Shown: piece by piece, positions 1 to 64,000 of the stretch
Numbering within the stretch: the first letter of the stretch is position 1
Layout of the letters: each line of letters starts with the position of its first letter
Source: Parabacteroides goldsteinii DSM 19448 = WAL 12034
GTDB taxonomy: Bacteria > Bacteroidota > Bacteroidia > Bacteroidales > Tannerellaceae
Direction of reading: 5' to 3'
DNA length: 64,000 nucleotides
Assembly: GCF_000969835.1 (NCBI RefSeq)
Contig: NZ_KQ033913.1
Span: forward strand, 870,859 to 934,858
Program-made: the position numbers and the translations under genes
Notes under the pieces: model-generated
The model's input: the letters and a program-made list of their open reading frames with translations, nothing else
Told to the model about the DNA's origin: nothing
Databases searched by the model: none

Positions 1-175
1 TTTTGCAAATTCTGCTTACTTTATGTTTCAAAGTGAGAGGTTGGTTAAGACAAGATGACGATAAGTTGTTGTAAATATAATAGTCATGTTTTATTTAATG
101 AGTTTGTAATAAGACTTTTTAGAAGGATATAATAAACCTGTTTGTAATATACATCTATGAAAGAATGTGAAAAAT

Positions 176-207
176 AAAAAAGTCTACTTTCACAAGTAGA
201 CTTTTTT
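176..207. terminator. Bidirectional intrinsic terminator
   Basis: Perfect 14-bp inverted repeat (176-189 with 194-207) and a 4-nt loop. The arms begin with A6 and end with T6, so either strand gives a hairpin followed by a U tract. It probably ends a transcript entering from outside the window on the left; nothing in the window is clearly its client. Confidence 0.75.
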
Positions 208-481
208 AATACTTATAATGACCAATACCTTTACCTAAAATGTGAGGCTTGAACCTCTAAAATTACTTTTCACAAAGATATAAATAGTTTTTGAAGATTG
301 CAAGTGAAAACATATATTTTTCAAGCTTTCTATGAAGTGTAAAATACCTGGTTTCTTGTGGAATGCTAAAAATGAAATCAAAATGTAGTAAAATAGCCAC
401 ATAAATATCATTTTGCTTTAAATATTTCTCTTATTAGAATGTTTTAAAAGTGGATATTCATCGTTTTCCGATTAAAAATAT

Positions 482-489
482 TATATTTG
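482..489 (+). promoter_or_regulatory. Bacteroidales -7 element
   Basis: TATATTTG matches the Bacteroidetes -7 consensus TAnnTTTG exactly. The expected -33 TTTG is not well formed at 19-21 nt spacing. It would give a 5' leader of roughly 85 nt for the KamA-family gene. Confidence 0.45.
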
Positions 490-581
490 TGGACAAGTGT
501 AAGTGTATATCCCCGGATATAATCTCTCCCTATGTGAGTGGCATGATTGTAATATTACTCTAATCAATATAAAAAGCAGCG

Positions 582-2708
582 ATGTTTATGATTAAAAGAA
601 AAGAACTAACGTACGACAATTCTTATTTACTAAAAGTGTTTAACAGGGACTTTCCTCATTTGGTGACAATGGCGGAAGAGAGCCAGAACATAAAATTGTT
701 CAGGGAGGCTCTGCGCTCATTCGTTTCTTCCCGGATTGAAATCAACGGAGGTGGCAGTAATATGAGAAATGCCGTGGCGAAGCGTATTTTACTTTTAATC
801 GAATATGACGGGTCTCCTATTGATGAACTTTCAACAGGTGAGGAGTTGTCTGTGCAAACAATCACTTATTTCTGGCAATTACTGACGGGAAAGCTGGCAG
901 ACGAAGTTTCTCCCGACCTGTTTATTGACCTTTATCATCAGTTCAAGTTATTGGAGCATCCCGAGAGCATCGAACCGGACCGTTCCCTGGTTAAGCGTCA
1001 GATGCATCGTTGGCCGACCGGTTTGGATGAAGAAGTGGTGGCAATCCGTGAAGCAAATAAAGACCGTATTATAAAACGGCTTATACGGAAGATAGAGCGC
1101 AGGAGTGCACCGTCGTCCCGTTATCAGTTTTTACCGGAGATGACTTACGAAGAAAAATATAATCAGGTACAGGAATGGTGGAACACTGCCCGTTTCCATC
1201 TGGCATTGGCTATCAAGAGTCCGACGGAACTGAATTATTTTCTGGGTGAATCCCTCTCGGAAGAGATGATGCAGCTGTTGGCCCGTGCCAGAAAGAAAGG
1301 TATGCCGTTTTTTGTTACGCCTTATTATTTATCCTTGCTGAATCCGGGAACGGAAGGCTATGATGACAACACGATTCGTTCGTACGTCCTTTATTCAGAT
1401 GAACTGGTTGACACATACGGTCATATAAAAGCCTGGGAAAAAGAGGATATCGTGGAAGCCGGTAAGCCGAATGCCGCCGGATGGCTTTTGCCTGAAGGTC
1501 ATAATATCCACCGCCGTTATCCGGAAGTGGCCATTCTTATTCCTGATTCGATGGGAAGAGCCTGCGGAGGCTTATGTGCTTCTTGTCAGCGCATGTATGA
1601 TTTCCAGAGCGAACGTCTTAATTTCGATTTTGAAGCATTGAAACCCAAAGAAACCTGGGATAAGAAACTCCGTCGTTTGATGCATTACTTTGAAGAAGAT
1701 GCCCAGTTGCGGGATATTCTGATTACCGGAGGTGACGCCCTGATGAGCCAGAATGCTACTTTGCGTAAGATATTGGAAGCTGTCTATAAAATGGCTGTCC
1801 GTAAACGTAAAGCGAATGAAGAACGGCCCGAGGGTAAAAAATATGCCGAGTTGCAGCGGGTTCGCTTAGGTTCGCGTTTGCTGGCTTATCTGCCGTTGCG
1901 CATTACAGATGAACTTGTGGGAATTTTGAAAGAATTTAAAGAGAAGGCTTCTGCTATCGGAGTCTCCCAGTTTATTATTCAAACCCACTTCCAATCTCCT
2001 TTGGAAGTAACTCCCGAAGCCAAACGTGCTATAAAAGCGATATTGGATGCCGGATGGGTGATAACGAACCAATTGGTTTATACGGTTGCAGCTTCCCGGC
2101 GCGGACATACTGCCAAACTGCGGCAGACGCTTAATTCCGTCGGTGTGATTTGTTATTATACGTTCTCGGTAAAAGGGTTTAATGAAAACTATGCCGTGTT
2201 TACCCCGAACAGCCGTTCGCTTCAGGAACAATATGAAGAAAAGATTTTTGGCCTGGTTCCCGAAGATAAACTCGCCGAATTGGATGATATTGTCACCAAT
2301 AGACGCCCGTTAGGAAGAAAATTGTATAATTTCTTGAGAGAGAATCATTTGTTGTTTGCTGCAACAGACCGTAGTGTCTTGAATCTGCCGGCTATTGGTA
2401 AAAGTATGACTTTTAAAACAGTAGGTCTCACCGCTGAAGGAAAACGAATCCTGAAGTTTGACCATGATACCGGACGCCGGCATAGCCCTATCATCAATAA
2501 GATGGGGGAAGTATATATCGTAGAGAACAAGTCGGTAGCCGCTTATTTGCGTCAATTGGAAGAAATGGGAGAGGACGTTAAAGAATATCGCAGCATCTGG
2601 AATTATTGCGAAGGAGTGACCGAACCGCGTTTCAGTCTGTACGAATATCCGGATTATCCGTTCGCCATCACAGAAAAGATGACTAATCTTGAACTCGAAA
2701 ACGAGTAA
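582..2708 (+). CDS. KamA-family radical SAM protein (lysine 2,3-aminomutase-like)
   Basis: 708 aa. The radical SAM cluster motif C-x3-C-x2-C is visible as Cys328, Cys332 and Cys335 (CGGLCASC), which would ligate a 4Fe-4S cluster and S-adenosylmethionine. The surrounding sequence (LITGGDALMS, then a long barrel region) fits the lysine 2,3-aminomutase family, which moves an amino group using PLP. The protein is much longer than classic KamA (about 420 aa), with an N-terminal extension of roughly 280 residues typical of the Bacteroidales version. The substrate is not proven. An in-frame second ATG lies two codons downstream, so the exact start is uncertain. It is followed by a separate promoter and a ferredoxin-like gene. 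Confidence 0.85.
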   Translation: MFMIKRKELTYDNSYLLKVFNRDFPHLVTMAEESQNIKLFREALRSFVSSRIEINGGGSNMRNAVAKRILLLIEYDGSPIDELSTGEELSVQTITYFWQLLTGKLADEVSPDLFIDLYHQFKLLEHPESIEPDRSLVKRQMHRWPTGLDEEVVAIREANKDRIIKRLIRKIERRSAPSSRYQFLPEMTYEEKYNQVQEWWNTARFHLALAIKSPTELNYFLGESLSEEMMQLLARARKKGMPFFVTPYYLSLLNPGTEGYDDNTIRSYVLYSDELVDTYGHIKAWEKEDIVEAGKPNAAGWLLPEGHNIHRRYPEVAILIPDSMGRACGGLCASCQRMYDFQSERLNFDFEALKPKETWDKKLRRLMHYFEEDAQLRDILITGGDALMSQNATLRKILEAVYKMAVRKRKANEERPEGKKYAELQRVRLGSRLLAYLPLRITDELVGILKEFKEKASAIGVSQFIIQTHFQSPLEVTPEAKRAIKAILDAGWVITNQLVYTVAASRRGHTAKLRQTLNSVGVICYYTFSVKGFNENYAVFTPNSRSLQEQYEEKIFGLVPEDKLAELDDIVTNRRPLGRKLYNFLRENHLLFAATDRSVLNLPAIGKSMTFKTVGLTAEGKRILKFDHDTGRRHSPIINKMGEVYIVENKSVAAYLRQLEEMGEDVKEYRSIWNYCEGVTEPRFSLYEYPDYPFAITEKMTNLELENE

Positions 2709-2721
2709 AAGTGTATCTTTG
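2689..2721 (+). promoter_or_regulatory. Promoter of the DUF2148 gene
   Basis: -7 element TATCTTTG at 2714-2721, exact to TAnnTTTG, with a partial -33 (TTG at 2689-2691) 22 nt upstream. It overlaps the end of the preceding gene and sits 23 nt before the next ATG. Confidence 0.55.
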
Positions 2722-2743
2722 TTCCTGCTAAACCAATAAAGAA

Positions 2744-3286
2744 ATGATACAAAACGAAAGAGAAATACGGCACGAACATGTGTTAGAGGCTGTCCGTCAG
2801 ATGATGACGGCTGCTCGTACGGCTCCCAAAGGTAAGGGGATTGACATTATAGAGATTGCAATGGTTACCGGTGAAGATATACAACGTTTGTCTGACGAGA
2901 TGCTGAAACTGGCAGCAGAAACCGGATTTAAGTTTATTTTGCGTGATGCGGATAATATTTTGAGTGCGGAGGCTATCGTGATATTGGGTACACGCCAGCA
3001 GGTGCAGGGACTGAACTGTGCTCATTGCGGTTTTGAAACGTGTGTGGAGAAGCCGGCAGAAGTACCTTGTGCGATCAACTCGGTCGATTTGGGAATCGCT
3101 ATCGGTTCTGCCTGTGCGACGGCTTCCGATTTGCGCCTGGATACCCGTGTGATGTTTAGTGCCGGGATGGCTGCCCAACGTCTGGGATGGCTGGGCGAGA
3201 GCAAGAGCGTAATGGCTATCCCTGTCAGTGCCTCTTCGAAGAACCCGTTCTTTGACCGCAAACCCAAAGAACAACCTGTGAAATAA
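2744..3286 (+). CDS. DUF2148 ferredoxin-domain protein
   Basis: 180 aa. A cysteine set at residues 92, 95, 100 and 109 (CAHCGFETC then PC) looks like an iron-sulfur binding site, and the flanking sequence matches the DUF2148 family as I know it. No signal peptide or membrane segment is seen, so it is probably cytoplasmic. Its reaction is unknown. It lies 35 nt after the KamA-family gene with its own -7 element, so it could be expressed with or independently of it. A role in redox chemistry is inferred from the cysteines only. Confidence 0.75.
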   Translation: MIQNEREIRHEHVLEAVRQMMTAARTAPKGKGIDIIEIAMVTGEDIQRLSDEMLKLAAETGFKFILRDADNILSAEAIVILGTRQQVQGLNCAHCGFETCVEKPAEVPCAINSVDLGIAIGSACATASDLRLDTRVMFSAGMAAQRLGWLGESKSVMAIPVSASSKNPFFDRKPKEQPVK

Positions 3287-3321
3287 TTAGCTGGAATTTG
3301 GACAAATAATTCGATGACTCT

Positions 3322-4278
3322 ATGATAAAGTTTGACAACAAACTTGAGATACGTTATTCATTTAACGATAAATCCGCTTATATGGATGCCTGGATTAAGC
3401 ACCGATGTGAAAAAGAGATACTCTCCATGCTGCGTGTCCTGGCCGATTTGCTGGATGTGAAGATGACTGCTCATTGCGAACCCTTTTCACAAGAAGGTGG
3501 ATACCGCGTCGTATGGCCGATAGCAGGCGAAAGTTCGCGCTCTATCTCTGTCGTATTAAATATTCTGATGCAGGTACTGACCCGGCCTACTTTGTCTGTC
3601 GGAGGGCAGCCTTTGGTTGACCGGACCAATTCGGATGAAGAGAATATGCAGAAGGAAATCTCGCTTTTGAAGCGTTCGCTTAAACTGAAACAGGCCGGTG
3701 CCCTGATACCCCGTGAGTTGGTGGAACTGCTGGCATCCTGGCCGAAGTTCTGTAAATATAAATCCAATTTCTATGAAGCGTTGCGTGGGTATCCGAAAGT
3801 GACAAAGATTAATGTACGCGAACTGAATGAAAATAACCGTAGCCGTTCCGGTTCTCTGGAGGTGAAACGTGAACAGTTCGATTATTTCATCCTTCGTTCG
3901 GACGACCTGCCGACTATCAAAGACAATAAAGCGACCATCGAAATTATCTCGCCGGTATTGAAAGATAGCCGTTACCGTTGGAAAGGTATCTATAATAAAG
4001 GCGGGGAGACAATCGACTTCTACATGTGCGATGAAGATTTCAAGAAGCAGATGTTCGACGAGAAGATTTCTTTCACCAGCGGCATGTGTATCGACTGTGT
4101 GCTGGAAATCGCTCGTAAGCTAAGTGAATTGGGCGAGACGATTAACATCAGCTATACGGTAACGACTGTAATCCGTACCCGTTTCGACAAACTGGAAATT
4201 GTTACTCCGCAAGGCAAGCGCCATCTGCGTAAGCTGGAGGCGGAGAAGAAACAACTTACACTCGACTTATTTGGCTAA
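3322..4278 (+). CDS. Conserved hypothetical protein
   Basis: 318 aa, no function recognised. It is soluble, without signal peptide or membrane segments, and rich in charged residues. A Cys pair near the C-terminal third (GMCIDC) is followed by a predicted helix and a basic tail (about residues 295-310). It lies 35 nt after the DUF2148 gene and 34 nt before radA, all on the same strand, so it may be co-transcribed. The codon use and composition look like the neighbours, which argues for a real resident gene. I do not propose a role. Confidence 0.7.
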   Translation: MIKFDNKLEIRYSFNDKSAYMDAWIKHRCEKEILSMLRVLADLLDVKMTAHCEPFSQEGGYRVVWPIAGESSRSISVVLNILMQVLTRPTLSVGGQPLVDRTNSDEENMQKEISLLKRSLKLKQAGALIPRELVELLASWPKFCKYKSNFYEALRGYPKVTKINVRELNENNRSRSGSLEVKREQFDYFILRSDDLPTIKDNKATIEIISPVLKDSRYRWKGIYNKGGETIDFYMCDEDFKKQMFDEKISFTSGMCIDCVLEIARKLSELGETINISYTVTTVIRTRFDKLEIVTPQGKRHLRKLEAEKKQLTLDLFG

Positions 4279-4285
4279 CTTTTCC

Positions 4286-4293
4286 TATCTTTA
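4286..4293 (+). promoter_or_regulatory. -7 element before radA
   Basis: TATCTTTA, one mismatch to TAnnTTTG, 19 nt before the radA ATG. No correctly spaced -33 TTTG is seen (a TTTG at 4270-4273 is too close). Confidence 0.35.
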
Positions 4294-4312
4294 CGCCAAA
4301 TCTTAAAGATGT

Positions 4313-5686
4313 ATGGCTAAGACAAAAACAGTATATGTCTGCTCCAATTGCGGAGCAGACTCTCCTAAGTGGGTCGGTAAATGTCCGAGTTGCGGCGAAT
4401 GGAACACCTATGTGGAAGAAATCGTTGCAACCAAAGAATCTTCTGCAAAACGTATTATTCCCGGTATAACAGAAACGGGTAAAGTACGTCCCGTCCTGTT
4501 ACGTGATATTACCTCCGAAGAAGAATCCCGGATTGATTTGAAAGATGAAGAACTGAACCGTGTCCTGGGAGGCGGTTTGGTGAAAGGCTCGTTGGTGCTG
4601 ATTGGCGGTGAACCGGGTATCGGTAAGTCGACTTTAGTCCTGCAAACAGTTCTGGGATTGAACAATCTCAAGACATTATATGTATCGGGTGAGGAAAGCA
4701 GTCGCCAACTGAAACTGCGTGCCGACCGTATCGCCCACGAAAATCCGGAATGCTTCATTCTGAGTGAAACGAATCTGGAACAGATATTTGTCCAGGCCCG
4801 TAACGTCCAGCCTGATTTACTGATTATAGACTCTATCCAGACAATCTATACAGAACTCGTTGAATCTTCTCCCGGCAGCGTCTCACAGGTTCGTGAGTGT
4901 AGTGCAGCAATCCTTAAATATGCCAAAGAGAGCGGTGTCCCTGTTCTGCTGATAGGCCATATTAATAAAGAAGGAAGTATTGCCGGGCCGAAAGTACTGG
5001 AACATATTGTCGATACCGTTCTTCAGTTTGAAGGCGATCAACATTATATGTACCGTATTCTCCGGAGTATCAAAAACCGTTTCGGCAGCACGGCTGAATT
5101 GGGTATTTATGAGATGCGTCAGGATGGCTTGCGTGAAGTCAGCAACCCGTCCGAGTTGTTGCTGACACAGAACCATGAAGGATTGAGCGGTGTGGCAATT
5201 GCTGCCGCCATCGAAGGCATACGTCCTTTCCTGATAGAAACACAGGCGCTGGTAAGTTCGGCTGTCTATGGAACTCCGCAACGCAGTGCGACGGGTTTTG
5301 ATTTGCGAAGAATGAATATGCTGCTGGCTGTGTTGGAGAAACGCGCCGGATTCAAGTTGATACAGAAAGACGTGTTCCTGAACATTGCCGGGGGACTGAA
5401 GGTCAACGACCCGGCTATCGACCTGGCTGTTATCAGCGCTATCCTTTCGTCGAGTCTCGATATCAGTATCGAACAAGGCGTTTGTATGTGTGGCGAGGTC
5501 GGCTTGTCGGGCGAAATCCGTCCGGTCAACCGCATCGAACAACGGATTCTGGAAGCAGAGAAGCTGGGCTTTTCACGCATCATCATCCCTCACAATAACC
5601 TGAAAGGGTTTGATACGAATAAATGTAAGATACAAATCGTACAGGTCAGAAAGGTGGAAGAAGCTTTCCGGCATTTGTTCGGTTAA
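4313..5686 (+). CDS. DNA repair protein RadA
   Basis: 457 aa, normal length for RadA/Sms. The N-terminal zinc finger is Cys10, Cys13, Cys24 and Cys27. A RecA-type ATPase follows with Walker A GGEPGIGKST (about residues 98-107) and Walker B LLIIDSIQT. The RadA-specific KNRFG motif is present, and the C-terminal third is a Lon-like domain. RadA is a branch-migration ATPase that helps RecA in recombinational repair. The ATG at 4313 places the zinc finger at the expected distance from the start. It appears intact. Confidence 0.96.
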   Translation: MAKTKTVYVCSNCGADSPKWVGKCPSCGEWNTYVEEIVATKESSAKRIIPGITETGKVRPVLLRDITSEEESRIDLKDEELNRVLGGGLVKGSLVLIGGEPGIGKSTLVLQTVLGLNNLKTLYVSGEESSRQLKLRADRIAHENPECFILSETNLEQIFVQARNVQPDLLIIDSIQTIYTELVESSPGSVSQVRECSAAILKYAKESGVPVLLIGHINKEGSIAGPKVLEHIVDTVLQFEGDQHYMYRILRSIKNRFGSTAELGIYEMRQDGLREVSNPSELLLTQNHEGLSGVAIAAAIEGIRPFLIETQALVSSAVYGTPQRSATGFDLRRMNMLLAVLEKRAGFKLIQKDVFLNIAGGLKVNDPAIDLAVISAILSSSLDISIEQGVCMCGEVGLSGEIRPVNRIEQRILEAEKLGFSRIIIPHNNLKGFDTNKCKIQIVQVRKVEEAFRHLFG

Positions 5687-5698
5687 ATCCTTTTTATT

Positions 5699-7483
5699 AT
5701 GGATAGTAAATTAATTTGTTATTTGTGTTGTATCTGTTTGCTTTGGAGTTGTGAATATAAGATACATGAAAATTTTGTTGATATCGAGAAACCTCAGGAT
5801 TCGGTAAATGCCAGTATTGATTTGAATGCTGTTACCGACGGGCAGACTATTTTAATCAATAAAGAGACGGAATTAAATTATTCGTTGACAGCATTCGGTA
5901 AAGATATCAAAGGACTAAAGTTTAAAATGGGTGATATCGTTTGGAGTGATTCGGATTTGCAACCTAATGGTTCTCTGATGATTTCCTCATCGACTTTCCC
6001 TTCCGGGAATTATACGTTAACCTGTGAGTGTTATTCCCCGACAGGTAGCGGTAGTATTGCCGACCAAATGGAAATAGAAGGATATTCTTTCAAGATGAGT
6101 TGGCCGGTAATTATCGACTATAGTATGGAATTGCCCTCTATTATATCACAGGGAGTTAGTGTTGACGGGTATTTGACCTTGAACTGGGCGGAACCGGTTC
6201 TTTCCCATCTTGAGTTACAGTCGTACACCATCACCGGCGGTTCTGAAGGATACACGGTCGATGTGACTGTTCCTGCCGGAAATACTTCGTGGACGGATAA
6301 GAATAATCTGGGGGCGGAATCGGTTTATAATATCCGGATGAACCTGCGTGACGGAAATACGACATTGGTCTGGCCAATGGGAGAGGTTAAAATGCCGGAT
6401 GCCATTCGGTATTATATTGTTAAAGCTGATATAGAAGAGACAGTGGTGGCTTGGGAAACCCCTTATCCGGCCGATATTTCTGTTCGGTTGGATGACGGAA
6501 CTGTTTTCAGGCCGGATGACGGGAAGGCGACAGTGTCATTGCCGCCCGGCGAGTTCGGTTCGATGACAACGACTTATAACGCCCGCTTGGTTCTTGTTTC
6601 TACAGAAGATCCGGGTAAGACTACATTCAGGGAATTGCAGGTCGGATCGCCCGGAATTTTTCAGTATGAATCACGGGGTGCGAGATGGGTATATAACCGG
6701 ATGACGGGTTGTCTGTATGCCCAAGAGCCGGGTTCTTTGCGATGTTATTCTACCGATGGCGAACTGTTATCGTCCGATAACCGAAGTTCCGGGTGGGGAG
6801 TGTTCAGCTCTCCGGTATCCGGCAGGGTTGTTACCGATGGTAATCCGGCGAATGTTTTTGATGGTCGGACATTGGCATTGTTGAATAGTGTAGATTGTGA
6901 AGGCTATTCTTCTCTTTTAGGTATAAATGCAGCAGATGAATTGATTTATTGTACCTACAAGGGTGATGGAAGCGGGGCTATTCTGCATTTCTCAACATTG
7001 GAGGGCGAACATTTGGCTGCTATACCTTCGAATGCTTTGACTCCTCAAATGTCGGTCGACGGTAAATATCTGATGTATGAGGATGGGTTCGATCAGAAAC
7101 TGATCATATTGAATAATCATCAGATTGTTGCAGACACCAAAATGCCGTATTCTTATGGAACTTATTGGAAAAGCATGCTTCATCCGGTACATCCCGATCA
7201 ATTGCTGATCGCCTACGACGATTATGTGGAGGTGATTCATTTGCCGGATTTCAAGAGAATCAAGATTATACGGAAAGACATGTACGCGCAACTGGTTAAT
7301 GTCGATCCGTTAACCGGCAATTTGTTGATTTACAATAGTAATAATCTCAAAGTCCTTTCTCCCGAAGGAGAAGTGTTGTTCACATTAAAAACAGCGTCGT
7401 GGATTTATCCCCTTTTGTTAGGTAATACTTTATTGTCGTTCGACGGATATATATTGAACATTGAAAAATACTTGCAGAAATGA
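5699..7483 (+). CDS. Putative lipoprotein with beta-propeller-like C-terminus
   Basis: 594 aa, family not recognised. The N-terminus is a short hydrophobic segment ending in a lipobox-like LWSC (Cys18), followed by a charged region, which fits a Bacteroidales surface or periplasmic lipoprotein. Residues about 30-300 look like Ig/FnIII-type beta domains. Residues about 320-590 contain repeated short beta segments with small turn residues, suggesting a YVTN/WD-like propeller. Its stop codon overlaps the start of the next gene (a predicted beta-barrel) by 4 nt, so the two are translationally coupled and probably act together at the outer membrane. Confidence 0.65.
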   Translation: MDSKLICYLCCICLLWSCEYKIHENFVDIEKPQDSVNASIDLNAVTDGQTILINKETELNYSLTAFGKDIKGLKFKMGDIVWSDSDLQPNGSLMISSSTFPSGNYTLTCECYSPTGSGSIADQMEIEGYSFKMSWPVIIDYSMELPSIISQGVSVDGYLTLNWAEPVLSHLELQSYTITGGSEGYTVDVTVPAGNTSWTDKNNLGAESVYNIRMNLRDGNTTLVWPMGEVKMPDAIRYYIVKADIEETVVAWETPYPADISVRLDDGTVFRPDDGKATVSLPPGEFGSMTTTYNARLVLVSTEDPGKTTFRELQVGSPGIFQYESRGARWVYNRMTGCLYAQEPGSLRCYSTDGELLSSDNRSSGWGVFSSPVSGRVVTDGNPANVFDGRTLALLNSVDCEGYSSLLGINAADELIYCTYKGDGSGAILHFSTLEGEHLAAIPSNALTPQMSVDGKYLMYEDGFDQKLIILNNHQIVADTKMPYSYGTYWKSMLHPVHPDQLLIAYDDYVEVIHLPDFKRIKIIRKDMYAQLVNVDPLTGNLLIYNSNNLKVLSPEGEVLFTLKTASWIYPLLLGNTLLSFDGYILNIEKYLQK

Positions 7484-8178
7484 TACGGATTTATATAATA
7501 ACTATAATATGTCTGTTGGCAACATTGTCATTGCAGGCTCAGGAGTTGACCCTGGAATATAATGTCGGTTTTGCAACTTATAAAATGGGAGATATGAAGT
7601 CGTTGCTCGACGAAGCAAAACCTTCTTTGAACCATGTTAAAACAACCGATAACTTTTCTGGTTATATAACTCATCAGGCTAAATTGGGGCTTGAATGGAG
7701 GAAATTGCATCAGGCCGGATTATTACTTGATTTTATGAATACTGTAGGCAATAAAGGAGTCTCTGACTATTCAGCGTCTTACAACTTTACTATTCGTACG
7801 AAAGGAGTTCGTTTAGGAGGATTTTATCGTTTTGCTTTACCGGATTTTTCGGAATGTATCGTGAGGCCTTATTTGCAGTTTTCAACCGGCGTTGTTTTTA
7901 ATAACGGTACTGTCGAGGAGGAAGTTACTTTAGCGGAAAGACCAAAAGAAATAATAGACTCCGAATCTCTTGACGGAACAAACTTTTTTATTGAACCTGC
8001 TGTTGGTGCAAAGATACGGATACATAAGAAACTCGCATTGAATATAAATGTCGGTTATGAATTTGATCTGACAAAACGATTCAGGAACAAAGGCCAGTCG
8101 CTTACGATAGCTCCCGATTGGAGTGGTTTGCGCCTTCAGGGAGGTATTATCTATTATATCCCATTAACAAGCAAATAA
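7480..8178 (+). CDS. Outer-membrane beta-barrel-like protein
   Basis: 232 aa. A clear signal peptide occupies residues 1-21 (hydrophobic core, cleavage after QAQ). The mature part alternates polar and hydrophobic residues with many aromatic ends, and the last strand ends near IIYYIPL, typical of small porin-like barrels. No specific family is named. The ATGA overlap with the preceding lipoprotein gene suggests the two are made in fixed ratio and may form one envelope complex. Confidence 0.7.
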   Translation: MIRIYIITIICLLATLSLQAQELTLEYNVGFATYKMGDMKSLLDEAKPSLNHVKTTDNFSGYITHQAKLGLEWRKLHQAGLLLDFMNTVGNKGVSDYSASYNFTIRTKGVRLGGFYRFALPDFSECIVRPYLQFSTGVVFNNGTVEEEVTLAERPKEIIDSESLDGTNFFIEPAVGAKIRIHKKLALNINVGYEFDLTKRFRNKGQSLTIAPDWSGLRLQGGIIYYIPLTSK

Positions 8179-8184
8179 ACAGAT

Positions 8185-9765
8185 ATGATACAAGAATTAC
8201 AACTCCGCATCCTGCCGGAGGAGGCTGTGAATGAGCAATCATTGAAACAGGTGGTGGCGCATGAAACCGGTGCTCAGCCAAAAGATATTCAGGCCGTGCG
8301 TGTATTGAAACGTTCTATCGATGCCCGTCAGCGTACGATTTATGTGAATGTCAAGCTACGTGTATTTATTAATGAACAACCGGAAGAGCCGGAATATCAG
8401 TCGGTAGAATATAAAGATGTATCCGGAGGGAAACAGGTCGTTGTTGTCGGTGCCGGGCCGGGTGGTTTGTTTGCTGCCCTTCGCCTGATTGAATTGGGAC
8501 TGCGTCCGGTGATTATCGAGCGGGGGAAAAACGTTCGTGAACGGAAGAAAGACATTGCCCTGATCAGTCGCGAACATACGGTTAACAGTGAATCGAATTA
8601 CAGTTTCGGTGAAGGTGGTGCCGGAGCCTATTCCGATGGTAAATTATATACCCGCAGCAAGAAACGCGGTTCGGTAGATAAGATATTAAATGTTTTTTGC
8701 CAGCACGGAGCGAGTACCTCTATTCTGGCCGATGCCCATCCGCATATCGGTACGGACAAGCTCCCCCGGGTGATAGAAAATATCCGTGAGCAGATTATCC
8801 GTTGTGGCGGTGAAGTGCATTTTGAAACCCGTATGGATGCCTTGATCCTGAAAGAGGACGAAGTGATCGGTGTGGAGACGAATACCGGAAAGACTTTTTA
8901 CGGTCCGGTAATCCTGGCAACCGGACATTCGGCACGTGACGTTTACAGATACCTTTATCAGCAGCAGATTCCGATAGAGGCGAAAGGTATTGCGGTAGGC
9001 GTCCGCCTGGAGCATCCGCAGGAACTGATCGACCAGATACAGTATCATCGCAGGGAGGGAAGGGGCAAGTATCTTCCGGCTGCCGAGTACAGTTTCGTTA
9101 CCCAGTCGAACGGGAGGGGCGTTTATTCATTCTGTATGTGTCCCGGCGGGTTTGTCGTTCCGGCGGCGAGCGGTCCGAAGCAGGTCGTCGTGAATGGGAT
9201 GTCTCCCTCTAATCGTGGTTCCCGTTGGTCTAACTCCGGAATGGTGGTCGAAATTCGTCCGGAAGATTATACCGAACTGATGAAACATGAAGAAGTGACG
9301 GTCCCGGCTGATTCGCCACTGGCTTTGATGGCCTTTCAGGAACGGCTGGAAGAAGTCTGCTGGTTGAACGGAGGCATGAAACAGACGGCACCGGCACAGC
9401 GTATGAACGATTTTGTAAACAAGAAAAACTCCTTCGATCTGCCTGTTTCCTCTTATACTCCCGGTTTGCTGGCTTCTCCGCTTCATTTCTGGATGCCGGA
9501 ATTTGTAACCCGCCGTTTGCGTGAAGGTTTTCGTTATTTCGGAAAGGTATCGAAAGGCTTTCTTACCAATGAAGCACTGATGATCGGTGTCGAAACACGA
9601 ACTTCTTCTCCCGTCCGTATTCTTCGGGACCGTGACACCTATCAGCATGTTACGATAAAAGGACTTTTCCCTTGCGGGGAAGGAGCCGGTTATGCAGGTG
9701 GTATTGTGTCGGCTGCGATCGATGGGGAACGTTGCGCGGAAGGAGTGGCGGCATTGGAAAAGTAA
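8185..9765 (+). CDS. FAD-dependent oxidoreductase (NAD(P)/FAD-binding family)
   Basis: 526 aa. A dinucleotide-binding fold begins at the GAGPGG glycine motif (residues 89-94), with the acidic residue ending the second strand (VIIERG). About 80 residues precede it, as in the family of FAD-dependent dehydrogenases resembling the BFD/HI0933 group. A second conserved stretch near the C-terminus (PCGEGAGYAGGI) fits the FAD-closing motif of these proteins. Substrate unknown. It starts 6 nt after the barrel gene, but its function gives no clear link to it. Confidence 0.85.
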   Translation: MIQELQLRILPEEAVNEQSLKQVVAHETGAQPKDIQAVRVLKRSIDARQRTIYVNVKLRVFINEQPEEPEYQSVEYKDVSGGKQVVVVGAGPGGLFAALRLIELGLRPVIIERGKNVRERKKDIALISREHTVNSESNYSFGEGGAGAYSDGKLYTRSKKRGSVDKILNVFCQHGASTSILADAHPHIGTDKLPRVIENIREQIIRCGGEVHFETRMDALILKEDEVIGVETNTGKTFYGPVILATGHSARDVYRYLYQQQIPIEAKGIAVGVRLEHPQELIDQIQYHRREGRGKYLPAAEYSFVTQSNGRGVYSFCMCPGGFVVPAASGPKQVVVNGMSPSNRGSRWSNSGMVVEIRPEDYTELMKHEEVTVPADSPLALMAFQERLEEVCWLNGGMKQTAPAQRMNDFVNKKNSFDLPVSSYTPGLLASPLHFWMPEFVTRRLREGFRYFGKVSKGFLTNEALMIGVETRTSSPVRILRDRDTYQHVTIKGLFPCGEGAGYAGGIVSAAIDGERCAEGVAALEK

Positions 9766-9819
9766 CAGTTGCCAACTGAATAAAGAAATACTATTTGATA
9801 AATTTTAGAAAGAACAATT

Positions 9820-10263
9820 ATGAGGTTTAGTAATGTAAGATTATTAGTCAAAGACTACAAAAAATGTTTTAATTTTTATGCCGGGCAGCTTGGTTTAGAG
9901 CCTGCTTGGGGAGATGAAAACAGTGGTTATGCAAGTTTTAAAGTAGCAGATGGAATAGAAGGATTTGCTCTTTTTGTATCCGACTGGATGGCTCCGTCAG
10001 TGGGCAATGCAGATAAAGAATTACCTGTGGGATTTCGAGAGAAATCACTTGTATCATTCAGTGTGGATAATGTCGATAACACTTATATGACTCTGAAAGA
10101 TAAGGGTGTGATATTCGTTAATGAACCAACCGATATGGCTGATTGGGGAGCGCGCACAGTACATCTGCGTGATCCCGAAGATAATTTAATAGAACTTTTT
10201 TCACCCTTAGCTCCAGAACAATATAGCGAAGAATTAATAGAAGAAAATAAGAAATTCCAGTAA
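9820..10263 (+). CDS. VOC family protein (glyoxalase/bleomycin-resistance fold)
   Basis: 147 aa, the usual size for a single-chain VOC protein. The pattern of two beta-alpha-beta-beta-beta modules is recognisable (NVRLLVKDYKKCFNFY at the N-terminus, DPEDNLIELFSP at the C-terminus, the latter containing the metal-ligand Glu). Substrate unknown. It is monocistronic and convergent with the next minus-strand gene, which ends only 6 nt away. Confidence 0.85.
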   Translation: MRFSNVRLLVKDYKKCFNFYAGQLGLEPAWGDENSGYASFKVADGIEGFALFVSDWMAPSVGNADKELPVGFREKSLVSFSVDNVDNTYMTLKDKGVIFVNEPTDMADWGARTVHLRDPEDNLIELFSPLAPEQYSEELIEENKKFQ

Positions 10264-10269
10264 ATAGAA

Positions 10270-10662
10270 TTATTCTTTCAGCCGTTCCTCGATCTCGTTC
10301 AGCAAATTGACCCTTTCCAGCGAGAACGTACTGTCATGTGCTTGCAGGTATTCCAGCAATTCTTTAGCCCGCAGGAGTATTTGCGGTTGGTTTTCCGGTT
10401 GGAGGTAACTGTCCTCGATCAGGGTCTTGATTGCTATTTCAAGGCGTAACACACCGCCGTTATCTTCATTGTCCAGAGAACGGAGAATCTCTTCGGGAGA
10501 TGTGGTCATCAGGAAATCCTGATCCAGTTTGAGTGAACTGTAGACCGTTTGTATTAACTCCGGATTTTTACGGGCAGCGTTAGCATTCCGGTTGAAGATG
10601 ATCTGGGCGATCACTTTGCCCAGTTCTTCTATCTGGACCATGATAAAGTCTCTTTTTAACAT
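10270..10662 (-). CDS. Small helical protein, DUF6483-like
   Basis: 130 aa, all-helical prediction. The opening (LKRDFIMVQIEELGKVIAQI) is typical of a family I recall as DUF6483; that assignment is from memory and only moderately sure. No membrane or signal segment. It lies 12 nt downstream of the cyclophilin gene on the same strand and is probably co-transcribed with it. Function unknown. Confidence 0.6.
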   Translation of the reverse strand: MLKRDFIMVQIEELGKVIAQIIFNRNANAARKNPELIQTVYSSLKLDQDFLMTTSPEEILRSLDNEDNGGVLRLEIAIKTLIEDSYLQPENQPQILLRAKELLEYLQAHDSTFSLERVNLLNEIEERLKE

Positions 10663-10674
10663 ATAAATGATGTT

Positions 10675-11484
10675 TTATTCAATAATAACACTAATGATTC
10701 TGATATCTTTTTTAGGACGGTCATATTGATCTTTCGGCTGATTGGCAATGATATCCAGCACATCGAAACCTTCGGTCAGTTCGCCGAAGATGGTATAAAT
10801 ACCATCCAGGTGGTGGCATCCGCCGTCTGTGGTGTATGCCTTCCGTTGCTCGTCTGTAAAGATCAGGTGTCCCGGCGTTGCCAGGATCATGGAATCTATC
10901 TGGGCGTTGACGGCTGTTACCCGTTTGTTGTATTCCCGCTTGTTGCTTTGTTTCAGCATTTTTAAGTCGACGGCAATAGGACGGTAGAACTTATCCAGCG
11001 CTTTTTTTCGTATGTCCTGGTTGGCAATCAATTCCAACGTATCCAGTTCCCCGTTGCGATAGACTTTCCCCTGTACGATAAAGAACTGCGACATATCCGA
11101 TTTCTTTTCCGGATTGACATCATCGTTTTGACGCGGGGCGGCCAGCGCACCTCTCTTGTGGAAATATTTATCGTTCAACTCCGGCATGATCTCCGCCGAC
11201 GAATCACCAAAACCGCAACGGGCTCCGGCCGGTGCATTCTTTGAGTCGGGCGCTCCTCCCTGGATCATAAACTCTTTGATCACACGGGTAAAAAGTGTCC
11301 CGTTGAACTCGCCTTGTCTGGCCCGGGCGATAAATGTACGGACATGATTCGGGACATCGTCATACAGCCGGGCTTTCATGGTCCCTACGTTCGTGTTGAT
11401 AATTACTGTCTTTTCAGAGCTTTGAGCATTAAGCCCTGTCGCGGCAAAGAACAAAGCAAGTGCTATACGATATATTTTCTTCAT
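10675..11484 (-). CDS. Exported cyclophilin-type peptidyl-prolyl isomerase
   Basis: 269 aa. Signal peptide 1-21 (cleavage near NAQ). The cyclophilin core is recognisable (VIINTNVGTMKARLYDDVP, FTRVIKEFMIQGG, SQFFIVQG) and is interrupted by an insert of about 60 residues before the final strands (IYTIFGELTEGFDVLD). It catalyses cis-trans isomerisation of Xaa-Pro bonds, here in the periplasm. The promoter on the minus strand is excellent (11506-11536). The insert is common in Bacteroidetes versions as far as I know. Confidence 0.9.
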   Translation of the reverse strand: MKKIYRIALALFFAATGLNAQSSEKTVIINTNVGTMKARLYDDVPNHVRTFIARARQGEFNGTLFTRVIKEFMIQGGAPDSKNAPAGARCGFGDSSAEIMPELNDKYFHKRGALAAPRQNDDVNPEKKSDMSQFFIVQGKVYRNGELDTLELIANQDIRKKALDKFYRPIAVDLKMLKQSNKREYNKRVTAVNAQIDSMILATPGHLIFTDEQRKAYTTDGGCHHLDGIYTIFGELTEGFDVLDIIANQPKDQYDRPKKDIRIISVIIE

Positions 11485-11505
11485 GATCTTTTTATTTTTC
11501 CCGGG

Positions 11506-11536
11506 TAAAGATACTGTTTATGTTGTTAAACACAAA
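11506..11536 (-). promoter_or_regulatory. Promoter of the cyclophilin gene
   Basis: Read on the minus strand: TTTG (-33, at 11533-11536), 19-nt spacer, TATCTTTA (-7, at 11506-11513). Spacing is right and only one base departs from consensus. It is interleaved with the plus-strand promoter of the transporter gene. Confidence 0.7.
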
Positions 11537-11553
11537 CTAAATGTATACCTTTG
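11523..11553 (+). promoter_or_regulatory. Promoter of the AspT/YidE transporter gene
   Basis: TTG at 11523-11525 (partial -33), 20-nt spacer, then TACCTTTG at 11546-11553 (exact -7). It overlaps the divergent cyclophilin promoter, so the two may compete for polymerase. Confidence 0.65.
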
Positions 11554-11595
11554 CGAACTTTATTTAATGGCAAAAAGATTTTTTAATATAATAGT

Positions 11596-13272
11596 ATGAA
11601 TTGGATCAATGATTTATTATGGGGCGAAGGCATTGGCCACTCCATCCTGTTGCTCTCTTTCGTTATTGCGGCAGGTATTCAATTGGGAAAAATTAAAGTA
11701 TTTGGTGTATCGTTAGGGATCACACTGGTACTGTTTGTGGGGATCATTTTAGGGCATTTCGGCTTTACGATCAATCACAATGTTATCCACTTTTTTAAAG
11801 AATTTGGTCTTATATTGTTCGTCTACTCGGTAGGTATGCAGGTGGGACCTGGATTTTTCTCCTCTTTTAAGAAAGGTGGTATTACGTTGAATATGCTGGC
11901 TTGCGGGATTGTATTCCTGGGGGTGGTAACAGCTATTATCCTGCATTATGCAACCGGCATTCCGATGCCGACGATGGTCGGTATCCTGTCAGGAGCTGTA
12001 ACGAATACCCCGGGTCTGGGTGCAGCACAACAGGCATTCTCCGATATGTACGGATCAACGGACAATACGATAGCGTTAGGATATGCAGTTGCTTATCCGT
12101 TGGGTGTTATCGGTATTATCCTGTCGATTATATTTATCCGTTATGTGTTCCGGGTTAACTTTGACAAGGAAAACGAACAGTTGAACAATGAAGATGCTTC
12201 CCATACGAATGAGGCAAAACCTGTTTCATTAATCGTGAAGAACCCGGCTGTTTTCGGTAAGAGTGTCGGTGAGTTATCAAACCTTCTGGAACATCGTGAT
12301 TTCGTTATTTCACGTATCTGGCACGATAGCGACAAGCAGATTGAAATCGTATCTGCCAATACCGTATTGATGGAGAATGACAAGGTTTTTGTCATTACTA
12401 CGGAGCAGGATGCCCAAACGATTAAAACTTTCATTGGTGAAGAGATCGATATGGAGCGTAAACAATGGATTCGTATGGAAAGCCAGTTTATCAACCGCCG
12501 TATCCTGATTACAAAACCGGAACTGAACGGTAAGCGTCTGGGTCAGTTGAAACTGCGTAAACTGTATGGTATCAATATAACCCGTATCAACCGTGCCGGT
12601 GTCGACCTGGTTGCAACGCCGCATCTGACCCTTCAGGTGGGTGACCGTGTAAATGTAGTAGGTACTGAAACTGCCGTAACGAACGTAGAGAAGGTATTGG
12701 GTAACTCGATGAAACGTTTGAACGAGCCGAACCTTATCACTATCTTTATCGGTATTGCTTTAGGTATTGTATTGGGAAGTATTCCTATTACTTTCCCGGG
12801 TATTCCCCAGCCGGTAAAATTGGGATTGGCTGGTGGTCCGCTTATCGTGGCTATCCTGATCAGCCGTTTCGGTTATAAATATAAGTTGGTGACTTATACG
12901 ACTCAGAGTGCCAACCTGATGTTGCGTGAGATCGGTATAACGTTGTTCCTGGCCTGTGTCGGTATCAGTGCGGGTGACGGTTTTGTCGACACGATCGTGA
13001 ACAATGGAGGTTTTGCCTGGATCGGTTACGGCTTTATCATCACTACCGTACCTTTGCTGATTATCGGTTGTATCGGTCGCTATTTCTGCAAAGTGAATTA
13101 TTTCACGCTGATGGGTCTGATTGCCGGTAGTACGACCGACCCGCCTGCACTGGCCTATTCAAACGCAACGGCAGGTAACGATGCACCGTCTGTGGGATAC
13201 GCAACAGTTTATCCGTTGACGATGTTCCTGCGAGTGTTGACAGCACAATTGTTGATATTGTTCTTTGCGTAA
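11596..13272 (+). CDS. AspT/YidE/YbjL-type putative transporter
   Basis: 558 aa. Two hydrophobic blocks (about residues 10-185 and 380-558), each with several membrane helices and the duplicated signature around [15 protein letters not shown] and [14 protein letters not shown], flank two soluble TrkA_C (RCK_C) domains at about 205-370. This is the architecture of aspartate:alanine antiporter-like and YidE/YbjL proteins. Substrate unknown; the TrkA_C domains suggest ligand regulation. Located in the inner membrane. It has its own promoter and a terminator at 13293-13326. Confidence 0.88.
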
Positions 13273-13292
13273 ACAAACAATTCATAGATAGG

Positions 13293-13326
13293 AAAGGTGT
13301 TTGAGTTTTTATCAGACACCTTTTTT
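13293..13326 (+). terminator. Intrinsic terminator after the transporter gene
   Basis: 12-bp stem (13293-13304 with 13312-13323, one G-U pair), 7-nt loop, followed by a T run. It lies between convergent genes and ends the plus-strand transcript. Confidence 0.8.
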
Positions 13327-13333
13327 ATTGGGG

Positions 13334-14878
13334 CTAATAGATATTTGCCATACTAACCAGCGGCTCGTACAGCTTCTCGATGTCCTGGGCATCGATTTCA
13401 AGGGTAAGCTGGTCGCCGGGCAGGATCGTTTGTCCGGCAGAAGGGAAGTCTTTGCGGTCGCGGTGGATATTGATAATGATGCAGTTATTGGGCAGGTGAA
13501 GCGTATCGACCAGCTTCCCGTCGAAATAAGAACCTGCCATGACTTCGACATCTAGTATCAGCCGTTTTTCTTCCTGAAAGATCGGCTTCTTGATCATCTC
13601 TTCATAAAACATGACGTTGAAAGGCTTTATTTCCAGTAACTCGGTAAAATAATACGTCAGTCCTCCGACAACGATCGAAGGATAGAACACTTCGAAATGG
13701 CCGGTGATCTCTGTTATCAGGAGAATGGCGGTGATGGGAGTACGTACCACGGCAACCAGGAATGCAGCCATCCCGATCAACATGACGTAACTTATATTTT
13801 CCGGTGCGATGATGCCCTGCTGCACCAGCAATAAGGCACAGATCTTTCCTAATAATCCCCCTGTTACCAGTGTCGGAATAAAACTGCCACCCGGCAGTCC
13901 GGATGAAAAGGAATAGACGGTGAACACCATATGCAGCAACATCATCCCGGTTATCCACAGGATGCTCTCTTTTCCGCCTAAAGCCTGTTCCATCAGGAAC
14001 TGTTCGCCGCCTCCGGTCAGGTCCGTTAACGTCAGTGAAATGGTATAGGCCATGATCAGTAATCCCAGCAACTTGATGTATTCCGGTTGTTTTATGGCCG
14101 GATATAACCTTTTCACGTAAAGCATCAACAGCGAATAGAACTTTCCGAAAACGGAGACGATGACGGCGAACAAGAGGAATAGTTTGATCTGTAACGAGAA
14201 TGACAAATCCGGTGCCACGGCATTTATCTCATGATAGGGATTTATGGGAAAGATCATATTGGCAATGGTTCCGGCAACCACTCCGGCCAGTATGGTTGTG
14301 ATAGCCGTTTTGGGCGCATCAAACCGTTCGATCGATTCGATAACCAGCGTAGCAGCTGCCAAAGGAGCAGCAAAGGCAGCCGCCAGTCCGGCTCCGGCAC
14401 CGGCTGCCAGCAATTGTTTCCGTTCACCGCTCAGGATATGTCCCCATTTACCGACCAGGTCACCGATATACGATCCCATCTGGACGGACGGCCCTTCGCG
14501 CCCCATGGAAAGGCCGCTGCTTAATGTCAGTACTCCGCCGGCAAATTTAGCCAGCAGTTGCCGTAAGGAATGCTTATATACGATCCTTCCGTTGATCGCC
14601 CCGCGTGTTTGCGAAATACCACCGCCCGATATATAAGGCCAGCGTTTCACCATCCAGGATACAAACAGGAGGATTCCCCAGAAGGCCAGAAAAGCAATGA
14701 TATGCAGGTACCAGGGTGGCGACGATTCAAAGAAATCCTTCCGGTAATTGTAGAATAACTGTAATAAATAGTGATAGGGAACTGCCACCAACCCGGTCAG
14801 CAACCCTACAATGAGGCTCACGAAATAGAGCCTGGCATCCACTAGTTTCAGTTTTAATATCCTCCAGTTTACCTTCAT
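13334..14878 (-). CDS. ClC-family chloride channel/antiporter with TrkA_C domain
   Basis: 514 aa. About ten membrane segments with the ClC motifs GREGP (residues 126-130, gating Glu128) and GLPGGSFIP later in the chain. The C-terminal 75 residues form a TrkA_C/RCK_C domain in place of CBS domains. It moves chloride, possibly in exchange for protons, across the inner membrane. It is convergent with the transporter gene and divergent from the recombinase gene, so it is probably transcribed alone and not part of the capsule locus. Confidence 0.92.
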   Translation of the reverse strand: MKVNWRILKLKLVDARLYFVSLIVGLLTGLVAVPYHYLLQLFYNYRKDFFESSPPWYLHIIAFLAFWGILLFVSWMVKRWPYISGGGISQTRGAINGRIVYKHSLRQLLAKFAGGVLTLSSGLSMGREGPSVQMGSYIGDLVGKWGHILSGERKQLLAAGAGAGLAAAFAAPLAAATLVIESIERFDAPKTAITTILAGVVAGTIANMIFPINPYHEINAVAPDLSFSLQIKLFLLFAVIVSVFGKFYSLLMLYVKRLYPAIKQPEYIKLLGLLIMAYTISLTLTDLTGGGEQFLMEQALGGKESILWITGMMLLHMVFTVYSFSSGLPGGSFIPTLVTGGLLGKICALLLVQQGIIAPENISYVMLIGMAAFLVAVVRTPITAILLITEITGHFEVFYPSIVVGGLTYYFTELLEIKPFNVMFYEEMIKKPIFQEEKRLILDVEVMAGSYFDGKLVDTLHLPNNCIIINIHRDRKDFPSAGQTILPGDQLTLEIDAQDIEKLYEPLVSMANIY

Positions 14879-14944
14879 AAGCTCGATAAAAACAAGACTG
14901 AATCAGGTTTGGTTTTAGCAGAAGTTCATTATCAAATTATCTTT

Positions 14945-14952
14945 TACATTTG
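14945..14952 (+). promoter_or_regulatory. -7 element of the recombinase gene
   Basis: TACATTTG, exact to TAnnTTTG, 32 nt before the recombinase ATG. No well-spaced -33 TTTG is visible. It is outside the invertible segment, so recombinase expression should not depend on orientation. Confidence 0.45.
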
Positions 14953-14983
14953 TTCTATATAATCTAATTAAAAAAACAACTTT

Positions 14984-15940
14984 ATGGAAACATCGTATGT
15001 AAAAGAAGTAAAAAGAAATTTTCGGGGAAATTTATTGAATTATATCAGTTTTCTTGAAAAAGAGAAAAGTGGATCAGCCCAAAGTACAGCTTCCCTCTAT
15101 AAGGTAACCCTGGGACATTTGGAGCGGTTCGTAGGTACGGATATTTTAAAAATGAAGCAAGTGACCCCCCTGTTGGTGAAAGATTTTGTATCTTATCTGC
15201 AATCCCTCAATTTGAGTCCTAATTCGGTAACCAACTACACCAGTATATTCCGTACCGTATTCAACAGTGCTGTATCTGAAAATCTGGTTACACCTGAAAC
15301 AAATCCTTTTCAAAAAATACATCTTCGCCCCGTATCCACTTATAAACGTTCAGTGGGGATACAGGTCATTAAAGATATGACGGAATTGGATTTAAAAGGG
15401 AAGAAGCGTCTTGATTTTGCCCGCGATCTGTTCTTGTTCAGTTTTATGGCATGCGGAATGGCGTTTGTTGACTTGGCGCATCTGACACAAAATAATGTAC
15501 GTGGCAATGTACTTGTCTATTACCGTGTGAAGACAAAAACAGAAATTCGCGTGACGATTACTTCGGGTATGCGTCGTTTATTGGAAAAATATGCCAGGGA
15601 GAATTCCAATCTGCTATTTCCTGTATTACAATCGGAAGAGGTTTCTTATGAGAGATATAAAGTCGCTTTAAGAACATACAACCGACGGTTGGCTACGATA
15701 GGGGATATGATAGATTGTCCGGTAAAACTGACCTCCTATGTGGCCCGTCATTCCTGGGCTATGCAGGCAAAAGAAAATTCTGTTTCGGTTGCAGTCATCA
15801 GTCAGGCCTTGGGGCATACTTCCGAAAAAACAACACTCTTTTATTTAAAAGAATTGGATCAAAATATCATTGACAGGGTTAATTTGAAAATCATTGACTT
15901 TGTGGAAAAATGGGTAAGCAAGAGTAATTGCAAGAATTGA
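14984..15940 (+). CDS. Tyrosine recombinase, probable invertase of the adjacent promoter
   Basis: 318 aa. An N-terminal SAM-like/core-binding domain (about 15-110) is followed by the catalytic domain. Visible catalytic residues are Arg255 (YVARHSW, with Tyr252 where HxxR usually has His), His278 (LGH) and the nucleophile Tyr287 (FYLKEL). In the box I region (MACGMAFVDLAHL), Ala160 occupies the usual Arg position and Cys157 the place where many Bacteroides enzymes of this group have an Arg, so the first catalytic Arg is not obvious. The stop codon lies inside the left inverted repeat, which strongly suggests this enzyme flips the segment next to it. Such pairs of recombinase and invertible promoter are known in Parabacteroides and Bacteroides surface loci. 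Confidence 0.9.
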   Translation: METSYVKEVKRNFRGNLLNYISFLEKEKSGSAQSTASLYKVTLGHLERFVGTDILKMKQVTPLLVKDFVSYLQSLNLSPNSVTNYTSIFRTVFNSAVSENLVTPETNPFQKIHLRPVSTYKRSVGIQVIKDMTELDLKGKKRLDFARDLFLFSFMACGMAFVDLAHLTQNNVRGNVLVYYRVKTKTEIRVTITSGMRRLLEKYARENSNLLFPVLQSEEVSYERYKVALRTYNRRLATIGDMIDCPVKLTSYVARHSWAMQAKENSVSVAVISQALGHTSEKTTLFYLKELDQNIIDRVNLKIIDFVEKWVSKSNCKN

Positions 15941-15967
15941 CGCTTATTTACGGAATAAGGGTCATTG
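15937..15967 (+). repeat. Left inverted repeat of the invertible segment
   Basis: 31 bp, overlapping the recombinase stop codon (15938-15940). It contains its own near-palindrome: 10-bp arms (GACGCTTATT and AATAAGGGTC) around a 5-bp centre TACGG, as expected for a tyrosine-recombinase core site with two monomer binding arms. One base (G15942) differs from the right copy. Confidence 0.9.
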
Positions 15968-16042
15968 TTTATAAACTGGTAGAATTATAATTACGAAATC
16001 TATACCCCATACTACCAGATTGCTTGAAAATCTTTGACAGTG

Positions 16043-16050
16043 CAAAAGTA
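16043..16050 (-). promoter_or_regulatory. Leftward -7 element inside the invertible segment
   Basis: TACTTTTG on the minus strand, exact to TAnnTTTG and followed by CA as in many Bacteroidales start sites. The -33 is weak (TTTT-rich at about 16067-16073). In this orientation it would drive antisense transcription into the end of the recombinase gene. Confidence 0.65.
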
Positions 16051-16463
16051 AAAAATTACTATTGATAAAATTGTAGTAAGAAGAAAATTTGTGTCTTAAA
16101 AAAGATTAATATTAAGATAATCTCATTGAAATTCGTGAAAAAACGATGCGGAAAGACCTAAAAATGAAACCATTATGAAATTCAAGATTAACTGCGATAA
16201 AATCATTAACAGATCTTAGCAGGACACTCCAACTATCAGAAATAAATAGATTGACATTTATTTAAGGAATCCTGAGTTTAGTAATATTATTTTACTAAAT
16301 AAACACTATCATTTTCCATTTCCAGTTTCTTGTCCTTTCCTTTTTCAGACAACTGATTATTTCCAGGTTATATATAGATTGTAAATAGACATCGTTATTG
16401 ATTTTTTACTTACTCTATATATAAAACATGCTAGTATATAGTTGATATATAGTGGTTTAAACT

Positions 16464-16494
16464 CAATGACCCTTATTCCGTAAATAAGGGTCAA
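16464..16494 (-). repeat. Right inverted repeat of the invertible segment
   Basis: 31 bp, reverse complement of 15937-15967 with a single mismatch. Its internal palindrome is perfect here: arms GACCCTTATT and AATAAGGGTC. It lies 77 bp before the probable start of the first capsule gene. Confidence 0.9.
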
Positions 16495-16571
16495 AATAAA
16501 AAGCACTAGTATGTCACCCTCAGAAATGGGACTGACGACCTTTGTTATATCAACCCTCAAATAATAAATGC

Positions 16572-17711
16572 ATGTTAACTAATTCATTTTTAGTTGTTTT
16601 GGATGTTGTTGCCGGAGAGCCATTGAAAAGTAAGATATCTTTATTTCTTTGTTTGATTTTGTCATTTTTCTTTTCTCTAATGTTTCTTCCTCAAATTTTG
16701 AATATATCGCGACGTAAACAATTATATGATACGCCGAATAGGCGGAAGTGTCATCATGAAAGAATTCCCCGTTTAGGTGGCTTGGCATTTTTTCCTTCCA
16801 TTGTTTTGTCTATGTCATTAGTAGTCGGTTATCGTTATTTGATTGGTTTCCCGATGAATCACCAATTAAATGGCAATATATTGTTGGAGTTTTTGTTTTT
16901 GTCGGCAGGATGTTTGTTCCTGTATATGACTGGAGTAGAGGATGATTTAATAGGGGTTCGTTATCGTAAGAAATTTTTTATACAATTTGCCGTGGCTTCT
17001 TTACTTCCGGTATCCGGTTTCTATCTGGATAATTTATACGGATTGTTTGGGGTGTACATATTGCCGGAATATATCGCGATTCCGTTTACAGTCTTGTTGA
17101 TTGTTTTCATAACAAATGCTGTCAATCTGATCGATGGCATCGACGGATTGGCAGCGGGAGGGAGTGCTTTCTCTTTCCTGGTGATTGGGCTGATGTTTTC
17201 TCTCAAAGGGTTATGGCTATATTCGATGTTGGCTTTTTCGGCGTTGGGTTGCCTGATTCCCTTTCTATATTTTAATGTATGGGGCCGTACTGCCAAAGGA
17301 ACCAAGATGTTTATGGGAGATGCCGGAGCGTTGTCGTTGGGATATCTGTTGTCTTTTCTGGTCATTAAATATGCTGTGTATGTATCGGAAACGGAACCGG
17401 ATGTAAAGAATCTGGTAATTCCGTTTACCTTATTATTCATTCCGATGTTCGACGTCCTTCGTGTCATGCTGGTACGTGCTATGCACCACCGTCCCTTATT
17501 TATTGCCGATAAGAATCATTTGCATCATAAATGTTTGGCTGCGGGCATGACTCATTTACAGGCAACGGAACTTATTCTGGTATTTACAATCGTATTATTG
17601 GTCCTGAATAATTGGTTGACAGGCTTCTGTAATATAACTATTATATTGATAGTCGATTTGCTGCTCGGTATCTTGTTGAGTAAATCATTGAAAATATGGA
17701 AAAGAAAATGA
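16572..17711 (+). CDS. WecA/WbpL-like undecaprenyl-phosphate glycosyl-1-phosphate transferase
   Basis: 379 aa from ATG 16572; a TTG at 16542 is possible but less likely. Many membrane helices. Family motifs are clear: DD in VEDDLIG with a downstream Lys, the NAVNLIDGIDGLAAG motif, MGDAGA, and the HLHH motif near the C-terminus typical of the WecA branch. It transfers a HexNAc-1-phosphate from UDP-sugar to undecaprenyl phosphate in the inner membrane and thus starts the polysaccharide repeat unit. First gene after the invertible promoter. Unlike many Bacteroides capsule loci, no UpxY/UpxZ genes precede it. Confidence 0.92.
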   Translation: MLTNSFLVVLDVVAGEPLKSKISLFLCLILSFFFSLMFLPQILNISRRKQLYDTPNRRKCHHERIPRLGGLAFFPSIVLSMSLVVGYRYLIGFPMNHQLNGNILLEFLFLSAGCLFLYMTGVEDDLIGVRYRKKFFIQFAVASLLPVSGFYLDNLYGLFGVYILPEYIAIPFTVLLIVFITNAVNLIDGIDGLAAGGSAFSFLVIGLMFSLKGLWLYSMLAFSALGCLIPFLYFNVWGRTAKGTKMFMGDAGALSLGYLLSFLVIKYAVYVSETEPDVKNLVIPFTLLFIPMFDVLRVMLVRAMHHRPLFIADKNHLHHKCLAAGMTHLQATELILVFTIVLLVLNNWLTGFCNITIILIVDLLLGILLSKSLKIWKRK

Positions 17712-18763
17712 TTTCGGTCATTGTACCGGTTTATAATGTGGAGAAATATCTGCCGGCTTGCCTGGACAGTATTTGCCATCAAACATTGAAAGAACTGGAA
17801 ATTATACTGGTAGATGACGGCTCGACCGATAACAGCGGGCGTATTGCAGAACAGTATGCCTTGCAGGACAAACGTATCAGGGTGGTACATCAAAGAAACG
17901 GAAATCCGGGAGCGACACGTAATGTCGGGTTAGAATTGGCGACAGGAGAATATATCGGATTTGTCGATTCGGATGATTGGATCGAACCGGAGATGTTTGC
18001 TTCTCTTTATGCGAAAGCGGAAACGGATAACCTGGATATTGTCGTTACAGGGGTAACAACAGAATGGCTGCGTGATAACCGGAAAAAGGAAAACCGATTT
18101 GTAGAATCGATTACAGAATGGCCGGCAGTAACATCACTGGATGCTTTTCTATTGTTGAAAGAGAAAAAAATGTTTGCGGTAGCCTATAATAAATTATACC
18201 GCTCCGAGTTACTGAAAAAACAAAAAGTCCGGTTTATGGAAATGTTACCCCATGAAGATTTGGTATTCAACCTGCGTGCATTTTCGTTTGCCGAAAGAAT
18301 CGGTTTTATTCCGGATAGCAGTCCTTATCATTATTTATGCCGGGATGAGATGAGTGCTGCCGGTTCTTTTTCATCAGACCATTTGCAGGCCTGTCAACTG
18401 ACGGAAGATGCGTTTCGTCACTTTTTCAGAATACATGACTGGAATAGCAATGATATGGAATCCTATCTGAGGTCTGGAAGAATTACCGATTATTCTGCGT
18501 ATGCGGCAAGTTTTTATAAAAAGAATTGTCCTCTTACGCGCAGGGAACGTATCGAATGTCTGGAAAAGGAATTTAAGCAAAACGGCTTATTAAGACGGGA
18601 TCTCATATTGTCACGTCCTGCCGGTTTCCAGCAAAGAATGTTTTATTTCTTTCTGTTTAAAACAACTTCCGGAATGACAGATAGTTATTATCGGATTTTA
18701 TTCTATATGCGGTATCATTTTGATGGTGTTTACCGTATTTTCAGACGACTTATATCTAAATAA
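17696..18763 (+). CDS. Family 2 glycosyltransferase
   Basis: 355 aa, GT-A fold. N-terminal ISVIVPVYNVEKYLPACLDS, the DDGSTDNS motif and the nucleotide-binding D-x-D (FVDSDDW) are all present. It overlaps the WecA-like gene by 16 bp, indicating translational coupling. Expected to add a sugar to the lipid-linked repeat unit at the cytoplasmic face. Donor and linkage cannot be read from sequence. Confidence 0.92.
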   Translation: MEKKMISVIVPVYNVEKYLPACLDSICHQTLKELEIILVDDGSTDNSGRIAEQYALQDKRIRVVHQRNGNPGATRNVGLELATGEYIGFVDSDDWIEPEMFASLYAKAETDNLDIVVTGVTTEWLRDNRKKENRFVESITEWPAVTSLDAFLLLKEKKMFAVAYNKLYRSELLKKQKVRFMEMLPHEDLVFNLRAFSFAERIGFIPDSSPYHYLCRDEMSAAGSFSSDHLQACQLTEDAFRHFFRIHDWNSNDMESYLRSGRITDYSAYAASFYKKNCPLTRRERIECLEKEFKQNGLLRRDLILSRPAGFQQRMFYFFLFKTTSGMTDSYYRILFYMRYHFDGVYRIFRRLISK

Positions 18764-18766
18764 CAT

Positions 18767-19807
18767 ATGATTACCATTGTAATTTTGTATACAGAGCTAA
18801 TGCCTTATAATGTAATAGTTATAAAGGCGTTGGTCGATAGGGAATGCCATGTACATGTCGTATTGTCGGATTCAAACAAGAAGACACCTTATTTGCCTCC
18901 CCAGTTGGAAGGCGTCACGTATTACAACCGTTCTTCGTTTTGGGATCCCGACCATTTATTCCGCTTGGTAAAAAGGTTGGAACCTGATTTGATTTGGACT
19001 GCCGGTTGGATAGATCCCTTATATAACGAAGTGGCAGGCAAAGTTCGTAAGCAACTGCATATACCCGTAATAGCCAGCAGCGATACCCAATGGAGAGGGG
19101 GAATGCAATGGTTCAATGTCCTGGTATCCCGTTTTCGTCATCGCAGGTGGTTCAGCCATTTGTTTGTATCGGGCGAGCCGCAGGTTGCTTATGCACGTAA
19201 ATTGGGATTTCGCCAGGAACAGATTCTGATGCATAATTTATCGGCCGATGTGGAGTTATTCCATAACGTCGATTTGAAAATGCGGGAAAAAGAATATCCG
19301 CGTCGTTTAGTATTTATAGGTAGATTTTCGAAAGAAAAAGGCTTGGCGTATCTTTTGGAGGCCTGGAATACGATACCGGATCGTAAAAACTGGAAATTGG
19401 TATTGATAGGGAACGGACCGGATTATCCTAAACTGAAAGGATATCCGGATGTCGAAATAAAAGATTTTATGCCGCAGGAAGAATTGGCGGAAGAGCTGGA
19501 AAAGGCGGGTGCATTTATTTTACCTTCTGTTACCGAACCCTGGGCACTGGTGATACATGAAGCCGCTTGTGCCGGTTTACCGATACTGGCATCCGCTTGT
19601 TGCGGTGCCGTGAGTTGTTTTGTGAAAGACGGGGAAAACGGATTTTTGTTTAAGCCGGCGAATAAACGTTCTATTCGTAAAGCTATCGAACGTTTTATCC
19701 GTTTGCCGGAGTGGCAGTGGGTACAAATGGGGCGGAGAAGCAGGAAACTGTCAGAGAGGATTACACCGTCGAAAGTTGCCGATTGTATTTTAGCCGTATT
19801 GAAATGA
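18767..19807 (+). CDS. Family 4 glycosyltransferase
   Basis: 346 aa, GT-B fold. The C-terminal nucleotide-sugar half is recognisable (FIGRFSKEKGLAYLLEAW, then the E-x7-E type stretch SVTEPWALVIHEAACAGLPI). The N-terminal half is less conserved, as usual for the acceptor domain. It follows the GT2 gene after 3 nt and overlaps the polymerase gene by 4 nt. Retaining enzyme by family; sugar unknown. Confidence 0.9.
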   Translation: MITIVILYTELMPYNVIVIKALVDRECHVHVVLSDSNKKTPYLPPQLEGVTYYNRSSFWDPDHLFRLVKRLEPDLIWTAGWIDPLYNEVAGKVRKQLHIPVIASSDTQWRGGMQWFNVLVSRFRHRRWFSHLFVSGEPQVAYARKLGFRQEQILMHNLSADVELFHNVDLKMREKEYPRRLVFIGRFSKEKGLAYLLEAWNTIPDRKNWKLVLIGNGPDYPKLKGYPDVEIKDFMPQEELAEELEKAGAFILPSVTEPWALVIHEAACAGLPILASACCGAVSCFVKDGENGFLFKPANKRSIRKAIERFIRLPEWQWVQMGRRSRKLSERITPSKVADCILAVLK

Positions 19808-20985
19808 TGGTTGCCACGACGGATATTCTTTCCCGCATTGCATTGCCGGGTGTCCTTTTGTTGACACTGACAAAGGTCATACCTTATTTTTATCCTATTC
19901 CGGATAATGTATACTATGCTGTATTTTTAGTCCTTTTTATCTGGTTTGTTTTACGGGGAGGTTTGAAAATATCATACACTTACATACCTTTTCTGGTTGC
20001 CTTGTTTATCTCTATCTGGGTGAATGAGATTCCTGCTTATTTTAAAGTATGGTTTCGGGTTCTGGCTTTTTTATCTGTAGTCTTTGCTGTCGGCCCTTTC
20101 TTTATAAATCCGTATATGGTTACGTGGAGGCGTTTGCTTTTTGTATATGTGTTAGCGGTTATCCGGTGGATTGTGATAATCTCATTCTTTGCATGGGCAT
20201 TCAGGTTACCTTTTGTACATGGGTACAGTGGTTTCCGTGGATTGACAAATCAATCCATGCTGCTCGGTCCGTTAGCAGGTATTTCAATGGTATATAGTTT
20301 GTACCGTTTTTATTTGTCTTCCGGAATTTGTGAACGATATAAACAAATTGGAATTACGGTTATTTCATTCGCCGTACTATTACTGGCCGGTTCCCGTGCC
20401 GCATTGGCAAGTTCTGTTATGGCTGTTGCTTTTTTTTATAGCCGGATTTATCGTCATCGTGTGGAACGGTTGGCACGGCTCGTATTTATGCTGGCTATAT
20501 TAGCTGTATTGACAGCCGGTATTTGGTGGCCTTATACGGAAAGAATACGTTCTAAAATGGAAGGTGGTAAAATAGCAGGTAGTTTGACCCGTTCACGAGA
20601 TGATTTATGGGATGCCCGTATGACCGAATTTAAGGGATTTCCCATCTTTGGAGTCGGATTTGCTACCGTAAAGCCTGACTACGCAAAGACAAACAAAGTA
20701 AATCTGGAGACCGGGACTATTGAACCGGGGAGCAGTTGGTTATTTCTGCTGTCTTCAATGGGGATAACGGGTTTCCTGGCTTTTTTTATTCCGTATCTGT
20801 CTTTTATGTACCGGATGTTCCAAAGGGAATCGGTCGGTATAAATGGCTATTTTTTGGGTTCTCTGTTGTTTTTGTTCTTTTTTCACCTGTTTTTTGAAGG
20901 GTATGTAGTGTCTTCGGGGGCCTACTTATGTTTTTTTCTGTGGCTGTTGTTGTCGGAGTGTAATAAAGTAATTAATGTAAAATAA
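19804..20985 (+). CDS. O-antigen/capsule polymerase, Wzy-like
   Basis: 393 aa from ATG 19804, which overlaps the GT4 stop as ATGA; an earlier in-frame start at 19711 would overlap 97 bp and is unlikely. At least ten hydrophobic segments with a large loop near the C-terminal third (about residues 255-310), as in O-antigen ligase/Wzy proteins. Expected to polymerise repeat units at the periplasmic face of the inner membrane. Sequence conservation in this family is low, so the call rests on topology and context. A weak hairpin pair is visible at about 20216-20255. Confidence 0.82.
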   Translation: MMVATTDILSRIALPGVLLLTLTKVIPYFYPIPDNVYYAVFLVLFIWFVLRGGLKISYTYIPFLVALFISIWVNEIPAYFKVWFRVLAFLSVVFAVGPFFINPYMVTWRRLLFVYVLAVIRWIVIISFFAWAFRLPFVHGYSGFRGLTNQSMLLGPLAGISMVYSLYRFYLSSGICERYKQIGITVISFAVLLLAGSRAALASSVMAVAFFYSRIYRHRVERLARLVFMLAILAVLTAGIWWPYTERIRSKMEGGKIAGSLTRSRDDLWDARMTEFKGFPIFGVGFATVKPDYAKTNKVNLETGTIEPGSSWLFLLSSMGITGFLAFFIPYLSFMYRMFQRESVGINGYFLGSLLFLFFFHLFFEGYVVSSGAYLCFFLWLLLSECNKVINVK

Positions 20986-20994
20986 TTGTTCGAT

Positions 20995-22716
20995 ATGATA
21001 CAAATCATACCTTCGGAGTTGAAACGTTTGTATAAAGTATTGCCTCGTTTATACAGGTTACGGTTGTTGAAGGTCGGTATTTCTGTTTTTATTATGGCGG
21101 TTTTGGATTTGGTGGGGACCGGCGTTTTATTACCTGTTTTATTGCTGGTGCTTAATGAGAATATCATCCTGGAAAATCGCCATATGGCCTTATTTTACAG
21201 TTGGATGGGATTTGACAGTATCCGGTCGTTTGTATTTTTTATCTGTATAGTAGTATTGCTTTTTTCAATTATACGTGTTTGTCTGTCTGCCTGGTTGCAG
21301 TATAAACAGAACAAACGGTTATTTTATATATCCAGTTATTTGTCCCTTCAGCTTTATCAGAATTATTATTCACGGGGGTATTTATTCATCAAGCAAAACA
21401 ACAGCCATAAGTTGATTAATCAGGTCAACAGTGTAGCCGGTAATTTAATACAAGGTTATTTTGTACCTTATGCCCAATTACTTTGTGAGTTTTTTGTTAC
21501 AACCTCTATTCTGGTCGGATTGATTACATTCAATATCTATGTATTTTTACTGGTCGTTTTCACATTTGTCCCTATTACATGGACCTATTATCGTTTTTCC
21601 CGTTCCCGGATAAAAGAATACGGGAAACAGTTGAATCTGTTGAATCCCCAGAGGGGCAAATTATTACAACAGACATTTATCGGGTTTACGGATATGGAAA
21701 TGAATAATACTTTTTCCAACAGCTTTTCGCGATTCACGGCCCTGTTGAAAAAACAAAACAGTTTGACTGTCCGTAATTTTATTTTGACTAATTCTTTACA
21801 AAAAGTATTGGAGGTGGCTATTGTGTCTTCGGTGGTGGTGTTGATTATTGCAACACAGTTATTTAAACTTCCATCCATAGGGCTGATAGTCGGTATATTT
21901 GCCATCGCCGTTTACCGGGTGTTACCGGGTATTATAAAAGGTACGGGATATATTTTTCAGATGCGGGGTAATTCGTTTGCGTTGAACCTGTTATCCGATC
22001 TTGAGTCCGGGCAGGTTACACAGGTCATAACGGAACAGGTTCCGATCGAGTTCGGGCATTCGATAACAATCCGGGATATTTGTTTTTCTTATGATGGAAA
22101 AGCTCCCATATTCGATCATTATAATCTGGAGATACATAAAGGCGATTTTATTGGTTTCCGGGGAGAGTCCGGTTCGGGTAAATCGACTTTGTTTCATTTG
22201 ATACTGGGGTTTTTGCAACCGGATTCGGGAGGAGTTTATGTGGATGATGCTCTTTTGTCTGCCGATAAACTGACCTCCTGGCGGAGCCGCATCGGCTATG
22301 TGTCGCAACAATTGTTTATGGTGGAAGGTACGTTACTCGATAATATCGTAATGGGGTATAATAGTGAACATCCGGATATGGACCGGATCGACCGGGTTCT
22401 CCGTCTGGCTTCGCTGAATCATTTTGTCGGTTCTCTGCCCAAAGGTGTTTATACACCGGTGGGGGAAGGCGGAAGCCTGTTGTCGGGAGGTCAGCGCCAA
22501 CGGTTGGGGATTGCCCGGGCTTTATACAAGGAAGCAGAGATTCTGATGTTCGACGAAGCGACTTCTTCTCTGGACGAGACAACGGAGCATGCGATCAACG
22601 ACTCTATTATCCGGCTTTCTGAGGAATGTCCGGGATTGACGTTACTGGTTATTTCCCATCGTCCGGAATCGTTATCTGTTTGTCGCCGGATCGTGGATAT
22701 ATGTAATATACAATAA
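20995..22716 (+). CDS. ABC transporter, PglK/MsbA-like exporter (fused permease and ATPase)
   Basis: 573 aa from ATG 20995 (TTG 20986 possible). Six membrane segments in the first 310 residues, then an ATPase domain with Walker A GESGSGKST, signature LLSGGQRQR and Walker B ILMFDEATSSLDE. This is a half-transporter that would dimerise. In a Wzy-type locus without an obvious Wzx flippase, it is a good candidate for flipping the undecaprenyl-linked unit, as PglK does. That role is inferred from context. Last gene of the first glycan block. Confidence 0.9.
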   Translation: MIQIIPSELKRLYKVLPRLYRLRLLKVGISVFIMAVLDLVGTGVLLPVLLLVLNENIILENRHMALFYSWMGFDSIRSFVFFICIVVLLFSIIRVCLSAWLQYKQNKRLFYISSYLSLQLYQNYYSRGYLFIKQNNSHKLINQVNSVAGNLIQGYFVPYAQLLCEFFVTTSILVGLITFNIYVFLLVVFTFVPITWTYYRFSRSRIKEYGKQLNLLNPQRGKLLQQTFIGFTDMEMNNTFSNSFSRFTALLKKQNSLTVRNFILTNSLQKVLEVAIVSSVVVLIIATQLFKLPSIGLIVGIFAIAVYRVLPGIIKGTGYIFQMRGNSFALNLLSDLESGQVTQVITEQVPIEFGHSITIRDICFSYDGKAPIFDHYNLEIHKGDFIGFRGESGSGKSTLFHLILGFLQPDSGGVYVDDALLSADKLTSWRSRIGYVSQQLFMVEGTLLDNIVMGYNSEHPDMDRIDRVLRLASLNHFVGSLPKGVYTPVGEGGSLLSGGQRQRLGIARALYKEAEILMFDEATSSLDETTEHAINDSIIRLSEECPGLTLLVISHRPESLSVCRRIVDICNIQ

Positions 22717-22738
22717 CAATGTATATTAACTTGGTATG

Positions 22739-22777
22739 TGATCCCGGGACAAGCCCGGGATGACAGGATAGTGACTT
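22739..22777 (+). repeat. Dispersed REP-like repeat, copy 1
   Basis: 39 bp, 34 of 39 identical to 56189-56227 in the same orientation. It contains a perfect hairpin: ATCCCGGG and CCCGGGAT around a 5-nt loop. Located just after the ABC transporter gene. It has no T tract, so it is not a classical terminator, but it may stabilise the 3' end. Confidence 0.75.
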
Positions 22778-22805
22778 CTGACACCTTCCCGCTAAAGGAA
22801 AAGGA

Positions 22806-23072
22806 TTATGCCAGCAATTTCAGCAAATACCCTCCCGTTGCACAGAGAATTAGTGCCGTACCCATTATTTTTTCGGGTGCAGGGAAGGTTTCCCTGATAT
22901 TGAGAGTATCGCCCCGACCGCTGCCAGCGCCACTTCCGTATTCTGATGGCGGACAGCCAGGATGGCCAGTATCGTCAACCACAGGTTGACCGGGTTTGTG
23001 TTTCCCTTTGGCCCGAAAAATCAAACGGGCGATCGTAGTCAGGAAACCGAGGATAGCTTCAAGATATTTCAT
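22806..23072 (-). CDS. Small membrane protein next to glucosaminidase
   Basis: 88 aa. Hydrophobic segments at both ends (about 4-19 and 69-88) flank a Gly/Pro-rich polar middle. Unrecognised by sequence. It lies downstream of the glucosaminidase and HU-like genes on the minus strand; in Bacteroides, a tiny membrane protein often accompanies such cell-wall hydrolase genes, so a holin-like or anchoring role is possible but unproven. A coding signal this short is less certain than its neighbours. Confidence 0.5.
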   Translation of the reverse strand: MKYLEAILGFLTTIARLIFRAKGKHKPGQPVVDDTGHPGCPPSEYGSGAGSGRGDTLNIRETFPAPEKIMGTALILCATGGYLLKLLA

Positions 23073-23086
23073 AGGAATAATTTTAA

Positions 23087-23120
23087 TGTGTCAATATGCC
23101 AATATGCAAATGTGCCAATT
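23087..23120. repeat. Short degenerate repeats (TGCCAAT-type)
   Basis: Several imperfect copies of a CAATATGCC / TGTGCCAAT unit between the two minus-strand genes. The same units recur at 24055-24077 in front of the HU-like gene. Simple intergenic repeats; function unknown. Confidence 0.5.
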
Positions 23121-23130
23121 GAGCGGTTAT

Positions 23131-23577
23131 TTATTTCATATAGTTGCAAATCGTAATCAGCAGTTTTCGGTAGGCTTCGCGGTTGTCGCCGTTTTGTTCG
23201 CTGATGTAGCGGCTGTAGGCGATTTCCTTGGCATAAGCCTCGGGATAAATGCTGATGGCAGCAGCCGTCGGATAGACTGTACGGATCAACCGGGCAAAAT
23301 CAAAGAAACTTTGTTGATCCGATTCGTATATACGAAATTGCAGATGAGAGATTCCTCCGTCCTCTATTTTGAGCGTTTTCGCTCCTTTCCAGTAGAGGGT
23401 AGATTGTCCGTATCCGGTAAGTCCGAAATAGTTGTGGTATGTCCGGCAAAGAACACTTTCACCCCAACCGCTTTCGATGGCCGCTTGTGCCAGTATGATA
23501 TCCGGATTCAGCTTGAAATGTTCCCCGGCCGCCTGTGCAGCCGGAAGGAACTGTTTGAAGAATGCTTGCTTATCCAT
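23131..23577 (-). CDS. Glucosaminidase-domain protein (peptidoglycan hydrolase, Mannosyl-glycoprotein endo-GlcNAc-ase family)
   Basis: 148 aa, a bare catalytic domain. The motif AQAAIESGWGES carries the probable catalytic Glu, followed by NYFGLTG, both typical of the LYZ2/glucosaminidase family that cleaves the glycan strands of peptidoglycan. No signal peptide is seen, so export would need another route, such as the neighbouring small membrane protein. It is 2 nt downstream of the HU-like gene, so the two are one transcript. Confidence 0.85.
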   Translation of the reverse strand: MDKQAFFKQFLPAAQAAGEHFKLNPDIILAQAAIESGWGESVLCRTYHNYFGLTGYGQSTLYWKGAKTLKIEDGGISHLQFRIYESDQQSFFDFARLIRTVYPTAAAISIYPEAYAKEIAYSRYISEQNGDNREAYRKLLITICNYMK

Positions 23578-23579
23578 GC

Positions 23580-24035
23580 CTATTCGATTTCAGGACGATC
23601 TTCGGAACCGCTGCCGCCATTGTTGTTGGCATCGGGATCGATGATCGGTTTCAGCTCTTCAAATTTGGCATTTTTCTTGATATCGGCAAGCATAGTGCCC
23701 GATACGTATACGATGCGTGCATCGTTAAAGAGAGAGGTATTGAAATCATCTTTTGTGGCAGCCCCTTTGCTTCCTGCAACCATGCGGAAGTTTCCGAGGC
23801 GGCCCATACTGATGATATCGCCTTCTTCGAGGCGTTCCTGCATGACCGAAAGCAAGCCTTCGATCACCAGCATGACATCACCGATAAATGCGGTGCTTCG
23901 CATGGCGATCATGCTGCATAACTTTTCGAAACTGACTTTCTTCAATGCCCGGACCTGTGCATAATACAGTTCGGAACCTGCGGCAGCGTCTTTACGCATG
24001 TCGGGACGTTTTACGAGGTGATAATTTAAAGCCAT
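23580..24035 (-). CDS. HU-HIG family DNA-binding protein
   Basis: 151 aa from ATG 24035 (upstream start 24068 would add 11 residues and is less typical). The N-terminus MALNYHLVKRPDMRKDAAAG is characteristic of the Bacteroidales HU-like proteins with a C-terminal extension; an acidic/Asn-Gly-rich tail follows the core. Such genes are often found beside capsule loci and mobile cassettes. Expected to bend or coat DNA. First gene of a three-gene minus-strand unit in the middle of a plus-strand locus. Confidence 0.85.
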   Translation of the reverse strand: MALNYHLVKRPDMRKDAAAGSELYYAQVRALKKVSFEKLCSMIAMRSTAFIGDVMLVIEGLLSVMQERLEEGDIISMGRLGNFRMVAGSKGAATKDDFNTSLFNDARIVYVSGTMLADIKKNAKFEELKPIIDPDANNNGGSGSEDRPEIE

Positions 24036-24054
24036 GGGAAATAATTTTTTAATT

Positions 24055-24077
24055 TGACAATGTGCCAATATGCCAAT
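24055..24077. repeat. Short degenerate repeats before the HU-like gene
   Basis: ACAATGTGCCAATATGCC units related to those at 23087-23120. They sit in the leader of the minus-strand HU-like gene. Confidence 0.45.
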
Positions 24078-24314
24078 GGAAATGCTCCGAAAGCTATTGA
24101 CGGTTAACTGGTTGGTTATCGATAACAGTTCAAAGGTACGACGGTGGGAGAGTGTCGTTTCCGGTTAACTCCGGTTGTGTACGGTTATGTATGGATAAAG
24201 GCTGATATGTCTGGCTATAAAATGATTTTAGTTGGAATATATAGAGGTAAATGCTTGTTTTTCTGTTGTTTATTTTGTAAATTTAAAGCATAAACCAATT
24301 AGAAACAGCAGGAT

Positions 24315-24557
24315 ATGAATAAGGAAACGGAACAACCGGAAGCACATGTAAAAGTACGTAGTTACGGACTAACAGAGTTGGGTTTGTTATATAACCCGTC
24401 CTTGCAGCCCGATTCGGCAGCGAAAGCTATCAAGCGTTGGATTGCCTTCAACAAGGACCTGACAACCGCCTTGCAGCAATCCGGCTGGCGCAAAGGCCAG
24501 CGCAAGTTTACACCTTTGCAGACGCAACAGATATTCAGGTTTCTGGGAGAGCCTTGA
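24315..24557 (+). CDS. DUF4248 protein
   Basis: 80 aa. Recognised as the DUF4248 family from the SYGLTELGLLYNP opening and the AIKRWIAFN centre; the tail KFTPLQTQQIFRFLGEP is also typical. It has a helix-turn-helix-like look (helix, turn, RW-containing helix), so DNA binding is plausible, but this is inference. In Bacteroides these genes are commonly neighbours of HU-like and cell-wall hydrolase genes, exactly as here, and diverge from them. Confidence 0.8.
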   Translation: MNKETEQPEAHVKVRSYGLTELGLLYNPSLQPDSAAKAIKRWIAFNKDLTTALQQSGWRKGQRKFTPLQTQQIFRFLGEP

Positions 24558-24558
24558 G

Positions 24559-24591
24559 AATTGAAAATTAGGAATTGAAAATTGAAAATTA
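24559..24591. repeat. GAATTGAAAATT tandem repeats
   Basis: Three imperfect copies of (GA)ATTGAAAATTA directly after the DUF4248 stop codon. Simple intergenic repeat of a type common in Bacteroidales. Confidence 0.55.
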
Positions 24592-24615
24592 GACAGTACG
24601 TACGGTATAATTATT

Positions 24616-24623
24616 TATCTTTG
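24616..24623 (+). promoter_or_regulatory. -7 element before the AAA-ATPase gene
   Basis: TATCTTTG, exact to TAnnTTTG, 49 nt before the ATG. No clear -33. It suggests this gene is expressed independently of the capsule promoter. Confidence 0.5.
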
Positions 24624-24672
24624 TGTGATAGTTGCCGATAATGACAAGTAATAATTAGGAAATAGTTTCGAT

Positions 24673-26238
24673 ATGAATACGAAAACCAGAAAACTTCCGG
24701 TCGGGATACAGAGCTTCGAAAAGGTTCGTGAAGGAGATTTTGTATATGTAGACAAAACCGATTTGTTATATCGATTGGTTCAGTCCGGTAATCCCTATTT
24801 TTTAAGCCGTCCGCGGCGTTTTGGTAAAAGTTTGTTTCTTTCGACATTAGAAGCCTATTTTCAAGGTAAAAAGCATCTGTTTAAAGGTTTAGCGGTTGAA
24901 AAACTGGAACAGGACTGGAAAATATATCCGGTATTGCATCTGGATCTGAATGCTGAAAAATATGATTCTCCTAAAGCTCTTGAAGCTATTCTGAGTTCTC
25001 ATCTTACACGGTGGGAAGATTTATACGGGAAAGGAAAAGATGAACAAACCCTTTCCACCCGCTTTGCCGGTATTATTCGCCGTGCAGAAGAAAAAACAGG
25101 TATGCAGGTTGTCATATTGGTAGATGAATACGATAAACCATTATTACAAGCATTAGGTAATGAGACTTTGACGATAGAATATCGTAATACATTGAAAGCT
25201 TTTTATGGCGTTCTTAAAAGTCTGGATGGCCACCTGAAATTTGTCTTTCTTACAGGAGTAACCAAGTTTGCGCATGTAAGCGTATTCAGTGATTTGAATC
25301 AATTGGTAGATATCAGTATGAATTCGGATTATGCGGCTATCTGCGGAATAACATCCGAGGAATTGCGTTCGAATTTTATACCGGAACTAGAGGTCCTTAG
25401 TCTTGAAATGAATTTTGCATTGGATGAGACTATCCATCAGATGAAGCTTAAATATGACGGTTATCATTTCCGGGAAGAAACTCCAGGCATATTTAATCCG
25501 TTCAGTGTCTTAAATTGTTTACATACGCGTCGTTTTGATAATTACTGGTTTCAAACAGGAACTCCTACTTTTCTGGTTGAATTATTGAAAAAGAGTGATT
25601 ATGATTTGCGGTTGCTTTTGGAAGGTGTGGAAATGCGTGCTTCTGCTTTTTCGGAATATCGTATGGAGGCGAATAATCCAATACCGCTACTCTATCAAAG
25701 CGGTTATCTGACAATCAAAGGATATGATAAAGAGTTTGCTTTATATACATTGGCTTTCCCGAACGAAGAAGTAAAATATGGCTTCGTCGATTTTATTACC
25801 CCTTTTTATACTGCAGTCACTGAAGATGAAAACGGTTTTTACATCGGTAAGTTCGTTCGCGAACTGCGTGCAGGAAATGTAGATGCGTTTATGAACAGGT
25901 TGAAAGCCTTTTTTGCAGATTTTCCTTATGAGTTGAATGAAAAAACAGAACGTCATTACCAAGTTGTTTTTTATCTTGTATTCAAACTGATGGGGCAGTT
26001 TTGCGATGCTGAAGTTCATAGTGCCCGTGGCCGTGCCGATGCTGTTGTAAAAACCAGTGATTACATCTATGTATTTGAGTTTAAACTGAACGGGACTACA
26101 GAAGAAGCTCTGCAGCAGATTGATGATAAAGGTTACCTGATTCCTTATCAGGCAGATGGGCGCCGGTTAGTAAAAGTCGGTGCTTCTTTTAGTGCGGATG
26201 AACGGAATATTGCAGGCTGGGAAGTGATTTTTAATTAA
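24673..26238 (+). CDS. AAA-ATPase-like protein with PD-(D/E)XK nuclease-like C-terminus
   Basis: 521 aa. The N-terminal FVYVDKTDLLYRLVQ and a P-loop-like RPRRFGKS are typical of the AAA-ATPase_like (DUF1703) family. The C-terminus carries GRADAVV and FEFKLNG, the D and E-x-K of the PDDEXK_9 domain. These proteins are abundant in Bacteroidetes, often in many copies and near mobile or variable loci. Their role is not established. It appears intact; a decayed stretch follows. It probably has its own promoter at 24616-24623. Confidence 0.88.
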   Translation: MNTKTRKLPVGIQSFEKVREGDFVYVDKTDLLYRLVQSGNPYFLSRPRRFGKSLFLSTLEAYFQGKKHLFKGLAVEKLEQDWKIYPVLHLDLNAEKYDSPKALEAILSSHLTRWEDLYGKGKDEQTLSTRFAGIIRRAEEKTGMQVVILVDEYDKPLLQALGNETLTIEYRNTLKAFYGVLKSLDGHLKFVFLTGVTKFAHVSVFSDLNQLVDISMNSDYAAICGITSEELRSNFIPELEVLSLEMNFALDETIHQMKLKYDGYHFREETPGIFNPFSVLNCLHTRRFDNYWFQTGTPTFLVELLKKSDYDLRLLLEGVEMRASAFSEYRMEANNPIPLLYQSGYLTIKGYDKEFALYTLAFPNEEVKYGFVDFITPFYTAVTEDENGFYIGKFVRELRAGNVDAFMNRLKAFFADFPYELNEKTERHYQVVFYLVFKLMGQFCDAEVHSARGRADAVVKTSDYIYVFEFKLNGTTEEALQQIDDKGYLIPYQADGRRLVKVGASFSADERNIAGWEVIFN

Positions 26239-26907
26239 CGATGAATTTTTTAAACAGAAGAAAGATATGGCAAAGAAAATACCTTACGGATTGACAGAGT
26301 ATGTGTTACTCATGACAGACATAAATATGCATCCGATGAAAAGGTAAAGAGCAGTACAGGTAACACCCGTCTGCGTCTCCTTGCCGCAGTTTACAGAGGC
26401 TGGCAACCGGTAGCAATGCAGGATTTGAGTGATGTTGATACATTCCTTATTCTAGTCCAAAGGTCAGAGAATTACAATCGTATTTAGAATGCATGATGTT
26501 TTTGTCGAAAATTACAACCAGTTGCTATAAACAAACACTCATATCTGATAAATCTTGAACCAAACCTTACCTCTGATTATATCAACGGAACAATCAATAT
26601 GAAATCGTTCAAAAAACCGTATAAGGACTACCGCTGTTTTATGGCTGGTATTCTATCGGCTTTTAGTGCCTGGATGTAATCTTTGAATCTAATAATAGAA
26701 TTAATAATCAATGGAAGAAATATTTAAATGTACCTATTCTCTTTGCCCTCCCGGCAAAGAGAATAGGTTAACGTATCCGGCTTGTTGCGTGTAAAAAATG
26801 ATGCCGGGTTCTTGTCGGATTGTATTGAATCCTGTATCGAGCTGTTGAAAGAAACGGTTCGTAATATATCGAAAAGAGATAATTAGTATTAAAATTTTAC
26901 ATAAATC
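26239..26907 (+). pseudogene. Gene-free stretch, possible decayed reading frames
   Basis: About 670 bp with no open frame. An ATG at 26268 opens a short frame starting MAKKIPYGLTEY that ends after about 25 codons; this start resembles the N-terminus of the AAA-ATPase_like family, so part of a second, degenerate copy is possible. Further fragments can be read around 26590-26680 (KSFKKPYKDYRCFMAGI) but with stops. A perfect hairpin lies at 26732-26768. Pseudogene status is a weak inference. Confidence 0.3.
26732..26768. repeat. Perfect 16-bp hairpin in intergenic DNA
   Basis: Arms 26732-26747 and 26753-26768 pair without mismatch around a 5-nt loop. There is no T tract on either side, so it is not a standard terminator. 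It lies between decayed DNA and the OmpA-like lipoprotein gene. Confidence 0.7.
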
Positions 26908-28068
26908 ATGCGAAAAAGAATTTTAGAAGGGATTGCCGGTATTGGTTTACTGGCTGTTCTTCCGGCTTGTAGTACTCAAAAACAAGCAATAATGCCGGAA
27001 GATGTGTATGCTGTGGCACGTACCGTACAAACCGGAACGGAGCAGGAAGCAGGGAGCGATAAACAACAGGGGCAAATATCCCGGAATGTGGAAATCCCCC
27101 AGTTGCAGGTCGATGCCCAGTCTGTTTATAACCGGATGATTAATTATATCGTTCCGGAAGAAGAGTTGGCTCCGGTGTTATTGAAGGAGCAATTGGCTGT
27201 TTACATTGATTTTCCGGCCGGTGGTGTTCAGGTGAACCCTAAATACGGAAATAATTCTGCCGAACTGGCAAAGCTGGAAGGACATTTGAAAACCTTGCTA
27301 CAATCTGCTGACGGCTTTGTAAAAAACATCCGTATCATCGGTTACGCCTCTCCCGATGGGAACACGAAGGATAATGAACGCCTGGCAGGCAACCGTGCCG
27401 TCCAGTTTAAAAACTATCTGCAGAAACAATTCAAACTGCCTGTAACCTGTCAGGTCTCTGTCGATTGGGTAGGAGAAGACTGGGACGGTTTGCAAGGTTT
27501 GATCTCCGCGTCGGATAAAAAATACGGCAGCCGTGTACAGACTATCTTCCAACTGACCGACGATCCGGATAGCCGTCGTAAACAGATAAAAGCCATAGAT
27601 AACGGTGCCGTTTATAAAGATATCGAAAAGAGTTTTTTCAGCCGTTTACGCCGGATGGAACTGACTGTCGAGACAGAAGCGCAACAACCCACCCTGACTG
27701 ATCCTCAATTGATCGAAACGATATATACCCACCCGGAAAAAATCTCATTACCTGATTTTATCCGTTTGGCCTCTTTCTATCGTCCGGGCACCGAACAATA
27801 CCGTGAAGTATATGAGGTAGCCGCCTATACCTATCCCTCCTGTGCTGTCGCCCTGCTGAATGCCGCTGCCGCATCGTTGGCATTAGGTGATAAAGAAGCG
27901 GCCCGCCACTTTTTCCAACAGGTAGGCGATGATCCGCGCGCTTACAATAACCAGGGAGTTTTATTGCTGATGGAAGGAGATAAAGAAGGAGCTGCCTCTT
28001 ATTTTCATAAGTATCTTCCCCTGAATCCGAGAGTAGCCCGTGAGAATCTGAGAATGATAAGTGAATAG
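26908..28068 (+). CDS. OmpA-like lipoprotein with TPR-like C-terminus
   Basis: 386 aa. Signal sequence with lipobox LPAC (Cys21). A central region (about 90-170) has the OmpA-like peptidoglycan-binding pattern (IRIIGYASPDG then NERLAGNRA), and the last 110 residues are helical and repeat-like, resembling TPRs (CAVALLNAAAASLALGDKEAA). Probably anchored in the outer membrane facing the periplasm. It lies 28 nt before the GT10 gene and may be in its operon; a link to capsule anchoring is possible but not shown. Confidence 0.75.
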   Translation: MRKRILEGIAGIGLLAVLPACSTQKQAIMPEDVYAVARTVQTGTEQEAGSDKQQGQISRNVEIPQLQVDAQSVYNRMINYIVPEEELAPVLLKEQLAVYIDFPAGGVQVNPKYGNNSAELAKLEGHLKTLLQSADGFVKNIRIIGYASPDGNTKDNERLAGNRAVQFKNYLQKQFKLPVTCQVSVDWVGEDWDGLQGLISASDKKYGSRVQTIFQLTDDPDSRRKQIKAIDNGAVYKDIEKSFFSRLRRMELTVETEAQQPTLTDPQLIETIYTHPEKISLPDFIRLASFYRPGTEQYREVYEVAAYTYPSCAVALLNAAAASLALGDKEAARHFFQQVGDDPRAYNNQGVLLLMEGDKEGAASYFHKYLPLNPRVARENLRMISE

Positions 28069-28096
28069 CCTCCGGACATACTAAATAATTTGAAAG

Positions 28097-29065
28097 ATGA
28101 AAAAGAAAATATACTGCAACTTTGTTGATTTTTGGCTTGGTTTTAATTATAAAACTTATTTCTGGTATTTGTCGGATGAATACGATTTGCAGATAGATAA
28201 AGAGCATCCGGATTATTTATTCTATTCCTGTTTTGGAAATGAACATTTGTTTTATGAAGACTGTATCCGGATTTTTTGGAGTGACGAAAACATTATGCCC
28301 GATCTTAATATATGTGATTATGCCTTAAGTTTGAGTAATCTTCAATGTGATGACAGAACTTTTCGGAAATATAGTGGATTTCTGTACAGAAAGGATTTTC
28401 ACTTGGTTTTACCGCTTTTAAAAGAAGAAGCGTTGCTTAACCGTAAATTCTGCAATTTTGTTTATTCCAATAATATTTGTGCCGTCCCTTATCGGGAGTT
28501 GTTCTTTAAAACTTTATCCGGTTATAAACGGATTGATTCCGGTGGTGCTTTTTTGAATAATATGGGTAAAAAGGTAGGTGATAAGCAACAGTTCCTACAC
28601 GAATATAAATTCACTTTAGCGATTGAAAACTCAAGCATGCCGGGGTATGTGACTGAAAAAATCCTGGCACCGTTCATGGCACAGTCGTTACCGCTATATT
28701 GGGGCAGCCCCACTGTCAGTTCGGATTATAATCCGAACTCGTTTGTTAATCTGATGAATTATTCTTCCATGGAAGAAGCTGTTGAGGAGGTTATCCGCCT
28801 GGACAAAGACGATGCCGCTTATCTGGATAAAATGATGACACCCTTTTGGCCTTATGGCACTAATTTTCAAGAATTTCGTGATAGTGAGATAAAAAAAATA
28901 AAAGATTTTTTCAGTCATATTTTTGAGCAACCATTGGATAAAGCCGGTCGTCGGGTATGTTATGGCCGTAATAAAATTACTATTCAGAAACAAAGGAGAT
29001 ATTATGCTCCGACATTTCTTGAATTGTCAAAATCTATGACCAAAAAACTATTGAAAAAGAAATAA
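28097..29065 (+). CDS. GT10-family fucosyltransferase-like enzyme
   Basis: 322 aa. The conserved GT10 donor-site region is clear: FTLAIENSSMPGYVTEKI followed by YWGSP and NPNSF, as in alpha-1,3/1,4-fucosyltransferases of Helicobacter and animals. It transfers L-fucose (or possibly L-galactose, see the epimerase at 44421) from the GDP-sugar in alpha-1,3/4 linkage. The C-terminus is basic, as in membrane-associated bacterial GT10s. Two palindromes lie in the very codons of the conserved motif (28700-28739). A terminator-like element follows at 29125. Confidence 0.88.
   Translation: MKKKIYCNFVDFWLGFNYKTYFWYLSDEYDLQIDKEHPDYLFYSCFGNEHLFYEDCIRIFWSDENIMPDLNICDYALSLSNLQCDDRTFRKYSGFLYRKDFHLVLPLLKEEALLNRKFCNFVYSNNICAVPYRELFFKTLSGYKRIDSGGAFLNNMGKKVGDKQQFLHEYKFTLAIENSSMPGYVTEKILAPFMAQSLPLYWGSPTVSSDYNPNSFVNLMNYSSMEEAVEEVIRLDKDDAAYLDKMMTPFWPYGTNFQEFRDSEIKKIKDFFSHIFEQPLDKAGRRVCYGRNKITIQKQRRYYAPTFLELSKSMTKKLLKKK
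28700..28739. repeat. Paired palindromes inside the GT10 gene
   Basis: P1, 28700-28712: 13 bp, arms TGGGGC/GCCCCA around one base. P2, 28718-28739: 22-bp perfect palindrome without spacer. They encode the conserved YWGSP-to-NPNSF region, so they are formed by codon choice and not by an insertion. Confidence 0.8.
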
Positions 29066-29124
29066 GGGTGTTTTGAAATGTTAAGACCAGTCTTTTAACT
29101 TCAAAATAAGGGACTTTTACAATC

Positions 29125-29144
29125 AAAGGTCATGACCTTTTTTT
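29125..29144 (+). terminator. Palindromic terminator-like element after GT10
   Basis: Perfect 16-bp palindrome (29125-29140, arms AAAGGTCA/TGACCTTT) running into a T tract to 29144. An imperfect longer hairpin lies just upstream at about 29071-29105. It probably ends or attenuates the transcript carrying the lipoprotein and GT10 genes. Confidence 0.65.
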
Positions 29145-29184
29145 AGGAAATAAGCAACTCATTCCCGGCCTAACACATAAAACA

Positions 29185-29250
29185 ATGGATAAAAAAAATT
29201 ATGCAGGCTTGCGGGAGGAGATCCGTTATCTTTTCCGACTTTTAAAGTGA
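29185..29250 (+). CDS. Possible 21-aa leader peptide
   Basis: ATG at 29185, 21 codons (MDKKNYAGLREEIRYLFRLL then K), TGA at 29248-29250. The stop overlaps the GTG start (29247) of the next gene as GTGA, a coupling arrangement. It could be a coupled leader, or the true N-terminus of the next protein separated from it by a frameshift. Confidence 0.35.
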   Translation: MDKKNYAGLREEIRYLFRLLK

Positions 29251-29657
29251 ATATTCAACAACAACCGGATCCGGTACGGACGGTTATGGAGATAGCTGTT
29301 TTTTTACGTGAATCGGGTGATATAGATAATGAACAATGGCATAAATTCTCACGACGTTTTTTTGCGGAATATCGTGATACGATCATGCAATATTACGGTT
29401 ATGAAAGCCAGGTGTATTATACGCTACCCAGGGAACTGGTTTACCCGCGCTTCTTTATTGCAGTCATGTCGGTTTTACTGGAACTGGGTGTTATCAGATG
29501 TAAAAGGGGGAAATTGGCTAAAACGCTTTTCGGTATGTTTGGTTTTGACCAGGAGCTTTCCACCATCCGCAGATGGTTTTACGATATGCCTCCCGAATAC
29601 GAAGATATTTTAACAACGTTTAAGGATTTGTTTCGCACACTAGAAATCAAGAAATAA
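29247..29657 (+). CDS. Conserved hypothetical protein before the replication module
   Basis: 136 aa with GTG start at 29247; an internal ATG at 29286 is an alternative. Mostly helical, with many aromatics (YYGYESQVYYTLPRELVYPRFF), no membrane segment. Not recognised. It precedes the helix-turn-helix, helicase and primase genes on the same strand, separated from them by 316 bp. No function proposed. Confidence 0.6.
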   Translation: MNIQQQPDPVRTVMEIAVFLRESGDIDNEQWHKFSRRFFAEYRDTIMQYYGYESQVYYTLPRELVYPRFFIAVMSVLLELGVIRCKRGKLAKTLFGMFGFDQELSTIRRWFYDMPPEYEDILTTFKDLFRTLEIKK

Positions 29658-29973
29658 ATTATTAATTAGCTGGGAATGAGTTTGCTTTGTTCTTGTTTTC
29701 CCGGTTTTTAGTGTACTCCGCCCAGCGGTATACCGGATGTATATTTGCGCCGTAGGGTAAGCGGGCAGGAGTGTCCTGAATGATTTTTTGATCGCATGTC
29801 TCTTTGTATTAGTTATAATAATATTCATTCTATATTAAAGAGGCCGTACGAACCGTTGTCAAAGTAATGTCTTATAACCATCTTCTACCGTTTGATAATC
29901 AAAATTCGTAATCTGTCACAAAAGCGCGCTTTTACCTGTCACGTTTGAATTAGTAACTAAAAAGGTTGTAAAA
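29658..29973. other. Intergenic region with palindrome and direct repeats
   Basis: No gene found. A -7-like TATATTTG lies at 29740-29747. A 14-bp perfect palindrome (29920-29933, AAAAGCGCGCTTTT) is bracketed by two CTGTCAC direct repeats (29913-29919 and 29936-29942), 32 nt before the helix-turn-helix gene. This could be an operator of that gene or an origin-like binding site; both are inference. Confidence 0.5.
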
Positions 29974-30468
29974 ATGAAAAAACGTAAGGAAAACATGACA
30001 CCGGATTACCGGAAGTCGGGCTACCTGAAAGTGGGTAGAAGTGTGTTGCGCGCATTTTTTATGGGAGAACGCGATCTCCGTGAGTTGGCTAGTGTTTTAC
30101 TCTGTGTCGAAACCTTTGCCTATTTCAGCGAAGGACAGGTTTGGCTGAACGATCAGGTTTATTTCTGTCATCCGGGAGAGTGGATCACTTCGTACACGGA
30201 GATCGAGGAACTAACGGGTATCGATCGCCGCCAGGTCAAGAAGTATCTGGTGAAGCTCGAAAAACAACATTTCGTGTTTGTGTCGAATGTCGGTTTTTAC
30301 AAGCGGATTGCGTTGGTCAATTATGAACAATCCGTACAGGTGCAACATGGGGAACCGGTGGCACATAATCCGAACGGAACCGACCGGAATGATTCCGGCG
30401 GTAGCATCTGGGATGAAGCGATGAATTTTTATAATCCGGGTAATGATCAGAAAGGAGCGGTGAACTGA
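29974..30468 (+). CDS. Helix-turn-helix replication-type protein
   Basis: 164 aa. The central part (GEWITSYTEIEELTGIDRRQ, then a recognition-helix-like KKYLVKLEKQHFV) is a winged-helix pattern seen in phage and plasmid replication initiator/DnaD-like proteins. The C-terminal 30 residues are polar and Asn/Gly-rich. It overlaps the DnaB-like helicase start by 1 nt (TGATG), with AAGGAG upstream of that start, so it is made together with the helicase; a loader or initiator role is inferred. Confidence 0.65.
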   Translation: MKKRKENMTPDYRKSGYLKVGRSVLRAFFMGERDLRELASVLLCVETFAYFSEGQVWLNDQVYFCHPGEWITSYTEIEELTGIDRRQVKKYLVKLEKQHFVFVSNVGFYKRIALVNYEQSVQVQHGEPVAHNPNGTDRNDSGGSIWDEAMNFYNPGNDQKGAVN

Positions 30469-31853
30469 TGAACACACAAAAGAACATGCAGTCTCAGCCG
30501 AACACGAACCTTCGACTGGAACAAGCCGTGATAGCCGGCTTGTTGGTGAGTCCGGAAGCGATATTCGATGTGGCGGACCGGTTACAGCCGGATATGTTCA
30601 GCGACAACCGGACCGGTTTTGTCTACCGGGCGGTACTTTCGCTGATGGCCTCCGGAACAGCTGTCGATATGCTGACCGTAGAGAATGAGATGCGACGGCT
30701 GGATAACGGCTTGTATATACAGTTGAACGGATTATCGTTTCTGTCGGATATGTTGCTGGACGTACGTAGCGATGCCCATATCCGCATTCATGCCGACGAG
30801 CTGGTCCGTTGTTATACCTTGCGTCAGCTGGTGAATGAGTTGAAGAAAAAAGAGACGGAGGCGCAATTGCCCTCCGCCGATGTTACAGCGTTGTTGACGG
30901 GGATAGAGGATCTGGCAGGCTCTTTACGTGATGGCATGGCACATGTCTCGTCGATGGAGAATGCCGGTGCGGTAGCAGCCCGTGTGTTGGATAAATCGTA
31001 TCGTGAACAGGCTTTGCTTGAATCCGGGGAAATCAGCCGTCTCTTTTTCGGTTTGCACGACCTGGATACGATGACGGGAGGACTTTACAAAGAGGAATTG
31101 ACGGTTGTTGCCGGACGTCCCTCCATGGGGAAATCGGCGGTAGCTCTATGGATGGCACTCCATCAGGCGCGGCAAGGTACGGCAGTCGCCTATTTTAGTG
31201 TGGAGATGAGCAAAGAGCAAAATGTGATGCGACTGCTTTCGATGATCAGCGGAGTCAATGCGGATAGCCTGCGTTTTAAAGGTACTACAGCCTCTGACCG
31301 TGCCCGGTTGGAAGAAGCAAAGAAGGAACTCGAGCGGTTGCCGCTCACCTTGGAGTATTGCGGATCGGATACGATCGAAGATATGCGTGCCAAAGCCCAG
31401 TCTTTGCATAAGAAAGGCTGGTTGGGAGTTTTATATATCGATTATCTGAATCTGATCAATATTATTCTATCAAAAAATGATTTGCAGGAGACAACTGATC
31501 TGGCCTTGGGCAACATCGCCCGTAAGGCGAAACTGATGGCGGAAGAGATGAAAATCCCGGTGGTTTTGCTGGCCCAGTTAAACCGTGATGTCGATCGCCG
31601 CCAGGGGAGTCATTTCCCGATGCTGAGCGATTTGCGCAATTCCGGTGCGATAGAACAGGTGGCGGATGGGGTCATATTCGTTTATCGTGCCGAGAAGTAC
31701 AATATTTTTTATGATCCGAAGACAAAGGAAGATTTGCGGGGAGTGGGCATGTTGCTGGTTGCTAAAAACCGTAACGGGGCAACAGGAATAGCCAAATTCC
31801 GCTACAATCCGGCAATGACCTGCCTGACGGATTATGATCCGAGAGTGATATGA
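30468..31853 (+). CDS. Replicative DNA helicase, DnaB-like
   Basis: 461 aa, close to normal DnaB length. N-terminal domain LEQAVIAGLLVSPEAIFDV, linker helix, then the RecA-like domain with Walker A GRPSMGKSA and Walker B VLYIDYLNLI, and the H4-type RDVDRRQGSHFPMLSDLRNSG stretch. It would unwind DNA as a hexamer. Because it is sandwiched between glycan genes and next to primase, it is more likely a mobile-element or accessory copy than the chromosomal DnaB. Confidence 0.9.
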   Translation: MNTQKNMQSQPNTNLRLEQAVIAGLLVSPEAIFDVADRLQPDMFSDNRTGFVYRAVLSLMASGTAVDMLTVENEMRRLDNGLYIQLNGLSFLSDMLLDVRSDAHIRIHADELVRCYTLRQLVNELKKKETEAQLPSADVTALLTGIEDLAGSLRDGMAHVSSMENAGAVAARVLDKSYREQALLESGEISRLFFGLHDLDTMTGGLYKEELTVVAGRPSMGKSAVALWMALHQARQGTAVAYFSVEMSKEQNVMRLLSMISGVNADSLRFKGTTASDRARLEEAKKELERLPLTLEYCGSDTIEDMRAKAQSLHKKGWLGVLYIDYLNLINIILSKNDLQETTDLALGNIARKAKLMAEEMKIPVVLLAQLNRDVDRRQGSHFPMLSDLRNSGAIEQVADGVIFVYRAEKYNIFYDPKTKEDLRGVGMLLVAKNRNGATGIAKFRYNPAMTCLTDYDPRVI

Positions 31854-31897
31854 TATCATAGAAGAAAGAACTAAATAAATCTTTAAAGCAATGATAA

Positions 31898-32668
31898 ATG
31901 TTAATAAAAGTAAACGGGGGGGGGGGGGGTAACTCTCTAAACCAAAAGAAGTTATCAAAAAAAATCCAAAGAATTTATAGACAGGCTTTTGTCTATTTCT
32001 TATGGATCAGAAAATGGGGAAGAGCGCCCAGAAAGTTTATTATCGATACAGACCGGAAGCTGGTGTATTTGAATAATCCGAAAGTGGCTTGCTCTTCGAT
32101 AAAAAAATCAATGTTCGGAGACCAACCGGATATCCATGATTTTGTGAACCCGTACACAGAATGGGAGTTGAACCGGGAAACCGGTCGGTATTATAAATTC
32201 ACCTTTGTACGAAATCCTTACAAACGTCTGATTTCTTGTTTTGAAGATAAATGCATACAGCATCCGGATGATATTTGCTGGGACAGTTATTTGTTTTGCG
32301 GTTTGTTGCGTATACGTGATTTCAACCAATTTGTATACAGGATATTTTTACTTCCCGGTTGTTTGGCCGAGCCTCATTTTGCCGGACAGTACTTGTTGGT
32401 ATACGACAGGCGCGGCAAGTGTCAGGTTGATTATATCGGTAAGGTTGAACATATAAAAGAAGAATATGAGCCGATCCGTGAACGTTTTAATCTTCTTCCG
32501 TTACCTCACATGAACCGGGCTGCTTCACTGACCGGAAGATGCTGGATGGATTATTACACTCCGTTTACGGCATGGCTCGTCTACCGGAAATACAAGAAAG
32601 ACTTCATCGCTTTCGGATATGAAGATGAATACAGGAAGCTAAAGGAATATTTGAAAGGAAAGAAATGA
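31898..32668 (+). CDS. Sulfotransferase-family protein with phase-variable start
   Basis: 256 aa. The 5'-PAPS loop is seen in YLNNPKVACSSIKKSMF and the 3'-phosphate site in FTFVRNPYKRLIS, as in carbohydrate sulfotransferases of the Sulfotransfer_2 group. It would transfer sulfate from PAPS to a sugar. The start is in a 14-G tract: ATG 31898 reads through as five glycines into the enzyme, whereas ATG 31891 reads to a stop right after the tract. With 13 G the roles swap; with 12 or 15 both are out of frame. No later Met precedes the PAPS motif, so expression should depend on tract length. Confidence 0.85.
   Translation: MLIKVNGGGGGNSLNQKKLSKKIQRIYRQAFVYFLWIRKWGRAPRKFIIDTDRKLVYLNNPKVACSSIKKSMFGDQPDIHDFVNPYTEWELNRETGRYYKFTFVRNPYKRLISCFEDKCIQHPDDICWDSYLFCGLLRIRDFNQFVYRIFLLPGCLAEPHFAGQYLLVYDRRGKCQVDYIGKVEHIKEEYEPIRERFNLLPLPHMNRAASLTGRCWMDYYTPFTAWLVYRKYKKDFIAFGYEDEYRKLKEYLKGKK
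31916..31929 (+). repeat. Poly-G tract of 14 bases at a gene start
   Basis: Fourteen consecutive G, six codons into the sulfotransferase gene. By far the longest G or C homopolymer I saw in the window. Such tracts change length by slipped-strand mispairing in known phase-variable genes. Confidence 0.9.
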
Positions 32669-32708
32669 AGTTATAGAAAATAATCGGATAGCTCACATCT
32701 GATAAATT

Positions 32709-33923
32709 ATGAACCGGAAAGATCGAATAAAACAAGTGGCTCGTTTGGAGGAGGTCGTTGAACGCTACCTGCCTCTGAAGCGGGGTAGCAGTTCGGGGAA
32801 GACATTAACCGGGCTTTGCCCCTTCCATGCCGACCGTCATCCGTCGCTCTGTGTAAATATCCGTGAGCAGTATTATAAATGTTTTGCCTGCGGAGCGGGT
32901 GGAGACGTTTTCCGGTTTGTTCAGGAAATGGAAGGATGCGATTTCAGAAAAGCATTGGATATTCTTGCCGGATGGTACGGATTACCGGATACGGACGACA
33001 TACCTTTGGCATATACTCCGGCAAAAAAAATGTCTCCCATAAAGCCGGAGGCACATACGATTGTCAGTCAGTTGCATATCGACCATTTATTGCGTAGCCA
33101 CCGAATGATATCCGACCTGTTGGAAACCTATATTCCGGAAGCGGATATTCTCCGCGAAACATATAAAGCGTTTGAAATAGGAGTGGCTCCGGTTGCTTTG
33201 CCGGCTTCCTACGTTGATATGTGCGACCGTCTTATTTTCCCGATACGGAATGAACGGGGAGAGCTGGTGGCTTTTGCCGGACGGTACCGGGGAGAAACGA
33301 AAGGGACGGATATTCATAAATATGTTAATTCGCCGGACAGTCCGGTTTACCACAAAAGAGAGATTTTGTATGGCTTATATCAGGCCCGGGAAGCGATCCG
33401 CGAACATCATTTTGTTTTTGTCACCGAAGGGTATAAAGATGTGCTGGCCATGCATGCCGCGGGCTTCCGGAATACGGTAGCCTTGTGCGGAACGGCATTG
33501 ACGGACCAACAGATTACCTTACTCAGCCGGTACACCCGTTACGCGATTATTATGCTCGATGGCGATGAAGCCGGGCAAACGAACGGGATACGATCGGCAC
33601 GCTTATTGGTTGAAAAAGGCTTTTCGGTCGGCCGGATCGTTCTTGAGTCGGGACATGATCCGGATTCCCTGCTTTGTATGATGGGACGCGAAGATTTTAC
33701 CGGATATATAAAAAGATGGACCCGTATCAGCCGGTTGGAAGTTTACGAAACCGACCTGCTCCGGCAGATAAAACAATTGTTGGCAGACTTACACCTGGCT
33801 TTGACAGTAGCGGAACGGACAGACTTATTTGCCCGCATGCTCCCTTTGCATAAACGTTTGGAAAAAGTTACACGGCTACTGGCACATTCTCCGGTAATGA
33901 AAGCGGAATGGCTATTGGACTAG
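32709..33923 (+). CDS. DnaG-like primase
   Basis: 404 aa, shorter than housekeeping DnaG (about 600-650). N-terminal CHC2 zinc finger (CPFHADRHPSLCV then CFACGAGGD), then the TOPRIM catalytic core with FVTEGYKDVLAMHAAG and the acidic IMLDGDEAGQ. The C-terminal helicase-interaction domain seems reduced to a short helical tail. Makes RNA primers for DNA synthesis. Partner of the DnaB-like helicase at 30468, from which it is separated by a sulfotransferase gene, an odd arrangement suggesting insertion. Confidence 0.9.
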   Translation: MNRKDRIKQVARLEEVVERYLPLKRGSSSGKTLTGLCPFHADRHPSLCVNIREQYYKCFACGAGGDVFRFVQEMEGCDFRKALDILAGWYGLPDTDDIPLAYTPAKKMSPIKPEAHTIVSQLHIDHLLRSHRMISDLLETYIPEADILRETYKAFEIGVAPVALPASYVDMCDRLIFPIRNERGELVAFAGRYRGETKGTDIHKYVNSPDSPVYHKREILYGLYQAREAIREHHFVFVTEGYKDVLAMHAAGFRNTVALCGTALTDQQITLLSRYTRYAIIMLDGDEAGQTNGIRSARLLVEKGFSVGRIVLESGHDPDSLLCMMGREDFTGYIKRWTRISRLEVYETDLLRQIKQLLADLHLALTVAERTDLFARMLPLHKRLEKVTRLLAHSPVMKAEWLLD

Positions 33924-33926
33924 TTA

Positions 33927-34679
33927 TTGAAAATTAATGAAATAGGATATATGATTGTTGACCAGGAACGCAAAGTAATATACTTGCATAACCCGAAGTG
34001 CGGCGGAACATTTTTGAGGGATATTTATATCGAGAAGTATGGAAAAACAGATGCTACGAAATGGTGGAAGTTATTTTCCCATCAATACGGAGTTGATTTG
34101 GGGCATATAACGTATGATGATTTACCTCGTTTTATACCGGAATGGAAGGATTACAGGATTGTTACGATGATACGAAATCCTTATAATCGTTTTTATTCCG
34201 GAATAAAGGAACTGAAAAGCCAACTGGTTCCATTTGAGCTTTTTAGCATCAAATGCTCCGGGCATTTGATAGATGAAGAATGGTTGAGTTTGAACAAATT
34301 CCAAAAAACATATGAATTTTTGCGAAGTATCTGTCCCGGGACAGATACCCGTCTTCTGGTGAAGCGAGATTCAGCTTCACCAGAAGACACTTGTAAATAT
34401 ATTTCTTCATTGAAGCGTAGTAAACAGGATGTTCTTTTGCGAAACAAAAGAATTCCCTGGATAACTCCCCAAAGTTATTATATGGCAGAGAAAATAGAAC
34501 TATTATGGTATGAGTCGGAAGACGATTGGGAAAAATTGCTGGACATTTTCGGATTGTCTGCGTATAAAGAGCGTTTGAAAATAGCAAAAGACTATGCGAT
34601 ACCGGACGCTATTTGCAGGATGATTGAAAAGCTTTATCCGGAAGACCGGGAGTTGTTTTCGATGTATGGTGATAAATAA
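33927..34679 (+). CDS. Sulfotransferase-family protein with multiple palindromes
   Basis: 250 aa with TTG start at 33927 (3 nt after the primase stop); ATG 33951 is equally plausible. The PAPS loop is visible in VIYLHNPKCGGTFLRD and the 3'-phosphate site in IVTMIRNPYNRFYSG, fitting sulfotransferases of the Sulfotransfer_2/P-loop group. Acceptor unknown, presumably the capsule glycan. At least four hairpin-forming stretches lie in the coding sequence (34192-34207, 34248-34270, 34327-34348, 34351-34388). Confidence 0.8.
   Translation: MKINEIGYMIVDQERKVIYLHNPKCGGTFLRDIYIEKYGKTDATKWWKLFSHQYGVDLGHITYDDLPRFIPEWKDYRIVTMIRNPYNRFYSGIKELKSQLVPFELFSIKCSGHLIDEEWLSLNKFQKTYEFLRSICPGTDTRLLVKRDSASPEDTCKYISSLKRSKQDVLLRNKRIPWITPQSYYMAEKIELLWYESEDDWEKLLDIFGLSAYKERLKIAKDYAIPDAICRMIEKLYPEDRELFSMYGDK
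34192..34270. repeat. Palindromes within sulfotransferase gene, first group
   Basis: 34192-34207: 16-bp perfect palindrome (arms TTTATTCC/GGAATAAA), over the conserved RFYSG codons. 34248-34270: 9-bp perfect stem (ATCAAATGC/GCATTTGAT) with 5-nt loop; its left arm can also pair with CATTTGA upstream at about 34231-34237. Confidence 0.75.
34327..34388. repeat. Paired palindromes within sulfotransferase gene, second group
   Basis: 34327-34348: 22-bp perfect palindrome centred on CCCGGG. 34351-34365 with 34374-34388: 15-bp perfect stem, 8-nt loop. Only 2 nt separate them. Together they cover about 20 codons. Confidence 0.85.
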
Positions 34680-34700
34680 TAATAGAAATACTTTATATAA

Positions 34701-35834
34701 ATGAAAATACTACATGTAATTCCTTTCCTGAGTGCTGAAAGCGGAGGACCGGCTGTCAGTACGCTGTTACCGGTCAGGTATTTGAATGGAATGGGGAAGG
34801 ATATTGAAATTCTGACATTCCGCCCGTCTTCGAGGGAGACTGTGATATCTGATGAATCATTTATCCGTTATCTGCCGGAGTTGAAAGGCTGGCGGGGACG
34901 TGCAGGCTATTCTTCCCGTTTAAAGGAGGCGTTGGAGAAAAATGCCGGTACAGATGTTTATCATATACAGGGACTTTGGTTGTATTCGGTTTATCTGACT
35001 GCACACATGGCCTCTGAAAAGCGGAAACCCTATATAATCACTTTGCGCGGGATGCTTTATCCTGAAGCACTGAAACAATCAGCCGTTACAAAAAAACTGG
35101 CATTATCTTTTTTCCAGCGCCGGCAGTTACAGGAGGCTGCATGTGTGCAGGCCACTTGTGAGGAAGAGATGTACTATTACCGTGAGATGGGGTTTACAAA
35201 TCCGGTCGCTATTATTCCAAACCCGGTCGAATTAGAACCGGTAGCAGACGCTGTTTCGAAACCGGATGACATCAAACGTTTCGGATACCTCGGCCGTATT
35301 CATCCGCGAAAACATATAGAGCGTTTGATCGATTGCTGGCAACGGTTGGACGAACCGGGCGAATTAGTGATAATGGGAAACGGAGAACCTGGCTATGTGG
35401 CTTATTTAAAGGAGAAAGTTGAAAAAGCACTGTTGAAACAGGTCCGTTTTACCGGGTTAGTGACGGGGGATGAAAAAAAACGGCTGCTTGCTTCTCTTTC
35501 CTGCCTGGTCGTTCCCAGCGACTTTGAAAATTTCGGACGTATTATACCTGAGGCTTTGATGCAGGGAATTCCGGTTATTGCATCGACAGGTACCCCGTGG
35601 CGGGAACTTGAAACTTGCCGGTGTGGCTGGTGGGTGAAGAATGATTCGGAGACTTTGACTGATACAATGCGTAAAGTGTTGGCGTGTGATAAAGCCTTGC
35701 TGGATGAAATGGGCGAGCGGGGACGGCAACTGGTGTTAAAGAAATATACTGTAGAAAAAGTATCCGGACAACTGGAAGTAATGTACGACTGGGTAACCGG
35801 GAAAATAGATAAACCGGATTTTATATATTATTGA
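34701..35834 (+). CDS. Family 4 glycosyltransferase
   Basis: 377 aa, GT-B fold. N-terminal HVIPFLSAESGGPAVS is the usual acceptor-domain start; the C-terminal donor domain has FGYLGRIHPRKHIERLIDCW and the E-x7-E stretch SDFENFGRIIPEALMQGIPV. Retaining transferase of unknown sugar. Its stop overlaps the following sulfotransferase start by one base (TGATG), so both are coupled. Confidence 0.92.
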   Translation: MKILHVIPFLSAESGGPAVSTLLPVRYLNGMGKDIEILTFRPSSRETVISDESFIRYLPELKGWRGRAGYSSRLKEALEKNAGTDVYHIQGLWLYSVYLTAHMASEKRKPYIITLRGMLYPEALKQSAVTKKLALSFFQRRQLQEAACVQATCEEEMYYYREMGFTNPVAIIPNPVELEPVADAVSKPDDIKRFGYLGRIHPRKHIERLIDCWQRLDEPGELVIMGNGEPGYVAYLKEKVEKALLKQVRFTGLVTGDEKKRLLASLSCLVVPSDFENFGRIIPEALMQGIPVIASTGTPWRELETCRCGWWVKNDSETLTDTMRKVLACDKALLDEMGERGRQLVLKKYTVEKVSGQLEVMYDWVTGKIDKPDFIYY

Positions 35835-36718
35835 TGATGAAAATGCAATACACTTTAATCCCTTTTTCAAAGTATGTGTATGCTTTGGTGAGCAGGCAAA
35901 AAAACAAAAAAATAGATTTTTTTATTATCGGAGCACAGAAATGCGGAACGACTTCCCTGCATGATTATATGAATCAGCATCCTTTTTGTACGGGCGCTTT
36001 GAGAAAAGAAACATTGTTTTTTACGAAGAAATATCGGGGGACGGTGACTCTTGAAAGGTTAGTTGGCCATTTCTCTTTTAAGAAACTGATGAGGAACAGA
36101 GGTAAATGCCTGTTTTTCGAGTCTACTCCCGACAATGTTTATGAAGAGGCTGCTCCCGGCCGTATTTATAAATATAACCCGAAAGCAAAATTGATATTTC
36201 TGGTTCGCGAACCGGTGAGCCGCGCTATTTCCGAATATAATATGGCTTGTAAATACGCAATAGTTAAAAACTTGTGTGTCCGTGAAGACCCTGAACGCGA
36301 ATATTTTGATTACCTGAGGCAACCGGATAAGTATCCTTTCGAATGGTTCGTCAAGGAAGAATTTCGAAGAATGGAAGAAACCGGTTCCCGCCTGCCTTCG
36401 GCATTCCATTATCCTGATTTTATTCGTCATGGCCTGTATAGCGAGCAGCTGGAAAGGTATCTTCAGTATTTCAGTCCGGAGCAAATATTGATTCTGGAAA
36501 GTAAAAGTTTGAAAACGGATAAGAGAAATACGTTGTCGGCTATAGAAGATTTTTTGGAACTACCCCATCATGAATGGTCTGAAAAAGACTTGGTAAACTC
36601 CAATATTGGAGTTTACACTCGTCAGGTACCTGACGAGTGTAAACTATTCCTAAAAAAATATTTTGAACCGTGGAATGAAAAGTTTTTTGAGTTGATCGGG
36701 CGAAGAATGGATTGGTAA
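35834..36718 (+). CDS. Sulfotransferase-family protein with 36-bp palindrome
   Basis: 294 aa from ATG 35834. PAPS loop IIGAQKCGTTSLHDY and 3'-phosphate site FLVREPVSRAISEY are textbook for the Sulfotransfer_1/NDST-like family. Coupled to the preceding GT4 gene. Near the C-terminus, codons for about NSNIGVYTRQVPDECKL are built from two overlapping perfect palindromes (36593-36645); a 12-bp palindrome GGTTCGCGAACC also covers the conserved REP codons at 36202-36213. The protein otherwise looks intact. Confidence 0.88.
   Translation: MMKMQYTLIPFSKYVYALVSRQKNKKIDFFIIGAQKCGTTSLHDYMNQHPFCTGALRKETLFFTKKYRGTVTLERLVGHFSFKKLMRNRGKCLFFESTPDNVYEEAAPGRIYKYNPKAKLIFLVREPVSRAISEYNMACKYAIVKNLCVREDPEREYFDYLRQPDKYPFEWFVKEEFRRMEETGSRLPSAFHYPDFIRHGLYSEQLERYLQYFSPEQILILESKSLKTDKRNTLSAIEDFLELPHHEWSEKDLVNSNIGVYTRQVPDECKLFLKKYFEPWNEKFFELIGRRMDW
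36593..36645. repeat. Overlapping 24-bp and 36-bp perfect palindromes
   Basis: P1 is 36593-36616, 24 bp, no spacer, centre AATATT. P2 is 36610-36645, 36 bp, no spacer, centre GGTACC. They share AGTTTAC (36610-36616), so that word can pair either leftward or rightward: a built-in choice between two hairpins. Located inside the sulfotransferase reading frame. Confidence 0.92.
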
Positions 36719-36732
36719 AAAGTAGATATAAA

Positions 36733-37752
36733 ATGGATATAAAAATTTCAGTAATAATTCCCATATACAACAGGACTTATTGTTTGGCCCGTTGCCTGGA
36801 CTCTGTTTTGTTCCAGACATTTACAGATTGGGAATGTATTTTGATAGATGATGGTTCTACCGACGGGAGCTTATCGGTGTGCCGCCATTATGCAGAGACA
36901 GACTCCCGTTTCAGGGTATATAGTCAATCGAACAGTGGCGTTTCCGTTGCCCGCAACCGGGGGGTGGAATTGGCCCGGGGACAATACATTGCATTTATCG
37001 ACAGCGATGATTGGGTGGAAAGGACTTATTTGCAACTATTATATGATGCAGTCGGCGAAGATACAATGTCGTTTTGCGGACAGGATGAATTTGACAGCCA
37101 GGGAGTACGAAGCAAGGAGATGCCGGTAAAAAGTGACGAATCGTTTTTGTTGGATAATAGTGGAGCGGACTTGATTGCTTATTATTTTTTTGATTCGAAG
37201 CTCTTGTTTGGACCTGTGAATAAATTGTATGCACGAAAGATCATCGAAGACTATCACATTCGTTTCCCTGTCGGTATCGATTGGGGAGAGGATACGATTT
37301 TTAATTATACGTATTATAGTCATGTCAGTAAGCTGAAAGGTGTGCCTTTTACTTTATATCATGTTATGAAACAAAAGGTTTCATTGACGACAGAGGCGAA
37401 ATATGATTATTTCCTTTCTGATTCGAGACAAAAAAGATGGGATGGTTTCTCTGATTTTCTACAAAAGAAAGGTCTTAATCATCCCAGGCTGATGCTGGTT
37501 GCGGATAATTATTATATCTACCTCTTTTGTGAATCGACCGCCGGTTCGATTTTTGTACACGACCGATTGTCATGGATAGAACGTTATAAACGGATGAGAG
37601 GGTTAGTCATGAGTGCCGACCGGAGTAAATTCAAGAAGTATATCATTCGGCCGGGATCATTGGCCTATAAGTCTGTTGCTGTGTATTTCAGACTACCGGT
37701 TCTCCTCTTCTTGTTTTATGAAATCAAATATCTCTTTTTGAAAATCAAATAA
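36733..37752 (+). CDS. Family 2 glycosyltransferase
   Basis: 339 aa from ATG 36733 (a TTG at 36712 would overlap the previous gene by 7 bp). GT-A fold: ISVIIPIYNRTYCLARCLDS, IDDGSTDGS and the FIDSDDW D-x-D. Adds one sugar to the repeat unit; donor unknown. Same operon direction as its neighbours, 14 nt after the sulfotransferase. Confidence 0.92.
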   Translation: MDIKISVIIPIYNRTYCLARCLDSVLFQTFTDWECILIDDGSTDGSLSVCRHYAETDSRFRVYSQSNSGVSVARNRGVELARGQYIAFIDSDDWVERTYLQLLYDAVGEDTMSFCGQDEFDSQGVRSKEMPVKSDESFLLDNSGADLIAYYFFDSKLLFGPVNKLYARKIIEDYHIRFPVGIDWGEDTIFNYTYYSHVSKLKGVPFTLYHVMKQKVSLTTEAKYDYFLSDSRQKRWDGFSDFLQKKGLNHPRLMLVADNYYIYLFCESTAGSIFVHDRLSWIERYKRMRGLVMSADRSKFKKYIIRPGSLAYKSVAVYFRLPVLLFLFYEIKYLFLKIK

Positions 37753-37775
37753 TCTATTAATAAATATTGAAGGAT

Positions 37776-38078
37776 ATGAATAAGAATGATTTGGCTAGAG
37801 AAATAGCGAGCCGCATGTCGGTAACGGTTACTATGGCTTCTCAATTAGTGGATACCCTGTGTGCCGTAGTTGGAGAATCGATCCGGAAGGATGAGTCTGT
37901 GTTGTTACAAAATTTCGGGCACTTTCAACCCTGGCAACAAAAAGAACGTTTCGGACGCAATCCGCGTACGGGTGTGGAATGTCCGATTCGTAAGCGAGTG
38001 AGCGTGAAATTTAAACCGGGAAAAGGGTTACTGGAACTATTGAATGAGAAACATGAAGATACAGACATATGTGATTAA
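37776..38078 (+). CDS. HU/IHF-family DNA-binding protein
   Basis: 100 aa from ATG 37776. Typical HU layout: two N-terminal helices (KNDLAREIASRM), then the beta-arm region with FGRNPRTG, where the conserved Asn-Pro of the DNA-intercalating tip is present. Binds and bends DNA. Its 3' end overlaps the following GT25 gene by about 26 bp. Second HU-type gene in the locus (the other at 23580). Confidence 0.92.
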   Translation: MNKNDLAREIASRMSVTVTMASQLVDTLCAVVGESIRKDESVLLQNFGHFQPWQQKERFGRNPRTGVECPIRKRVSVKFKPGKGLLELLNEKHEDTDICD

Positions 38079-38796
38079 TTTGAAGCGATCCGCAGATCGC
38101 CGGGAGTATATCTTGAAAGAGACCGCCCGGTATGCCTGTATGGATGTCGAGCTGGTGGAAGCGGTAGACGGATACCGGCTTTTACCGGAAGAAACGGAGC
38201 GACTGTTTGATGTCAAACGCTTTACTTATCGTTATAAGCGGCATCCGTATCCGGGCGAGGTCGGATGTACCCTGAGCCATCAGGAATGTTATCGCCGGTT
38301 ATTAAATTCGGACGAAGAGGTCGCATTGATATTGGAAGATGATATTGTTTTTCTTAAACCCGAGCTTGTGGATGCTGTCATGACTGAATGTTGCGAGATG
38401 CTGAAAAAAGAGAAAGGCGGTGTATTTATCTATTCTCTTTTGTCGGTGAGTTCTACCAGAGGGAGGGATATGGGAAACGGATATAGTATGTACCGGGTAT
38501 GGTTCGGACTGGGAACTTATGTCTATCTGATACACCGGAATGTGGCGAAAAAACTGCTGACGGATTTCCCGTCGGTATTGGCTGACGATTATCAGTATAT
38601 GAATTTGAAAGGAATAAAGGTGTATGGATTATTCCCGCTTTTTTCTACAGGTGACAGTATGGGGACGAATATTCAACAGGGCAAGCAAGATATAGAATAC
38701 GTGACGGATATCCCCGTGCGCTATAGATTGCAGAATTTCTTCAGAGGCGGTTGCCGGCGATTATTGCTCTTATTACATATACTGTCTGTGAGATAA
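38053..38796 (+). CDS. GT25-family glycosyltransferase
   Basis: 247 aa from ATG 38053 (38044 also in frame). The start KIQTYVINLKRSADRRE, the GCTLSHQECYRRLL block and the LILEDDI acidic motif define the GT25 (LPS beta-galactosyltransferase type) family. Paralogue of the gene at 41929, with the same start and motifs; the two flank the export genes. Sugar unknown, often galactose in this family. Confidence 0.88.
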   Translation: MKIQTYVINLKRSADRREYILKETARYACMDVELVEAVDGYRLLPEETERLFDVKRFTYRYKRHPYPGEVGCTLSHQECYRRLLNSDEEVALILEDDIVFLKPELVDAVMTECCEMLKKEKGGVFIYSLLSVSSTRGRDMGNGYSMYRVWFGLGTYVYLIHRNVAKKLLTDFPSVLADDYQYMNLKGIKVYGLFPLFSTGDSMGTNIQQGKQDIEYVTDIPVRYRLQNFFRGGCRRLLLLLHILSVR

Positions 38797-38817
38797 CCGA
38801 TTAATAAAATTAGATAT

Positions 38818-39600
38818 ATGAAAATAATCAATTATTTATTTGCTGTATTGTTTTGTTCTCTTTTATTCTCTTCTTGCGGAAAAGTAAAAGATATCGCTTA
38901 CTTGCAAGGAGATGACCTGTTTAAGCGGATGGATGTCTCCGATTCCGTTGAAATAAAAATCAGGAAAAATGATATTTTGGATATTTCCGTCAGTTGTGCC
39001 GAACCTGAGTTATTACAGCCGTTTAACAACCTGTCATGGGGAAATAATTATTCCGGAAATTACGGAGCAGGATATAATAACCGTGGTTATCTGGTAGAAC
39101 AGGACGGGACCATTAATTTCCCTCTGTTGGGAAGGCTCAAAATACAGGGATTGACCCGGCGTCAACTGATAGAGTTGATTCAGGACAAGCTGAAGAAAGG
39201 GGATTATATAAAAGATCCGGTAGTAACAGTTCGTTTTCAGAATTTTAGGATACAAGTGTTGGGCGAAGTGAATCGTCCCGGTTCATATAACATCACTTCT
39301 GATCAGGTCACTCTGTTTGAGGCTTTGGCGCTTGCCGGTGATTTGACAATCCATGGACGTCGTAACCGGGTTGCCGTGGTCAGGGAAACGGATGGCGTAC
39401 GGACGATTCTGTATCATGACCTGCGTTCGAGGGATGTTTTCAATTCTCCTGATTTTTATTTGCAGCAGAACGACCTGGTCTATGTGGAACCTAACCGGGT
39501 ACGGGCGGAAGCAAGTACCCAGAATCAGTTCACCAACGTCGGCACCTGGTTGTCTTTGATTTCGTTCCTGATGTCAACCTGCGTACTTATCTTTAAATAA
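38818..39600 (+). CDS. Polysaccharide export lipoprotein, Wza-like
   Basis: 260 aa. Signal peptide with lipobox SSCG (Cys at about 20). Poly_export domain (about 45-125, with GTINFPLLGRLKIQGLTRRQL) followed by an SLBB domain (about 135-210, VLGEVNRPGSYNI), and a C-terminal hydrophobic helix. Forms the outer-membrane channel for capsule export. Shorter than E. coli Wza (379 aa), as is usual in Bacteroidetes. Followed after 7 nt by the Wzc-like gene. Confidence 0.94.
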   Translation: MKIINYLFAVLFCSLLFSSCGKVKDIAYLQGDDLFKRMDVSDSVEIKIRKNDILDISVSCAEPELLQPFNNLSWGNNYSGNYGAGYNNRGYLVEQDGTINFPLLGRLKIQGLTRRQLIELIQDKLKKGDYIKDPVVTVRFQNFRIQVLGEVNRPGSYNITSDQVTLFEALALAGDLTIHGRRNRVAVVRETDGVRTILYHDLRSRDVFNSPDFYLQQNDLVYVEPNRVRAEASTQNQFTNVGTWLSLISFLMSTCVLIFK

Positions 39601-39607
39601 AATACTT

Positions 39608-41926
39608 ATGAATGATGATAAGCCTTATATAGAAGAATGGCATTTGAAAAGCGAGTTGAATATTCGTAAAGTTTGGGATGTATTGTTGGCCAAATGGCAT
39701 TGGTTTGCGTTGTCGGTGTTCATCTGTCTGATGCTGGCTTTTGTTTACATACGTACTGTCCCGGTTGTTTATAAGCGGGAAGCTGTCGTCCAGTTAAAAA
39801 ATACAGCGAAATCGGAGGAAGCCTTCAATGAAAAACAGTTGTTCGAGGATGGCAATAATATCGACGGGGAGATTCTGATTTTTAAATCCCGTTTGTTGAT
39901 GGGCGAAGTTATACGGCGGTTAGGATTGGATATCAACTATTCTGTGGATGACGGGTTGAAAAGCAGGGATTTATATACCGACTCTCCGGTGGAAATCAGT
40001 TTTCCGGATTCTTCTTTTTCCCAACCGGCTGTTTTTTCCGTTATCCCTTTGCCGGAAGGCGGCTTCCGGATAAAAGGACTGGAGGATGATCCGGATGGTG
40101 TGATGAAATATACTTTTGGCACGCCGCAGAATAGCCCGCTGGGCAGGATGATTGTCAGGCGTACTTCTTTTTTCAATGACGAATGGCTGGATGTTCCGAT
40201 ACAGGTAACATGTAGCGATCGTAAATCGCTTATCAGTTTATATCTGGACGGGCTCGAAGTCGAGCGGTCGGCTAAAGATGTCAATCTATTGACGCTCACT
40301 TACCAGGATACGGATGCAAAGCGGGGAGAGGATATCCTGAATACGTTGATACAAGCGTATGTGGATGAGTCGATGCAGGATAAAAACATGATTATTCGTA
40401 GTACGGCACTTTTTATTGACGAACGTTTGCAGTTGATCAATGAAGAATTGGGTGATGTGGAGAATAATATCGAAAACTACCGGAAACAGAATCAATCGGC
40501 GGATTTGGCTGAAGAAGCTAAAATCTATCTGGGAAACCGGAACAGGCATGATATGGAGGTCACCGAATTGACCAACCAGAGAGAATTGGTTGAATTGGTG
40601 CAGATGTATCTGCATGACCCGTTGAAAAACGAACATTTGCTTCCGGCTAATACCGGTATAACGAGTGTCGGTGTAGAGGGAATGATCGATAAATATAACG
40701 CGACATTACTGGAACGGAATAAGTTGACGGTAAATGCAGGTGACAATAGTCCTGCCGTGAAAGAACGAAGCAGCCAATTGGCCTCCTTACGGAATGCTAT
40801 CGCCCAAAGCCTGAGAAATACGAAAGAGGCGATCGATATGAAGCTGGATTATACCCGTAGAATGCAGATGCTTGAAATCGGGAAGATCAGTAGTATTCCG
40901 ACTCAGCAGAAATATGTTTTGTCGGTGGAGCGTCAACAGAAAATTAAAGAGGAACTGTTTCTCTATCTGTTGAATAAACGGGAAGAAAACGCCTTGTCGC
41001 TGGCTACGGCCGACAGTAATCTGCGTATTGTGGACGGGGCCTATGCGGCCGGAATGGCGGGAGCTAATGCCCTGATCGTTTTGTTGGCTGCCTTTCTGGT
41101 TGGTTTATTGGTTCCCGGTTTATGCTTCTATATCCGTCAGTTACTCGATGTAAAAGTACGTGGACGTAGAGATATTGAGGAGAATCTGACCATTCCTTTT
41201 CTGGGGGAAATACCTCGTAAATCGAAAAAATCAGGTTTGGTAGTGGTACACGAACAAGGGCGCGACGCTGTTTCGGAGGCGTTCCGTGTCATTCGTTCCA
41301 ATCTGGACTTTATGCTGAGCAAGAAAGGAGAAGTACAGACGATCATGTTTACTTCATTTAATCCGGGTTCGGGGAAAACTTTTATTTCAGCCAATTTGTC
41401 TGTGGCATTAGCATTGGCCGGTAAGCGGGTTATTTTGTTGGAAATGGATATTCGTAAAGGTTCGGCAAAGAGTGGAGATGGAACTGTGCCGGCAGGGATA
41501 ACTAATTATTTATCCGGCAAGGTGTCGGATGTGAGGGATATTATCCGAAAAAGTGAATGGCATGAAACATTGGATGTTATTACTTCCGGGCCTGTCCCCC
41601 CCAATCCGGCAGAATTATTGCTCGGCAATCGTCTGGATATGCTGATGGCGGAATTAAGAAGGGAATATGACTTTATTCTGATAGATACTGTCCCTTACGG
41701 AGTAGTGGCGGATGCACAGGTAATTAACCGGGTTGCCGATTTATGTATTTATGTGATTCGTGAAGGACGTTTCGACCGGCGGTTATTGCCGGATGTCGAG
41801 AAACTTTATACGGATGGTAGATTGTCACATATGGCTGTTGTTCTGAATGAAGTCTGTTATGAACAGGCTGGGTATTACGGTTATTATGGTTATTATGGCT
41901 ATGGATACGGAAATAAAAAGGAATAG
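39608..41926 (+). CDS. Wzc-like chain-length regulator and tyrosine autokinase
   Basis: 772 aa. N-terminal Wzz domain with a membrane helix near 35-52, long periplasmic coiled coil, GNVR-type region and a second helix near 480-505. Cytoplasmic BY-kinase with Walker A' FNPGSGKTFISANL and VILLEMDIR, and a C-terminal tail with nine tyrosines in 20 residues (YYGYYG repeats), the autophosphorylation cluster. Controls polymer length and export with the Wza-like lipoprotein. The tail is encoded by short tandem DNA repeats (about 41872-41910), which might vary in copy number. Confidence 0.95.
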   Translation: MNDDKPYIEEWHLKSELNIRKVWDVLLAKWHWFALSVFICLMLAFVYIRTVPVVYKREAVVQLKNTAKSEEAFNEKQLFEDGNNIDGEILIFKSRLLMGEVIRRLGLDINYSVDDGLKSRDLYTDSPVEISFPDSSFSQPAVFSVIPLPEGGFRIKGLEDDPDGVMKYTFGTPQNSPLGRMIVRRTSFFNDEWLDVPIQVTCSDRKSLISLYLDGLEVERSAKDVNLLTLTYQDTDAKRGEDILNTLIQAYVDESMQDKNMIIRSTALFIDERLQLINEELGDVENNIENYRKQNQSADLAEEAKIYLGNRNRHDMEVTELTNQRELVELVQMYLHDPLKNEHLLPANTGITSVGVEGMIDKYNATLLERNKLTVNAGDNSPAVKERSSQLASLRNAIAQSLRNTKEAIDMKLDYTRRMQMLEIGKISSIPTQQKYVLSVERQQKIKEELFLYLLNKREENALSLATADSNLRIVDGAYAAGMAGANALIVLLAAFLVGLLVPGLCFYIRQLLDVKVRGRRDIEENLTIPFLGEIPRKSKKSGLVVVHEQGRDAVSEAFRVIRSNLDFMLSKKGEVQTIMFTSFNPGSGKTFISANLSVALALAGKRVILLEMDIRKGSAKSGDGTVPAGITNYLSGKVSDVRDIIRKSEWHETLDVITSGPVPPNPAELLLGNRLDMLMAELRREYDFILIDTVPYGVVADAQVINRVADLCIYVIREGRFDRRLLPDVEKLYTDGRLSHMAVVLNEVCYEQAGYYGYYGYYGYGYGNKKE

Positions 41927-41928
41927 TG

Positions 41929-42687
41929 ATGAAAATAAAGACTTATATAATAAATATGAAAGAATCTGTCGAACGAAGAGAACGGGTTCTGAAGGAGGTC
42001 TCCCGCTATTCTTTCCTGGATATCGAATGGGTGGAGGCTGTGAACGGGAAGCAACTCATGGAGGTACAGATAGGACAGTTATTTGACCGAAAAAGATTTT
42101 ATTCAAGATATGACCGCGAACCGCTACCTGGAGAAATTGGCTGTACGCTAAGCCATAGGGAGTGCTATCGCAGATTACTTTGGTCGGATTGCAAATATGC
42201 GTTGATCTTGGAAGATGATGTTTTTTTTCAGCATCCCGATGATGTTAATTGGATATTTGGAAATATGGATAAAGTAATGATTTCTAATAAAAGTTGTATT
42301 ATCACACTGGCTTCCCATCAGCTTTATTTCACGAAAGATATTTCTAAGTTAGGAAGTTATTCTTTTTACCGGTTCATAAAAGCCGTGGGAACTTGTGCCT
42401 ATTTGGTGAACCGGCATGCTGCTGAAAAATTATTAGCGGTCAACAAACCATTTATTGTTGCCGATGATTTTGAATATATGTTCAGGCATGGGATTTATCT
42501 GTTAGGGATATATCCGTATCTGGCATTTGGAGCTTCTTCCGAACAGCTGGTTGAGTCGGAAATAATCCAGGATCGCAAATCATCAGGAATACGAAAGACT
42601 TCCTTTAAGTATAGAATGACCAGATTTTTTGATTACAAATTATATGGTTTATTATGGCGGTTGAAAATCGTGAAATTCAGAGTGTAA
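41929..42687 (+). CDS. GT25-family glycosyltransferase
   Basis: 252 aa from ATG 41929, directly after the Wzc stop. Same family as 38053: KIKTYIINMKESVERRE, GCTLSHRECYRRLL and ALILEDDV. The C-terminal half is diverged, so acceptor or donor probably differs. The presence of two related GT25 genes around wza/wzc suggests duplication. Confidence 0.88.
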   Translation: MKIKTYIINMKESVERRERVLKEVSRYSFLDIEWVEAVNGKQLMEVQIGQLFDRKRFYSRYDREPLPGEIGCTLSHRECYRRLLWSDCKYALILEDDVFFQHPDDVNWIFGNMDKVMISNKSCIITLASHQLYFTKDISKLGSYSFYRFIKAVGTCAYLVNRHAAEKLLAVNKPFIVADDFEYMFRHGIYLLGIYPYLAFGASSEQLVESEIIQDRKSSGIRKTSFKYRMTRFFDYKLYGLLWRLKIVKFRV

Positions 42688-42718
42688 ATGGGCTATCACA
42701 TTAATTGAAAATGATCGG

Positions 42719-43288
42719 ATGATACGTTTGTTTGCATTATATCTACTTTATTTATTTCAGAAAATCAGATATCTGGGCCGGGTTAATCTGGTCGGGTTCA
42801 GCATAATCCTTGCATTCAGGAACTCGTCTATTTCGATCGGTAAAGGGTCCGGACTCTGTAGTACGCCGGTATATAATTTGTTAGGTATGTATCAAAGGAC
42901 GATACTGGTGGCAAGGCACGGAGGAACTATACATATCGGGGAAAATGTCGGTATATCCGGCTCCACGATTTACGCTATGAAAGAGATACGGATAGGAAAT
43001 AATACGTTCATAGGGGCCAACTGTAAAATCGTAGATAATGATTTCCATGCATTTGAGCCGGGATTGAATTTTACGACCGATCCTCTTCATCTGAAAATGA
43101 AACCGGTTTCGATCGGTGAGAACTGCTTTGTCGGGATGAATTCGATCATTCTGAAAGGAACCGTTATCGGAAAAAACTCGATTATAGGAGCCGGTAGTGT
43201 GGTGTGTGGCAAATTTCCGGAAAACGTTGTGATTGCCGGAAATCCAGCCAGGATAATAAAGTATAGGAGTATTGACAGTAAAGAATAA
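42719..43288 (+). CDS. Hexapeptide-repeat acyltransferase
   Basis: 189 aa. Left-handed beta-helix repeats from about residue 75 (IHIGENVGISGSTIYA, IGNNTFIGANCKI), then the CatB/NodL-type end with GAGSVVCGKFPENVVIAGNPA. His in the DNDFHAF region is the likely catalytic base. Probably acetylates a capsule sugar using acetyl-CoA in the cytoplasm. N-terminal 40 residues are more hydrophobic and may contact the membrane. Confidence 0.9.
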   Translation: MIRLFALYLLYLFQKIRYLGRVNLVGFSIILAFRNSSISIGKGSGLCSTPVYNLLGMYQRTILVARHGGTIHIGENVGISGSTIYAMKEIRIGNNTFIGANCKIVDNDFHAFEPGLNFTTDPLHLKMKPVSIGENCFVGMNSIILKGTVIGKNSIIGAGSVVCGKFPENVVIAGNPARIIKYRSIDSKE

Positions 43289-43292
43289 TCAG

Positions 43293-44384
43293 ATGAAAAT
43301 TTCATTTATAGTGGTAGATATCACCGCCAAAGCCGGAACGGAAAGAACGACAACCTTATTAGCGAATACATTGCTGAAAAAGGGCCATGAGGTGCGGATC
43401 ATTTCTCTATTCCGGCAGAATATATCACCGGCTTTCTTTCTTGAAAAAGAGGTGGATATTGTTTATGTAACCTGTGAATCGTATTCTAATCACAGTCCTT
43501 TAATTAAGCGTTTATTACGGATAATCCGGTCTTTCTTTTCTTTTCGCGAAATGATGCGTAAAAATGATTCCGGCCTGTTTATAGGGCAGAATTTCTTAGC
43601 CAATCTGTATTTGTATTTTTCAGGTTTTTCGAAAAAGTCGATTGCCTGCGAACATAACTTGTATGATATCTATCCTTCGCCCATTCTTTTTTTTCGGGAA
43701 TATGTCTATCAGTCGTTTTATAAAATGGTGTCTCTCACCGAGAAGGATGCCGATAAATTCAGACGGAGGCTGAAAAATGTCGAAGTCATACCTAATATGT
43801 TGACTTTTACACCAAAAGGGAAAGCTGATCTGACATCAAAAAGAATCCTCTCGATAGGCCGTCTTTCTAACCAGAAAGGATATGACTTATTACTGGAAGC
43901 TGTCAAATATATCTGGAAAGATTATCCTGACTGGCATCTGGATATTTTCGGGGAAGGAGAGATGCATGCTTTTTTAGCGGAAAAGATAAAGAGGTATAAT
44001 ATGGAACAATATGTATTCCTGAAAGGGTATACGCAAGATGTAATTTCTGAATATTTGTCTTCTTCCATTTATGTCATGTCTTCCCGTTTTGAAGGTTTTC
44101 CAATGAGTCTTTTAGAGGCGACTTCCTGCGGACTACCGGTTGTTTCTTTCGATTGTCCGGAAGGGCCTGCCGATATAATAGGAGAGGATAGAGGAATCCT
44201 GGTTCCACCGGAGGATATATCCGGATTAAAGACGGCTCTTATAAAGTTGATGGATAGTCTCGATAGGAGAAATGAGTATGGGGAGAACGGTAGATCGTTC
44301 GTACTTCAAAACTATAATTCTGAAGCAGTTTATAAGAAATGGGATATGCTATTCCAATCTTTTGTTAATTCTCAGAGTAAATAG
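43293..44384 (+). CDS. Family 4 glycosyltransferase
   Basis: 363 aa from ATG 43293 (TTG 43272 overlaps the acyltransferase). GT-B: KAGTERTTTLLANTLLKKGH at the N-terminus, ILSIGRLSNQKGYDLLLEA and SRFEGFPMSLLEATSCGLPV in the donor domain. Retaining enzyme, sugar unknown. The end is followed by a 36-bp gap and the epimerase gene. Confidence 0.92.
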   Translation: MKISFIVVDITAKAGTERTTTLLANTLLKKGHEVRIISLFRQNISPAFFLEKEVDIVYVTCESYSNHSPLIKRLLRIIRSFFSFREMMRKNDSGLFIGQNFLANLYLYFSGFSKKSIACEHNLYDIYPSPILFFREYVYQSFYKMVSLTEKDADKFRRRLKNVEVIPNMLTFTPKGKADLTSKRILSIGRLSNQKGYDLLLEAVKYIWKDYPDWHLDIFGEGEMHAFLAEKIKRYNMEQYVFLKGYTQDVISEYLSSSIYVMSSRFEGFPMSLLEATSCGLPVVSFDCPEGPADIIGEDRGILVPPEDISGLKTALIKLMDSLDRRNEYGENGRSFVLQNYNSEAVYKKWDMLFQSFVNSQSK

Positions 44385-44420
44385 AATATAGGTTCATTAT
44401 TAATTTAATTCACAATTAAC

Positions 44421-45392
44421 ATGAAAACAGCGTTAGTTTGTGGCGCCGGTGGTTTCATCGGTAGCCATATGGTTAAACGCCTCAAAAATGAGGGGTATTG
44501 GGTAAAAGGTGTCGATTTGAAGTATCCGGAATTTTCACCGACGGAAGCCGATGATTTTATGATCGGTGACTTACGCGACACGGATGTATGTAACCGTGCC
44601 GTCGACCGCAAGTTCGACGAAATCTATCAGTTTGCTGCCGATATGGGGGGCGCCGGTTTTGTTTTTACCGGTGAGAATGATGCCGATATTATGCATAATT
44701 CGGTGATGTGTAACATCCATATGATGGATGTGGCTTATAAACGGAATGCGGGAAGAATTTTCTATTCGTCTTCTGCCTGTATCTATCCGGAACGTAACCA
44801 GATGGATGCTTTGCATCCGACTACTTCAGAGGATTCGGCTTATCCGGCAGGACCAGACAGCGACTACGGTTGGGAGAAACTATTCAGTGAACGTATGTAT
44901 ATGGCTTACCATCGTAATAAGGGGTTGGATGTACGTATTGCCCGTTTCCATAATATTTTCGGTCCGGAAGGAACCTGGGAGGGCGGACGTGAGAAGTCGC
45001 CGGCCGCTTTTTGCCGTAAGGTGGCTGAAACGCCTGATGGCGGAACGATCGAGATGTGGGGGGACGGCAATCAGACCCGTTCGTTTCTTTATATCGATGA
45101 ATGCCTGGAAGGTGTGCGCCGCCTGATGAGTCAGGATGCGTTTATGGGACCGGTAAATATCGGTTCGGACGAGATGATCAGCATCAACGGCCTGGCGGAA
45201 ATGGTGATGGAGATTGCGGGGAAGAATTTGAATATAAAACATATTCCCGGTCCGCTGGGAGTTATGGGACGTAACTCGGATAACCGTCTGATTAAGGAGA
45301 AACTGGGCTGGGCACCTAACTGGCCGTTGTCTAAAGGGATGGCATTGACCTACCGATGGATAAATGAACAAGTACAGAAAAAGAATAAATGA
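44421..45392 (+). CDS. GDP-mannose 3,5-epimerase-like protein
   Basis: 323 aa. Short-chain NAD-binding fold (GAGGFIGSHM). The protein follows plant GDP-mannose 3,5-epimerase closely along its length: catalytic Cys120 (SSSACIYPE), Tyr149/Lys153 (YGWEK), Lys192 (GGREKSPAAF) and Arg284 (GRNSDN) all match the residues known in the plant enzyme. It converts GDP-D-mannose to GDP-L-galactose (and GDP-L-gulose). This is the only sugar-nucleotide enzyme in the locus, so it likely supplies the locus-specific sugar. Overlaps the next gene by 4 nt. Confidence 0.9.
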   Translation: MKTALVCGAGGFIGSHMVKRLKNEGYWVKGVDLKYPEFSPTEADDFMIGDLRDTDVCNRAVDRKFDEIYQFAADMGGAGFVFTGENDADIMHNSVMCNIHMMDVAYKRNAGRIFYSSSACIYPERNQMDALHPTTSEDSAYPAGPDSDYGWEKLFSERMYMAYHRNKGLDVRIARFHNIFGPEGTWEGGREKSPAAFCRKVAETPDGGTIEMWGDGNQTRSFLYIDECLEGVRRLMSQDAFMGPVNIGSDEMISINGLAEMVMEIAGKNLNIKHIPGPLGVMGRNSDNRLIKEKLGWAPNWPLSKGMALTYRWINEQVQKKNK

Positions 45393-46612
45393 AAATAGTC
45401 TGTATCTCACAGGTCTACTGGCCGGACACTGCTTCCGTGGCACAACATTTGGTTGATTTGCTGCAAGCTCTGTCCGACCACGGACATGATGTTACTGTCA
45501 TCACCAGCCGTCATAATTATGAGCATCCGGAAATAATGTATCCGGCTATGGAACATCATAACGGAGTCCGCATTCACCGTCTGTCTAATACCGGGTTCGG
45601 TAAAAAGACGAAGCTGGGACGTTTGGCGGATTTCCTGAGTTTCAATGTTCTGATAAGTTGTAAATTATTATTATTAAAACGGTCTGAATGCGATGCGATG
45701 ATAGGGTTAACGAGTCCGCCTTTGTTATCGTATCTTGGGATAAGAGCAGCGAAAATGAAAAATATACGTTTTGTATATTGGACAATGGATCTGCAGCCGG
45801 AGTTATCGTTGGTAGCCGGTTATATGAAAGCCGGTTCTATTCCTGCGAAAAGCATGCAGAAATGCGGGGATTATGTCTTTCATCAGTCTGATAAAATTAT
45901 TGTATTGGATGATTATATGAAGCAGCATATCAACCGGCGTTTACACACAGAAAAGTCCGGAATAGATGTGATTCCCGTGTGGCCGGTTATGACGGCTGTT
46001 TTTGAAGGTGGACGAATGGAGAATCCGTTCCGGATAGAAAACGGTTTTGGGGACAGGATCGTGATTATGTATTCCGGTAATCATTCTGTCATGCATCCGT
46101 TGACTACGTTACTGGATGCTGCGGTCAGGCTGAAAGAGGATGGGCGTTTTTTGTTTGTTCATATTGGAGGCGGAGTCCGTCTGCAGGAAGTACGTGAATA
46201 CAAAGAAAAATACCGGTTGGATAATATCCTGATTTTACCTTATCAACCGCGTGAAAAGATTCATTTGTCATTAGGTTCGGCAGATATCCAGGTGGTTTCT
46301 TTAGGGGAAGGTTGTGTCGGTTTTACGCATCCGAATAAGATCTATGGAGCGATGTTCATTAGTAAGCCTGTATTGTATATCGGCCCTGAGCAATCCCATA
46401 TAACGGATATTTTGTGTCGTTGTCCCGGAAATATTTCCGTCTCCCATGGTGAGTCGGATTTGTTGGTGCAGAAAATAGTGGCTTTTGCCGAAATGGATAA
46501 CTCCGAACGTAGCCGGGTTGGAATACGGAACCGGAGATATGCGGAAACTTATTTGCGTCCGGATATTTTATTGGAGAAAATGATAGGTTCGATAGAGTCT
46601 GAGTTTTTATAA
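45389..46612 (+). CDS. Family 4 glycosyltransferase, WbuB-like
   Basis: 407 aa. The opening ICISQVYWPDTASVAQHLVD and the mid-region MIGLTSPPLLSYLGI are typical of the WbuB/WcaI branch of GT4, often fucosamine or related 6-deoxysugar transferases. The C-terminal donor domain is standard. Coupled by ATGA to the GDP-mannose 3,5-epimerase gene, which makes it a candidate to use the GDP-L-galactose produced; this is inference. Confidence 0.9.
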   Translation: MKIVCISQVYWPDTASVAQHLVDLLQALSDHGHDVTVITSRHNYEHPEIMYPAMEHHNGVRIHRLSNTGFGKKTKLGRLADFLSFNVLISCKLLLLKRSECDAMIGLTSPPLLSYLGIRAAKMKNIRFVYWTMDLQPELSLVAGYMKAGSIPAKSMQKCGDYVFHQSDKIIVLDDYMKQHINRRLHTEKSGIDVIPVWPVMTAVFEGGRMENPFRIENGFGDRIVIMYSGNHSVMHPLTTLLDAAVRLKEDGRFLFVHIGGGVRLQEVREYKEKYRLDNILILPYQPREKIHLSLGSADIQVVSLGEGCVGFTHPNKIYGAMFISKPVLYIGPEQSHITDILCRCPGNISVSHGESDLLVQKIVAFAEMDNSERSRVGIRNRRYAETYLRPDILLEKMIGSIESEFL

Positions 46613-46630
46613 TATTAATGGAAAGAATAT

Positions 46631-47512
46631 ATGATTTATTCTGTTTTATCGGATAGATTGGGTAATATTTTATTTGAGATTGCAGCGGGTATTTCGTTGG
46701 CAAGGCGGTTGAATGTCCCTTTTAAAGCTTTTGTCGGGCAGGAGGACTATCGGTATGTTGAGTATGTTCTTCAGTATAAAAAATCAATCTTACGTAAGAT
46801 TGATTTTGCGGAAAGTCTTCCGCAAAATCAAAAAGTATATAATGAACCGTTTTTTCATTATCGGGCATTACCGGATGAGAAGGATTTGACAGTTTATGGA
46901 TATTTTCAGTCAGAGAAATATATTGATAAAGATTTTATCCGGGATTTATTTGCTATAGATGAGGAAACGAAATTGTATATAAGACATAAATATCAGGATA
47001 TACTGAATAAAAAACCGGTTTCTGTGCATGTCCGGAGAGGAGATTATATGCAATCGAAATTGTATTATGCTGTTTGTCCGGTCAGATATTATAAAAAAGC
47101 AATGCGATTATTTTCACCAACGACTGATTATTTGATTTTTAGCGATGACATAGACTGGTGTAAAAAACATTTTAAGGGGAAGCATTTTTATTTTTCTGAA
47201 AATGAATCACCATCAGTCGATTTGTATCTGCAAAGTTTTTGCAGGCATCATATCATCAGTAATTCCACGTTTGCCTGGTGGGGAGCCTGGTTGGATTCGT
47301 CTCCGGATAAACGGGTTATCTGTCCTGAATCATGGTTTGAAATACTTTATAGGACTAATGATATAAAAGATTTATATCCGGAGGAATGGAGCAAATTGCG
47401 GATTCGCAAGACTATTTTCGAATGGATAGATTTATATATGTATGCTATAAGTCATTATCGTTATGTGTATTATAAAAAAATAAAAAAACTTATAGCCAAG
47501 TTATTCATATGA
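46631..47512 (+). CDS. GT11-family alpha-1,2-fucosyltransferase-like enzyme
   Basis: 293 aa. N-terminal [15 protein letters not shown] is the GT11 glycine-loop, VHVRRGDY is the GDP-binding HxRRxD motif, and [12 protein letters not shown] is the conserved C-terminal motif. These enzymes put L-fucose alpha-1,2 on galactose, making an H-antigen-like end. With a GDP-L-galactose maker upstream, L-galactose is an alternative donor. Overlaps the GT6 gene by 4 nt. Two overlapping palindromes lie at 46780-46831. Confidence 0.9.
46780..46831. repeat. Overlapping palindromes inside the GT11 gene
   Basis: P1 is 46780-46807: 28-bp perfect palindrome without spacer, centre TACGTA. P2 is 46800-46813 with 46818-46831: 14-bp perfect stem, 4-nt loop. 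They share 46800-46807, so the shared word can pair left or right, exactly as in the pair at 36593-36645. Confidence 0.9.
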
Positions 47513-48333
47513 GAATCGGGATATTATATATCTGTACGGGACGTTACTCTATCTTTTGGAAGAAATTTTATCAGAGTACTGAAAAGTCTTTTATGCAGGG
47601 GCTCCCCTGCATCCGTGAATACTACGTGTTCACGGACAATCCATGCTTATATGGAGAAAAAAAGAATAAGCGTATCCATCGTATTTATCAGGAAAATCTA
47701 GGATGGCCGGATAATACGTTGATGCGTTTCAGTATGTTTTTAAAAATAAAGGAACGGCTGGAAAAGGAAACGGATTATCTTTATTTTTTCAATGCCAATA
47801 TGGTTATACGGGAGAAGATCGGTAAAGAGTTTTTACCGGAGGAAAGTTCCAACGGATTGGTCGGGCTAATACATTCTGGGGGTTATGATCGTGAGGTGAA
47901 CGAATTCACCTATGACCGGAATGAAAAATCGACAGCTTATATTCCTTACGGAGAAGGCCGTTATTATTATGCCGGTGGGTTAAACGGCGGTAGGACTCCT
48001 GCCTTTTTGAAGATGGCGGAGACTCTCAGGGATAATACGGAAGAAGACAAAAGAAACGGAGTGATGGCTCTTTGGCATGATGAATCGCATATCAACCGTT
48101 ATTTTTTAGATCATCCGCCTTATTCATTAACTCCGGCTTACTGTTATCCGGAGGGCTGGAACATGCCTTTCCCGCAGATTATACTTTTATTGGATAAAAG
48201 CTTTATCTGTGGCGGTCATAAATATTTACGCGGAGGTAAAAGGAATTTCCATGATTACACGAGTTATTTGAAGCGCAGTTTGGTGAGGTTTGCCAGAAAG
48301 GTTATAGGGGTATTGCGTGGTTTTGGTCTTTAG
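47509..48333 (+). CDS. GT6-family (ABO-type) glycosyltransferase
   Basis: 274 aa. The family pattern is clear: [22 protein letters not shown] (the bacterial N-x-N in place of the vertebrate D-x-D), YYAGGLNGG and [11 protein letters not shown]. Bacterial GT6 such as the Bacteroides ovatus enzyme transfers GalNAc or Gal alpha-1,3 to a 2-O-fucosylated galactose. The gene overlaps the GT11 gene by 4 nt, so the H-type acceptor and its capping enzyme are encoded as a pair. Palindromes lie at 47593-47636 and a small one at 47894-47911. Confidence 0.9.
47593..47636. repeat. Abutting palindromes inside the GT6 gene
   Basis: P1 is 47593-47612: 9-bp stem (ATGCAGGGG/CCCCTGCAT), 2-nt loop. P2 is 47612-47636: 11-bp stem with one T-G pair, 3-nt loop. 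They touch at 47612. They cover codons for the conserved start of the GT6 domain up to VFTD. Confidence 0.8.
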
Positions 48334-48687
48334 TCGGATACTTTAATAAATGAATACTTATTTGTATAACCTTGGATTTAGTGCATTTGTACTTTTAATC
48401 ATCTATAAATCCGATGGATATTTGTGAAAAGTTAAGTTTGTACTATAACGTACCGGTGAAACCTGGAGAAACTTTGCTTTTTTTGATGAAGTACAAATGT
48501 GTATACCAGCTATTTCTTCTTTGCATTAGGAAATAAAATAATGTCGATGACGATCTGAACATTTTTCATAAAATAAACGCAGGTTGTGCAACTAGGATAT
48601 CCAATTTGATTATTCTATCTTTGTACAACCTGTTTTATTTATAGATGGGTTGTGTCTTATTGTTGAATTAAAATTTAATAGATAATT
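48334..48687. other. Intergenic region after the capsule locus
   Basis: About 354 bp, AT-rich. No gene and no strong terminator found. A -7 element TATCTTTG at 48616-48623 serves the following small gene. This seems to be the right border of the polysaccharide locus. Confidence 0.5.
48616..48623 (+). promoter_or_regulatory. -7 element before the 74-aa gene
   Basis: TATCTTTG, exact to TAnnTTTG, followed by ACAACC and, 20 nt later, GGTTGT, which could form a small 5' leader hairpin. No -33 TTTG at the right distance. Confidence 0.5.
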
Positions 48688-48912
48688 ATGGATACCCCGA
48701 GATACAAAACGATTATCAGCGTATTGAACTCTTCTAATGAAGGATTCGACGAATATATAGAAATGAGTAAAAGAATCAGCCTGTTTGTGGAGACAGACGG
48801 GGCGAGTGAGGCTAATGGCATGATGGAGGAAAGCTATGTTGCCCAGTATACCGTACTTCAGGACATACTTTATAAACAGGCGTTGGAAAAGAAAAAGAAC
48901 GAATCGTGTTGA
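48688..48912 (+). CDS. Small hypothetical protein
   Basis: 74 aa, mainly helical and acidic in the middle, with a basic tail (ALEKKKNESC). No signal peptide or membrane segment, family not recognised. It has its own -7 element and lies between the capsule locus and the toxin-antitoxin pair. No function proposed. Confidence 0.55.
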   Translation: MDTPRYKTIISVLNSSNEGFDEYIEMSKRISLFVETDGASEANGMMEESYVAQYTVLQDILYKQALEKKKNESC

Positions 48913-48979
48913 TGCGGTTCGTCAGGATCGACTTGCAGAAAGGGGATATCTTTGAAATAGTTATTGATTAGAAAAAAAC

Positions 48980-49022
48980 ATTCACTAAATTAGTGAATAA
49001 TACTTTTGTTGTATTATCTTTG
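48980..49022 (+). promoter_or_regulatory. higBA promoter with operator-like palindrome
   Basis: -7 element TATCTTTG at 49015-49022, 17 nt before the toxin ATG; a second TACTTTTG lies at 49001-49008. A 19-bp palindrome (48980-48998, ATTCACTAA/TTAGTGAAT around one A) covers the -33 region and is a good site for autorepression by the antitoxin. Confidence 0.7.
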
Positions 49023-49039
49023 TAGAAACAAACAGAACT

Positions 49040-49354
49040 ATGACTATAGAATACGAAAAAGATTATTTGAAAGAACTATATGAAAGTGGTAAATGTAAAA
49101 ACAAGAAATATCGTTTTGATGCTGCTGTCATTAAAAAATATCAAAAACGTATTGATACATTAATGGCTGCTACACGAATTGAGGATTTGTTTGTTTTGAA
49201 CTCTTTAAATATTGAAGCTCTTCAAGGATTAAAGGATCATTTTTCTATACGAATAGATTACCATTATCGGTTAGAATTTAAAATTCGTACAGATGCAGCA
49301 GAAGTCATATTAACTGTTTGTATAGTAACAGATATAACTAATCATTATCAATAA
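49040..49354 (+). CDS. HigB-like toxin (RelE/ParE superfamily)
   Basis: 104 aa. The end (FSIRIDYHYRLEFKI then VCIVTDITNHYQ) is typical of HigB-type mRNA interferases, including the C-terminal HYQ stretch. It would cleave mRNA on the ribosome unless bound by the antitoxin. Toxin-first order and 5-nt spacing to the helix-turn-helix gene match the HigBA layout. Located just outside the capsule locus. Confidence 0.88.
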   Translation: MTIEYEKDYLKELYESGKCKNKKYRFDAAVIKKYQKRIDTLMAATRIEDLFVLNSLNIEALQGLKDHFSIRIDYHYRLEFKIRTDAAEVILTVCIVTDITNHYQ

Positions 49355-49359
49355 TAGGT

Positions 49360-49668
49360 ATGGATACAATAAAAAGATTACCGACTCATCCGGGGGATGT
49401 GTTAAAAGAAGAATTGGAATTCCGTAAGATTTCTCAAAAGAAGTTCTCGGACTTGTTAGGAGTACCTTATACAATGTTGAATGAAATATTGAATGGTAAA
49501 CGTTCTGTTACCAGTGATTTTGCATTAATGGTAGAAGCTGCTTTAGGTATTAATCCTGAATTACTTATTAATATGCAAACACGTTATAATATGGCTTTAG
49601 CCCGTGAAAAGAGCAATCTTTCTGAACGGTTGAAAGAAATACGGACAATTTGTGCATCGTTATTATAG
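49360..49668 (+). CDS. HigA-like antitoxin
   Basis: 102 aa. XRE-type helix-turn-helix: HPGDVLKEELEFRKISQKKF followed by LGVPYTMLNEILNGKR, with the usual HigA start THPGDVL. It binds the toxin and represses the pair, probably through the palindrome at 48980-48998. Confidence 0.92.
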   Translation: MDTIKRLPTHPGDVLKEELEFRKISQKKFSDLLGVPYTMLNEILNGKRSVTSDFALMVEAALGINPELLINMQTRYNMALAREKSNLSERLKEIRTICASLL

Positions 49669-49692
49669 TATAAGCTAAAGTCTGATGCCGGA

Positions 49693-50658
49693 TTAATCCA
49701 GCATCAGACTCATATATGATTCCCGGTTCGGGTATCCCATAACGATCCGGGTGAGTGTCTGGATGTCCATATCCTTCAGATTCTGTTCTGTAAACGGACT
49801 GTCTTTATGGGTGGACAGCCAATGATGTATCAGGCGCTCGGTGTCGATTACGCGGGCCATTCCGACCGGACGGGTTGCCGGTACGACCGGAGGTGTTTTA
49901 TAGATAGCTTTATTCACGTTGTTTTGCAAAGTGGCCTCTTGCAGTAAGAGGTTGGCTACCCGGTCGTCATCATAAACAAACTCTTTTACGTAGACCTGTT
50001 TCTTATCTTCGGAAAGTCCGGGTGTATGATCCGGCGGAAGAGTGAAGGCCATCCCTATCGGTTGGTCTTTTTCGTTTAATGCTGTCAGCATTTGTCCGCC
50101 ATCCAGTTGCAGGTCGCGAAGAATGGTGACAAAGTCATCTTTGGTGTGGAGGACACAACATTGTCTTTCGCGGATTTTACGGTTGAAATAGTCGTACAGT
50201 TGATCCAGGGAAGGAACTTCCGGTGGTACAACGGTTATCTGAGGAGCGTAGACCGGTATTTCCGGACGTATATACGTATCCTCGGAGTAGTCGAACGTTT
50301 CCGTGTATCCCAGTTCCCGGTAGTAATCGAATAACCAGGGATCGGCAGGAATCAGTGCCGCTACGGCAACCGAACGGTATTTCATTTCATCGAAAGCCTT
50401 TTGCATCAGTTGTTTCATCAGGCCTTTTCCACGCATGGAAGGCAGGGTACAAGCTCCGGAAATATAGGCTACGGATATTTCCGTACCATAATAAGTCATG
50501 GTATAAGGCAGCATCTGCAAGGCAGATACTACCTGTCCGTCCTTTTCGATGACCAGTGTATTTTCTTCTTTGTATACCCGGTCGAAATAAAGGCGTATGA
50601 ACTCTTCCGTATCATTGAAGGAGAGACGCCACAGATCGATTATTTGCTGCTTGTTCAT
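49693..50658 (-). CDS. GNAT-family acetyltransferase (Eis-like)
   Basis: 321 aa from the start at 50658; the open frame extends further upstream, but that part is antisense-like and overlaps the DUF2156 gene. The acetyl-CoA motif is in SGACTLPSMRGKGLMKQLM. C-terminal half contains a sterol-carrier-like domain as in Eis proteins. It overlaps the upstream DUF2156 gene by 47 bp on the same strand, so both are one transcript. Substrate unknown. Confidence 0.82.
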   Translation of the reverse strand: MNKQQIIDLWRLSFNDTEEFIRLYFDRVYKEENTLVIEKDGQVVSALQMLPYTMTYYGTEISVAYISGACTLPSMRGKGLMKQLMQKAFDEMKYRSVAVAALIPADPWLFDYYRELGYTETFDYSEDTYIRPEIPVYAPQITVVPPEVPSLDQLYDYFNRKIRERQCCVLHTKDDFVTILRDLQLDGGQMLTALNEKDQPIGMAFTLPPDHTPGLSEDKKQVYVKEFVYDDDRVANLLLQEATLQNNVNKAIYKTPPVVPATRPVGMARVIDTERLIHHWLSTHKDSPFTEQNLKDMDIQTLTRIVMGYPNRESYMSLMLD

Positions 50659-51574
50659 CTTGTTTGTTGTTTTGCGTTTTCTTAATCGCGGCATTCTTTT
50701 CCAATAGTATGACCGGGTTATAAGAAAGTTTTGCTTGACGCAATCCCGGGATGCCGAGGTCTTCTTCGCGGTTGACGTAGACGAACTCTTCCGGTAGGCG
50801 TGAAGCGAATTCCTGATTGATAACAGTGTAAGCGCCTTCATAGTTCACATCCGCCTTTTCCACATGCACGCCGAAGGTGTCGTGATTGATCTGTGCACCG
50901 AAGGTGAAAGCTATTACTTTGCCGTCCACCAGCAATGCTCCTCCGAGCAGGCCCAGTTCGTCGTAATGGTTGAGCGCGTAAGTCATCGAAATACGTTCGA
51001 AGTTCAGGTCTTCCGCATCATCTTCCGTCTCATTGGCTTTGTACCATTTACATTCCAGCTTTAAGCATTGCGGAATCAGTTCCGGAGTGATGGGGGCGTA
51101 TTCGTATTCATATCTTTTCTTGAAATTATTGATATGGTTACGCTTGGATTGGAACTTCTTGCCTTTCAGCAATGCCAGGTCTTCACGCAGATAGATATAA
51201 TCGAAATAATCGCGTTCGGGGATATAGAAAAATCCGCCGGGCAGCGCTTCCTCCAGGATGTCTTTGGCATCCGGTGTGACGCCTAGCATACAGAGTGGGT
51301 GTCCGTGTTCCAGTGAATCGGCTTCGAGTAACTCCAACGCGTGTTTCAGGTCTCCTTTTCCGGCAGGTGTCATATAGACCAACCGGCTTTTATCTTCTAT
51401 CCAGAAACGGATCAACAGGAAACCGTCGACAACGGCAAACTCCGTGTCGTACAGGAAACGCCAGCTACAGATATTGGCAAACGAGTAATCGCAATTGCGA
51501 TAATTGTGAGGATAGATAAATGACGTAATAAGTTCTTTATCCTCTATTGTAATTGGTTTAAAAGGAATCTTCAT
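50612..51574 (-). CDS. DUF2156 protein (phosphatidylglycerol lysyltransferase C-terminal-like)
   Basis: 320 aa from ATG 51574 (51595 also in frame). Two GNAT-like halves, with the family stretch RNHINNFKKRY and the end REEDLGIPGLRQAKLSYNP. Related to the catalytic domain of MprF, but without membrane helices, so aminoacyl transfer in the cytoplasm is possible and unproven. Co-transcribed with the acetyltransferase. Confidence 0.85.
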   Translation of the reverse strand: MKIPFKPITIEDKELITSFIYPHNYRNCDYSFANICSWRFLYDTEFAVVDGFLLIRFWIEDKSRLVYMTPAGKGDLKHALELLEADSLEHGHPLCMLGVTPDAKDILEEALPGGFFYIPERDYFDYIYLREDLALLKGKKFQSKRNHINNFKKRYEYEYAPITPELIPQCLKLECKWYKANETEDDAEDLNFERISMTYALNHYDELGLLGGALLVDGKVIAFTFGAQINHDTFGVHVEKADVNYEGAYTVINQEFASRLPEEFVYVNREEDLGIPGLRQAKLSYNPVILLEKNAAIKKTQNNKQDEQAANNRSVASLLQ

Positions 51575-51624
51575 ACTTTTCTTTTTGTCGTACAAATATA
51601 AAACTAATAAATGTCCGTTAATGT

Positions 51625-53484
51625 TTAAAACGGAAATAATAAAGGCAGCACAAATATCATAATAATTCCCATAATAATTTGCAGCGGGAGCCCGACTTTT
51701 ACGTAATCCATGAAAGTATATTTACCGGCCGACATCACAAGTGCATTGGGCGGTGTAGAGAACGGCGAGGCAAAACACATGCTGGCACCTACCGTAACGG
51801 CAAGCAGGAACGGGTAGGGGCTTACACCGATGGATATGGCAGACTGTAATGCGATGGGGGCTACGAGTACGGCAGTTGCCGTATTACTGATAAACATCGT
51901 CAGCAACGAAGTCGTGAAATAGATCCCTGCCATCAGGACCAACGGACCGTAATTACCCAGTCTTCCGACAAGTCCTTCGGAAATAAGCGACGATGCTCCT
52001 GTTTTCTCCAATGCCAGCGACATCGGTAGCATGGCGGCTATCAGGACGATACTTTCCCAGTTGATTGTCTTGTAGGCATCTTCCACATTCCGGAAGCATC
52101 CGGTCAGTACCATCAGTATGGCGGCTATCAATACGGCAGCGACCGGAGGGATAGGGATAAAGTCGAATACCATGGCGGCGATCATCAGGACCATGATACC
52201 GGCTGCAACGGGGGCTTTATAATCGAGTGTCACTTTGGAGGCCTCTTCGACAGGCTGGCCGAGTACTACCCATTGTGACTGCTTCTTGCTCATACGGGCA
52301 ATATCGTCCCAGGTCCCTTGTATCAGCAGGATATCGCCGGCATGCATCTTTATATCTTTCACATCGGAAAGGATATATTCGTTTCCGCGTTCTATTCCCA
52401 GAATGTTTACGGAGTATTTATCACGGAAGCCGGAGTCTTTAACGGCTCTGTTGATCAGTTTGGAGTCGGGCATCAAGAGGACTTCGGCAATACCGATTTC
52501 GCGAACGCTCAGTTTCTCGTTATCTCCGGTAAATTCCGAAACTTTCGATTCCGTCAGGTCCAGCCGGTTCTCTTTTACGAATTTGTCTATATTATGGTAG
52601 TCTCCGAATACATATAATATATCTTCTTCCTGAATTTCCGTTTCGGGGCCTGCCAGTTTCTGGTCGACTGTCTTCATGAAGCGGCTTTGTGAGGAAGACT
52701 TGCGCCGTATTTCCAGAATGGTGAGGTTGTAGAGGCTGGTGATATTTAATTCATGCAGTTTCTTATTCTTTACCAATGAGTCTTTGTGAACACGTACACG
52801 GTACAGGTTATCGGAAAGGCTGTATTTTTTTGACAGTTCCTGGGGTGAACGTCCGGTAGATGTATCATTCTTTTTGGTATCTTCTTTCTTTGACAGAAAC
52901 CATTTGCTGAGTGGGATCAGAACAATGAGGCCTACCGTTATACAGACTATACCGATCGGGGTGAACGAGAAAAAAGAGAGATCATTGTATCCGGCATTGG
53001 AAAGAGCTTCCTGCACCACAAGGTTAGGAGGCGTACCGATCAGGGTGGCCATGCCTCCCATACTACTTGCAAATGCAAGCGGCATAAGGAAACGGCTCGG
53101 ACTGATGTTGGCATTGACTGCCATACTGACAACAATAGGGAGCATCAGCGCGACTGTCCCGGTGTTGCTGACGAATGCGCCGATAAAAGCTGTCACCAGC
53201 ATGATTAATATGAATAGCTTGATTTCGCTTGTACCTGCCAGATGAAGTATTTTACTGCCGATCATTTTTGCCAGTCCGGTTTTGAAGATAGCTCCGCCTA
53301 CGACAAACAAACCGACCATCATGATGACAACGGAATTGGAGAAACCGGAAAGCGCTTCCTCCGGTGTGAGGATATTAAACACCATTAACAAGACCAGTGC
53401 ACAAAGTGCAACAAGGTCTGAACGTATTTTTCCATTGACAAAAAAGACTGCCGACAGGGCCAGAATAATAAGAGTTGTTATCAT
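51625..53484 (-). CDS. SLC13/DASS-family permease with two TrkA_C domains
   Basis: 619 aa. Two membrane blocks (about 1-190 and 400-619), each with the N-T/S signature loop (SNTGTVALMLPIV and SNTATAVLVAPIA), flank two RCK_C domains at about 205-380. This is the sodium:sulfate/dicarboxylate symporter architecture. Whether it carries sulfate or dicarboxylates cannot be read off. It could in principle feed sulfate to the sulfotransferases 4-20 kb away, but nothing in sequence ties it to them. Confidence 0.9.
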   Translation of the reverse strand: MITTLIILALSAVFFVNGKIRSDLVALCALVLLMVFNILTPEEALSGFSNSVVIMMVGLFVVGGAIFKTGLAKMIGSKILHLAGTSEIKLFILIMLVTAFIGAFVSNTGTVALMLPIVVSMAVNANISPSRFLMPLAFASSMGGMATLIGTPPNLVVQEALSNAGYNDLSFFSFTPIGIVCITVGLIVLIPLSKWFLSKKEDTKKNDTSTGRSPQELSKKYSLSDNLYRVRVHKDSLVKNKKLHELNITSLYNLTILEIRRKSSSQSRFMKTVDQKLAGPETEIQEEDILYVFGDYHNIDKFVKENRLDLTESKVSEFTGDNEKLSVREIGIAEVLLMPDSKLINRAVKDSGFRDKYSVNILGIERGNEYILSDVKDIKMHAGDILLIQGTWDDIARMSKKQSQWVVLGQPVEEASKVTLDYKAPVAAGIMVLMIAAMVFDFIPIPPVAAVLIAAILMVLTGCFRNVEDAYKTINWESIVLIAAMLPMSLALEKTGASSLISEGLVGRLGNYGPLVLMAGIYFTTSLLTMFISNTATAVLVAPIALQSAISIGVSPYPFLLAVTVGASMCFASPFSTPPNALVMSAGKYTFMDYVKVGLPLQIIMGIIMIFVLPLLFPF

Positions 53485-53581
53485 AAAATGTACTTAAAAT
53501 GGTTTTTACTGAAACGAATTCCTCCAGTATAGTTAACTGAAAAAGACACCCATATGTTTACCCGATACTTCAATTTTTATG

Positions 53582-53589
53582 CAAAAATA
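53582..53589 (-). promoter_or_regulatory. -7 element for the SLC13 permease
   Basis: TATTTTTG on the minus strand, exact to TAnnTTTG, about 95 nt upstream of the start. No proper -33. Confidence 0.4.
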
Positions 53590-53620
53590 GTAGAAAACGG
53601 AATACAACCTACATAAATAA

Positions 53621-53651
53621 TTGCATGGCAGTAATGAATATACTATCTTCG
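53621..53651 (+). promoter_or_regulatory. Promoter of the TonB-type receptor gene
   Basis: TTG at 53621-53623, 20-nt spacer, TATCTTCG at 53644-53651, one mismatch to the -7 consensus. 31 nt before the ATG. Confidence 0.55.
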
Positions 53652-53682
53652 CGAAATTGTTAACAACGACTGATGTAAAGAA

Positions 53683-56100
53683 ATGAAGAAGTGTTTTTGT
53701 CTCATTGTGGCCTTATTGTGTTTTAGTCTGTCTGTAACTGCCGCTCCGTTAACCCGTATCAAAGGGAAAATTGTGGATGCCGGAACAAATAAGCCTTTGG
53801 ATTTTGCAGACGTTCTCCTTTTTAAAAAGGGAGATGATAATCCTGTGTTTCATGCTTTGCCAGATATGGACGGAAGTTTTGGAATTGCAGATGTGAAGAA
53901 CGGGGAATACAGCCTGATGATCCGGTTGGTCGGCTACGATTTGTTTACCCGGCAGAATATTGTGCTCGCATCATCGTCGGAAATAGTCGACTTGGGTACG
54001 ATTCCTATGAAACCGCTTGAAGTCGGGCTTGCCGAGGTGGAAGTCGTGGCGCAAAAGAAACAGGTCATCTATAAACTGGACAAGAAGGTGATCGAGGCCT
54101 CTTCGAATATGCTGGCAAGCGGAGGAACGGCTGTCGACATTCTGGAGAATACGCCGTCTATCCGCGTGGATGCCGAGGGCGAAGTATCTTTCCGTGGAAG
54201 TACGGGGTTTATGGTATATGTAGACGGTAAGCCGAGCGTGTTCAGTGGGACACAGGCTCTGGAACAGATCCCTTCCGGCCATATTGAAAATATCGAGATC
54301 ATAACGACTCCTTCCGCCCGTCATGATACAGGGGGCGATGTCGGAATCATCAATATCATTACAAAGAAGCACGCACAGCATGGATTCAGCGGAATGGTCA
54401 ACCTGACTGGTAGCACATTTTTGTCGAGAGGGGTTGATTTCCTGCTGACGCAACAGAACAAATCATCCCGCTGGTATTTTGGCGGAGGCTGGACCGACCG
54501 TTTGCGGAAAAGTGATTTTGACCAGGAAAAGACTACGATCGTTGCCGATACCGCAACGACATCCCATTCGAACGGTCCTCGTGAAAGTAATAATTTCAAC
54601 TATTCCCTGAAAGCCGGCTGGATGTATACATTACCCCATACGACGTTCAATGCCGATCTGGAAGGTGGTTATGGCGGTCGTACCCGTACCGGTGACCTGG
54701 ATTATACGGAGGAACGGGTGGTCGGCAGCCAACCTTTTGCCAATGGCGATTATTATAGTCGCGACGATTATGACCTGCATGAAACTTATTATCAGGGGAG
54801 TGTCGGTTTCGACCATAAGTTCAATGATAAGGGACATCAGCTGACCGGTAGTTTTTATCTGAAATATGGGGGGAATGCCATGGAGTATTTCCAGAGCGAC
54901 TTGTTTAATAAAAAGAATGAGCGCGAACAAGGGCACCGTGCCTGGGAGGACGAACATCGCTGGACGGTTCGTGGTAATATGGATTATATCTATCCGTATA
55001 GCAAGACCGGCCATATTGAAGCGGGTTACCAGTATTTCTCTTACCTGGAGGATGGCGATTACAGCATGCAGTTCTGGAGTCCTGAAAAGCAGGAGTTTTA
55101 TTGGCGGGATGATATCTACAATACTTTCTATTTCCAGCACGGGATCAATTCGATCTATGCGATTGTCGGCGACAGCTATAAATCGTTCGATTTCCAGGCT
55201 GGTGTAAGAGGGGAGCATACGCATCGTGTGCTTCGCAGTTCCATTCCCGGTAAAGACCGTGAATATAATAAGTTTGAGTTTTTCCCTTCGGTACATCTGG
55301 GATATACGTTCCCGAAAGATCATAAGCTGATGGCTTCCTATTCACGACGTATCACACGGCCGGAACTTTTTTTTATGGAACCTTATATTACCTATCGCGA
55401 TTATTATTCGGCAGAAATCGGTAATCCGGATATCCGTTCGGAATATATCAACTCTTTCGAACTTAATTATAAGAAGAATATCGGTGAGCATACGGTTTCC
55501 GCTACGGTTTTCCATCGTAGCCGGAAAGATAAGATCGAGCGTTTGCGCGTTCCTTATGAAGCGGGTGTGACGTTGGACTCGATGGCGAATGTCGGTCACG
55601 ATTATTCGACCGGACTGGAGTTGAGTGGCCAGGTTCAGCTTACCCGTTGGTGGAATGTGAACCTGAATGGTAGCCTGTATCATTACAAAGTAAAGAACCA
55701 GTACAAACTGAACGGAACGAACGAGAAGAGCACGAATTACGATATTATCTGGAATAATGCCTTCGACCTGGGCAAATCGACCCGTATCCAGTTGGACGGT
55801 AATTTTGTCGGCCCTTCCGTGACTACGCAGGGGCGGACCGATGCTTTCTGGTATGTGAACCTGGCTCTCCGGCAGCAATTGATGAACCGCAAATTGTATG
55901 CTACGCTGGCTTTCCGCGATGTCTTCAATTCGGCCCGTTATGTCAGCAAGATCACCACATCCGACCTGCAATCCATCACCCGGATCCGTCCGAACTATCC
56001 GCTTATCACGTTGACGTTAAGCTATACCTTTAATAATTTCAAGACAAAAACAACTCAGCGAAAGGAGGATCACGACTTGTTCGAAGGAACGAATCATTAA
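53683..56100 (+). CDS. Outer-membrane TonB-dependent receptor-like protein
   Basis: 805 aa. Signal peptide 1-20, CarboxypepD_reg-like domain (about 25-110, IKGKIVDAGTNKPLDFADV), plug domain (about 130-215, with GGTAVDILENTPSIRVD and VYVDGKPSVFSG), then a long barrel ending in aromatic-rich strands. This fits the outer-membrane beta-barrel family related to TonB-dependent receptors (OMP_b-brl_3). No SusD partner is adjacent, so it is not a Sus-type pair. Ligand unknown. Confidence 0.9.
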   Translation: MKKCFCLIVALLCFSLSVTAAPLTRIKGKIVDAGTNKPLDFADVLLFKKGDDNPVFHALPDMDGSFGIADVKNGEYSLMIRLVGYDLFTRQNIVLASSSEIVDLGTIPMKPLEVGLAEVEVVAQKKQVIYKLDKKVIEASSNMLASGGTAVDILENTPSIRVDAEGEVSFRGSTGFMVYVDGKPSVFSGTQALEQIPSGHIENIEIITTPSARHDTGGDVGIINIITKKHAQHGFSGMVNLTGSTFLSRGVDFLLTQQNKSSRWYFGGGWTDRLRKSDFDQEKTTIVADTATTSHSNGPRESNNFNYSLKAGWMYTLPHTTFNADLEGGYGGRTRTGDLDYTEERVVGSQPFANGDYYSRDDYDLHETYYQGSVGFDHKFNDKGHQLTGSFYLKYGGNAMEYFQSDLFNKKNEREQGHRAWEDEHRWTVRGNMDYIYPYSKTGHIEAGYQYFSYLEDGDYSMQFWSPEKQEFYWRDDIYNTFYFQHGINSIYAIVGDSYKSFDFQAGVRGEHTHRVLRSSIPGKDREYNKFEFFPSVHLGYTFPKDHKLMASYSRRITRPELFFMEPYITYRDYYSAEIGNPDIRSEYINSFELNYKKNIGEHTVSATVFHRSRKDKIERLRVPYEAGVTLDSMANVGHDYSTGLELSGQVQLTRWWNVNLNGSLYHYKVKNQYKLNGTNEKSTNYDIIWNNAFDLGKSTRIQLDGNFVGPSVTTQGRTDAFWYVNLALRQQLMNRKLYATLAFRDVFNSARYVSKITTSDLQSITRIRPNYPLITLTLSYTFNNFKTKTTQRKEDHDLFEGTNH

Positions 56101-56188
56101 TTGATATATTGGAATAAAAGGTAAGCATTCCCATCAAAGATCGTAACCTGCTTTCCGAAATTGTCCGCAAATTTGGCTGGGCATGTAG

Positions 56189-56227
56189 TGATCCCAGGTC
56201 AAGCCCGGGATCATTGGATAGTGACTT
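56189..56227 (+). repeat. Dispersed REP-like repeat, copy 2
   Basis: 39 bp, 34 of 39 identical to 22739-22777. Its hairpin has one mismatch (ATCCCAGG against CCCGGGAT). It sits between the convergent receptor and queE genes, as copy 1 sits between convergent genes. Confidence 0.75.
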
Positions 56228-56228
56228 T

Positions 56229-56774
56229 TTACGCTATATCAATCAGCTTATGTGTCTGTAAACTGAGTTGCCATTCCGGGTGTTGGAGGATATAATTGAC
56301 TATCTCCATCGTGTTCCGGCAGGAGCAGGGTTGGAGGAAGTGGTATTTGGCTGGCAGTTTGATGTAGGATGACAGGTCCTGTCCCAGATAAACAACCTTG
56401 ACTTCATCCATATGGTCAATTTTGAGCGGTGTCCCTTCTTTGGGCGAACAAGTCACCCAGTCGATGCTTTTGGGCAACGGGCGTGTGCCGTTTGTTTCTA
56501 TACATATATATTTACCCGCTTTGTGAAGCATGTCGATAAATGCTTCGTCGATCCATAAAGCAGGTTCCCCACCGGTCAGTATGACCATGTCTGACGGATA
56601 AGCGGAGATTGCCTCCAATATCTCTTCGTCCGACATCAATGTACCTTCTTCGTGTTCGGTATCGCAAAACGAACATTTCAGGTTGCATCCGGAAAAACGG
56701 ATGAAAACAGCGGCTCTGCCGGTATAAAAGCCTTCCCCTTGCAGGCTGTAGAAAATTTGATTAATCTTTCTCAT
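56229..56774 (-). CDS. 7-carboxy-7-deazaguanine synthase QueE
   Basis: 181 aa from ATG 56774 (upstream start 56810 possible). Radical SAM motif CNLKCSFCD near residue 30, N-terminal FYSLQGEGFYTG, GGEPAL and the C-terminal HKLIDI, all typical of QueE. Converts 6-carboxytetrahydropterin to 7-carboxy-7-deazaguanine in the queuosine pathway. Overlaps queD by 14 bp. Confidence 0.94.
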   Translation of the reverse strand: MRKINQIFYSLQGEGFYTGRAAVFIRFSGCNLKCSFCDTEHEEGTLMSDEEILEAISAYPSDMVILTGGEPALWIDEAFIDMLHKAGKYICIETNGTRPLPKSIDWVTCSPKEGTPLKIDHMDEVKVVYLGQDLSSYIKLPAKYHFLQPCSCRNTMEIVNYILQHPEWQLSLQTHKLIDIA

Positions 56775-57093
56775 AGATCGCAGTGTTTGATTCTGACTCT
56801 TTAACTTCAACTTTATAACAATTAGGTAACTGGTCGCATATCCAGCGGGCCATATTCTCGGCCGTCGGATTGAAAGGCAGGACCTCGTTCAGATTCTGAT
56901 GGTCCAACTTGTTTTTTATTGATTCTTTGATGTGACTGAAGTCGATGACCATGCCATCGGCATTCAATTCTTTCGAGCGACAGTAAACAGTGATGATCCA
57001 GTTGTGACCGTGCAAGTTCTCACATTTGCTGGAATAGGAGAGACGCAGGCTATGTGCTGCGGAGATCTCCATCCTTTTAATTACAGTGTACAT
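56761..57093 (-). CDS. 6-carboxytetrahydropterin synthase QueD
   Basis: 110 aa. Zinc-binding histidines in ISAAHSL and LHGHNW, and the Cys in the SSKCENLHGH catalytic stretch. Makes 6-carboxytetrahydropterin from dihydroneopterin triphosphate, supplying QueE encoded just downstream in the same transcript. Confidence 0.94.
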   Translation of the reverse strand: MYTVIKRMEISAAHSLRLSYSSKCENLHGHNWIITVYCRSKELNADGMVIDFSHIKESIKNKLDHQNLNEVLPFNPTAENMARWICDQLPNCYKVEVKESESNTAIYEKD

Positions 57094-57153
57094 GCTTAAT
57101 TATGCAATTTAAGACGTTTATATATCGTATCTAATGTCACCTCGATACGGGTG

Positions 57154-57161
57154 CAAAAATA
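57154..57161 (-). promoter_or_regulatory. -7 element of queD-queE
   Basis: TATTTTTG on the minus strand, exact to TAnnTTTG, followed by CAC. 60 nt upstream of the queD start; -33 not clear. Confidence 0.5.
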
Positions 57162-57452
57162 CATAAAATCCCCGTGCCGTTAACTATACCGTATTATAGG
57201 ATTTATTAAAAAAAGATTTATATTTTTGCATGTGTTAGAAAGTTGAATTTTTTCGTTTAGGAATGCTAAAAACGATATACAGGGGCAATAAGCAGTTGGA
57301 GGATTTTATTACTGCTTATGAATCAAGAAGAACCGTGTCTGTCTTCGTGACAAACCGATAATTAAACGGTGAAGTCCAATTGTTAAAAAATAGAAGAAGC
57401 TGCAAATAAGTTTCGATAATTTTAAAAATGTGTTTTATAATATCTTTTTTTA

Positions 57453-57484
57453 TTTGTTCAGTAACATAAAATCCCGCATCTTTG
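57453..57484 (+). promoter_or_regulatory. Promoter of candidate small RNA
   Basis: TTTG at 57453-57456, 20-nt spacer, CATCTTTG at 57477-57484, followed by CATGCAG. One mismatch overall. No gene follows on this strand before the terminator. Confidence 0.6.
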
Positions 57485-57489
57485 CATGC

Positions 57490-57585
57490 AGATAACCTAA
57501 ACAATCTTTTTGCCTTAAAGACTAATACCTATTAAAAACCTATAAAGAGGGCCTTTGAGAAAAGGCCCTCTTTATGATTTTTAAC
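57490..57585 (+). ncRNA. Candidate small RNA of about 95 nt
   Basis: Bounded by the promoter at 57453-57484 and a 15-bp perfect terminator hairpin (57542-57556 with 57561-57575). No ATG-started frame of use lies inside. It could be a trans-acting small RNA, or antisense to the 3' end of the neighbouring minus-strand mRNA. No Rfam family is recognised. Confidence 0.45.
57542..57585. terminator. Perfect hairpin terminator
   Basis: 15-bp stem, loop GAGA, with T5 after it on the plus strand (57581-57585 region) and a T5 stretch beyond it on the minus strand. It can end both the candidate small RNA and the minus-strand CarboxypepD_reg gene. Confidence 0.8.
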
Positions 57586-57588
57586 CAC

Positions 57589-59187
57589 TTAGTAACCTGT
57601 TTCTTCTATTTTTGACGATATTTTACCAATCGCTTCATTCAGTTTTTCTTCCGGAGGAATCACATTGAAGTTACCCCAGAAGCCTTCATCATAATTAAAT
57701 TTTGTTTCAGAGAACACTGTCCGGGTCGATAATGTTTCTTTCCGCCCAAAACGGCTGACATTGAAAGTATCCGTTTTGCATGTCACCATCTCGAACCATA
57801 CATGAAGGGGAGAACTGCCGAACAGTTGTTTTTTCTTTTTTACTTTGAAATGAAGGTCTCCTCTTACATGACTGATGTGATAAGTACCGTTCCAGGGTTT
57901 ATAGGAAACGGTGTAGATAACCTTTTGCGGGATTATTTTCAGGTTACGGCTTTTCTTTTCAACCAGCATGCCGGCTGCATTTTTTACATATTTAGGGTGT
58001 ATTTCGAATTCGGCCCGCAGCAGCGCACTGTTTTCCGAATCGATATACAGGTTTCCTTTCAAGAGAGGACTGTTGATGAAATCACGTTGTTCGAAAGAGA
58101 TCACGTTTGCCATCCGGTCGTCTATTACCGTGATGTCGGAATGGGCATAGACATAGGGATAATTCACATCGCTTTCCGGCAGCAGGAAGTCGGGTGCATC
58201 CTTCATGATATCCAGCTGTATGCTGGTATTGATTCCGGACTTCATTTTTGCGATGATCGTATCTTTTTCTTGATTGTTGGTGATACGGCGCATCTTCAAC
58301 AGCTTAACCTGGTCGGTGACTGGACGGTTGGTGTACGCACTTTTGTATATTTTAAAAACTGCTTCCGTCAGGCTGACGAATTTGTTTTTCCGTTCGATAC
58401 CTTCCCGGTAGAAAGTAGTCTGGTAGACGGGTTCCTGGGAATAGTTCAGGCTTTTGTGTTCCTGCATTTCCCGTAACAGGCGCAAAGGATTCACGATACG
58501 GATAACCACTTCCTGTATGGGAATCACTTTCGGTTCCAGTGTCAGCATACTGTAACGTTCTGCCAACAGTGAACTTTCTATTGCATAAGGCAGGTAGCCG
58601 ATATGCGAGAAGTTGATCTGCGACTGGCGCAGGCTGTCAGGCAAACGCAGCCTGAACTCGCCACCCTGGTTGGTGACATTGCCGATGGAGCCATCATCGC
58701 TGACGCTGACTGTGGCAAACGGTATCGGTTCGTTGGTATATTTGTCCCGCAGAATGCCTTCGAGGGTAAAATACGGAACTGTATCCGGAAGGACTGGTTG
58801 CAGTGCCTCCTTTACGGGTAGCGGTTTTACCGGGCGGGAGATCAGGATATGATTGCCGATCACGCGGAGACCCAGGTCACGGTTACCGATAATATGGTAG
58901 ATGGCCTCTTTTATAGTGTATTTGCCTCCCGGTATTTTTACTACCTGTTCGTTGTCAATGATTTTACTGTCGTAAATGAACAGGTAGCCGGAACGTTCGG
59001 AAACCTTTCCAAGTAACTGGTAAACAGTCTCCTTGCTTCGCGGAATTTGAATAAGGCGTTCGAGCACATCTTTATCACCCTTATCATCTGGGGAGCTGTC
59101 ATCAGCAGCATCCCGATGAGGATCAATAATAGACGATATGTAGCGCTCAGTTTCACCTTGTATCCTTTTTATCCCGTTAGTTCTCAT
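57589..59187 (-). CDS. STN and CarboxypepD_reg outer-membrane-associated protein, apparent N-terminal frameshift
   Basis: 532 aa as an open frame from ATG 59187, but residues 1-35 look non-native. In the +1 frame a GTG at 59156 opens a perfect signal peptide (MKLSATYRLLLILIGMLLMT), 20 nt after the FecR stop. One extra C in the CCCC run (59090-59093) would join it to the main frame at DDKGDKDVLERL. The main frame has an STN domain (about 45-115), a CarboxypepD_reg domain (about 140-225) and a long beta-rich part similar in layout to the 60648 protein. Without the signal peptide the product could not be exported. Either a recent frameshift, a switchable run, or a sequence error. Confidence 0.75.
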   Translation of the reverse strand: MRTNGIKRIQGETERYISSIIDPHRDAADDSSPDDKGDKDVLERLIQIPRSKETVYQLLGKVSERSGYLFIYDSKIIDNEQVVKIPGGKYTIKEAIYHIIGNRDLGLRVIGNHILISRPVKPLPVKEALQPVLPDTVPYFTLEGILRDKYTNEPIPFATVSVSDDGSIGNVTNQGGEFRLRLPDSLRQSQINFSHIGYLPYAIESSLLAERYSMLTLEPKVIPIQEVVIRIVNPLRLLREMQEHKSLNYSQEPVYQTTFYREGIERKNKFVSLTEAVFKIYKSAYTNRPVTDQVKLLKMRRITNNQEKDTIIAKMKSGINTSIQLDIMKDAPDFLLPESDVNYPYVYAHSDITVIDDRMANVISFEQRDFINSPLLKGNLYIDSENSALLRAEFEIHPKYVKNAAGMLVEKKSRNLKIIPQKVIYTVSYKPWNGTYHISHVRGDLHFKVKKKKQLFGSSPLHVWFEMVTCKTDTFNVSRFGRKETLSTRTVFSETKFNYDEGFWGNFNVIPPEEKLNEAIGKISSKIEETGY

Positions 59188-60046
59188 GCAAAGTAATCAC
59201 ATTTTTGTCACGTGTACATTTCAGGTTCAGGGCAAAGCAGATTAACTCTGCCATTGATTCCGGCGAATTGTCGGAGAAGGTAACGGTGAGTTGCCTGTCC
59301 TCGAGTTCCGGTGTTGTCTGAAAACGGATATCTTCCGTATTGAGGTTGATAATGCGGAGGATATCGGCCAGCCTTTCATCCTTGAAACGTATTTGCCGGA
59401 CATAGGTTGCAAATTGTCCGTGGTCTTTTGTTTCGCTTACTTCCAGCTTTCGTGAAGAGAGGGTGACGGTTTCACCTGTCTTTACGTAAACATCTTGTCC
59501 GCTCTGCTTCAGCGTCACCTTCACCATTCCCCTTTGTACGGACAGTTCAAACGGTTGGGTATTATCGCTCTTTACATTGAACGCCGTACCCAACACCTTG
59601 ATACGTGTATCTTCGGTTTCGATAAGGAAAGGACGCTGGCGGTTGCCTGCAATGTCGAAAAGAGCATTTCCCTGTAAGGTGATCTCTCTCTTGTCCGCCT
59701 GAAAATGTTCCGGGTAATGGATGGCGGCGTTGCCTGCCAGATAGACGATAGATCCGTCTTCAAGCGTGGTGGCAAGTGTCGTTGTTTCCATGTTCTGCCG
59801 GGTAAGCAGATTACGGTCGGTTTCCTTATTTGTTTGATTAAAATAAATTGTAGACAGATAAATGCAGAATACTAGCATTGCTGCTGTTGCCGAAATAATT
59901 TTCCAGAGTGGAGGACGGCGCATGTCTCCATAAGGAATGATACTGTTTTTCTCCTTATGGTCCAGTAAGCCATCCTTTTCCAGGCGTTGGTAGACATTCT
60001 CCCATGCCCGGTCCGTTTTTCTGTTGTCCCTTTCTTTACGAGTCAT
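59177..60046 (-). CDS. FecR-family anti-sigma/regulator
   Basis: 289 aa. Cytoplasmic N-terminus of about 75 residues, one membrane helix (IISATAAMLVFCIYLSTIY), then the periplasmic FecR domain (TLEDGSIVYLAGNAAIHYPEHF) and a C-terminal DUF4974 domain (about 215-289). Passes a signal from the outer membrane to the ECF sigma factor. Overlaps the sigma gene by 4 nt and precedes the STN gene. Confidence 0.92.
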   Translation of the reverse strand: MTRKERDNRKTDRAWENVYQRLEKDGLLDHKEKNSIIPYGDMRRPPLWKIISATAAMLVFCIYLSTIYFNQTNKETDRNLLTRQNMETTTLATTLEDGSIVYLAGNAAIHYPEHFQADKREITLQGNALFDIAGNRQRPFLIETEDTRIKVLGTAFNVKSDNTQPFELSVQRGMVKVTLKQSGQDVYVKTGETVTLSSRKLEVSETKDHGQFATYVRQIRFKDERLADILRIINLNTEDIRFQTTPELEDRQLTVTFSDNSPESMAELICFALNLKCTRDKNVITLHEN

Positions 60047-60594
60047 ACTGTTTGTGTATAATTCTCAATTTCTTTCCTGAGTGTTTGAAGTGCCTTGGTC
60101 ATTTCAGCTTCCACTGTTTTGACGGATAGAGAGAGGGCGGAGGCTATCTCCGCGTATTTCTTACCTTCGAAACGCTGCATCCGGAAGATGCGTAAGCGGC
60201 GTTCGGGCAGCTTGCTGAGAGTCCTGTTTATCAGAGCTTCCAGTTCTTTGTATTCGAGTTGGTCCTGCGGATCGGCCGGCTTGCTTTCCTGATTACCTGA
60301 CAATACGTTTTCCCGGTAACGGTTGCGCACTTCCTGATGTTCGCAGTATTGGAGAGATTGGTTGCGCACGGCCCCGTACAGATAACTTTTCAGGGAACGG
60401 AACACTTGCAGTTTCTCCTTTTCTTTCCAGAATACGTAGAACAACTCTTGCACGATCTCTTCGGCGACGTCCATGCTACCGGTGATACTGGCGGCGTAGA
60501 GGCAAAGAGGGGAGTAGTAGAGCCGGAAGATACCTTCGAAAGCTTTGACGTCCCCCTCTTTAATCTTTGTTAGTACGAATAAATCGTTCAGCAT
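60043..60594 (-). CDS. ECF-type RNA polymerase sigma factor
   Basis: 183 aa. Region 2 (IFRLYYSPLCLYAASITGSM, then EEIVQELFYVFW) and region 4 (LPERRLRIFRMQRFEGKKYA, ALSLSVKTVEAEM) are typical of the Bacteroidales sigma-70 family paired with FecR. Directs polymerase to envelope genes, presumably including its neighbours. Confidence 0.94.
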   Translation of the reverse strand: MLNDLFVLTKIKEGDVKAFEGIFRLYYSPLCLYAASITGSMDVAEEIVQELFYVFWKEKEKLQVFRSLKSYLYGAVRNQSLQYCEHQEVRNRYRENVLSGNQESKPADPQDQLEYKELEALINRTLSKLPERRLRIFRMQRFEGKKYAEIASALSLSVKTVEAEMTKALQTLRKEIENYTQTV

Positions 60595-60622
60595 GCCGTG
60601 GATCTTAATGATTAGAGTCCTT

Positions 60623-60630
60623 CAAATGTA
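60623..60630 (-). promoter_or_regulatory. -7 element of the sigma factor gene
   Basis: TACATTTG on the minus strand, exact to consensus, 29 nt upstream of the start. -33 not visible. Confidence 0.45.
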
Positions 60631-60647
60631 CGAAAAGATATTGAAAT

Positions 60648-61925
60648 TTATTTCTGTTGCTTTTTTAATTTGTTGACAGCACTTTCCAGTGATTCCGTAG
60701 GTTCGATGATATTGTAGGCTCCCCAGAAATCTTCATCCATAAAGTTTTCTACCTTGTCGGACAACGATTGTGTTTCCTTAAATGCCATCTTGTACGGAAT
60801 GTTGGTTACGTTTTCTTCCTTTCCGTCTGTTACGACCATTTCCGAGATGATCGTGTAGTTGGTAGAGAATAATTTGCGTTTCCAGTCACATTTAAAACGT
60901 ACCCCGTTGCGAATGTAATTCAGATAAGTTACGCCGTTGCGGTCCTTGTAGTTTACCAGATAGGCTACTTCAAGCGGGCGGAAACGTAATCCGAACGGTT
61001 TCTTCTTGAGGATGGCCTGGGTCGCTTTGTTGCGGTCGTCCATACTCAGGTTGAATTCGGCACGGGTGAATGAGAGTCGTTCCTTGTCTATGTAAAGTTT
61101 TCCGTAATACAGGGCATACGGCATGATGACCTGCGGCTTGAAACTGATTACATATTGCGGACGGTTGTCGATATTCGTTGATTCTTCCATTTTGAACAGA
61201 TAGTAGGGCAGACATTCCCTGTCGAGCAACACATCGGGGTTCTTCACGATGTCGCAAAGGATTGACAGGTTGGGGCCGCCGAGCAGTTTGACGGCAAGCG
61301 TATCGGTACTTCGCTGGCTCAATAGCTTGCGGCCTTTGTAAATCTGTACACGGTCGCGGTCTATGGCTTCGTGATAAGGCGTTTTGTAAACATCGATCAC
61401 GGCTTCCGATATATTAATGTAGCGTCGGCCTTTCTGTGCCGTCTCACGATAGAAGCCGGTCAGCATATTCGTTTTCTTGCTGTAATTCTCCGGGATTTTC
61501 TTGATAGCCTCTTCCACGAGGTAACGCGGTTCTTTGGCATGGATGATGATCTCGTCGAGCATATTCTCGTAAGGCGTCATCCAGACGGTCAGGTCGGAAA
61601 GGTTCTTGCCGCTTACTTCTACCTTATTATTATAGTATCCGATATGGGATATTTCGACAGCTTTCACATGGGAAGCGTCTTTTATCTTGAAAGAGAATTC
61701 CCCGTCTTCGTTGGTGATAGTACCTGAAGTACTGCCGGGGATGGAAATGTTCACATACTCCAGCCGTTTCTTATTATTTTTGTCTTTGACAACTCCGCTG
61801 ATGGTGATAAATTCCGGATCGGCATCGTCACGTACCAATTGGTCCTGTGCCTGCAACGGACTACTACCTGCCACCAATAATAAGATCAGCAAAAAACCGA
61901 TGGATTGTCTACATAGTGTTTTCAT
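60648..61925 (-). CDS. CarboxypepD_reg-domain envelope protein
   Basis: 425 aa. Signal peptide 1-27 (cleavage after LQAQ). CarboxypepD_reg domain at about 40-120 (ISGVVKDKNNKKRLEYVNIS), then a beta-rich part of about 290 residues unlike TonB barrels, ending FMDEDFWGAYNIIEPTESLE. The end resembles that of the 57589 protein (EGFWGNFNVIPPEEKL), so the two are paralogues on either side of the sigma/FecR genes. Function unknown. Confidence 0.82.
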   Translation of the reverse strand: MKTLCRQSIGFLLILLLVAGSSPLQAQDQLVRDDADPEFITISGVVKDKNNKKRLEYVNISIPGSTSGTITNEDGEFSFKIKDASHVKAVEISHIGYYNNKVEVSGKNLSDLTVWMTPYENMLDEIIIHAKEPRYLVEEAIKKIPENYSKKTNMLTGFYRETAQKGRRYINISEAVIDVYKTPYHEAIDRDRVQIYKGRKLLSQRSTDTLAVKLLGGPNLSILCDIVKNPDVLLDRECLPYYLFKMEESTNIDNRPQYVISFKPQVIMPYALYYGKLYIDKERLSFTRAEFNLSMDDRNKATQAILKKKPFGLRFRPLEVAYLVNYKDRNGVTYLNYIRNGVRFKCDWKRKLFSTNYTIISEMVVTDGKEENVTNIPYKMAFKETQSLSDKVENFMDEDFWGAYNIIEPTESLESAVNKLKKQQK

Positions 61926-62026
61926 CTTTGTATTGTTTTAATGGTGAATAATCGTGTTTGTACTTATAAGATCGTTCAGGAAACGAATACCCTATGGAAA
62001 AAGTGAATTATTTTGATAAATCTTTC

Positions 62027-62034
62027 TATATTTG
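62027..62034 (+). promoter_or_regulatory. -7 element of the aldo/keto reductase gene
   Basis: TATATTTG, exact to TAnnTTTG, 42 nt before the ATG. A TTTTG at 62011-62015 is too close to be the -33. Confidence 0.5.
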
Positions 62035-62076
62035 TAAGGCTCAGTCGGACAATTACATATACTAATATATTATCTT

Positions 62077-63261
62077 ATGAAAACCAAACATGTAAATCGA
62101 AGAGATTTTTTTCGGCTTTCAGCCACTGCCGGCGTAAGCGCGATGTTAATTCCGGGAGCCAGGGCTGCCGGTCTTCCCCAGGTGACTGCTAATGAAAATG
62201 AGATTCCTGTCCGTACGCTTGGCAGGACAGGTGTAAAACTGCCGATACTGAGTATGGGTGTGATGCGTGCCGACAATCCGAACGTGGTAAGAGCTGCCTA
62301 TAATTCCGGTATATTCCATTTTGATACGGCCCACGGCTATCAGGGCGGGAAGAATGAAGAAATGCTGGGTAAGTTCTTTGCCGGGAAGCCGCGTGAGAGC
62401 TTCTTTATTGCTACCAAAGGAAAGTTCGATTATCCTTTGAGGGATGATTTCGAAGATTCGTATGAAAGATTGATCGACCAGAGTCTGCAACGCCTGAATA
62501 TGGAACAGGTCGATCTCTTCTACGCTCATGCTCTGGATAAAGTGGAAGAGATAAAAGATGAGCGCGTGGTTGCCGTCATGAAGAAGTTTAAGGAGGATGG
62601 CAAAACCCGTTTCCTGGGCATTTCCATTCATGCCGGCAAACCTGAATTGCTGGATGCTGCCGTTGAAGCCGGTATTTACGATGTTGTCCTGCTGAGTTAT
62701 AATTTCAAACTGTCGAATCTGAAAGAGACGGAAGAGGCCATAGCCCGTGCCGCTAAAGCCGGTGTCGGTCTGGTTGCCATGAAGACAATGACCGGTGGTA
62801 CCGAAGACGCTGGAGGAAAGAAAAAGATTAACGCACAGGCTTGCCTGAAATGGGCATGGAAGAACGAACATATCACGACTGCCATCCCCGGTTTCTCCAA
62901 TTATGATGAACTGGATGAATGCCTGGTTGCTGCCCGCTCCCCGGAACTGACCGCCGGCGACCAGGAATATCTGGCTACCCTTTGCGGACAGGAAATGTTG
63001 TATTGCCAGCAATGCGGAAAATGCCGGGCGCAATGTCCTGAACATCTTCCTATTCCTGATATTATGCGGGCCTACATGTATGCTTACGGTTATAAATATT
63101 CGCGAATGTCGAAAGAAACACTTGGAGAACTGAATCTTTCGGCGGATATTTGTTCCAATTGTGAAACCTGCCAGGTAAAATGTCCTTCCGGCTTCGATGT
63201 TTCGACAAAGATTGCTGCGATAACGCCGGTGATGCAGGTGCCTGACGAATTTCTGACTTAA
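62077..63261 (+). CDS. Tat-exported aldo/keto reductase with 4Fe-4S motifs
   Basis: 394 aa. Twin-arginine signal (RRDFFRLSATAGVSAML) in the first 32 residues. Aldo/keto reductase barrel (about 45-290, with FDTAHGYQGG, VDLFYAHALD and LGISIHAG). C-terminal region carries two cysteine clusters, CQQCGKCRAQC and CSNCETCQVKC, each C-x2-C-x2-C-x3-C, for 4Fe-4S centres. A periplasmic redox enzyme of unknown substrate; a known Bacteroidales arrangement. Followed 12 nt later by the partial gene. Confidence 0.9.
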   Translation: MKTKHVNRRDFFRLSATAGVSAMLIPGARAAGLPQVTANENEIPVRTLGRTGVKLPILSMGVMRADNPNVVRAAYNSGIFHFDTAHGYQGGKNEEMLGKFFAGKPRESFFIATKGKFDYPLRDDFEDSYERLIDQSLQRLNMEQVDLFYAHALDKVEEIKDERVVAVMKKFKEDGKTRFLGISIHAGKPELLDAAVEAGIYDVVLLSYNFKLSNLKETEEAIARAAKAGVGLVAMKTMTGGTEDAGGKKKINAQACLKWAWKNEHITTAIPGFSNYDELDECLVAARSPELTAGDQEYLATLCGQEMLYCQQCGKCRAQCPEHLPIPDIMRAYMYAYGYKYSRMSKETLGELNLSADICSNCETCQVKCPSGFDVSTKIAAITPVMQVPDEFLT

Positions 63262-63273
63262 TAAAACGAACGT

Positions 63274-64000
63274 ATGAAACAGAGCAATTATTTGTTACTC
63301 TTTTTCCTGTTGTCCCTCTGTCCTTTAAAGGCGCAGACACCGGACGAGTTGAAATCGTGGCTGCCGGCAGTAGACGGCTGGGAGATATCCGGCGAGGTGG
63401 AGGTGTTTAATCCGGATAATCTCTTTGACCGCATCAACGGGGCGGCTCCGCTTTTCATTGAGAATAACTTCAGGGAAATGACTTCCATGGAGTATAAAAA
63501 AGGAAGCGAGTACATTACGATACAGGCTTATCGCCATGCAACGCCGGAAGATGCTTTCGGAATGTATGCTGCCGAGCGTTCATCCGACCTGGCATATTTA
63601 CCTGTCGGGGGAGAGGCGCAGGGAGATAAGACGAATCTGTATTTCTTTGCCGGAAATATGTATTTGAAGATGTGGAGTAATGCATCCGGCGATGTGTCCG
63701 AAGAATTGCAGGCGATAGGCAAGGCGCTTGCCGGAAGGTTGGATGCCGATGCCGGCTATCCTTCTGTTATCCGTTTATTCCCAGCGGAGGGGCAAGTACC
63801 TTATTCGGCTGCTTATATTACTTCAAATTTTATCGGCCATGAGTTTCTGCGTGCCGTATATACGGTGAAGTATGAAAAAGAAGGGCAGACTTTCCAGTTG
63901 TTTGTATTGGACGGCGGTTCTTCTGCCGGGGTTAAAAATATATTGACCCGGTATATGGCTTTCACCAAACAGGCGGATGAATTAAAAGAGGGCGTGTTGT
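63274..64000 (+). CDS. Exported protein, DUF6599-like, truncated by window end
   Basis: At least 242 aa, running off the right edge. Signal peptide 1-21 (cleavage after LKAQ). The rest (FNPDNLFDRINGAAPLFIEN, then MYAAERSSDL) resembles a family I recall as DUF6599. Located 12 nt after the Tat-exported reductase, so they are probably one operon and share the periplasm. Function unknown. Confidence 0.7.
   Translation, partial: MKQSNYLLLFFLLSLCPLKAQTPDELKSWLPAVDGWEISGEVEVFNPDNLFDRINGAAPLFIENNFREMTSMEYKKGSEYITIQAYRHATPEDAFGMYAAERSSDLAYLPVGGEAQGDKTNLYFFAGNMYLKMWSNASGDVSEELQAIGKALAGRLDADAGYPSVIRLFPAEGQVPYSAAYITSNFIGHEFLRAVYTVKYEKEGQTFQLFVLDGGSSAGVKNILTRYMAFTKQADELKEGVL

Follow-up and report, generated by a model that had tools for sequence, protein, structure and literature searches.

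Tandem palindromes with jointly changing arms inside capsule-locus genes of Parabacteroides

The DNA analysed here, a 64,000-nucleotide stretch of the Parabacteroides goldsteinii DSM 19448 genome (hereafter the window), contains a capsule/exopolysaccharide locus with genes for glycosyltransferases, Poly_export (Wza-like) and Wzz-type proteins, a DnaB-type helicase, a DnaG-type primase and an HU-like protein. Positions 28097-48333 hold sulfotransferases of two families, GT10 and GT11 fucosyltransferases, and GT6 and GT25 genes; related loci also contain a sialic acid esterase gene and a gene that we take to resemble neuA. This enzyme set suggests a sulfated, fucosylated, host-like capsule glycan. 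The helicase and primase genes lie within the capsule locus at 29974-33923, and their homologues recur in related loci (L052, L054, L058 and L065), in some of which decorating genes are found between or beside them. Intergenic inverted repeats at 175-208, 26732-26768 and 57542-57575, with arms of 15-16 bp and loops of 4-5 bases, are perhaps terminators.

One of the sulfotransferase genes, ST1, contains two perfect palindromes (P1 and P2) that overlap by 7 bp, so that the sequence reads a-b-b'-a'-c-c'-a with the word GTAAACT at both outer ends (Table 1). An earlier note on this DNA had described a 36-bp and a 24-bp palindrome sharing a 7-bp word inside an otherwise intact sulfotransferase, and both the symmetry and the intact open frame were confirmed. 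The nearest named protein cluster among the matches listed is P0010, 97% identical to ST1 and named Parabacteroides sp. AF17-3. The open frame and the conserved protein together indicate that the site is translated. The note had judged the longer palindrome far beyond chance, which agrees with an expectation of about 1e-6 per window for loopless 18-bp arms (64000/4^18). Synonymous recoding of ST1 (n = 1000) gave a longest arm of 12 bp, reached in 11 recodings with loops of up to 8 bases and in 9 without a loop, and never an 18-bp arm. P1 alone is thus reachable by codon choice about once in 100, and P2 is not a product of codon chance. The exact 20-bp core had no match in viral contigs, and the region 36500-36760 had none in the plasmid collection.

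Table 1. Palindromes, hairpins and their carrier genes in the window.
Feature	Position	Strand	Basis
ST1 sulfotransferase gene, carrier of the reported palindromes	35831..36718	+	Open frame, 295 aa; PF00685, E 8.7e-15
P1, 5' palindrome, 24 bp, 12-bp arms, no loop	36593..36616	.	Exact symmetry in sequence
P2, 3' palindrome, 36 bp, 18-bp arms, no loop	36610..36645	.	Exact symmetry in sequence
Word a, copy 1 (GTAAACT)	36593..36599	+	Window sequence
Word a', inverted copy (AGTTTAC), common to P1 and P2	36610..36616	-	Window sequence
Word a, copy 3 (GTAAACT)	36639..36645	+	Window sequence
ST2, second sulfotransferase gene with tandem pair	33927..34679	+	PF03567, 20 bits vs cut-off 22
ST2 5' palindrome, 11-bp arms, no loop	34327..34348	.	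Repeat scan, relatives compared
ST2 3' hairpin, 15-bp arms, 8-base loop	34351..34388	.	Repeat scan; proteins of three relatives imply a loop exactly inverse to this one
GT11 fucosyltransferase gene with tandem pair	46631..47512	+	PF01531
GT11 5' palindrome, 14-bp arms, no loop	46780..46807	.	Repeat scan, relatives compared
GT11 3' hairpin, 14-bp arms, 4-base loop	46800..46831	.	8 bp in common with GT11 5' palindrome
Single palindrome, 11-bp arms	28718..28739	.	Inside GT10 fucosyltransferase gene 28097-29065
Weaker hairpin, 9-bp arms, loop 2	47593..47612	.	GT6 gene 47509-48333; P. gordonii homologue has tandem pair at same site

The window holds two further tandem pairs beyond the one first reported, in ST2 (34327-34388) and in GT11 (46780-46831), together with a single palindrome in the GT10 gene and a weaker hairpin in the GT6 gene.

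ST1 homologues were sought in 38 genomes of the genus, which yielded seven genes in four genomes: G001 (P. gordonii, where records L001 and L002 are the same gene), G038 (putatively P. timonensis), G003 (putatively P. bouchesdurhonensis) and G013. When the ST1 alignment was used for a family-wide search of 123 genomes, no genome beyond these four matched. The earlier note had asked for such a comparison, and it revealed palindromes at the ST1 site in five other homologous genes, built from other bases, at 61-72% DNA identity. Projected codon by codon onto the P2 site, the gene of P. gordonii MS-1 = DSM 23371 forms 18/18 pairs around a different core, the three G038 genes form 17, 17 and 15 of 18, and the G013 gene forms 15/18. 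The two more distant G003 genes form 5/18 and 4/18 pairs, which is no symmetry.

Protein cluster P0011, with 8 contigs of up to 6.4 kb, reads ST1 as far as P2 and then back along the other strand. A fold exactly at P2 is what an error of the assembler or of amplification at a palindrome would give, and P0011 is either an inverted fold-back or an artefact that the palindrome provoked during assembly. In the ten clusters P0001-P0010 the reading continues normally across the site, with one change in P0004, and divergent genomes carry their own palindromes there. The 18-bp-arm palindrome with another core in P. gordonii MS-1 = DSM 23371 refutes the note's own reservation about assembly error, and we regard a sequencing or assembly artefact as scarcely credible for the palindrome itself. 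Neither chance nor assembly error accounts for P1 and P2.

The two arms of P2 change together. Across six sequences, 94.8% of 96 P2 cells were paired, compared with 31-43% when one side was slid; 5/16 pairs had changed on both sides, a number that 1/500 shuffles matched, and the covariation score was 0.338 against 0.118 in shuffled data, with 0/500 shuffles as high. P1 is nearly invariant in the same six sequences (95.0% of 60 cells paired), and its covariation was not above that of shuffles (86/500 as high). The pattern extends beyond ST1. In 31 sequence-by-stem rows from ST1, ST2, GT11 and GT10, 353/384 cells were Watson-Crick pairs and 69 had changed on both sides, while sliding the 3' side left 83-116/384 cells paired; this count omits 12 gapped rows and one duplicate, and in loopless palindromes it disregards the central four bases. 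The 31 broken cells comprised 7 G-U, 4 A-C and 20 other combinations. We thus observe perfect or near-perfect inverted repeats in translated genes whose arms have been homogenised with few intermediates (69 two-sided against 31 broken cells). Many relatives of ST2 and GT11 retain the stems with other bases. In GT11 the hairpins also come apart: the relatives L015 and L018 keep the 5' stem and L017 keeps the 3' stem, the other hairpin having decayed or being absent.

These comparisons bear on two further explanations. The first holds that the symmetry follows from constraint on the protein: the peptide VNSNIGVY is conserved and would by accident be reverse-complement symmetric, with codon choice supplying the remainder. 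The recoding result for loopless P1 and the conservation of much of the P1 peptide agree with it; for P2 it is contradicted by the recodings, the residues of P2 vary in coupled pairs between relatives, and the same layout occurs in unrelated proteins, which together leave it very improbable. The second holds that the palindromes are the remnant of an inserted palindromic element of the MITE, REP or Rickettsia type. Such elements are reported inside genes of other bacteria, and the GT11 relative L017 is 18 bases shorter at the 5' palindrome, with the frame preserved. Against this, ST1 carriers and non-carriers align without a gap at the site, and the modules of different genes have no common sequence by eye, so that an insertion origin appears more improbable still.

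The encoded peptides were examined for the number of stem pairs they allow. For each distinct peptide, the maximum number of pairs over any codon choice was compared with that for shuffled right halves. The 3' stems exceeded the shuffled values in all three families, with 0/1000 shuffles reaching the observed mean: 16.87 against 15.34 (sd 0.22) for 30 distinct ST1 peptides, 13.26 against 11.54 (sd 0.17) for 39 ST2 peptides and 11.63 against 10.83 (sd 0.14) for 43 GT11 peptides. The peptides came from 40 of the 120 ST1 proteins listed (P0010-P0049), 72/79 ST2 proteins and the first 50 of the 120 GT11 proteins listed; gapped sequences were dropped (for ST2, 28 at the 5' stem and 29 at the 3' stem of 73; for GT11, 1/51). 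An earlier version of the ST1 test with 29 peptides gave 0/2000. The 5' stems were weaker, the observed value being reached in 11 (ST1), 8 (ST2) and 4 (GT11) of 1000 shuffles. Shuffles in these protein-level tests ignore relatedness, while the slid controls of the stem-cell count and of the P2 test respect it. At least 16/18 P2 pairs are allowed by 27/30 distinct ST1 peptides.

Two proteins or protein groups further suggest that hairpin loops have been inverted. P0037 is identical to a G038 protein at 293/297 residues, and all four differences fall within P2. Read back from the protein, they may represent a complementary pair of changes (ATT to AAT in one arm, GAA to GAT in the other) together with a loop change from ATTC to GAAT; only 2/256 random loops read E and S when inverted. 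In ST2, the 8-base loop of the window encodes R-D-S and its inverse would encode L-N-L, the residues of P0122, P0125 and P0126 (3/17 relatives compared; the comparison covered 17 of the 39 distinct peptides, each of them starting with L). L-N-L arises on inversion from 48/65,536 random loops. Both cases, as read back from protein sequence, are consistent with template switching. A similar loop inversion between the neuA genes of L059 and L061 is only suggestive.

To determine how frequent such structures are, we took stretches no longer than 20 kb. A first set of 20 surrounded capsule genes in the four genomes, and 60 control stretches came from elsewhere on a single P. gordonii contig. A third set of 20 surrounded GT11 or PF00685 genes in other Bacteroidales, and a fourth set of 20 included 17 from other Parabacteroides loci. 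One genome in the third set, G340, is apparently Parabacteroides sp. FAFU027, so this set is not free of the genus. A tandem pair was defined by arms of at least 9 bp and loops of at most 9 bases, and a long repeat as a perfect repeat in an open frame with arms of at least 11 bp and loops of at most 8 bases. Capsule coding DNA (410 kb) contained 24 tandem pairs, and the other coding DNA from P. gordonii (1,064 kb) contained 1. There were 0 in the coding parts of the stretches that surround GT11 or PF00685 genes in the other Bacteroidales genomes (349 kb) and 3 in the 17 stretches from other Parabacteroides (235 kb). Since the choice of capsule stretches relied on homology to ST1, ST2, GT11 or GT10, their densities are not those of a random sample. 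Genes for CgtA, GT6, MBOAT, SASA and hexapeptide proteins were not among the queries. Outside open frames, the capsule set (45 kb) and the control (123 kb) each had a single pair. The two members of a pair overlapped by 1-8 bp in 19/24 capsule pairs and were separated by 0-4 bases in the other 5/24. The absence of pairs from the 349 kb led us to reject the idea that the tandem layout is general to these enzyme families across Bacteroidales.

There were 46 long repeats in the capsule set plus window and 1 in the first 20 control stretches; 33/46 had a tandem partner. Per 100 kb of coding DNA, they numbered 9.1-15.0 in the capsule sets plus window, 0.3, 0.3 and 2.2 in three control parts and 2.3 in other Bacteroidales, where about 0.16 would be expected by chance. 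Single repeats occur elsewhere too (8 in one 357-kb P. gordonii coding part, where chance predicts about 0.6, 8 in 349 kb of other Bacteroidales and 8 in the 17 other Parabacteroides stretches), and the excess of single repeats extends beyond capsule stretches. Among earlier, shorter loci, the count was 5 in 100 kb for 30 loci around GT11 genes, 2 of them P. gordonii's own, and 1 in 89 kb for 30 loci around PF00685 genes.

The carrier genes were surveyed in 334 frames of at least 150 aa, grouped into 143 clusters, whose names derive from the Pfam hits of single or few members or from similarity to such members. Tandem pairs were present in ST1 (7/8), ST2 (6/8), GT11 (3/5), CgtA-like (2/6), GT10 (1/5), GT6 (1/4), hexapeptide transferase (1/11), MBOAT (1/1) and SASA esterase (1/1) genes, and a CgtA-like paralogue with a shorter frame carries the 24th capsule pair. 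In the same loci no pair was present in GT2 (0/20), GT25 (0/12), Wzz/Wzc-type (0/11), GT4 (0/9) or Wza-like (0/9) genes. The pairs thus fall in nine gene clusters, mostly of presumed glycan-decorating enzymes, a role that we infer from their families. This class is a tendency: a strict restriction to decorating enzymes was weakened by the other Parabacteroides loci, where 2/3 pairs lie in GT2 genes and the third in a GT10 gene. The sole non-capsule pair of P. gordonii in the 1,064 kb lies in an FrhB/FdhB-like gene (L187:1816-2946), in which an 8-bp word occurs three times. GT10 genes of two other Parabacteroides genomes (L218:10033-11028 and L219:9948-10943) carry hairpins with 18- and 16-bp arms.

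Arm length within the pairs is polar with respect to the gene: the longer arms belong to the 3' hairpin in 23/28 pairs, the arms are equal in 3, and those of the 3' hairpin are shorter in 2, although the pairs are not independent of one another. The coding strand was G-rich around 21/21 genes checked. Polarity could be set by the direction of replication, with which a G-rich coding strand fits, though the two are confounded.

The main alternative to a mutational origin is a selected structural element: tandem hairpins in mRNA, or in single-stranded or cruciform DNA, that are recognised by shape and whose compensatory changes are kept by selection. Such an element might control decorating genes at the RNA level, or be bound by a DNA protein that recognises structure, for instance the HU-like protein of the locus. 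The ties to certain families (ST1, ST2 and GT11 foremost), the recurrence of one tandem layout in nine unrelated clusters and in the FrhB-like gene, and the polarity are in its favour. So are the G003 homologues of ST1 and ST2, which have pairs at other residues (that of ST1 weak, with arms of 9 and 10 bp), and a strong predicted RNA fold (z -5.24). Other observations weigh against it. RNA helices under selection are expected to show an excess of G-U among non-Watson-Crick pairs, and the 7/31 broken cells that are G-U represent no clear excess. One hairpin of a pair can decay or vanish. Inspected by eye, the arms and cores are not the same from one family or homologue to another, and we saw no sequence common to the modules that a recombinase or nuclease could recognise. 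The window has 0 Rfam matches at the gathering score. No T run directly follows 36645 or the other window hairpins, unlike at an intrinsic terminator. The earlier note had envisaged two mutually exclusive hairpins; this holds as geometry, while the predicted RNA fold forms both side by side. An RNA switch, which it listed as a candidate, is opposed in its obligate form by the GT11 genes L015, L017 and L018, which keep one hairpin only. Family restriction, polarity and the retention in ST1 therefore leave room for a selected element, which we consider possible, if on balance unlikely.

We favour, as the probable explanation, long-lived and self-correcting coding palindromes that persist because replication copies one arm onto the other. 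The new strand would fold back at the hairpin, copy one arm onto the other and return, so that a mutation in one arm would be transferred to the other and the loop would occasionally be inverted. Once born, a palindrome could persist while both arms drift jointly, and the enzyme would gain changes that alter one residue or several adjacent ones in a coordinated way. A first hairpin may seed an adjacent second one, giving the tandem a-b-b'-a'-c-c'-a layout, and accumulation in capsule-glycan decorating enzymes would probably reflect that block changes are tolerated or profitable there. Template-switch mutation, one of the candidates in the earlier note, is preferred because the arms change together, broken pairs are few, G-U is not clearly in excess and two loops look inverted. 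The decay or disappearance of one GT11 hairpin while the other stays fits birth and death of individual hairpins. Scarce half-changed pairs, indifference to sequence, independent hairpin loss in GT11 and loop flips all fit template switching.

Several observations run counter to it. A neutral process should also hit other fast-evolving genes, yet GT2, GT25 and GT4 genes of the same loci are without pairs, and the 1,064 kb of P. gordonii coding DNA outside the capsule set contains a single one. P1 has no covariation above shuffles, and the longer 3' arms are not explained by template switching unless replication direction sets the polarity. The retention in ST1 (27/30 peptides) would also be expected under selection. 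More speculatively, the tandem palindromes might be an evolved device for self-templated diversification, a foldback hotspot within capsule-decorating genes that rewrites a short peptide block through arm copying and loop inversion, with neither reverse transcriptase nor donor copy, and is kept by selection for this or for a coupled hairpin function; we hold this to be doubtful.

The underlying mechanism is already known from yeast genes and RNA genes, and has been proposed for hairworm mitochondria. In Saccharomyces cerevisiae genes, template switching is reported to homogenise arms and invert spacers, changing up to 5 neighbouring amino acids at once (PMC8604942). The joint arm correction and spacer inversion in coding inverted repeats resemble what we describe, but the yeast events are differences between strains, whereas the palindromes here are long-lived, lie at fixed places in diverged bacterial homologues, are often tandem and are bound to gene families. 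Mitochondrial genes of Nematomorpha contain coding palindromes with all-or-none arm identity, for which repeat conversion has been proposed (PMC6649704). They too are perfect inverted repeats inside working genes; they reach up to 284 bp and are mitochondrial, while those described here are bacterial, about 18-42 bp long and often paired, sharing up to 8 bp. The palindromic elements of Rickettsia, discussed in the same source, are likewise palindromic DNA inside bacterial open frames, but they are described there as selfish and as losing repeat identity with time, in contrast to the lack of an insertion in ST1, of a common repeat by eye, and the identity that is kept here. Template switching also creates and maintains RNA hairpins, in which one-step compensatory changes keep the stem perfect (PMC8794818); that system concerns RNA genes, whereas the stems here lie in protein-coding DNA with no assigned RNA role. 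Our literature search, outside which most subscription papers lay, turned up no description of coding palindromes that overlap in tandem within capsule genes of bacteria.

If the favoured explanation is correct, template switching would be a standing force that acts over long periods on short peptide blocks in families of bacterial surface-glycan enzymes and not only a rare error. The genes would allow coding palindromes to be studied in a bacterial model, where paired residues and loop flips give a clear read-out. They would also call for caution in covariation analysis, where paired changes could arise without an RNA function and coupled residues without a protein contact. An element that is recognised by its shape and recurs in many unrelated genes, as the alternative has it, would be of at least equal interest. 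For these bacteria, self-correcting palindromes would perhaps provide a new route to variation in capsule chemistry.
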